Source: a virus
DNA length: 25,835 bases
Direction: 5' to 3' (one strand)
Virus record (IMG/VR): IMGVR_UViG_3300025652_000475
Coordinates: 1-25,835 of that record
Positions within the stretch are counted from its first letter, which is position 1; every line of letters starts with the position of its first letter. This document shows, one piece after another, positions 1-25,835 of this stretch. The notes below the pieces were generated by a model that had not been told where the DNA came from, searched no databases, and saw only the letters and a list, made by a program, of their open reading frames with translations. The translations under genes were made by a program, and so were the position numbers.

Positions 1-2415
1 CAAGTAACATATAAGACACACTACGCTGGTACACCTGGCTTAGTAGATCCTACCTTGTATGCACCTACGGGCGGAATGGAGCGAGCAATTTATCAAAACA
101 ACTTAGGTCAGCAAATGACTGTAACTGAAGTGAATGGCTCTCCTGTTAGTTATGTACCACCGGGATTTGTACGTCAAGGGACAGTACAAGAAGTGCAACA
201 GCGACAGGCTACAGGTATGGCTGCTGGTGGTGCTGTACAAGGATACGCTGCAGGTGGTTCTGTTGATCAGGGTATCTTAGTTATTGCTAGGATGAATGGC
301 TTTAGTGGTACTAACCCCCAAGATGCTAAGATGTTTATGAATAGCTCCGAAGGTCTGCGCCGTAAGGCTATGGCTGTAGGTGCTATGATGAACAAGAGTG
401 GCTTGGCTATGGCTCAGGGTGGTAGTGTACCTAACCAAGCTGTGATTGGGGGTCAACCTCACCGTCTTGCTTACGTTAACCCTCAAGAAGAGGCTATGAT
501 GAAAGCCGCTGGTGGTGCAGGTGTGCCTTCCTATGGTGGTATCCCCGCTTATGTTCAGGTTGTAAACCCCGGCCCTGCTTCAGGTGTGCCTATAACAATG
601 GCTGACCCAGCTGCATTCTCTGTTGGGCCTGCTTCTGAAGCAGGGGCAGGAGCTACCGTTACTGATCCCGCAACAGGTACTGTTTATACTTCGAATGGGA
701 CTTCTTGGACCACAGATCGAGGTTACGATGTAGGGCCAGGTATGGGTGCAGTGTCAACTGATTCTGCTGCAACTTCTGGTGGACTGTTGCCAGCAGTAGT
801 ACCTAGTCTAACAATGCAAAATCAATTGTCACAGAACATAATGCCTGCTCAATCTAATGTTCAGTACATACAACCACAAGCAGCTGATTTTGTACCTGTG
901 GATGCAGGTCAAGCTACCCCTATTGCGCCTTATGCTGAAGCTGCTACTGTACAAACAGTACAACAAGCAAACCAGCAAGCAACACCCACTGCGCAAACAG
1001 TAGCACCTGTGTCTGCGGTAGGTTTAGTAAAGGCTGAAACAGACGCTGCTCAGGCAGCACAGGGTGTAGTTTCAGATCAGGCACAAACCACAGCTCAACA
1101 ACAGACTACTTCCTCTCTAACTGGTATGACAGGAGCACAAGGAACATCGGTTGATGTCGTAGCACCTGCACCCAGGGAACCACAAACAGGTGAACTTATT
1201 GACCCTGTAGCTAACGCTGCATCTGCCTCCTCTTTTACCGAGCAGATTGAAGCTCAGACAGCAACCCCAAGTGCACAAGCTACAGTTCAAGGACAGTTAG
1301 AGGGATTGATGCAGCAGTTTGAAGGTGGTAACACACCTGCATGGGCTGCTGGTTCAATGCGTAATGCTACAGCTATGTTGGCTGCACGTGGTCTTGGTGC
1401 TTCTAGTCTTGCAGGTCAAGCTGTTATTCAAGCTGCTATGGAAGCTGCACTTCCTATTGCTCAGATGGATGCACAAGTACAGGCACAATTTGAAGGTCAG
1501 AACTTGTCAAACCGTCAGCAACGTGCTATGCTTGCTGCACAGCAACGTGCTACATTCCTAGGTATGGAGTTTGATCAAGCTTTCCAAGCAAAGGTACAGA
1601 ACTCAGCACGTATTGGTGACATAGCTAATATGAATTTCACAGCAGAGCAAAACATAGCTTTGGAAAATTCCCGTGCGGCTAACACTATGAACTTAAATAA
1701 TCTGTCTAATCGTCAAGCTATGATTATGTCAGAGGTAGCTGCATTAGCTAATTTAGATATGGCTAATCTAAATAACCGTCAACAAGCTGCGGTACAAAAT
1801 GCACAAAGCTTTTTGCAGATGGATATGGCAAACCTCAGTAACTCACAGCAGACTGAGATGTTTAAAACTCAACAGAATGTCCAAGCATTGTTTACAGATC
1901 AAGCAGCTGAGAATGCAGCTAAACAATTTAATGCTTCTAGCAAAAATCAAACTGACCAATACTTTGCTAACCTTAGGAATCAAACAAGCCAGTTCAATGC
2001 CTCACAACAAAATGCTATGGATCAGTTTAATGTAAATTCTGTAAATGCATTACGGGAGTTTAACTCTCAAGTACAGCAACAACGTGACCTGTTTAATGCA
2101 CAAAATGGTTTGGTTATTGCTCAAGCTAATGCTCAGTGGAGACAGAACTTATCTACCATTAATACCGCTGCTCAGAATGAGGCTAATGCTAATGCAGCGC
2201 TTTCAGCTAATGCCTTTACTCAATCCACACTAGATACTCTATGGCAACGTGAGAGAGATATTATGGATTATGTATATAAAGCTAGTGAAGCTGGTAAGGA
2301 TAGAGCACTTAGTGTTGTACTTGCAGATAAAAAGTACGCTGAGTATGCGACAGCTAGGGCTGATGCGGAAGAAACTGCTGAGTGGGAAACTCTTGTCAAG
2401 ATAGTTACCACATAA
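1..2415 (+). CDS. Virion structural protein with 11-residue repeats, 5' end cut by window
   Basis: The reading frame is open from base 1, so the true start lies outside the window; the first in-window start-like codon (TTG at 55) is probably internal. The visible part is 804 residues. The N-terminal part has Gly/Ala-rich motifs such as AAGGAVQGYAAGG and a long Ala/Gln/Thr/Pro-rich stretch. From base 1501 to about 2226 the protein is Gln/Asn-rich and repeats every 11 residues, with Asn usually at the first position. It is followed after 15 bases by a lysozyme-domain protein and further structural genes on the same strand, which argues for a virion (internal, neck or fibre) role. I cannot name the family. 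An ejection or rod-like structural role is inferred from the coiled-coil-like repeat and the position. Confidence 0.75.
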   Translation, partial: QVTYKTHYAGTPGLVDPTLYAPTGGMERAIYQNNLGQQMTVTEVNGSPVSYVPPGFVRQGTVQEVQQRQATGMAAGGAVQGYAAGGSVDQGILVIARMNGFSGTNPQDAKMFMNSSEGLRRKAMAVGAMMNKSGLAMAQGGSVPNQAVIGGQPHRLAYVNPQEEAMMKAAGGAGVPSYGGIPAYVQVVNPGPASGVPITMADPAAFSVGPASEAGAGATVTDPATGTVYTSNGTSWTTDRGYDVGPGMGAVSTDSAATSGGLLPAVVPSLTMQNQLSQNIMPAQSNVQYIQPQAADFVPVDAGQATPIAPYAEAATVQTVQQANQQATPTAQTVAPVSAVGLVKAETDAAQAAQGVVSDQAQTTAQQQTTSSLTGMTGAQGTSVDVVAPAPREPQTGELIDPVANAASASSFTEQIEAQTATPSAQATVQGQLEGLMQQFEGGNTPAWAAGSMRNATAMLAARGLGASSLAGQAVIQAAMEAALPIAQMDAQVQAQFEGQNLSNRQQRAMLAAQQRATFLGMEFDQAFQAKVQNSARIGDIANMNFTAEQNIALENSRAANTMNLNNLSNRQAMIMSEVAALANLDMANLNNRQQAAVQNAQSFLQMDMANLSNSQQTEMFKTQQNVQALFTDQAAENAAKQFNASSKNQTDQYFANLRNQTSQFNASQQNAMDQFNVNSVNALREFNSQVQQQRDLFNAQNGLVIAQANAQWRQNLSTINTAAQNEANANAALSANAFTQSTLDTLWQRERDIMDYVYKASEAGKDRALSVVLADKKYAEYATARADAEETAEWETLVKIVTT

Positions 2416-2430
2416 TTACAGGATAATAAA

Positions 2431-3246
2431 ATGTCTTATACAGGACTGTTGCGTAAAGCAAGAAAAGAAATTAGAGGTTTCTCTGAGGGTGGGTTAACCG
2501 CAGCGGAGGAGGGTACTAGAAGACTCTCGTCTAAGGGGTTGACAGGTAGCTCTTTTCAAGAAGCTCTGGGTGATAATGATGCCTCTGAGCTTCTACCTAA
2601 AAGAATGTTATCTGGTAGCTCTCTCGTAAAAAGAAGAGCTAGCGATAGGTTTGACTCTAGTGAGTCTGAGGAAGACTTCTTAACAAGGTCGTATAGAAAT
2701 GTTGTAAATCAAAATGAACGATTGATAGAAGAGGGTAGCTCTACCCAAGCTGCAACTGATGAGTCTGGTGAACCTTTAGATATTCTAAATCAGGGTGATG
2801 ATGTAGCCGATTCCTCTGGTCAATCTGCTGAAGACTTTATTGCTAGCTTTGAGAATGTAACGGATCAAAAAACTTTTAAAGCTTACTGGGATGTAGATCA
2901 CTGGGCAATTGGTTTTGGAAGTAAGGCTAGCGGAGAGAATGAAACTATAACCCTAGCACAAGCTAGAGATAGGCTAAGTAAAGACACTTCTAAATTTAGA
3001 GATATTGTGACATCTACAGCAGAGAGATACGGGTATGATTGGGACTCCGATCAAATCACAGCACTCACTAGTTTTACCTACAACTTAGGCGCAGGAAATC
3101 TAGAGAAGCTGCTAGAAGGTGGTAGTCGTGGTGACGAAGAGATTTCTAATATGATACTTGAGTATAACAAAGCTGATGGTAAAGTACTGCCGGGACTTGT
3201 GAAAAGACGTAAAGCTGAAGCTGCTTTATTCTCTAGCGTGAATTAA
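2431..3246 (+). CDS. Virion-associated lysozyme (GH24, T4/P22 type) with long N-terminal extension
   Basis: The protein has 271 residues. Residues 1-135 are Ser/Glu/Arg-rich and unrecognised. From about residue 135 it matches the phage lysozyme fold, which cleaves the glycan backbone of peptidoglycan. The catalytic Glu is in SFENV (E141), a following Asp is D154, the helix motif ALTSFTYNLGAGNL matches the family pattern, and PGLVKRRKAEAALF matches the typical C-terminal PGLxxRRxAE signature. The usual catalytic Thr before IGxG is Ala here (A159, WAIGFG). An AGGA ribosome binding site precedes the ATG. The location inside the structural block and the N-terminal extension suggest a wall-degrading enzyme carried in the particle for DNA entry rather than a free endolysin; a lysis role is not excluded. 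Confidence 0.85.
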   Translation: MSYTGLLRKARKEIRGFSEGGLTAAEEGTRRLSSKGLTGSSFQEALGDNDASELLPKRMLSGSSLVKRRASDRFDSSESEEDFLTRSYRNVVNQNERLIEEGSSTQAATDESGEPLDILNQGDDVADSSGQSAEDFIASFENVTDQKTFKAYWDVDHWAIGFGSKASGENETITLAQARDRLSKDTSKFRDIVTSTAERYGYDWDSDQITALTSFTYNLGAGNLEKLLEGGSRGDEEISNMILEYNKADGKVLPGLVKRRKAEAALFSSVN

Positions 3247-3256
3247 GGAGTAGACT

Positions 3257-3775
3257 ATGTTTAGTGCACCAATACCGGGCCAGTCCCTCACATCGGAACC
3301 TAAGAACGTACCTTGGGAGAATCCCCCACAGTTTCCAGATCCTGAGTCTGCACTATTGTGGCACATGGACAGACTTCAAGAGCCTGAAAAGATTAAAGCT
3401 GTAGCTGGATTACTTACGTTAGGATTGGATGTAGTAACTCTGACAGAGGGATTGCTTAGAGCAGCTGTAATTGACGGTCGTCACTCCATTGATGTCTCTC
3501 TTCTTATTGGACCTATTATACATGAGTATATTGTAGGTACTGCAGATGCAGCAGGTATAGAGTACGATGAAGGTATGGATGAACCTTCTGTAGATGACAC
3601 AAATATTGAATACACTATTAGGTCTAAAGAGTCGGCTAAGATTTTAAAAGAACTTGAAGAGAGTGGTGAAGTAGACTTTGATGTAGAGCCTAAAGAATCT
3701 ATGGAAATGCCAGAGGAAGTTGAAACTCCTGCTGAAGAAAAACCTATGGGCTTGATGTCAAGAGGAGAAGTATAA
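3257..3775 (+). CDS. Structural-block protein of unknown function, acidic C-terminus
   Basis: The protein has 172 residues and a strong AAGGAG ribosome binding site ten bases after the lysozyme stop. It begins MFSAPIPGQSLTSEP, followed by a Pro-rich stretch and a predicted helical core (about residues 55-95, containing LLTLGLDVVTLTEGLLRAA). The last 60 residues are dominated by Glu, Asp and Pro. The FSAPIPGQSLT-type N-terminus recalls small structural-cluster proteins of marine phages, from memory only. It ends in a TAATG overlap with the next gene, so the two are probably translationally coupled. A chaperone-like or minor virion role is possible but not shown. Confidence 0.75.
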   Translation: MFSAPIPGQSLTSEPKNVPWENPPQFPDPESALLWHMDRLQEPEKIKAVAGLLTLGLDVVTLTEGLLRAAVIDGRHSIDVSLLIGPIIHEYIVGTADAAGIEYDEGMDEPSVDDTNIEYTIRSKESAKILKELEESGEVDFDVEPKESMEMPEEVETPAEEKPMGLMSRGEV

Positions 3776-4824
3776 TGGGTATGTGGCAAGGCATTAGTCA
3801 AGGGTTAGACGCTGTTGAGCAGAGAAAGCTTAATCAAGCAGAGCTTGATATTAGAAAAAAATCTGAAGAAAGACTTGAGAAACAATTTAACCAAGAGATG
3901 ACTGACAGAAGATTAAAACAAATTATAGATCTTGGGGGATTTGTAAGTAGTTCTAGATCAGGTAAAGCTTCTAAGGATGCTAGAGCTGATGCAGAAGCAG
4001 TAGTTACTTTTAAAAATCGTATGCAAGCTGCACTTAAAAATGTTAGTATCGAAGATCAACAAAGACTTCAAGAATATACCAATCAACTAACCACATCACC
4101 AGAAAAAACAGCTGAGGTATTAGGAGCCTGGAATCAGCTAAATGAATCTGGTAGTAATATACAAATTACAGAAATACCAGAAATATTTCAAATTATTTCG
4201 TTTACTGCGGGTGATACAGAACAAACTAGACTTACTTTAGAAGAGTTGTACAACATAGATTTAACCGATGACGAAGTGTATAAAAATCTTCTACAAGCTG
4301 CAGCATCTTCGAACAGATCTTCGGTTGTGGTAGACTACAACCCGGCTAGTACAAGTGTACGTAAGCCAGAGGATTTACGTGCTCAGTATCAGTACATTTT
4401 ACCTATAGTAATTGGAGCTGCTGAAGATGCTCAAAGTCAAACCGACAGGCCTGATGCACAAGAAATTACCGCCGCACTTAACGATGTTAAAAGTAGTAAT
4501 GAGGCAGTACGTGCTAGAGCACAGTCATACTTGTTTAGGAAGTTCTTTAGCTTAGAACGTGCACAGGAACTTGAGTCGAGTGGTAACAATTACTTTCGTG
4601 GCTTAACAGATAATCCACTCGTTGCTGCCAGGTTAGTTAGCAAAGAACCTGTAGTTAATAGTAGTCCTGCAGTTGGGGCTATTCCCGGTGCGACAGTTTT
4701 AACTCAAGAAATGATTGACAGTAATCCGTCCTTAAAGAATATTGGCGCTGAACCCGGAGATCAATTTTTACAGACACAAGAAGGTGGAAAGTTATATGGC
4801 CCGGACGGAAACCCAAAACAATAG
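3775..4824 (+). CDS. Probable virion protein of unknown function
   Basis: The protein has 349 residues. The start ATG shares its A with the stop of the upstream gene (TAATG). An alternative start two codons downstream (third codon, ATG) is also possible. Residues 15-55 are highly charged and helical (QRKLNQAELDIRKKSEERL), likely a coiled coil. The remainder is mixed, without a motif I recognise. The C-terminal 29 bases overlap the start of the large internal virion gene. Its place between structural genes suggests a component of the ejection or internal core complex; this is inference from position alone. Confidence 0.75.
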   Translation: MGMWQGISQGLDAVEQRKLNQAELDIRKKSEERLEKQFNQEMTDRRLKQIIDLGGFVSSSRSGKASKDARADAEAVVTFKNRMQAALKNVSIEDQQRLQEYTNQLTTSPEKTAEVLGAWNQLNESGSNIQITEIPEIFQIISFTAGDTEQTRLTLEELYNIDLTDDEVYKNLLQAAASSNRSSVVVDYNPASTSVRKPEDLRAQYQYILPIVIGAAEDAQSQTDRPDAQEITAALNDVKSSNEAVRARAQSYLFRKFFSLERAQELESSGNNYFRGLTDNPLVAARLVSKEPVVNSSPAVGAIPGATVLTQEMIDSNPSLKNIGAEPGDQFLQTQEGGKLYGPDGNPKQ

Positions 4825-7800
4825 TGACCCCTTTGCTGGTGTAACCTTAGCTACTGAACCTTATAATGTTTTTAATGACGTTACTTTAGCTACAGACCCT
4901 TACGATTTTTCCAGTGAAGCTCCTGTATCAAGTCCTTCATTACCCGAGGCTGGTTCTTACACTCAAGACGACCTAGCTCTCAATGACGGTTTGTATGCCC
5001 CTATTGAGAAATTTATGATCCTTCGTTATGGAGATCAAGCTGTAGAAGGCGAGACCCGTGAAGAAGTTGTGAATAAATTTTTAAACAATAGACGAGGTGT
5101 TGCAGGTGGTAACTCTGTCATAGGCCTATCAGAGCTAGATTTCTTAAGAGAAATTTCTGGTGACGACGAGGCTATGGTTAAAACTGGGCAGGCCTATCAA
5201 ATCTACGAGGATATGGCCGGAATCTTCAGCGAAGAAGCTACTTGGTCTGAAACAATGGAAGGCCTAAAAGACTACACAATGGGTGCAATACTAGATCCAA
5301 TTAACTTGGTTGGTTTTGGTATAGGTAAAATAGCTGCGGGTGGTGGACTTAGGTTAGCAACGCAAGCTGCTAAACAGCAAGCACTAAAGGCGATGGCAAA
5401 AAAGGCTGCAGAAAAAGGAGCTTCAAAAGCCTCTATTAAAAAAGCTGGAGAGGTTGCTATGTCTAATGCAGTTTCTCAGATAGGTAAGCAAGAGCTAGCA
5501 AGACAGGGTACTGCAGCTGCTACAAGAGCTGCAATGAAGGGTCAGGGATTAAGGAAACTAGCTCAAACATCTGCTATGAAAGAGTTAGCTGCTGTTACAA
5601 CATTTGAGTCTATTGTATCTGCTGGATTAGAATACGGATATCAGAACAGCCTAGTTAAAACTGATGTTCAAGAGGATATCAATAAATTTGCTATAGGTTT
5701 GGCGTTTCTTGGGGGTACTATTATAGGTGGTGTACAAGCTACCGCCATACTTCGTCGGGGTGAATTTGATATTGCTATGCCCAGCCTATCAGTTGAAATG
5801 CCTGAGCCAAAAGATGTGAATATTCTAGGTAAACTTGCGGAAAGTATATCTGAGTACGCAGACAACTTAGTTCCTTCAAATATATCATGGAAAGAGTCTG
5901 TAGAAAAAGGTGTTAAGTTTGAGGATTTAGACAGTAATTTCTTTGTTGATATGCTTATAGGTCTTGGTGATAAAGATTCTGGTGAAGTTTATCTTAAAGG
6001 TATAGCACAGATTGCTTTTGAAAATGGACTTAACTATCAAAAAAGATTTGAAGAGGATAAGTACTCTAATTGGATTAAGGATCTTATCTTGGCCTCAGAT
6101 CCACAAGATGTAAAAAGTTTTGCAACTGCTTGGCAGAAGGCTTCCGGTGTAAAATTAAAAGGATTTAATAAAGTTTCAGTGAAAGACTTTGCAAATACTT
6201 TTGCTATGAAGATGAATCAATCAGCAAGAGTTATGAATGCAGCATCTCAAGGGGCTAAATTAAATGGGATGAGTAAGTCTGATTATCAGGTTCAGCAACT
6301 TATAGACGATGCTTTAGATTTAGGGTTACTTAAAAAAGAAGAACCCAAAAGTAAAATTTCAGGTATCACTAATGAAGTCACAACTGGTATTCAGAACAGG
6401 GTCATTAGAACACTTGTAACGCACCCATCTACAAGCTACTTAAACTTTGTTGGCTGGGCTGCTCAAACTTCTTTAGGTTCTGTCGCAGATCTATCAGGTG
6501 CTATACTACACTCAGGTGCAGGTACACTTAAAAAAGCTTTTGGTATGTTGGAAGATGGGGTTGACCCACTAACTGTTTCGAGGTCAGTCCTTGCGGCTAA
6601 TGCCAATCGTTTAAAACTTTTATTAAACCCGGACATGACATATGAGGCTTACAGATCTATACTTCAATTACGTGGGGATAAACTAGATAAACTATCTGAT
6701 GTTATTTCAGGTGGTGTTGTAGACACATCTAAAGTACTATCTGACAGCTCCCTGTCACCCACAACGCAACTGCTTGGGACAAAAGCAGATGAAGTTATTG
6801 ATCTTATGCAGGTACTAACCCTTGTCAAGGGTCAAGATAGCTTTACTAAATCGCAAGAATTTGTTTACCAACTTGATAAGGGATTGAGATCTACTTTAAA
6901 TAAGTCTTGGGATGAAGTCTTTACAGACCCCAATGCATCTAAAATTTTAAATACAAAAGAGTACCGTGCAATTGAAGAACAGGCTCTGCGTAAAACGCTT
7001 GAAAGAATTTCATCCAAGTCGTATAAAGGCACAGGTGCTGTTGGTCAAATTGCAGGAGTTTTTGAGGATGCACGTAACATACCGGGCCTAGGTTTGCTAG
7101 TACCTTTTGGTAGATTCTTTAACAACACTGTGGACCTTACAATTCAAAATACACCTATGGTACCACAGGTTGCTAAGTTGTTTGGTGGATTTTATGGTGA
7201 TAAAAATTACTCTGAATTGTGGGCTAGGTCTGCTATATCTTCGGCTATTATATATTCTCTTGCCGAAACAGAGTACGAAAATAGAAAGAAGGGTCTAGCA
7301 ATAGACCAGATTATTGATCCTAGAACTGGAGAAATAAGTAGTGTTCAATACGATTACCCTATTTCTAACTATAAATATATAGGTCGCATTGCGTCTTACT
7401 GGTTTAATGATGAAACGGTACCCGCAGAATTAATAACAAGGGCTAACAATGATATAGGGCTTGGATCTTTTACCCGTAACTTAGAGACAACATTTGAAGA
7501 TTTGATGGCTATTACAGCTAAGGCAGTGTCTGGTGAAGATGATGCTTTGATCAGAGCTATGGCAGATACAGGTGGTGCAATTGGTTCTCAAGTTATATCC
7601 GGTATCACTCGACCACTAGAACCTATTAACTTTGCTATAGGTTTTGCCTCTGGCTCCGAGGGTAGGCTCGTTGATAGAAAAATAGGTAACGATTTCTTAA
7701 ATAAATCTCTTCGTTATCTAGATCAAATTACTCCCCTCTTTACTGGAGATGAATCTGTCCAAGCTGTTGGGGCTGCTACTGGTCCTATGTATACACAGTC

Positions 7801-8287
7801 CAGTAAGATGGTTGGCTCAAGACCTGTAAGGCTAACTTCAACAGAACGTATAATGAATATTCTTAGCATACCAACATTCAAATTAAATGCTCCTACATCT
7901 GTAACAGATAAAGCACCGGAAGCTGCTAATAAATATAATCGTTATATGTTTAATACTATTGAAGATGAAGCAGAAAAACTTTTGAAGAATGGTTTTTCTA
8001 AGATGAGGCCTGAGAAACAGAAACTTATCTGGTCTCAAGTTGTATCTAGACAAAAGAAAATAGCTAAGACACTGATGTTCTTAGATAACTCTGGCGTTAC
8101 TGATACCGCAGACCTGACCTTTGAGTTGTCAGATAAGTACTCATGGTCTAAAATTGATGAGGCACTGGCAGGTATTTCAGAGAACTTAGGTGAGGAACTA
8201 AAATTTGAGAACCTCACCCGTGGTCAACTGTATGTATTAAAGTCTTGGTTAGAAACTAGGGACACAATGATTATGTTACAAGACTAA
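4796..8287 (+). CDS. Large internal virion / DNA ejection protein
   Basis: Starting from the ATG at 4796 (GGTGG upstream, MARTETQNNSDPF), the protein has 1163 residues; the frame is open further upstream with a TTG at 4742, but no convincing site supports it. It overlaps the preceding gene by 29 bases. It contains several amphipathic or hydrophobic helices, for example IGLAFLGGTIIGGVQATAIL and SAISSAIIYSLAE, an Ala/Lys-rich helical region near residues 185-240, and the segment IPGLGLLVPFGRFFNNTVDL. Length, helices and the terminal place in the structural block fit the giant internal proteins that podoviruses eject into the cell envelope to conduct DNA (T7 gp16-like in role; homology not demonstrated). 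No transglycosylase motif was found. The gene meets the convergent early operon head-on at its stop codon. Confidence 0.75.
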   Translation: MARTETQNNSDPFAGVTLATEPYNVFNDVTLATDPYDFSSEAPVSSPSLPEAGSYTQDDLALNDGLYAPIEKFMILRYGDQAVEGETREEVVNKFLNNRRGVAGGNSVIGLSELDFLREISGDDEAMVKTGQAYQIYEDMAGIFSEEATWSETMEGLKDYTMGAILDPINLVGFGIGKIAAGGGLRLATQAAKQQALKAMAKKAAEKGASKASIKKAGEVAMSNAVSQIGKQELARQGTAAATRAAMKGQGLRKLAQTSAMKELAAVTTFESIVSAGLEYGYQNSLVKTDVQEDINKFAIGLAFLGGTIIGGVQATAILRRGEFDIAMPSLSVEMPEPKDVNILGKLAESISEYADNLVPSNISWKESVEKGVKFEDLDSNFFVDMLIGLGDKDSGEVYLKGIAQIAFENGLNYQKRFEEDKYSNWIKDLILASDPQDVKSFATAWQKASGVKLKGFNKVSVKDFANTFAMKMNQSARVMNAASQGAKLNGMSKSDYQVQQLIDDALDLGLLKKEEPKSKISGITNEVTTGIQNRVIRTLVTHPSTSYLNFVGWAAQTSLGSVADLSGAILHSGAGTLKKAFGMLEDGVDPLTVSRSVLAANANRLKLLLNPDMTYEAYRSILQLRGDKLDKLSDVISGGVVDTSKVLSDSSLSPTTQLLGTKADEVIDLMQVLTLVKGQDSFTKSQEFVYQLDKGLRSTLNKSWDEVFTDPNASKILNTKEYRAIEEQALRKTLERISSKSYKGTGAVGQIAGVFEDARNIPGLGLLVPFGRFFNNTVDLTIQNTPMVPQVAKLFGGFYGDKNYSELWARSAISSAIIYSLAETEYENRKKGLAIDQIIDPRTGEISSVQYDYPISNYKYIGRIASYWFNDETVPAELITRANNDIGLGSFTRNLETTFEDLMAITAKAVSGEDDALIRAMADTGGAIGSQVISGITRPLEPINFAIGFASGSEGRLVDRKIGNDFLNKSLRYLDQITPLFTGDESVQAVGAATGPMYTQSSKMVGSRPVRLTSTERIMNILSIPTFKLNAPTSVTDKAPEAANKYNRYMFNTIEDEAEKLLKNGFSKMRPEKQKLIWSQVVSRQKKIAKTLMFLDNSGVTDTADLTFELSDKYSWSKIDEALAGISENLGEELKFENLTRGQLYVLKSWLETRDTMIMLQD

Positions 8288-8517
8288 TCCTCCTCTAACA
8301 TCCTGTCTGCCCACTCGTAGGCTTCACGCCTAATTTCTTCCAATCTACTGAACCCCTGACGATTAGAAAGTAATCCCGCAAGTGCTTGACCTGCGAGATA
8401 TGTTCTGGCTGTCAGGGGTTTATCTTTTGGAACCTTGGATTGTCTGAACTCCCTAGCCTCTTGCAGTAACTTGTTTTCTTTCTTGGGCCTACCACGTGGC
8501 CTACCAGTTGTGTTCAT
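8284..8517 (-). CDS. Small AT-hook-like DNA-binding protein
   Basis: The protein has 77 residues. Its N-terminus GRPRGRPKKE is a textbook AT-hook (basic residues around a GRP core), which in known proteins inserts into the minor groove of AT-rich DNA. The remainder (YLAGQALAGLLSNRQGF, then an acidic helix ending WADRMLEED) is unrecognised. The start overlaps the phoH stop as ATGA, so it is the last gene of the long - strand operon. Its TAG stop overlaps by four bases the TAA stop of the large virion gene on the other strand. A role in DNA packaging, nucleoid binding or transcription is possible; I cannot choose between them. Confidence 0.7.
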   Translation of the reverse strand: MNTTGRPRGRPKKENKLLQEAREFRQSKVPKDKPLTARTYLAGQALAGLLSNRQGFSRLEEIRREAYEWADRMLEED

Positions 8518-9227
8518 ATTCCCTCCTTGAGAAAAACTTTAACCCACTGTGCGCAGATGTCACTTCTTATGATGTCGTTAATACCAAACTCAATAACTGG
8601 TACAGGTAGTATGTGCTTTTTTGCTAGGTGAATAACTTTGGATAGGCCATCCCCAGAAGGAAGATCACTCTGTTGTACATCTCCATTCAAAACAATTTTA
8701 CTTCCCTCGCCCACTCTGGTGAGTAGCATCTTCAACTCATGTGTTGTTATGTTCTGAGTTTCATCTACAATAATAAAAGAATTATCAAAACTACGCCCAC
8801 GCATGAGGGCAAGAGGTGCCATCTCGATGTTACCATTTTTAATTCCAGTCTCTACTACACCCTTACCAAGGTGCTTGATTAGTACATCGAGTACAGGCAA
8901 TGCCCAAGGGTAAGTCTTTTCTTCCAGAGTTCCTGGAAGATACCCGATGTCTTTACCCACAGTTACGTGAGGTCTAGTGATGACAATCTTGTCTATTTCT
9001 TTTGTCGTATACAGATCAGCTGCGTAAGTAGCAGTAACATAAGTCTTACCAGTACCAGCTGGGCCTAGGATAAAGACTTGATTGCTGCTAGTTAAAGCAT
9101 TTAATAACTCCCTCTGTGTCTCTGTCTTTGGTATTATACCTGATGTTTCTTTCTTTGCTGCGCCCTTGTAGTTAGTTTTTCGACGGGATCGTACTTGCTT
9201 CTTAGGTGGCTCAAGACTATCAATCAT
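8514..9227 (-). CDS. phoH: PhoH-like P-loop ATPase
   Basis: The protein has 237 residues. A basic N-terminal 25 residues (VRSRRKTNYKGAAKK) precedes a P-loop GPAGTGKT at 55-62. A typical PhoH segment ITRPHVTVGKDIGYLPG follows at 83-99. Walker B is FIIVDETQN at 151-159, and NGDVQQSDLPSG begins at 181. PhoH proteins are predicted RNA-associated ATPases of the helicase superfamily 1 type, widespread in marine phages; their biochemical role in phage infection is unsettled. The gene overlaps both neighbours by ATGA junctions, so it belongs to the replication/nucleotide operon. Family assignment is very secure; function is not. Confidence 0.93.
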   Translation of the reverse strand: MIDSLEPPKKQVRSRRKTNYKGAAKKETSGIIPKTETQRELLNALTSSNQVFILGPAGTGKTYVTATYAADLYTTKEIDKIVITRPHVTVGKDIGYLPGTLEEKTYPWALPVLDVLIKHLGKGVVETGIKNGNIEMAPLALMRGRSFDNSFIIVDETQNITTHELKMLLTRVGEGSKIVLNGDVQQSDLPSGDGLSKVIHLAKKHILPVPVIEFGINDIIRSDICAQWVKVFLKEGI

Positions 9228-9670
9228 AGTTTAATCAGCTCTGCTTTTGTATAAGGTATGTGAAAGAACAACTCTCCGGGTCTGATGTACCTACCTTTAG
9301 CTTCCTTAAGACTTTCCTTGGTAAGGAGTGTATCCTTGATACGCCAAGCTTGCTTAAGATCTTTACGGAATACATAGAAGTTAAGGACTCCATCGTCACC
9401 TTCATACTTATCGAGGAGTCTTTGCTTGCGCTCTGGAATACGGATCTCGTCCCAATGAGCAGGCCAGTCTTCTTCCCATGCAACCTTTACCTCAGCTTCA
9501 TTGAGAAATGTCAGACCGTGCTTCTGAGATACAACATCTACAAAATAGTTTTCTTCTGTGTTTACAATCACATGATCTTTAGATTCCAAGTGCGATACAA
9601 GAGCATCCTTGGCCTGCTTGTCGTAAGCTTCATATAAAGCCCTGCTAAAATTCTTTCTTACTGCTGCCAT
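9224..9670 (-). CDS. Candidate PD-(D/E)XK-type nuclease
   Basis: The protein has 148 residues and an AAGGA ribosome binding site eight bases before the ATG. The pattern NYFVDVV (D45), fourteen residues, then AEVK (E60, K62) is the spacing expected for the PD-(D/E)XK nuclease active site. The following LNFYVFRKDLKQAWRIKD resembles the strand and helix after that core. Overall similarity is too low for me to name a family. It overlaps the glutaredoxin gene by 26 bases and phoH by ATGA. If active, it could degrade or trim DNA during replication or host takeover. An alternative is a non-catalytic structural relative. Confidence 0.6.
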   Translation of the reverse strand: MAAVRKNFSRALYEAYDKQAKDALVSHLESKDHVIVNTEENYFVDVVSQKHGLTFLNEAEVKVAWEEDWPAHWDEIRIPERKQRLLDKYEGDDGVLNFYVFRKDLKQAWRIKDTLLTKESLKEAKGRYIRPGELFFHIPYTKAELIKL

Positions 9671-9890
9671 CTAGAAGTTCCTTTAGTTCTGTGTAGCCCC
9701 CGATATGGTTGCCACTTGGATCGAAGATCTGAGGTACTGTAGTCATACCCCCCTTTTTTATCAGTGTCAATAACCAACGGCTACTAGTTGAGTCGAGAGA
9801 ATACGATGTGTACGTATGCCCCCGACCCTTAAGTAATTCCTTGGCTGCGTCACAGAAATTACACTGTGTTCTACCTAGGACTATCCACAT
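9645..9890 (-). CDS. Glutaredoxin
   Basis: The protein has 81 residues with the thioredoxin-fold redox motif CNFC (residues 15-18) after the first strand, TVP (residues 51-53, cis-Pro loop) and the GGYTEL glutathione-site segment. This is the normal size of a phage or bacterial glutaredoxin, a dithiol reductant. The ATG is joined to the stop of the ribonucleotide reductase gene as TAATG, a typical translational coupling. Together with the C-terminal Cys pair of that enzyme, this suggests it regenerates the reduced enzyme after each turnover. It acts in the cytoplasm. Confidence 0.9.
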   Translation of the reverse strand: MWIVLGRTQCNFCDAAKELLKGRGHTYTSYSLDSTSSRWLLTLIKKGGMTTVPQIFDPSGNHIGGYTELKELLDGSSKKEF

Positions 9891-11785
9891 TAAGTAAGAT
9901 CCACAATTTCACAAGAGTCTCCTGTGCAAGCAAGTGTCTGACTACCTACAGTATTGTCTTCACTCTCATAGTCAGAAAGCTTAGACCAGTCAAGTGACTT
10001 GGGCATAAGAGAGAGCAATTTTTTGTAATCATCCTTTCCAATTTCTTGATATGGTGCTTGTTGATATGTGTGTTCGTTGAACGGCAGGAATGAGACACCA
10101 GACATCTCATCGAAGTGTTTGTAAACAAAAGCACCTACCTCAAACCACTCTTCTTTCTTGACGTTGATTGTAACAGAGGGCTTATGTTCGCACCATGATC
10201 TTTGATAGGCTAACCACATCTCAAGTTGCTCAATGGCTGTCATGTCTGCTGTACATACAGCATTCGTAGGAGCCTTCATTGGGAAACTAAACACAGTGGT
10301 TTGATCTGGCTTAAATGCCTCAGGTTCATTTGGAATACCTTGGTCAATCATAAACTGTGTTAGAGGGTCTTTGTTATCGCCACGGACAGTCCGAATATAA
10401 TAGGGGCTGTGACGAGCATGAATACCAGAAGCGGAGTCAACAAGTTGTGATACCGTACCGGAAGGTTTAACGCAGCTGATAGCAGCAGACACAGGGATAC
10501 CAAGGTGTTTAGCCCACTTAGCATTAGTAGCAACAGCCACGGACTTAAGATGCTCAAGAGTTTTCTCCAATCCTTTATTCTTTAATGTCATCATACGGTT
10601 GTCCATGATGCCTGTCATAGAGACACCAAGCAACCTTTCTTCTTCTGTATTATTAGCCCAGAGCTTGCGTAAATATGGAAACTTGGTATAACTAGACTGA
10701 ATAGTTCCTAAGATAGTAGCTAGTCTAACCTTCTCTGAAAGAGAATCAAGTGTATCTGTAGCACGTACAACTACTTCAGTTAGATTGCAGAACTGATTCG
10801 GTCGTAAAATTATCTCACTGCAAGGGTTGGTCCCGAAGTCATAGTTAGGATCACGTCTACCATTCTTAGCAGCCTGAGCTTTAGATGCTTGACGATTGAA
10901 GATACCACGTTCACCTGAGCCTGATTCAACAAGTGCCATCCACTCTCGCATGAAAGATAAACTATCAGGCTTCTCAGTGTAACTAACAGAGTTGTTAGCT
11001 AGTGCACGTTGAGGGTCATTCTCCCACCAACTACCGGACTTAGCATGACGCATCCTATCATCAGATAGATTACTCAATGAGATCATAGCTGACCTACGGA
11101 CACCACCAACTACAACTACTTCACCAATCTTACACATGATGTCGTGACATTCCATTGAGGAAAGCTTACGCCCTTCTGCATCTTTGAATGTCTTAATCAC
11201 AAAGTTAAACAAGTCTACCAATGGAGCTGGACCAGAAGCTCTGCCACCGAAAGTCTTGAGAGGTGCACCTGCAGGTCTTACTTTTGAAACATCCCACTTA
11301 GCAATCTCACCACTATAAAGGAGTGCAATCAATTGACGGAAAGACTTAGCCCACCCCTCCTTACTATCCTTGACGACAATAGTCGTGTCACTCTCGAAGA
11401 GCTTAGGAACTTCTGGGAGCTGGCTGATGAACTGTCTCTCGACACTGAAGCCCACACCAGTACCGCACAGGAGAATAAACATAGCCTCATCGAAGGACTT
11501 AAGGTCATCTACGGGTAAGTAACTGCAGTTATACATGCAGGTATTGTCTCGTGTCGCAGCGGGACCAGCTGTCATCAGTGCTCGCATAGATGGCATGACA
11601 TCTAGGTTAAGTATAGCCAACTCAAGTTGCTTCTTAGTGTCCACGTCAACTAGGTTGCCGATAATATTCTCAGTAAATCTTGATACTGTGTCACCCCATG
11701 ACTCACGTCCAGAGCCATCGTAGTACTTGGCATAACGTGACTTATGAATAAATGCTTGGTAGTCGGTAGGTAATTGGTTACTCAT
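9890..11785 (-). CDS. nrdJ: Adenosylcobalamin-dependent (class II) ribonucleotide reductase, monomeric type
   Basis: This enzyme reduces ribonucleotides to deoxyribonucleotides by radical chemistry with vitamin B12. I chose the ATG at 11785 (631 residues) because AGGA lies seven bases before it; the ATG at 11791 is only one base from the same site. In numbering from 11791, NPCSEI gives N322, the thiyl Cys C324 and E326. C335 lies eleven residues later, exactly the spacing of C408 and C419 in the Lactobacillus leichmannii enzyme. The N-terminal redox Cys is C85 or C89, and CGTGVGFSVE is at 109-118. The C-terminal relay pair is C622 and C627 (CTGDSC). It is about 100 residues shorter than the 739-residue Lactobacillus enzyme. 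The upstream MazG stop overlaps its ribosome binding site and glutaredoxin follows directly, so the three form a dNTP module. It needs host cobalamin. Confidence 0.93.
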   Translation of the reverse strand: MSNQLPTDYQAFIHKSRYAKYYDGSGRESWGDTVSRFTENIIGNLVDVDTKKQLELAILNLDVMPSMRALMTAGPAATRDNTCMYNCSYLPVDDLKSFDEAMFILLCGTGVGFSVERQFISQLPEVPKLFESDTTIVVKDSKEGWAKSFRQLIALLYSGEIAKWDVSKVRPAGAPLKTFGGRASGPAPLVDLFNFVIKTFKDAEGRKLSSMECHDIMCKIGEVVVVGGVRRSAMISLSNLSDDRMRHAKSGSWWENDPQRALANNSVSYTEKPDSLSFMREWMALVESGSGERGIFNRQASKAQAAKNGRRDPNYDFGTNPCSEIILRPNQFCNLTEVVVRATDTLDSLSEKVRLATILGTIQSSYTKFPYLRKLWANNTEEERLLGVSMTGIMDNRMMTLKNKGLEKTLEHLKSVAVATNAKWAKHLGIPVSAAISCVKPSGTVSQLVDSASGIHARHSPYYIRTVRGDNKDPLTQFMIDQGIPNEPEAFKPDQTTVFSFPMKAPTNAVCTADMTAIEQLEMWLAYQRSWCEHKPSVTINVKKEEWFEVGAFVYKHFDEMSGVSFLPFNEHTYQQAPYQEIGKDDYKKLLSLMPKSLDWSKLSDYESEDNTVGSQTLACTGDSCEIVDLT

Positions 11786-11794
11786 ATGCATGTC

Positions 11795-12169
11795 CTATCT
11801 TTTATCTCCACTGCCTTGCAGTGTACCACGTTGTTTGCGTCCGTATAATTTTTCTAAGTTAGCCTTTGCTAAGTCGCCCATATCCAAGTTAAGGTCACGA
11901 CAGAGAGCGGCTATGTACCACAGGCAGTCACCTACTTCTGCTGCAAGTGCAGTCTTGTCCATCTTACCATCACGTAAGATCTTCTTAACTTTATTTGCTA
12001 CCTCACCAGCCTCTCCTGATAAACCTAATGCGGGGTATATAATAGAGTGTTGAGTTTCGTAAATTGCAGTACCAGCAGCAGCTTTTTGATAAGAGCTAAG
12101 AGTCATATCTTTGTATAAAGAACTATCTTTATAATAGCCCCAAGCCTCTAAGTCTGTTTCATTAATCAT
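11795..12169 (-). CDS. mazG: MazG-like nucleotide pyrophosphohydrolase
   Basis: The protein has 124 residues. The metal-binding motifs are GEAGEVANKVKK (E53, E56) and AAEVGDCLWYIAAL (E78, D81), the two helices of the all-alpha NTP pyrophosphohydrolase fold. Family members hydrolyse NTPs or dNTPs to monophosphates; in marine phages the role is debated (nucleotide pool cleaning or recycling of host nucleotides, or ppGpp control). It starts inside the end of a 52-residue upstream gene with an 8-base overlap and ends four to ten bases before the ribonucleotide reductase start. Confidence 0.88.
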   Translation of the reverse strand: MINETDLEAWGYYKDSSLYKDMTLSSYQKAAAGTAIYETQHSIIYPALGLSGEAGEVANKVKKILRDGKMDKTALAAEVGDCLWYIAALCRDLNLDMGDLAKANLEKLYGRKQRGTLQGSGDKR

Positions 12170-12320
12170 TCATTACCTCACATTCTATTACACGTATGTC
12201 GTCAATATCATACAGAGCATACTGTACCTGTTCTGCTATTACCTCTGCATTGTTTCCGAAGGCTTCCAAGAAGTTGGCTGCTTCATCTACGGCTATGGTT
12301 AAGTTTACTTGAAATATCAC
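12162..12320 (-). CDS. Small protein of 52 residues, GTG start
   Basis: This short frame begins with GTG at 12320 and gives a 52-residue acidic protein starting MIFQVNLTIAVDEAANFLEAF and ending ECEVMND. It is supported by an AGGAG site eight bases before the GTG, which itself overlaps the TAG stop of the upstream gene, and by an 8-base overlap with the mazG start. It fills what would otherwise be a 160-base hole in an otherwise gapless operon. No function is recognised. Confidence 0.7.
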   Translation of the reverse strand: MIFQVNLTIAVDEAANFLEAFGNNAEVIAEQVQYALYDIDDIRVIECEVMND

Positions 12321-12331
12321 AGCGGAAACTC

Positions 12332-12580
12332 CTAGTTATACCTAGGGTCACTACCCATGTCAAGTAGCAGTGGCTCTGCAGTCTTACTAAAATACTTGAC
12401 CCACTCGTAGGCATCATTGAAATCTTCGAACCAGAAATTATCTTCTTCTAGTTCACCGTCAATCTCAACAGTACAAACCATGTAATGTGTAGATCCCTCT
12501 GGCACATCATAGCCCTCATCGAAATCATCTACAGCAATTGGACCTGCTGTAATGCCCCAAATTTTAATCTCCATCTTCAT
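12332..12580 (-). CDS. Acidic small protein of unknown function
   Basis: The protein has 82 residues, is strongly acidic (many Asp and Glu, for example DDFDEGYDVPEG and DGELEEDNFWFED) and rich in aromatic residues. Two starts are in frame (12580 and 12574), and AAGGA lies nine bases before the first. The start overlaps the end of the resolvase-like gene by 17 bases, and the stop overlaps the ribosome binding site of the next gene. The charge could mean a DNA-mimic or inhibitor, but that is speculation from composition only. Confidence 0.65.
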   Translation of the reverse strand: MKMEIKIWGITAGPIAVDDFDEGYDVPEGSTHYMVCTVEIDGELEEDNFWFEDFNDAYEWVKYFSKTAEPLLLDMGSDPRYN

Positions 12581-12920
12581 CTTTCCAATTCCTTAAGAGT
12601 TCCATGTAGTGATCCATACCAATCATAACTACCCAAGGCATCCGATCAGACCTAAAGAATACTACTGGCTCACCCTTAGCATGTTTACTTGCCTGTTCCA
12701 AGTACCCATATACAGTTTTTAAAGAAGATTTTCTACGCTTTACTTCAATAGTAATGGGTAGTTTCTTTCTAGCTGCAGGTGACAACTGAATATCTTCTCC
12801 AGTGTCACCCATAGTTGTTGACTTAATATCATCAGGCTCAAACTCGGGGAATGTTTCCAGCAGTTTGTCCCTGACTTCTTGTTGTCCTGTTCTACCCTTA
12901 GCCTTAGCTGCTCTAGTCAT
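12564..12920 (-). CDS. PD-(D/E)XK nuclease, Holliday-junction-resolvase-like
   Basis: The protein has 118 residues. An N-terminal basic helix RAAKAKGRTGQQEVRDKL (E15) is followed by GDTGEDIQLSP (D43), IEVKRRKS (E59, K61) and a helix with YGYLEQASKHA (Q76). This E...D...ExK...Q order is the active-site order of archaeal-Hjc or VRR-type nucleases. The size also fits a small phage resolvase. Such an enzyme would resolve branched replication or recombination intermediates before packaging. Its ATG overlaps the stop of the Cas4-like exonuclease gene by eight bases, consistent with joint DNA-processing roles. Confidence 0.75.
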   Translation of the reverse strand: MTRAAKAKGRTGQQEVRDKLLETFPEFEPDDIKSTTMGDTGEDIQLSPAARKKLPITIEVKRRKSSLKTVYGYLEQASKHAKGEPVVFFRSDRMPWVVMIGMDHYMELLRNWKDEDGD

Positions 12921-13767
12921 TTATGATTTCCTCAACCTGAGGAACTTTCTCAACGTGAGTAAGGTATTCAATACCATAAGAATACTGGAACATACGGACA
13001 GTAGGCCAACACTCTTTTTTGTAGTCGCAGAAAGTGCAGGACTTATCTAGCTTCATATTAGGACTAGACTTGCTGGCAGGTACGGGTGGTATACGGTCAA
13101 CTGGTATGTCTCCTGCAACCATAGTTTTTGCTGCAAGCATCTCTTGCTCTTTAGTTTTAAGCTCTTCAGTAAAGTCATAGACATCTAAACAAACCTCTCC
13201 ACTTACCTTATCAATAACTAAGAACGCTCCGGTTGTTTTATCGGTGACAAGCGGGTCATCTTTAGCTGCATAAACATAGGAGGAGAGTTGAGAGATATAA
13301 CCAAAGGGATCATTCTCTCTAAGCTCACCGTTCTTAAACTTCTTAAACGAGTATGGACTGGCTGACTTAACATCAACTGTCATACCATCAATAACTGCAT
13401 CTCTATGACCACGGATACCATGAACATTCATACGTTCTTGCATACCCTCAACTGAATGACCTGACGCCATTACCATATGAAGAATTAGTTCCTCAATCAT
13501 GTCACCATAGAAAAACCTCAGCAACATACTGGCACTTAAAGGCTCACTGGTGGTGGGTTTATTTATTCTATACCAGAGCTTACGTTTACAGGGAGTACCA
13601 ATGGACGACAAAGAAAGATAGCCCCTTGGTTCTTGAGGTTTACTGAACCGTGCATTGGCAGAGCTAGCAATAGCTTCGCCCATCATTGTGCCAAGAGCAG
13701 CATTCCAACCACCTCTGCCGTAGATAACTTCCTCTAGGTCTGGGATTAGCGTATCAATCTTTTTCAT
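12913..13767 (-). CDS. Cas4/RecB-like Fe-S exonuclease
   Basis: The protein has 284 residues. Conserved features in order: C60 in SSIGTPCKRKLWY, HRDAVIDG (residues 121-128), VDVKSAS with D132 and K134, SQLSSYVYA with Q160, and CTFCDYKKECW with C244, C247 and C253. The four Cys match the iron-sulphur cluster ligands of Cas4/AddB-type nucleases, and the D...D-x-K...Q order is the PD-(D/E)XK core. Such enzymes are 5' to 3' single-strand exonucleases that make recombinogenic ends; many phages carry them as recombination or host-DNA degradation factors. It has its own AAGGAG ribosome binding site just after a terminator hairpin, so it may be transcribed less than the SSB upstream. There is no CRISPR array or cas1/cas2 here. 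Confidence 0.88.
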   Translation of the reverse strand: MKKIDTLIPDLEEVIYGRGGWNAALGTMMGEAIASSANARFSKPQEPRGYLSLSSIGTPCKRKLWYRINKPTTSEPLSASMLLRFFYGDMIEELILHMVMASGHSVEGMQERMNVHGIRGHRDAVIDGMTVDVKSASPYSFKKFKNGELRENDPFGYISQLSSYVYAAKDDPLVTDKTTGAFLVIDKVSGEVCLDVYDFTEELKTKEQEMLAAKTMVAGDIPVDRIPPVPASKSSPNMKLDKSCTFCDYKKECWPTVRMFQYSYGIEYLTHVEKVPQVEEIIND

Positions 13768-13778
13768 ATTCTCTCCTT

Positions 13779-13802
13779 AAAAAGTAGCCCCCCGAAGGGG
13801 GC
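13779..13802 (-). terminator. UUCG-loop hairpin terminator between SSB and exonuclease genes
   Basis: On the - strand a perfect 6-bp stem GCCCCC/GGGGGC closes a UUCG tetraloop, followed after three bases by five T. The SSB stop codon is seven bases upstream and the exonuclease ribosome binding site begins immediately after the T run. This is an intrinsic terminator or a strong attenuator/RNA-stabilising hairpin. Confidence 0.85.
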
Positions 13803-13808
13803 CATAGT

Positions 13809-14354
13809 TTAGAACATTACTTCGTCTTCTGTTTGTTGTACGCTAGCGGGTGACGAAACTGCCGCAGGTTTACTTGACGCTGAGAATACCTCTACATCAT
13901 CTAATGGTGAACTAACATGGTCAAGTACCTTCACTGAGTCAAGTCGAGTACCAACCTTGCCATACTTAGGAATGTCGTAGACGGTAGCAATGATCTCTAC
14001 AGTAGAGCCATTACCAATTAAACCATCTACATCCATATCCCAGGGAGTACCGTCAGCATGAGTCACTACAGGTGCACCACTGGAGTACGCCTGTCCTGTA
14101 TCAAACTTACGGTCAAACTTGACAACCGTTCCCCTACCTTCTGCATCCTGTTTCGTTGGCTTCTGTGCGCCTGATGATTGGAGTGCCTCTAGGTTAGGGC
14201 CGTCAAGAATTACGTTAAGGGTGCAAGCACCGTTGAATTTTTCATAGTTGCCTTCGGCAGCTGGTGTTGGTTTGTAACCATACATATCACGATTGCTTGC
14301 AAATACCTTTGCCCATTCTGCAATCCCAACAAGTTGAACTTTACGTGTAGCCAT
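13809..14354 (-). CDS. Single-stranded DNA-binding protein (T7 gp2.5-like role)
   Basis: The protein has 181 residues. The first 140 residues are beta-rich and would fit an OB-fold: a conserved N-terminal KVQLVGIAEWAKVF, then CTLNVILDG, TVVKFDRKFD and STVEIIATVYDIPKYGKVGTRL. A Ser/Pro/Ala linker follows, and the acidic tail TEDEVMF ends in Phe. Acidic tails ending in an aromatic residue are what phage SSBs use to contact polymerase and helicase. It sits directly after the DNA polymerase gene with an AGGAG site and directly before a terminator. Sequence identity to a named family was not tested, so the call rests on architecture and position. Confidence 0.78.
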   Translation of the reverse strand: MATRKVQLVGIAEWAKVFASNRDMYGYKPTPAAEGNYEKFNGACTLNVILDGPNLEALQSSGAQKPTKQDAEGRGTVVKFDRKFDTGQAYSSGAPVVTHADGTPWDMDVDGLIGNGSTVEIIATVYDIPKYGKVGTRLDSVKVLDHVSSPLDDVEVFSASSKPAAVSSPASVQQTEDEVMF

Positions 14355-14365
14355 ATCTATATCTC

Positions 14366-16216
14366 CTAATGGACGTCACTGTACTTTTGACCATACTGTA
14401 CATCAATACCTAGGTCAACATTTAATTTCAAGTCTTGGTTAAGTTTTTTTATTGCCCACTTTAAAACACTCGTGTGCTCATCTTCTTCTCCTTTTTTAAC
14501 TAAGTTTATTGATTCATCATGGAACTGACCAATGATACTAGGGCGCTTGAGTCTGTAGTTTGCGACCCATCTATCAAAGCAGTAAGCTCCGGTTGATTGG
14601 TTTAGTGTAGAGAATACATCCTTCTCGTAACGTAGGCTATGCCAGAACTTACTCACTGGATTCTGGACCCACATTTCACCGTTGATCTTTCGTATATGCT
14701 GACTCTCAGCAAATGCTTTGACTGACCAGTTGCGTTCCCAATAGGCATCGAGCAATGCTTGAGCCTCACCGATGTGCATACCAGTCTCTCGTGACAGCTT
14801 GGGTGACCCAACTCCATAGGTAGCAGAGTAGTTTACCACCTTGAAGTTCTTACGCAGGCTCTTGATGTCGGGTCTGTTGCCAGCATTGTAGTCGTCAATA
14901 TCTTTCTGACTGATCCTACCTGCATGTTTAGCTAAGTCTAAGTGTGGATCAAATCCTTCCTGAGACATCTCCAATACGTAGGCGGGATCATAGGGTTGCA
15001 TATAGTGACGCTTAGTTGTGTCCTCAAGTGAGGTCATGTCAGCACCACACAATGTGTATCCCTCTGGAGCTATGAGGCAACCACGTACCTCTTTACCCCA
15101 AGGTTTATCAACACCCGGTAGGTTAACCAAAGGTTTCTTGTGTTTGAATCGAAGCGTATTCGTTAGGCCATCAATCTCTGCCTTAACGTAACCATCACGT
15201 TCACACTCAAGAAAACCTTTGAAGATTGAAAGTCTGTGCTGGATGATAGTCAGACCTTCTAGTACGGCAACAGCTGGGTCAATATCAATGAGGAGTTTGA
15301 CTGATTGAGTTAGCTCACCGTTTTTACGGACTTGGGGTATCTTTTTTTCTTCTCCTGTCTCCTTATTCTTATCGTACTTAAAAGTACATGGCTTCCAACC
15401 CAAGGAAAATAACCAATCCTTAACTTGGTCAGAGGAATTTGGGTTGGGTTTATCCCAACTCTTTGTAACTGTAACCTCACCATCATAGTGTGGGGGTAGG
15501 TTATGTTCTTTTAGTAAGTTGAACCACCGCTCACCATGTGAGGACACACTTCCATCCTGTTTGAAACAAACCTTTGGCTTTGTCTTTACTGATGTTACCC
15601 TACGCTTAGGCATCACGGAGATAAGTTCATCTACTTTGTTTGCTTGCTCTGAAGTTAGTGTATCAACACAGTGACTAGCAAGATCAACGTCAAGCTTCCA
15701 GCCAGATAACTCAGCTGCACCTGCGCAGTTAATCTTAAACTCCAAGTAGCGGAAGAACTTGTCGAGTAACTTCTTATCGTTGTCATAGATATATAAGAAC
15801 CTACCCAAAAGATTTTTCCACAGCGCCCAGTTAATCTTTACATCTTCTACGCAACGGTGTGCGTATACTTCTTTAGAAAGATTCTCCCAATCATCTACCT
15901 TAGGCTTCTCAATACCAAAGTCCTCACCAAAGGACTCAAGTCCATGCTTAGGTCTGTTGTAGTTAAGAACCCAAGACATAGGCAAGGTGTCAAATAACCT
16001 TGCTTTGATCTTGATACCTAAGATCTTTTCCAGAAGGGGAGCATCGTAGCGTATAATGTTATGTCCAATCAAACCCTTTTCATTTAGGATTAGCTTGCGC
16101 ATATCATCGTAGTCAAAGATAGTATGGTAATTCTCACCATCGGATGTATAAGACAGGCAGTGTATCTTTGTGGCATCTTCCAAAAGATTGTCAGCTTCTA
16201 CATCAAAGACTATCAT
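14366..16216 (-). CDS. polA: Family A DNA polymerase with 3'-5' exonuclease domain
   Basis: The protein has 616 residues. The exonuclease domain shows Exo I FDVEAD (D5, E7), Exo II GHNIIRYDAPLL (D58) and Exo III RCVEDVK (D125), in which the usual Tyr four residues before the Asp is Arg. Polymerase motif A is CGADMTSLED (D393), the O-helix LRKNFKVVNYSATYG contains R455, K459, Y463 and Y467, and motif C is QFHDES (H566, D567, E568). It is the replicative enzyme, coupled by ATGA overlap to the primase-helicase upstream. The O-helix residue equivalent to E. coli F762 is Tyr463, as in T7. It is about 90 residues shorter than T7 gp5, so a thioredoxin-binding insertion may be lacking. Confidence 0.95.
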   Translation of the reverse strand: MIVFDVEADNLLEDATKIHCLSYTSDGENYHTIFDYDDMRKLILNEKGLIGHNIIRYDAPLLEKILGIKIKARLFDTLPMSWVLNYNRPKHGLESFGEDFGIEKPKVDDWENLSKEVYAHRCVEDVKINWALWKNLLGRFLYIYDNDKKLLDKFFRYLEFKINCAGAAELSGWKLDVDLASHCVDTLTSEQANKVDELISVMPKRRVTSVKTKPKVCFKQDGSVSSHGERWFNLLKEHNLPPHYDGEVTVTKSWDKPNPNSSDQVKDWLFSLGWKPCTFKYDKNKETGEEKKIPQVRKNGELTQSVKLLIDIDPAVAVLEGLTIIQHRLSIFKGFLECERDGYVKAEIDGLTNTLRFKHKKPLVNLPGVDKPWGKEVRGCLIAPEGYTLCGADMTSLEDTTKRHYMQPYDPAYVLEMSQEGFDPHLDLAKHAGRISQKDIDDYNAGNRPDIKSLRKNFKVVNYSATYGVGSPKLSRETGMHIGEAQALLDAYWERNWSVKAFAESQHIRKINGEMWVQNPVSKFWHSLRYEKDVFSTLNQSTGAYCFDRWVANYRLKRPSIIGQFHDESINLVKKGEEDEHTSVLKWAIKKLNQDLKLNVDLGIDVQYGQKYSDVH

Positions 16217-17820
16217 GCGGCTCTTACACTCCCTTCATATGGCGCATCCTCTGTAAGGATGGTTGTCTCTGGATCGTAGTAAAGTGATCCTGCGTGACCT
16301 AACTTAGCGAACGGTCTGTTCTTGTCAATAAAGAATGACGTAGTGTTTTGAAGTATCTCATCCTCAGACTCAACATCACGTTCCAGCTTTATACAGATGA
16401 TTGCTTCTTCTTCAAGTGATGCAGCATACTTTGTTCTACCATCATCATTTACCTGTGATATGAATACCACACCTATGTTCAACTCCTTAGCTAACTGGGC
16501 CATACGTGAGCCTAGTGTGGTGAGTGTACTGGTTGCCCCGTCAACACCAGTGTTAGATAGGTAAGCTAGACGTTGAACGTGGTCAATGAAGATGAAACCT
16601 GCACCGTACACAGATGCAGACAGTCTTACATAATCAAGTAACTTCAATGGGTCATCGTGGCTACGCATCTCAAAGATGATAGTGCGTTCGCCTTGAGTTG
16701 CATCCTGTGCAGCCTTGATTACATCTGCTTCACTGATACCAGACTCCTTAGCATCGTCTTTAGTTCTGACATTGACACCTAACTTGTAGGTTGCCATAGC
16801 ACGGTAAGTTGTAGACTTCATCTCCTCCATATGCAGGAGGGCTATGCGTGTGCTCTCATCACGCAACAGGTTAGTCTCAAAGAACCGAACAACTTCGGTC
16901 TTACCCATACCACGAGGAGCTTTGATAAAGGTAAGACCTCCCTTAACCATGCCCCTGATCTTATCGTCAAGGCCAGCGTGACCAGTGGGCACATACTCGT
17001 AAGGGTTTTCTGTAAGGATAGCTGCTTCTACATCTGCATCAGAGCAGAAGAAATTCTCTGGTGAGTACCTCTGTGGCTTTCTCGCAGCCCACATCAGGTC
17101 ATCACCTGCACCTGCCTCAAGGAACTCATTAGCATCCTTGTACTTAGACATAGGTACATAATAAAATTTATCTGGGAAGGCCTGATACAGTTTGTCTGCA
17201 GCCCTACGACCAGCATCGTCTAACTCACCTGCGTACACTAGCTCTTTGAATGACGACAGATAAGCATGGTTGTGCTTAATAAACTTCTCACCAATTGATG
17301 CACTAGGTAGAGACTTCACAGGGAATGTCTTGCCTAGTATCTGGTAGAGACTAGCTGCATCGAACTCACCTTCTGTAATGTATATGCGATTGCTTGAACC
17401 AGCATTGAACTCTGGTCCAAACAGTATGTTCATACCTAGGCCACGGTCTTTGACCCATGACTTAGACTTGTCGTTATACATCCTGTACTTAATTGTGTGC
17501 GGGTACTTATAGGCATACCTGACAGGCTTGCCATCAACACCCAGCTGTAACTGTATGCCGTACATCTGACATACATCAGCATCTATACCTCTGATACCAT
17601 TGTATGTCATGCCCTTAACTTCTATGTCCATCGGGTTTCTCCTCTCCCTAAGTGGATACTCTGTCGCTGCCCATTCGAAGGTTGCTGGCATGCCCTTCTC
17701 TGGGTAAGCTCTACTGCAAGAGTGACAATGACCAAAGCCATCATCATTCCAATTAAATGCGTCACTTGATCCGCAGTCTTGATACGGACAAGCTAAGTGT
17801 GGGTTATCGTTCGTCGCCAT
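16213..17820 (-). CDS. T7 gp4-type primase-helicase
   Basis: The protein has 535 residues and joins three domains. A zinc-binding domain has C11, C16, C32 and C35 (CPYQDC, CHSC). A TOPRIM primase domain has ITEGEFDAAS (E150) and AGELDDAGRRA (D201, D202). A RecA/DnaB-type helicase has Walker A APRGMGKTE (301-309), LLHMEEM (E332, E333) and the H2 strand FIFIDHVQRLAY (D413). It unwinds the fork and lays primers. The first Gly of the classic Walker A is Ala. No clear ribosome binding site precedes the ATG, and it starts within the last 17 bases of a small membrane gene, so translation probably depends on coupling. Confidence 0.95.
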   Translation of the reverse strand: MATNDNPHLACPYQDCGSSDAFNWNDDGFGHCHSCSRAYPEKGMPATFEWAATEYPLRERRNPMDIEVKGMTYNGIRGIDADVCQMYGIQLQLGVDGKPVRYAYKYPHTIKYRMYNDKSKSWVKDRGLGMNILFGPEFNAGSSNRIYITEGEFDAASLYQILGKTFPVKSLPSASIGEKFIKHNHAYLSSFKELVYAGELDDAGRRAADKLYQAFPDKFYYVPMSKYKDANEFLEAGAGDDLMWAARKPQRYSPENFFCSDADVEAAILTENPYEYVPTGHAGLDDKIRGMVKGGLTFIKAPRGMGKTEVVRFFETNLLRDESTRIALLHMEEMKSTTYRAMATYKLGVNVRTKDDAKESGISEADVIKAAQDATQGERTIIFEMRSHDDPLKLLDYVRLSASVYGAGFIFIDHVQRLAYLSNTGVDGATSTLTTLGSRMAQLAKELNIGVVFISQVNDDGRTKYAASLEEEAIICIKLERDVESEDEILQNTTSFFIDKNRPFAKLGHAGSLYYDPETTILTEDAPYEGSVRAA

Positions 17821-17986
17821 AATAAAAATCCATAAGCATTGCCCAGATATACATGACAGAAACTATCGGCCATGTCAAGGCTAGTTTTACTGGGGCATTT
17901 TCGTGCTCATCATCTATGGGTTCTACTAACCCAAGTACAAGCATTACCCCTAGGAGATACATGAAAACTCCTACCCAAATTTCCAT
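17804..17986 (-). CDS. Small two-helix membrane protein
   Basis: The protein has 60 residues with two hydrophobic stretches (about residues 3-21, WVGVFMYLLGVMLVLGLV, and 36-53, LALTWPIVSVMYIWAMLM) separated by an acidic loop, so a membrane hairpin is likely. An AGGAG site lies six bases before the ATG. The ATG joins the upstream stop as TGATG, and its end overlaps the primase-helicase start. A holin is one guess, but the gene sits in the replication operon; no function is assigned. Confidence 0.7.
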   Translation of the reverse strand: MEIWVGVFMYLLGVMLVLGLVEPIDDEHENAPVKLALTWPIVSVMYIWAMLMDFYYGDER

Positions 17987-18222
17987 CAGTCTCTCCTGAT
18001 CTCTAATCTAAACAGACCTTCGGTACTATCCATCGAAGCTACTACATCCATCAACTGTTGATGACTTATCATAATCATATCAGAGCTACCAGCTTCATCA
18101 TCGTACTGAGCTAAGAATACTGAGCCATTGTCAGCCAAGGTCATTTCGATGTCATTGAACTCAGCGTTATCATCCATGCTTATTATGGTTGTGGTGCTGT
18201 GATTAAACTCAACTGTGTACAT
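17986..18222 (-). CDS. Small acidic protein of unknown function
   Basis: I chose the ATG at 18222, giving 78 residues (MYTVEFNHSTTTIISMDD...); a TTG three codons upstream at 18231 is also in frame. A GGGGG run lies about ten bases upstream, a weak site, so coupling to the overlapping upstream 43-residue gene is likely. The product is rich in Asp, Met and Ser and looks like a small beta-containing soluble protein. Nothing in it is recognised. Confidence 0.6.
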   Translation of the reverse strand: MYTVEFNHSTTTIISMDDNAEFNDIEMTLADNGSVFLAQYDDEAGSSDMIMISHQQLMDVVASMDSTEGLFRLEIRRD

Positions 18223-18340
18223 CCTTCTCAACCCCCGCTACGAGAATGTTGACGTGTGCTACATTACCTTCGACACGGGTGATGACATACTCTAGCCCAG
18301 CCTTAGTGAGTAACAGTCTTAGTTGTCCTACAGGTATCAT
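18209..18340 (-). CDS. Small protein of 43 residues
   Basis: This short frame encodes 43 residues (starting MIPVGQLRLLLTKAGLEYVI). It is supported by a four-base ATGA overlap with the upstream DUF3310 gene and a GGAG site six bases before the ATG. It extends 14 bases into the following gene. Its composition is ordinary, with alternating hydrophobic residues. Function unknown. Confidence 0.6.
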   Translation of the reverse strand: MIPVGQLRLLLTKAGLEYVITRVEGNVAHVNILVAGVEKDVHS

Positions 18341-18651
18341 AGCTTCTCCTCTCCATTAAGTTGATTGATACGCATTTGACAATAGCGTTGAACTTTCTCT
18401 AAGTCAATGATCTCGCTTTCTACTTGCGTCTTACCCTCGTACATCTTGTACCCTGCACGACTGGCATACTTAACAATGTTACCACGCCAGAACTCAAAGC
18501 CATTACGCATGATGTATGTGATAGGCTCAATGTTCCACCGTGAGTAGTGCTTAGGTTCATTCACGATGTCTGCTGTATGTTCAGCTACTACGCTACCCTT
18601 AAAGTCTTCCTGCTCTTTCATCAAGCGTTTCCATTCACTGTTTATCATCAC
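18337..18651 (-). CDS. DUF3310 family protein
   Basis: The protein has 104 residues. The segment VNEPKHYSRWNIEPITYIMR followed by WRGNIVKYASRAGYK is the signature of the DUF3310 family, common in phages of many hosts and sometimes annotated as nucleotide kinase without strong proof. The C-terminal half is a helix of the DLEKVQRYCQMRINQL type. A GGAGGAAG site precedes the ATG. Its stop overlaps a 43-residue gene as ATGA. A role in nucleotide metabolism would fit the neighbours, but the biochemical activity is unknown. Confidence 0.85.
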   Translation of the reverse strand: MMINSEWKRLMKEQEDFKGSVVAEHTADIVNEPKHYSRWNIEPITYIMRNGFEFWRGNIVKYASRAGYKMYEGKTQVESEIIDLEKVQRYCQMRINQLNGEEKL

Positions 18652-18821
18652 TCTTCCTCCAGACAGAAGCTACACCATGTGTCCTTACTTGCATTACCAC
18701 AGCTGACACATTTACGCCAGCCATTCTTTTCATCACGATGTTGGGATGCCTTACGTTCCTCTGGTGTCATAGGTCTGATGTCACTAAAGTCTGCCTCCAT
18801 AGGCCACTCATTGTCTGTCAC
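18648..18821 (-). CDS. Small zinc-ribbon protein, GTG start
   Basis: The best start is GTG at 18821, because a perfect AGGAGG lies six bases upstream, whereas the in-frame ATG at 18836 has no such site. The product has 57 residues. The C-terminus carries [16 protein letters not shown], two CxxC knuckles separated by eight residues, so a zinc ribbon is very likely. The gene overlaps the upstream 70-residue gene by 14 bases and the DUF3310 gene by four. Similar tiny zinc proteins in phages often bind nucleic acid or host polymerase, but this one is unassigned. Confidence 0.68.
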
Positions 18822-19020
18822 GTAGTACCTCCTCATACTTAGAGAACAACTGCTCAAACTTCCACTCGTATAGTTGTTGCATACCCATCAAGGTGTTCAT
18901 CATCTCATCATGGGTAGGCTCACGTTCACCGTCACCTATCTGCTTGAACACTGTCTCAAGGTCATTACATACACGCCAACAGTCCAGTATCATTGGCTCT
19001 AAGTCATACAGTTTAGCCAT
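18808..19020 (-). CDS. Small helical protein of unknown function
   Basis: Three ATG codons stand in a row; the third (19020) is the best spaced from GGAG, giving 70 residues ([15 protein letters not shown]...). The protein is predicted helical and acidic, with segments [19 protein letters not shown] and [10 protein letters not shown]. It overlaps the thyX stop by eight bases and the zinc-ribbon gene by 14. No family is recognised. Confidence 0.62.
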
Positions 19021-19663
19021 CATCATTCTCCGTTAATGCATCCCACGATACAGGGAATAGTTCAATCATCTTGTGGTCAATCTGTCGTGCTACCTCTCGT
19101 GTCTCTGCCTGTGTGTCAGGCTTGCAGCGCAGGTTACACATATCAGCGAAGGCATCCAAGCTACCTGACCAGTACCACTCAGTCATAGTAGACTGTGGTA
19201 GTTCCATACGGGCTTGCTCAGGTGCTACACCGTGAGCTAGCAGGTCTTTGTAGGCTTTAAGTGCTGCCCATCCTGAACTACCCCAGTCACCTACATTTAC
19301 TACACCCTCAGAGCCTTGCTTCTTATCGGCACTACGTCCACGCCATGCGTAAGGAGTGTATAACTCAGGTTCATCATCAACGTACCTACGACTGATTTCA
19401 TTCCAACGTAGGAACTTATGCTTAACCAGCTGCCGTGCTACAAAGATCGGAGCCTTAACGTGGAAGCTGGCAAAGCAGTGTCCGAATGGGCTGATGTGCT
19501 TGTGCTTGGCAAGGTAACGGATTAGCTTATCGTCCTTAGCCTTGAGCTTAGGTGGCCCCCAGGGATCGTCTTCCATCTCGCTTGTCTTACCAAAGGATAC
19601 CCGTGCAGCGTTAGCTACAGTCAAGTCATTACCCATGTGGTCAATGTACGTTGCTTTAATCAT
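19013..19663 (-). CDS. thyX: Flavin-dependent thymidylate synthase
   Basis: The protein has 216 residues, the usual size of ThyX. The enzyme makes dTMP from dUMP with FAD, NADPH and methylene-tetrahydrofolate. The conserved [12 protein letters not shown] (residues 56-67) and [17 protein letters not shown] are present. The signature normally written RHR-x7-S appears here as [11 protein letters not shown] (81-91), with Lys in place of both Arg. The C-terminus [10 protein letters not shown] is typical. It overlaps a 59-residue gene by eight bases at the start. It complements ribonucleotide reductase in the same operon. Confidence 0.93.
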
Positions 19664-19835
19664 CTACCCGTACTCCAATACATTCCACTGTTTCATTCTT
19701 ATCGTTGACCATAACTGCTGCGTCTTTCAAACCAGACTTACATAAGGTCTCATTGTCATACGTACCCAAGTGGTAGTACCTAATACCATTCTCAGGTACT
19801 AAGACAAGCCACAACAATATCCATACTGTATTCAT
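19656..19835 (-). CDS. Small protein with hydrophobic N-terminus, 59 residues
   Basis: This short frame fills the gap between the integrase and thyX genes. It starts ATG at 19835 with AAGGAG eight bases upstream, and its stop lies eight bases inside thyX (ATGATTAA overlap). The product begins MNTVWILLWLVLVPENG, a hydrophobic stretch that could be a signal or membrane anchor, followed by a polar segment with two Cys. Both the ribosome binding site and the overlap support it. No function is recognised. Confidence 0.65.
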   Translation of the reverse strand: MNTVWILLWLVLVPENGIRYYHLGTYDNETLCKSGLKDAAVMVNDKNETVECIGVRVDD

Positions 19836-19850
19836 ACTACCATCTCCTTA

Positions 19851-20735
19851 TCATTCTCTTTGACGTTTATCCAGCGCCAGTCTAGCTGTCTTCAAACTGA
19901 ATTTATTGTATGGGTTAAGACTTGATACATTCTTATGCCCCGATACCGATTGAATAGCAAGGTGATCTACACCACTCTCAATCATCTGTACTATCGCAGT
20001 CTTTCTTAAGTCACCTACTCTCAGTTCATCAGGAAGCCCTGCAGTGGCCTTAACCTCAGACAGCAGTGAAGTCATGTTGTAAACCGTTAGCGGCCTGTAA
20101 GCACCGTCTGAAGCTCTGTGGTAAGGTACTACGTATGACTGAAAGTCCCAGTCGTTTTTCTGTACTGACAACATCTCATAAATATTGTCCGGTATAGGTA
20201 ACTCTACCACTGCACCACGCTTGCTCTGTGTTATCTTTACTACACGACCGTCTAGGTCTACGTCATCCCACTTAAGATTTCTAATATCTATGGGACGTTG
20301 ACCCCACTCATAGCACATCAGTACTATCAAGCCTATGTTGCGCCACTCAAACTTAGTGAAGGCAGTATCAAGAAACTTGATGACCTGTTCGTGTGTCCAT
20401 ATGACAGACCTAGGTGTGCTGGTTCTCTTCTTAACTCTAGCCATAGGATTAGCAGGTATCAGATCTAACGACACTAGGTAGTTCATCAATACAGAGAATA
20501 CCCTAGCGTTATGATTAGCGTTGGATGTTGAGGTAACTAATTCCCAAGTATCATAAAGCTCTGTGCATAGCAGTACGTTAATCTTCTGTATATCAGTACT
20601 GCTAAGTTTTCTACCCATAACAGACATACGACCAAAGGATATGAGGCACGCTTCATACCCCTTCTGAGAGGAGTAAGAGAGTGAAGCAAAGTGTCTCGTC
20701 TTAAAGTATTTATCTACAGCATCTCTGTATCTCAT
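19851..20735 (-). CDS. int: Tyrosine recombinase (integrase)
   Basis: I chose the ATG at 20735 (294 residues, MRYRDAVDKYFK) because AGGAAAG precedes it and it is coupled as ATGA to a 15-codon leader; the open frame continues to a TTG at 20759. Catalytic residues, counted from this start: R147 in GQRPIDIRNLKW, K172 in TQSKRG, R244 in VGDLRKTA, H267 in SGHKN and the nucleophile Y276 in NPYNKF. The usual HxxR box is GDLR, so the first His is replaced by Gly (residue 241). An N-terminal core-binding region occupies residues 5-100. The adjacent tRNA-Arg gene could relate to the attachment site, because such enzymes often target tRNA genes. A role in resolving genome multimers is an alternative. 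Confidence 0.9.
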   Translation of the reverse strand: MRYRDAVDKYFKTRHFASLSYSSQKGYEACLISFGRMSVMGRKLSSTDIQKINVLLCTELYDTWELVTSTSNANHNARVFSVLMNYLVSLDLIPANPMARVKKRTSTPRSVIWTHEQVIKFLDTAFTKFEWRNIGLIVLMCYEWGQRPIDIRNLKWDDVDLDGRVVKITQSKRGAVVELPIPDNIYEMLSVQKNDWDFQSYVVPYHRASDGAYRPLTVYNMTSLLSEVKATAGLPDELRVGDLRKTAIVQMIESGVDHLAIQSVSGHKNVSSLNPYNKFSLKTARLALDKRQRE

Positions 20736-20779
20736 ATCTTTCCTAACCAGTGTGTGCAATCATCATGTGGATCATCCAT
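20732..20779 (-). CDS. 15-codon leader peptide upstream of integrase
   Basis: A tiny frame MDDPHDDCTHWLGKI lies between the tRNA and the integrase gene. It has the best ribosome binding site in the area (AAGGAG at 20791-20786, six bases before ATG). Its TGA overlaps the integrase ATG (ATGA). Its first SD base is the final A of the tRNA CCA end. It is probably a translation-coupling or regulatory leader rather than a functional peptide. Confidence 0.6.
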   Translation of the reverse strand: MDDPHDDCTHWLGKI

Positions 20780-20790
20780 GTTGTACTCCT

Positions 20791-20867
20791 TGGCCCACCC
20801 TGCAGGACTCGAACCTGCAACCTACTGCTTAGAAGGCAGTTGCTCTATCCAGTTGAGCTAAGGGTGG
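20791..20867 (-). tRNA. tRNA-Arg (anticodon UCU), CCA encoded
   Basis: On the - strand a full cloverleaf can be drawn. The acceptor CCACCCT/AGGGTGG has 7 pairs, followed by U8-A9 and a D-stem GCTC/GAGC. The anticodon stem is ACTGC/GCAGT with loop CTTCTAA, giving anticodon TCT, and the T-stem GCAGG/CCTGC closes TTCGAGT. The discriminator is G and CCA is encoded (20793-20791). It decodes AGA and AGG. All stems are perfect, so the molecule is probably functional. A sigma70-like promoter lies upstream and a leader peptide plus integrase directly downstream, so it is cotranscribed with them. Confidence 0.96.
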
Positions 20868-20876
20868 TACTAAAGT

Positions 20877-20890
20877 AATACTTAAGTATT
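20877..20890. promoter_or_regulatory. Operator candidate 1, perfect palindrome
   Basis: AATACTTAAGTATT is a perfect 14-bp palindrome lying between the promoter and the tRNA. The 16-bp block AGTAATACTTAAGTAT that contains it (20874-20889) recurs exactly at 20927-20942. Two copies 53 bp apart suggest a dimeric regulator with DNA looping or cooperative binding. Confidence 0.6.
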
Positions 20891-20930
20891 TATTTCTTTA
20901 AGATATATAGTAAAGTATATCTCTCTAGTA

Positions 20931-20942
20931 ATACTTAAGTAT
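20931..20942. promoter_or_regulatory. Operator candidate 2, adjoining the -10 box
   Basis: ATACTTAAGTAT is a perfect 12-bp palindrome that begins immediately downstream of the -10 element at 20943-20948, so a bound protein would cover the transcription start. It is the second copy of the palindrome at 20877-20890. Between the two copies lies a further 7-bp inverted repeat (AGATATA/TATATCT). Confidence 0.6.
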
Positions 20943-20973
20943 ATTATATAAGGGAGCTTGAAGATTCTGTCAA
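20943..20973 (-). promoter_or_regulatory. Sigma70-type promoter for tRNA-integrase unit
   Basis: On the - strand a perfect -35 box TTGACA (20973-20968) is followed by TATATA (20950-20945) at 17 bases or TATAAT (20948-20943) at 19 bases. It lies just downstream of the peptidase stop codon and points at the tRNA-Arg, leader peptide and integrase. It may also feed the long replication operon, since no terminator was seen between the integrase and the SSB gene. Confidence 0.82.
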
Positions 20974-20986
20974 GTGTGACATATTG

Positions 20987-21940
20987 TCAGTATGCATACT
21001 GGTACTTATCGTAGTTAACATAGTCCTGGAAATACCTACTGTCGTCAATCTGAGCTTCCTCAACCAGAGCATAGTAGTTGATACCCATATCATCTAGAAA
21101 CTCAGCTATCTTCTGCGGGTGATCTTGGATGAGATCCTTGATAGCAGCTATGTTACTTTCGTCAGGTGTACTACGATACCCATAGTTACTCATGTCCCAC
21201 CTATCTTCGACTACCGATGGATCACGTTGGAATACTAACTTATCCCAGTCAGCACACACAAGTGCTGTTGCAAGATACTCTGCATATTTTATATCCTGTG
21301 TCTCATTTACGCCATGCTGTCCATAATAACCGACACTGATGTTAGTACACTCTTGCACAACATGGATGTATTCGTTACTGTCAGTGTATGAACCACCATT
21401 GTCACCAATAAGTTGAGGCATATCAAGAGCTTCAGCAAAGGACTTAGCAAATGCATCTGATGCAGTGCGTAAGCCCATCTGATGTGTGATTACAGATGTA
21501 TCACCGAACCTGTCGAAGGATATAACTGCGTCAATACTACTCAGCCATAAGGGGTTGTCATTTACCAAGGCTTTGCTACCCTTGCAACCAACCTCTTCTG
21601 CCGCATGGATCACATACACACCGTCAATACCAGCCTCAATCATATTAAGGATCAACCAAATGCCAGTAGTACAGTCAGCACCAAGGCAGCTAGATGTAGC
21701 TGGGTCTGCAATAGATATAACATCATTGATGACCAGTAACTTCTGCATACCCTCAGTCTTATGTACTGTGTCGTGGTGTGCAGTGAAGCACAGGTTTGGT
21801 TTCTTACCTACACTCATTATATAGTTGCCGTGTCTGTCAGGTAAACCAAACATAGGTTCAAGGAACCTCTGACAGAACTCCCTCTGCGTCTCACTACCTT
21901 CTGGTCGTTTGTAACGCAGCATTTCAATTAAGCTATACAT
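20987..21940 (-). CDS. Zinc metallopeptidase of the M20/M28 type (clan MH)
   Basis: The protein has 317 residues. All ligand positions of the clan MH peptidases can be read in order: HHD in FTAHHDTVH (H55, D57), bridging D89 in LGADCTTG, the catalytic Glu pair AAEEVGCKG (E115, E116), D143 in SFDRFG, and a late His in YGQHGVNE (H209). Family members remove amino acids or cleave small peptides or amide conjugates using two zinc ions. Residues 230-317 form an acidic, Tyr-rich C-terminal extension (NYDKYQYAY end). There is no signal peptide, so it acts in the cytoplasm. The start is joined as TAATG to the 538-residue Cys-rich protein upstream. A phage peptidase of this class is unusual; the substrate is unknown. 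Confidence 0.88.
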   Translation of the reverse strand: MYSLIEMLRYKRPEGSETQREFCQRFLEPMFGLPDRHGNYIMSVGKKPNLCFTAHHDTVHKTEGMQKLLVINDVISIADPATSSCLGADCTTGIWLILNMIEAGIDGVYVIHAAEEVGCKGSKALVNDNPLWLSSIDAVISFDRFGDTSVITHQMGLRTASDAFAKSFAEALDMPQLIGDNGGSYTDSNEYIHVVQECTNISVGYYGQHGVNETQDIKYAEYLATALVCADWDKLVFQRDPSVVEDRWDMSNYGYRSTPDESNIAAIKDLIQDHPQKIAEFLDDMGINYYALVEEAQIDDSRYFQDYVNYDKYQYAY

Positions 21941-23556
21941 TATTCTTCTTCCTCTTCTTTATACCATTTTGATTCAGAGTTTATCTTCCATGAACCAGCT
22001 TCATTAATCTCGTATCGTGATACCTCTTCACCATCCACTGTCTCGCACAGCACTTCATTGTTGTACAACTCACCATCCCAATCGGATCTAAAGTAATCGT
22101 CCATACTCTCAGGCGAGATCCACTCATCTTCCCACTCACAGTACCCAACATCGTCAATGTGCCAGTACTTGTAGTCAGTACATCTGACGAACATATCACC
22201 CTCTTCTACAGCCCAAGATGATACAGTCAGTTCTTCTTTATCACCCCGTCTGTTGAGAGCAAAGGCAGTGCGGGAATCATTGACATGAAAGGACTCTTGT
22301 GCATACTCGCAGAAGAAATGGTTCTCACTGTAGCAATCATCGCAGCAATCACCCTCGTAATACTCTGAGTAGTTTGCATAGTCCTCCTGAATCCTGTCAC
22401 CACAACAGGTACACTGAAGTCCACCAGATGATATAATACCTTGGTAGTTGCTTGCATCTATCTCACCACCATGAGTCTGCACTAGATACTCCTCATCACA
22501 GGTAAGATCGAGAGTACGTGGCTCTACATCTAGGTAAGGGCCAATGAAAGATGTTGGTGGATCTTCATGCACATCCTCAGGCACAGCAGTCAATCTGGCA
22601 CCACACCAATCAGGGTTGCGAATCTCTGCACCCCTACCTATCAGATGATGCTCTATCATGTCAAGTGCTTGCTCCGATACACCATAGATAGGCCCAGCTT
22701 GAGGTACACCGCTGTCATGTGCGACATATACGACACACCTAGCTGCAATACGCTGCTCACTGTCAAACACTGTGATGATCTCGAAGTCACCACTGCCGTA
22801 CACTTCTGCGGGGTGGCACTTGAGGTGCTCAAAGTCGTACCGCATACAGCTAGACGCAGAAGACTTGCGAGTCCATGTGGTGTCGATGTTCTCCATAGGT
22901 GCTTGATCACCACTATACGCTAGCTTGAAAGCCTCTCGATCAGTTGATACGGATAGGGTGAGGTCACGCTTGGCAAACTTCTGTAAGAAACTATCGACAA
23001 ACATGATGACCTGCTTGTGCTCAACCTCAGGGAACATGGCAGTGAAGGCACGACCGGGCTTCATAGCTGTGTGCCGATCCTCAATACGCATACCCAGGTC
23101 TCTGTAGATACTGATCTTGCCGGGCGATAGCTTGGATCGGATAGGTGAGAAGGCACGTAACCTGCGGTCAAAGTCAAAGACCTTGGGGTCAGGCATACCG
23201 AATACACTGTGGTTCACAATGTAGTTTACAAGCCAACTAAACAGCTCTGCATCAGATGTACCACCAACAGGTATCTCTGACCATGAACCCCACCCTTTGA
23301 TAACAGGGTCAAGCTCAGACTCATCGACAGTCAACATCTTCTTGACGATAAATCCATCCTGATCTGGACGATGCAGCCAGTACCCCTTGCCGTTGTCGAG
23401 TATTACAAATCCACCGACTAGGTTTCTGAAATTGTCAGCTGTAACAACTGGTGCTGACGGATGTTCATGCTCTACATCGTAGGTTTTGTATGGGGTTACA
23501 TACTCTGCAAGATCCCAATCAGGTGACACATTTACTGCCACTAAAGAATATCTCAT
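21940..23556 (-). CDS. Large acidic protein with C-terminal Cys-rich (zinc-ribbon-like) region, unknown function
   Basis: The protein has 538 residues. A GGAGT site lies eight bases before ATG, just after a terminator. The N-terminal two thirds are unrecognised, with a notable block SSASSCMRYDFEHLKCHPAEVYGSG (read as SSASSCMRY at 232-240 and HLKCHPAEVY at 244-253). The C-terminal third has CTCC (382-385) and CCDDC (404-408), a probable zinc site. Two similar segments follow, FFCEYAQESFHVND (414-427) and YCEWEDEWISPES (472-484), suggesting an internal duplication. The tail is EEEEE. It is coupled by TAATG to the zinc peptidase. I cannot assign a function; it could be the peptidase's partner or substrate adaptor. 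Confidence 0.8.
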   Translation of the reverse strand: MRYSLVAVNVSPDWDLAEYVTPYKTYDVEHEHPSAPVVTADNFRNLVGGFVILDNGKGYWLHRPDQDGFIVKKMLTVDESELDPVIKGWGSWSEIPVGGTSDAELFSWLVNYIVNHSVFGMPDPKVFDFDRRLRAFSPIRSKLSPGKISIYRDLGMRIEDRHTAMKPGRAFTAMFPEVEHKQVIMFVDSFLQKFAKRDLTLSVSTDREAFKLAYSGDQAPMENIDTTWTRKSSASSCMRYDFEHLKCHPAEVYGSGDFEIITVFDSEQRIAARCVVYVAHDSGVPQAGPIYGVSEQALDMIEHHLIGRGAEIRNPDWCGARLTAVPEDVHEDPPTSFIGPYLDVEPRTLDLTCDEEYLVQTHGGEIDASNYQGIISSGGLQCTCCGDRIQEDYANYSEYYEGDCCDDCYSENHFFCEYAQESFHVNDSRTAFALNRRGDKEELTVSSWAVEEGDMFVRCTDYKYWHIDDVGYCEWEDEWISPESMDDYFRSDWDGELYNNEVLCETVDGEEVSRYEINEAGSWKINSESKWYKEEEEE

Positions 23557-23568
23557 TTCACTTACTCC

Positions 23569-23602
23569 AAAAAAGAATGCCCCACACAGTTAAGCATGGG
23601 GC
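23569..23602 (-). terminator. Intrinsic terminator after the 132-residue gene
   Basis: On the - strand GCCCCA/TGGGGC forms a 6-bp stem with a 12-base loop, followed by ATTC and six T. It starts eight bases after the stop of the DNA-binding-like gene and ends just before the ribosome binding site of the 538-residue gene. Confidence 0.8.
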
Positions 23603-23609
23603 GATTTAA

Positions 23610-24008
23610 TTAGGCATCAATGATACCTACTTTATGTTCAGTCACAGTGACAGTCTTGAAGGTGTCACCTACCTTTAACTTGGAACGGATCTTACCAAAC
23701 TCAGTGGCAGACATTACCTTACCATTCATGATGTAACCACCACGCTTTACCACAAGGTTCAGCTTACCTTTCGGCAGCTTCTTAGGAGCTACTGCACGAG
23801 CCGGATCAGGGTTACGTGCGGCAGACTTAGGCAGGAACCCAAGACGCTTGTAGTGGTACGACAGGGCGACCCTAGACATATCTATATTGAAGTGCTCTAC
23901 AGTCGCAGGTGCCGTGTGGTTGCTGTAGTATTTGCAGATTTCCATCCACTGAGCATCAGACAAGTTGAGTTTAACACCAGATGCACGAGTTGTTGTAGTA
24001 TTAGCCAT
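23610..24008 (-). CDS. Small basic, HTH-like DNA-binding protein (tentative)
   Basis: The protein has 132 residues and is strongly basic in the middle. Residues 18-60 (DAQWMEICKYY, TVEHFNID, ALSYHYKRLGFLPKS) have the length and spacing of a helix-turn-helix in which a short helix is followed by a recognition-like helix with Tyr, Lys and Arg. A Pro/Lys-rich linker leads to a beta-rich C-terminal domain (GKLNLVVKRGGYIMNGK, VGDTFKTVTVTEHKVG). It has its own leader with stem-loops and its own terminator, so it is a separately controlled unit; this would fit a regulator. The HTH call is by eye only. Confidence 0.65.
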   Translation of the reverse strand: MANTTTTRASGVKLNLSDAQWMEICKYYSNHTAPATVEHFNIDMSRVALSYHYKRLGFLPKSAARNPDPARAVAPKKLPKGKLNLVVKRGGYIMNGKVMSATEFGKIRSKLKVGDTFKTVTVTEHKVGIIDA

Positions 24009-24012
24009 GATT

Positions 24013-24085
24013 TTATCTCCTCAGATAAGTTATACGATACCCCAATGGTATCACGCTACGCACCCTCAAGTGCGCAGTCTGATAC
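24013..24085 (-). promoter_or_regulatory. Structured leader with alternative hairpins around the ribosome binding site
   Basis: Between the small membrane gene and the HTH-like gene the - strand can form a GTATCA/TGATAC outer stem (24085-24080 with 24053-24048) around a CGCAC/GTGCG hairpin (24074-24059). It can alternatively form GATACC/GGTATC (24052-24036), which uses overlapping bases. A third hairpin TTATCT/AGATAA (24028-24013) holds the Shine-Dalgarno GAGGAG across its loop and stem. No U-run is present, so control of translation rather than termination is more likely. Confidence 0.55.
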
Positions 24086-24106
24086 TATCGTAACGTCACA
24101 CAGATT

Positions 24107-24229
24107 TCATAGCTGAGAAACTCCATACAGATAACCCCAGAAAAAGAACAGTGCTGACGACAGGACAAGACCTATCACCACATTCCACATGACATACCTT
24201 TGCTGTCGTTTTCTCTCTCGTCTATTCAT
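24107..24229 (-). CDS. Small single-helix membrane protein, 40 residues
   Basis: This short frame begins at ATG 24229, joined to the upstream stop as TAATG. It encodes a very basic head (MNRRERKRQQRY) followed by a hydrophobic helix (VVIGLVLSSALFFFWGYLYG). The positive-inside rule predicts a cytoplasmic N-terminus. Such tiny membrane proteins in phages may be holin-like, superinfection-exclusion or host-interaction factors; none can be assigned here. Confidence 0.65.
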   Translation of the reverse strand: MNRRERKRQQRYVMWNVVIGLVLSSALFFFWGYLYGVSQL

Positions 24230-24516
24230 TACATGATCCCCCTGATCCTATTAGTTTCTATTGAAATCTCCAGAGCAATGGAGATAGCTTCACTCGTCAC
24301 ATCATACTCAGCTGCTATGTATCCACCCTCAAGTTCAGCATCCGTATGACCAAAGTCAGCATCAGCATCCACAAGTTTCCTGACACATTCACGCAGGTCT
24401 TTACCTTTGACAAACACACGTTCAGCACCGGATTCGTTTTCATACCACCCACAGAGAACGTATCGTTCATCAATAGGATTCAGACGCATCTGCGACAAGT
24501 CTTTCACAATGTTCAT
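24229..24516 (-). CDS. Small acidic protein of unknown function
   Basis: The best start is ATG at 24516 (95 residues, MNIVKDLSQMRLNP), six bases after AAAGGAA; the longer frame has no better site and would run back through the terminator at 24546-24576. It is acidic, with sequences DADADFGHTDAELEGG and SEAISIALEISIETN that look helical. It follows an intrinsic terminator and is joined to the small membrane gene as TAATG, so these two form a short early transcription unit. No family is recognised. Confidence 0.68.
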   Translation of the reverse strand: MNIVKDLSQMRLNPIDERYVLCGWYENESGAERVFVKGKDLRECVRKLVDADADFGHTDAELEGGYIAAEYDVTSEAISIALEISIETNRIRGIM

Positions 24517-24545
24517 ATCATTTCCTTTCGCTGTTGGATATGCAC

Positions 24546-24576
24546 AAGAAAACACCCCACGCTTTCACATGAGGTG
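24546..24576 (-). terminator. Intrinsic terminator after the first early gene
   Basis: On the - strand CACCTCATG pairs with CGTGGGGTG over nine positions (two G-U pairs) with a six-base loop, followed by TTTTCTT. It lies 29 bases downstream of the stop of the 171-residue gene. Confidence 0.82.
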
Positions 24577-24604
24577 CTCATCTACTGTATATCTTTTGTG
24601 GTAT

Positions 24605-25120
24605 TTATGCTGCAACTTTCAAGCCTGTACGTTGAGCCTGTAGTGCTGCAATCATTGCTTCGAGGTGCTCAGGTTGAGCTTTCACGTTACGTTCAGCCCA
24701 TGCAGTTGCATCAAATTCTTTTGGGGGCTTTGCAGCCTTAGGGAAAGCATCATCAAAGGCACTTGAACGTAGGCCACAGTTAGACGCAGCGAGCATGGAG
24801 ACACTCTTTAGGCCATCGAGATTGAGACCACCATTCTCACCCACCTTCACACCGGGCTTACCATCCTTGAATGTAAACTTCACATCAGACAATGCGACAG
24901 CCAAGATACGCTTGAGCGGTGCAGAGAATTGCTTAAGGGAATACCCCTCTACCGCAGATTTGTATCCACCATATTTCTTGCCATTCGTGAAGGCAATTAG
25001 AGCATACATCGGTAGATTGTTTTTCTCACCGAATTGCTCAAGCGCATACTGCACCGCCTTAAAGAACCCATACTCTGCACCTCGTGCATTAGATACCCAA
25101 TTTTTCACATAATCTGTCAT
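24605..25120 (-). CDS. First early-region protein, unknown function
   Basis: I chose the ATG at 25120 (171 residues, MTDYVKNWVSNARGAEYG) because AGGAG lies eight bases upstream; the open frame continues to 25213 through a region with a hairpin and no good site. It has a Phe/Tyr-rich N-terminal helix, then a basic middle (SAPLKRILAVALSDVKFTF), a Gly-rich turn (KVGENGGLNLDG) and a helical Ala-rich C-terminus (QPEHLEAMIAALQAQ). Being nearest to the control region and followed by its own terminator, it is probably expressed first. Function unknown. Confidence 0.72.
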   Translation of the reverse strand: MTDYVKNWVSNARGAEYGFFKAVQYALEQFGEKNNLPMYALIAFTNGKKYGGYKSAVEGYSLKQFSAPLKRILAVALSDVKFTFKDGKPGVKVGENGGLNLDGLKSVSMLAASNCGLRSSAFDDAFPKAAKPPKEFDATAWAERNVKAQPEHLEAMIAALQAQRTGLKVAA

Positions 25121-25251
25121 GGCTAAAACTCCTCTATTGCCATTCAACAAAACACACCACACCATGCGATGTGCTTTGCACGCTGGCAACGTGCAGTCCC
25201 TCACTAGATACAATTCCCCTTGATAAATCTAAGGGGTAGCTTTCACAGGAC

Positions 25252-25306
25252 ACACCAACTTGCACATAGACTACCACCTATATGGTGGGCGTATGTGTTT
25301 TGGTGT
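25252..25306. repeat. Three-part interrupted inverted repeat
   Basis: Three nested arms pair in register: ACACCAA (25252-25258) with TTGGTGT (25300-25306), CACATA (25263-25268) with TATGTG (25292-25297), and CCACC (25274-25278) with GGTGG (25284-25288) around a TATAT loop. This gives 18 base pairs in one long hairpin. It could fold in either transcript; no T run adjoins it directly. Confidence 0.75.
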
Positions 25307-25354
25307 TTATATCTGAATTTTTCGGGCCGCATTACTGTTTAAATGTTGTCACCC

Positions 25355-25376
25355 ACAGGGACGATATCGAACCTGT
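25355..25376. promoter_or_regulatory. 22-bp operator-like dyad
   Basis: ACAGG (25355-25359) and CCTGT (25372-25376) flank the perfect palindrome CGATATCG, so 18 of 22 positions are symmetric. Length and symmetry resemble phage repressor operators. No second copy was found nearby. Confidence 0.5.
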
Positions 25377-25503
25377 TTGCAATATTATTAGGCCATGATC
25401 ATCATTGCGTGATTTTATCCATCATCGGGATTGTCAGACCCTAGGTATCACATGGCACTTATTCAATTTTCAAATAGCGTGGGTGCCAATCCGTCTGCTA
25501 GTG

Positions 25504-25577
25504 GCCTATCGAATTCTCTTGGTCACCTAAGCTCCGTTTAAATCCGATAATCGGCATAGATCAGGTAATTGATAGGC
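25504..25577. repeat. Inverted repeat enclosing a palindrome
   Basis: GCCTATC (25504-25510) and GATAGGC (25571-25577) are exact inverted copies. Between them lies CCGATAATCGG (25544-25554), a palindrome around one central base. It may be a protein-binding site or part of a structured region. Confidence 0.45.
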
Positions 25578-25584
25578 AGTCAAC

Positions 25585-25612
25585 ACCCAGTAAGTAGTTG
25601 ATTTTATTGGGT
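25585..25612. repeat. Stem-loop
   Basis: ACCCAGTAA (25585-25593) pairs with TTATTGGGT (25604-25612) over nine positions with one G-U pair and a ten-base loop. It stands at the boundary to the AT-rich repeat cluster. Confidence 0.5.
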
Positions 25613-25640
25613 AATATTCTTCTACCTGCTCTAAGTATTT

Positions 25641-25660
25641 GTTTTCGTTGGATAATAAAA
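25641..25660 (+). repeat. Direct repeat A, copy 1
   Basis: GTTTTCGTTGGATAATAAAA differs from the copy at 25711-25730 at two of 20 bases. GATAAT within it is -10-like. Confidence 0.6.
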
Positions 25661-25710
25661 GATTAAATTAAATTAGCTAATAGTTTCAGTGGGTTAGCTT
25701 GTAACCTGTT

Positions 25711-25730
25711 GTTTTCATTAGATAATAAAA
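25711..25730 (+). repeat. Direct repeat A, copy 2, with possible promoter
   Basis: This is the second copy of the 20-base repeat, 70 bases after the first. TTGTAA at 25699-25704 and GATAAT at 25721-25726 are 16 bases apart, so a rightward sigma70-like promoter is possible. Confidence 0.55.
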
Positions 25731-25766
25731 ATGCAATTAATTTGAATTAATATTGATTATCTAATG
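25716..25766. other. AT-rich nested palindrome, replication origin candidate
   Basis: CATTAGATAA (25716-25725) and TTATCTAATG (25757-25766) are exact 10-bp inverted arms. Within the 31-base interval sits ATTAATTTGAATTAAT (25736-25751), symmetric at 14 of 16 positions. The neighbourhood is almost pure A/T, with ATTAGCTAAT (25672-25681) as another perfect palindrome. Confidence 0.5.
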
Positions 25767-25791
25767 TTTTCAATAACTTAGATAGTTGTTG
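25757..25791 (+). repeat. 42-bp tandem repeat, copy 1
   Basis: A 35-base unit beginning TTATCTAATGTTTTCAATA is followed by a 7-base spacer TGGGTGG and then a second unit at 25799-25833 with two A-to-G differences. Confidence 0.8.
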
Positions 25792-25798
25792 TGGGTGG

Positions 25799-25833
25799 TT
25801 ATCTAATGTTTTCAATAGCTTAGGTAGTTGTTG
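25799..25833 (+). repeat. 42-bp tandem repeat, copy 2
   Basis: This second copy of the 35-base unit stops two bases before the window edge, so more copies may follow. GTTTTCA is the shared core also found in repeat A. Confidence 0.8.
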
Positions 25834-25835
25834 CG

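Follow-up and report, generated by a model that had tools for sequence, protein, structure and literature searches.

A virus genome fragment carries, in its early region, a gene for a large protein directly followed by a peptidase gene, raising the question of whether the two proteins act together and, if so, on what. The window analyzed here is a 25.8-kb IMG/VR fragment of 25,835 nucleotides, in which the genes are arranged in the order small early genes, an HTH-like gene, the large protein, the peptidase, tRNA-Arg(tct), and integrase, followed by ThyX, primase/helicase, DNA polymerase, exonuclease, and RNR. On the opposite strand, a 1181-aa ORF (4742–8287, plus) lacks a PHROG match and is probably a structural gene of unrepresented type. 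The first-pass annotation described the pair as a Cys-rich acidic protein and a peptidase joined by TAATG, and both ORFs were found exactly where it had placed them: the large partner (538 aa), hereafter the SCM-family protein, at 21940–23556 and the peptidase (317 aa) at 20987–21940, both on the minus strand. The stop/start overlap TAATG unites the two genes at 21938–21942 (minus), and in relatives, too, the gene ends usually overlap. With pI values of 4.5 and 4.6, the two products are acidic, and the large protein contains 15 cysteines. Purifying selection acts on both genes. With L007–L009 as the reference, dN/dS is about 0.19–0.22 for the large gene, at 77–81% identity to the relatives compared, and 0.06–0.08 for the peptidase gene, at about 89–94% identity; the two ORFs are thus real, constrained genes. 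The purine-rich Shine–Dalgarno sequence of the peptidase gene, AAGAGGAAGAAGAATAATG, sits inside the 3′ end of the large ORF, and AGGAG-type sequences occupy this place at other loci. The Glu tail ascribed to the large protein is therefore present but is largely translated AAGAGGAAGAAGAATAATG, and a functional acidic tail was downgraded because the Shine–Dalgarno sequence explains its composition.

The smaller protein had been called a zinc peptidase, which profile searches bear out. The Pfam M28 model PF04389 matches the window peptidase at 29.3 bits (cutoff 21.3) and recognizes 18 of 18 family members (E up to 0.01), while phrog_4191 'peptidase' matches it at 1.6e-77. A profile search of the PDB retrieved peptidase T (3gb0) at 2e-6 in two stretches, as well as tripeptidase (3rza); the alignment with 3gb0 extends over two parts of the protein, the HxDT..LGADD..EE half and the GY...HT.NE end. 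His55, Asp57, Asp89, Glu115, Glu116, Asp143, and His209 are invariant among the 18 members, which include Pasto and KMI6. The ligands defining clan MH are H, D (bridging), E, D, and H, together with a general-base E, and this two-zinc set is complete in the window peptidase, with every expected metal ligand invariant. On this sequence evidence, the protein is firmly assigned as a predicted clan MH (M28/M20) zinc exopeptidase, with peptidase T as its nearest profile. Peptidase T (M20B) proper was ruled out, since the PepT-like model TIGR01883 scores only 16.8 bits against an equivalog cutoff of 274, and the spacing of only 66 residues between Asp143 and His209 does not accommodate the M20 lid (dimerization) domain.

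Among the fetched IMG/VR loci whose upstream DNA is long enough, 72 distinct peptidases are each immediately preceded by a homolog of the large protein. The exceptions on the peptidase side are KMI6, in which the partner is present with a sub-threshold score, and L047, in which the locus is broken: both pair genes are split into shorter frames at 4371–6967, by either decay or sequencing error. Viewed from the large homologs with downstream DNA, the peptidase comes next in 84 of 86, the exceptions being L047 and, in L046, an additional copy that consists of the core only. Because the loci share ancestry, the 72 peptidases do not represent independent events. The same gene order occurs in the independent phage groups of Pasto, KMI6, KP34, PP16, FE11, BDU-MI-1, and Ep4, and in 219 phage records a single place matches at least 80% of the KP34 pair. 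The possibility that the two genes are never neighbors elsewhere is thereby refuted. In the lineages viewed, the pair is located upstream of the primase/helicase and polymerase genes. The conserved adjacency and this position agree with the earlier description of a self-contained enzyme–partner unit in the early region. Since the genes are adjacent across marine, rhizobial, Vibrio, Pectobacterium, and Klebsiella phages, the large protein and the peptidase very likely act together. Each gene also occurs on its own, the large partner in Lullwater and the peptidase in Thermus phage G20c. In the 121-kb Bradyrhizobium phage BDU-MI-1 (L208, 1727–6339), a gene annotated as rIIA directly follows the pair.

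The large partner had been noted as belonging to no recognizable family, and in profile searches it falls under none of the Pfam, PHROG, and NCBIfam models; sequence searches of the PDB likewise returned nothing significant. A scan of genome contigs for bacterial homologs, based on the alignment of the large protein, yielded 40 pattern hits, with no confirmed relative among them. The protein represents a divergent, rapidly changing phage family marked by SCM, GD, (A/G)R, YG, and PY-D, of which GD, (A/G)R(A/C), YG, and PY-D are landmarks common to most distant members. SCM occurs once in 11 of 12 distant members and is replaced by SCL in the twelfth, with approximately 0.26 occurrences expected in total; only 3 of 253 background ORFs contain it. 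The HMM of the marine family detects the proteins of Pasto (4e-29), BDU-MI-1 (4e-15), and Lullwater (gp08, 7e-10), and weakly those of PP16 (E 0.0035) and Ep4 (0.035). tblastn searches with the Pasto and BDU-MI-1 proteins reach Klebsiella, Escherichia, and Shigella phages, down to 1e-5, and in BFVD the AlphaFold2 structure predicted for the window partner matches proteins of KpV48, Buco, Nobby, and DE17 (E 1e-13 to 1e-15). By this chain of matches, the large partners across these phage groups are homologous. Some BFVD neighbors bear the name amidoligase, which was rejected, as no Pfam match supports it.

According to the 48-member alignment and the AlphaFold2 model, the protein (21940–23556, minus) comprises an N-terminal part, a GNAT-like core with an SCMRY motif, and a C-terminal Cys4 zinc ribbon with a β-hairpin tail. 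In the core, Lys231, Ser236, Cys237, Arg239, Pro249, Tyr253, Ser255, Gly256, Phe258, Arg273, Tyr291, Gly292, and Asp343 are invariant, and His248 and Asp257 are nearly so. The invariant polar residues Lys231, Ser236, Cys237, Arg239, Arg273, and Tyr291, together with His248 and Asp257, suggest a putative working site. The cysteines at positions 382, 385, 405, 408, and 416 are invariant in all 48 members. They lie in the zinc-ribbon-like pattern C382-x2-C385 ... C405-x2-C408 ... C416 (22306–22413, minus) and likely form a putative zinc ribbon; a few of the relatives weakly resemble LIM and Zn_ribbon models. This region includes the CTCC (from residue 382) and CCDDC (404–408) motifs recognized in the initial reading of the sequence. 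That reading also listed two similar segments in the protein, of which YCEWEDEWISPES occurs once; its supposed counterpart, FCEYAQESFHVND, is a far poorer match.

The AlphaFold2 model of the large protein has a pLDDT of 87, and the core modeled alone has a pLDDT of 90.5 and a pTM of 0.80. The GNAT-like core corresponds to residues 196–314 of the model and is contained in the coding region of residues 125–376 (22429–23184, minus), as delimited by the alignment and structure matches. By VIA, 50 of the 50 matches listed are GNATs in one register in both structure searches; the best among the matches listed has a Z of 7.9 with an rmsd of 2.6 over 90 residues, and the other search gave a Z of 7.9 with an rmsd of 2.8 over 92. 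As the best Z is below 8 and the Foldseek E is 0.03, the assignment is suggestive only, and the core is named GNAT-like. The hallmark of GNAT acetyltransferases is the (Q/R)xxGx(G/A) acyl-CoA pyrophosphate loop after β4. This loop is absent after YG in all 48 members, making ordinary acetyltransfer unlikely, and the label of GNAT acetyltransferase was withheld on this ground. Fem, L/F-transferase, and L-PGS are GNAT-fold enzymes that transfer from aminoacyl-tRNA without the CoA loop; L-PGS (4v36) is among the Foldseek matches and is taken as a lead only. The large protein is probably an enzyme. A more specific idea, rather doubtful in our view, is that the SCM domain may be a new phage-specific GNAT branch that lost acyl-CoA binding, gained a Cys/His/Arg active site, and joins with a dedicated peptidase in the two-step modification of proteins or peptides during host takeover. 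L046 encodes, at 8043–8999 (plus) and about 3.5 kb downstream of its complete pair, a stand-alone 318-aa paralog of the SCM/GNAT-like core that lacks the zinc tail; tblastn of this paralog against phages gave no match.

The flanking signals were proposed to delimit the pair. Downstream, the sequence read as the int promoter, TTGACA-N19-TATAAT, is present at 20973–20943, 3′ of the peptidase gene and just ahead of the tRNA-Arg and integrase genes; its 19-nt spacer falls outside the range of the promoter scan. Beside it, at 20874–20942, the 16-nt sequence AGTAATACTTAAGTAT is repeated without change; both copies include the palindrome ATACTTAAGTAT and look like a putative operator pair governing the integrase. 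Upstream, an intrinsic terminator or attenuator (23579–23602, minus), between the preceding gene and the pair, is a genuine hairpin with a 9 bp stem and a T run (fold z −3.3). However, it lies approximately 22 nt ahead of the large-gene start codon and is kept in the closest clade only, and therefore does not define the unit; by its position, it resembles a possible attenuator within an operon rather than a unit border. The tRNA-Arg(tct) gene at 20791–20867 (minus) is situated between the peptidase and integrase genes, and ten of the scanned relatives likewise have a tRNA-Arg(tct) after the pair. It is also present in CRP-9, which has no pair in the region searched; the tRNA is hence characteristic of the lineage and may be a remnant related to integration. 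In L034, tRNA-Trp(cca) is found upstream of the pair at 2877–2950 (plus) instead of the downstream tRNA-Arg. A role of tRNA-Arg as the aminoacyl donor was rejected, since CRP-9 and CRP-13, the latter also a carrier of tRNA-Arg (PMC8528129), possess the tRNA but not the pair in the early region searched, and in several relatives with the pair no tRNA was found in the fetched DNA. The suggested tie of the pair to lysogeny does not hold either. Lytic phages, those of the KP34 type among them, have the pair but no integrase, and several relatives of the window keep it while the integrase is absent from their fetched DNA. The retention of the pair by these phages indicates that it is not a lysogeny gene set.

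We tentatively favor, at somewhat less than even confidence, a reading in which the two genes form an early operon in tailed phages and their products both act as enzymes on one peptide or protein substrate, likely in host takeover. Both would be made early in infection. At a pocket lined by Cys, His, and Arg residues, the SCM-family protein may attach a small acyl or aminoacyl group by transfer or ligation, or may process the substrate in some other way, and its zinc tail would hold the substrate or a partner. The peptidase would remove or trim a terminal residue of the same substrate. The target would most likely be a protein or peptide of the host that matters for takeover. Of the steps in this proposal, the chemistry and the target are the least secure.

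The pair could instead be a counter-defence unit that modifies and cleaves a host antiphage effector or signal, such as a peptide or protein trigger, and in this way neutralizes it. Its early position beside fast-changing small early genes and the ArdA-like antirestriction gene directly before it in Pasto are in keeping with such a role. So is the finding that the near relatives CRP-9 and CRP-13 have neither gene in the early region searched, from which the pair is dispensable. Anti-defence genes are often patchy within a genus, whereas the pair is fixed in the 219 Drulisvirus-type records. In addition, neither protein matched a family at E 0.01 in PADLOC-DB, which covers defence rather than anti-defence families, and the literature searched contained no anti-defence role for the pair; we regard counter-defence as unlikely. 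Peptide salvage, which we also consider improbable, would make the peptidase a tripeptidase-like housekeeping enzyme that supplies virion synthesis with amino acids from degraded host protein, with the partner feeding or regulating it. Peptidase T and tripeptidase are indeed its closest solved relatives, TIGR01883 matches weakly, and Thermus phages have the peptidase without the partner, but a near-obligate partner with an invariant, pocket-like set of residues is left unexplained. It is decidedly unlikely that the large protein is merely a substrate or scaffold matured by the peptidase, with a Cys-rich tail that just binds zinc and no second enzyme. Although the strict gene order with overlapping ends, the acidic tail adjoining the peptidase start, and a GNAT-like core without the CoA loop would fit this arrangement, the invariant polar residues of the core are a sign of catalysis or of specific binding, the Shine–Dalgarno sequence accounts for the tail, and a core-only paralog exists in L046. 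Finally, a virion or late-assembly gene set is highly improbable: one record labels the large protein 'putative structural protein', and 29 proteins, 12 of them hypothetical, were detected in particles of Drulisvirus fHe-Kpn01 (PMC7291057), but the pair lies in the early region before the primase in the lineages examined and has no similarity to structural PHROG families. In the toxicity screen of fHe-Kpn01, only proteins of 69, 182, and 146 aa were confirmed as toxic (PMC7291057), and the screen accordingly says nothing positive about the large protein.

Among known systems, the early GNAT protein Rac of phiKMV-like phages, which leads to cleavage of the host RNAP alpha subunit (PMC7552054), offers a partial parallel to the favored two-enzyme reading, namely a GNAT-type fold, only tentatively predicted in the case of the SCM-family protein, in a phage takeover protein with proteolysis downstream. 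Rac, however, keeps its acetyl-CoA pocket and uses host proteases (PMC7552054), while the SCM-family protein is large, lacks the CoA loop, and has its own peptidase neighbor. Peptidase T/PepT-like (M20B) enzymes and Pfam M28 share with the window peptidase the HxD, D, EE, D, and H ligands and an HTxNE-like end motif; the window peptidase differs in having no space for the M20 lid and in scoring far below the PepT equivalog cutoff. In Caulobacter phage Lullwater, gp08 occupies the equivalent early position and is recognized by HMM as a homolog of the large protein, but a profile search of the Lullwater genome found no peptidase. Rhizobium phage Pasto gp004–gp005 resembles the window pair in its order, early region, HTH gene, and downstream tyrosine integrase. 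The Pasto zinc peptidase, gp005, is 43% identical to that of the window, and its partner is only 23% identical despite the HMM match; Pasto differs in being a T7-like phage with its own RNA polymerase. The peptidase has also been noted in phiM1-like phages (PMC6115819).

Drulisvirus KP34 (phrog_6980 and phrog_4191) has the gene order and overlap seen in the window. Its KP34p10 'hypothetical protein' and KP34p11 'putative peptidase' are listed as core genes of 'Kp34likevirus' (PMC4411677), and the pair is hence undescribed only in part: the genes were already on record, listed without a function. No paper in the literature searched treats the large protein and the peptidase as a unit or tests either. 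KP34p11 is homologous to the window peptidase over 98% of its length, at about 34% identity. KP34p10 shares the SCM, AR, YG, and PY-D landmarks and the predicted fold with the window partner, but it is 655 aa long and its core is only about 25% alike. KP34 further differs in host and phage lineage, with no integrase or tRNA adjacent to the pair. More than 200 sequenced Klebsiella phages, some of them proposed for therapy, carry the pair under the bare annotations 'hypothetical protein' and 'putative peptidase'. The conserved neighborhood and invariant residues make this orphan pair a directly testable two-enzyme question, for which the well-studied KP34-type phages can serve as models. The window pair, in which the gene of an SCM-family protein immediately precedes that of a phrog_4191 peptidase within the early region, is a marine member of the KP34p10–KP34p11 kind.
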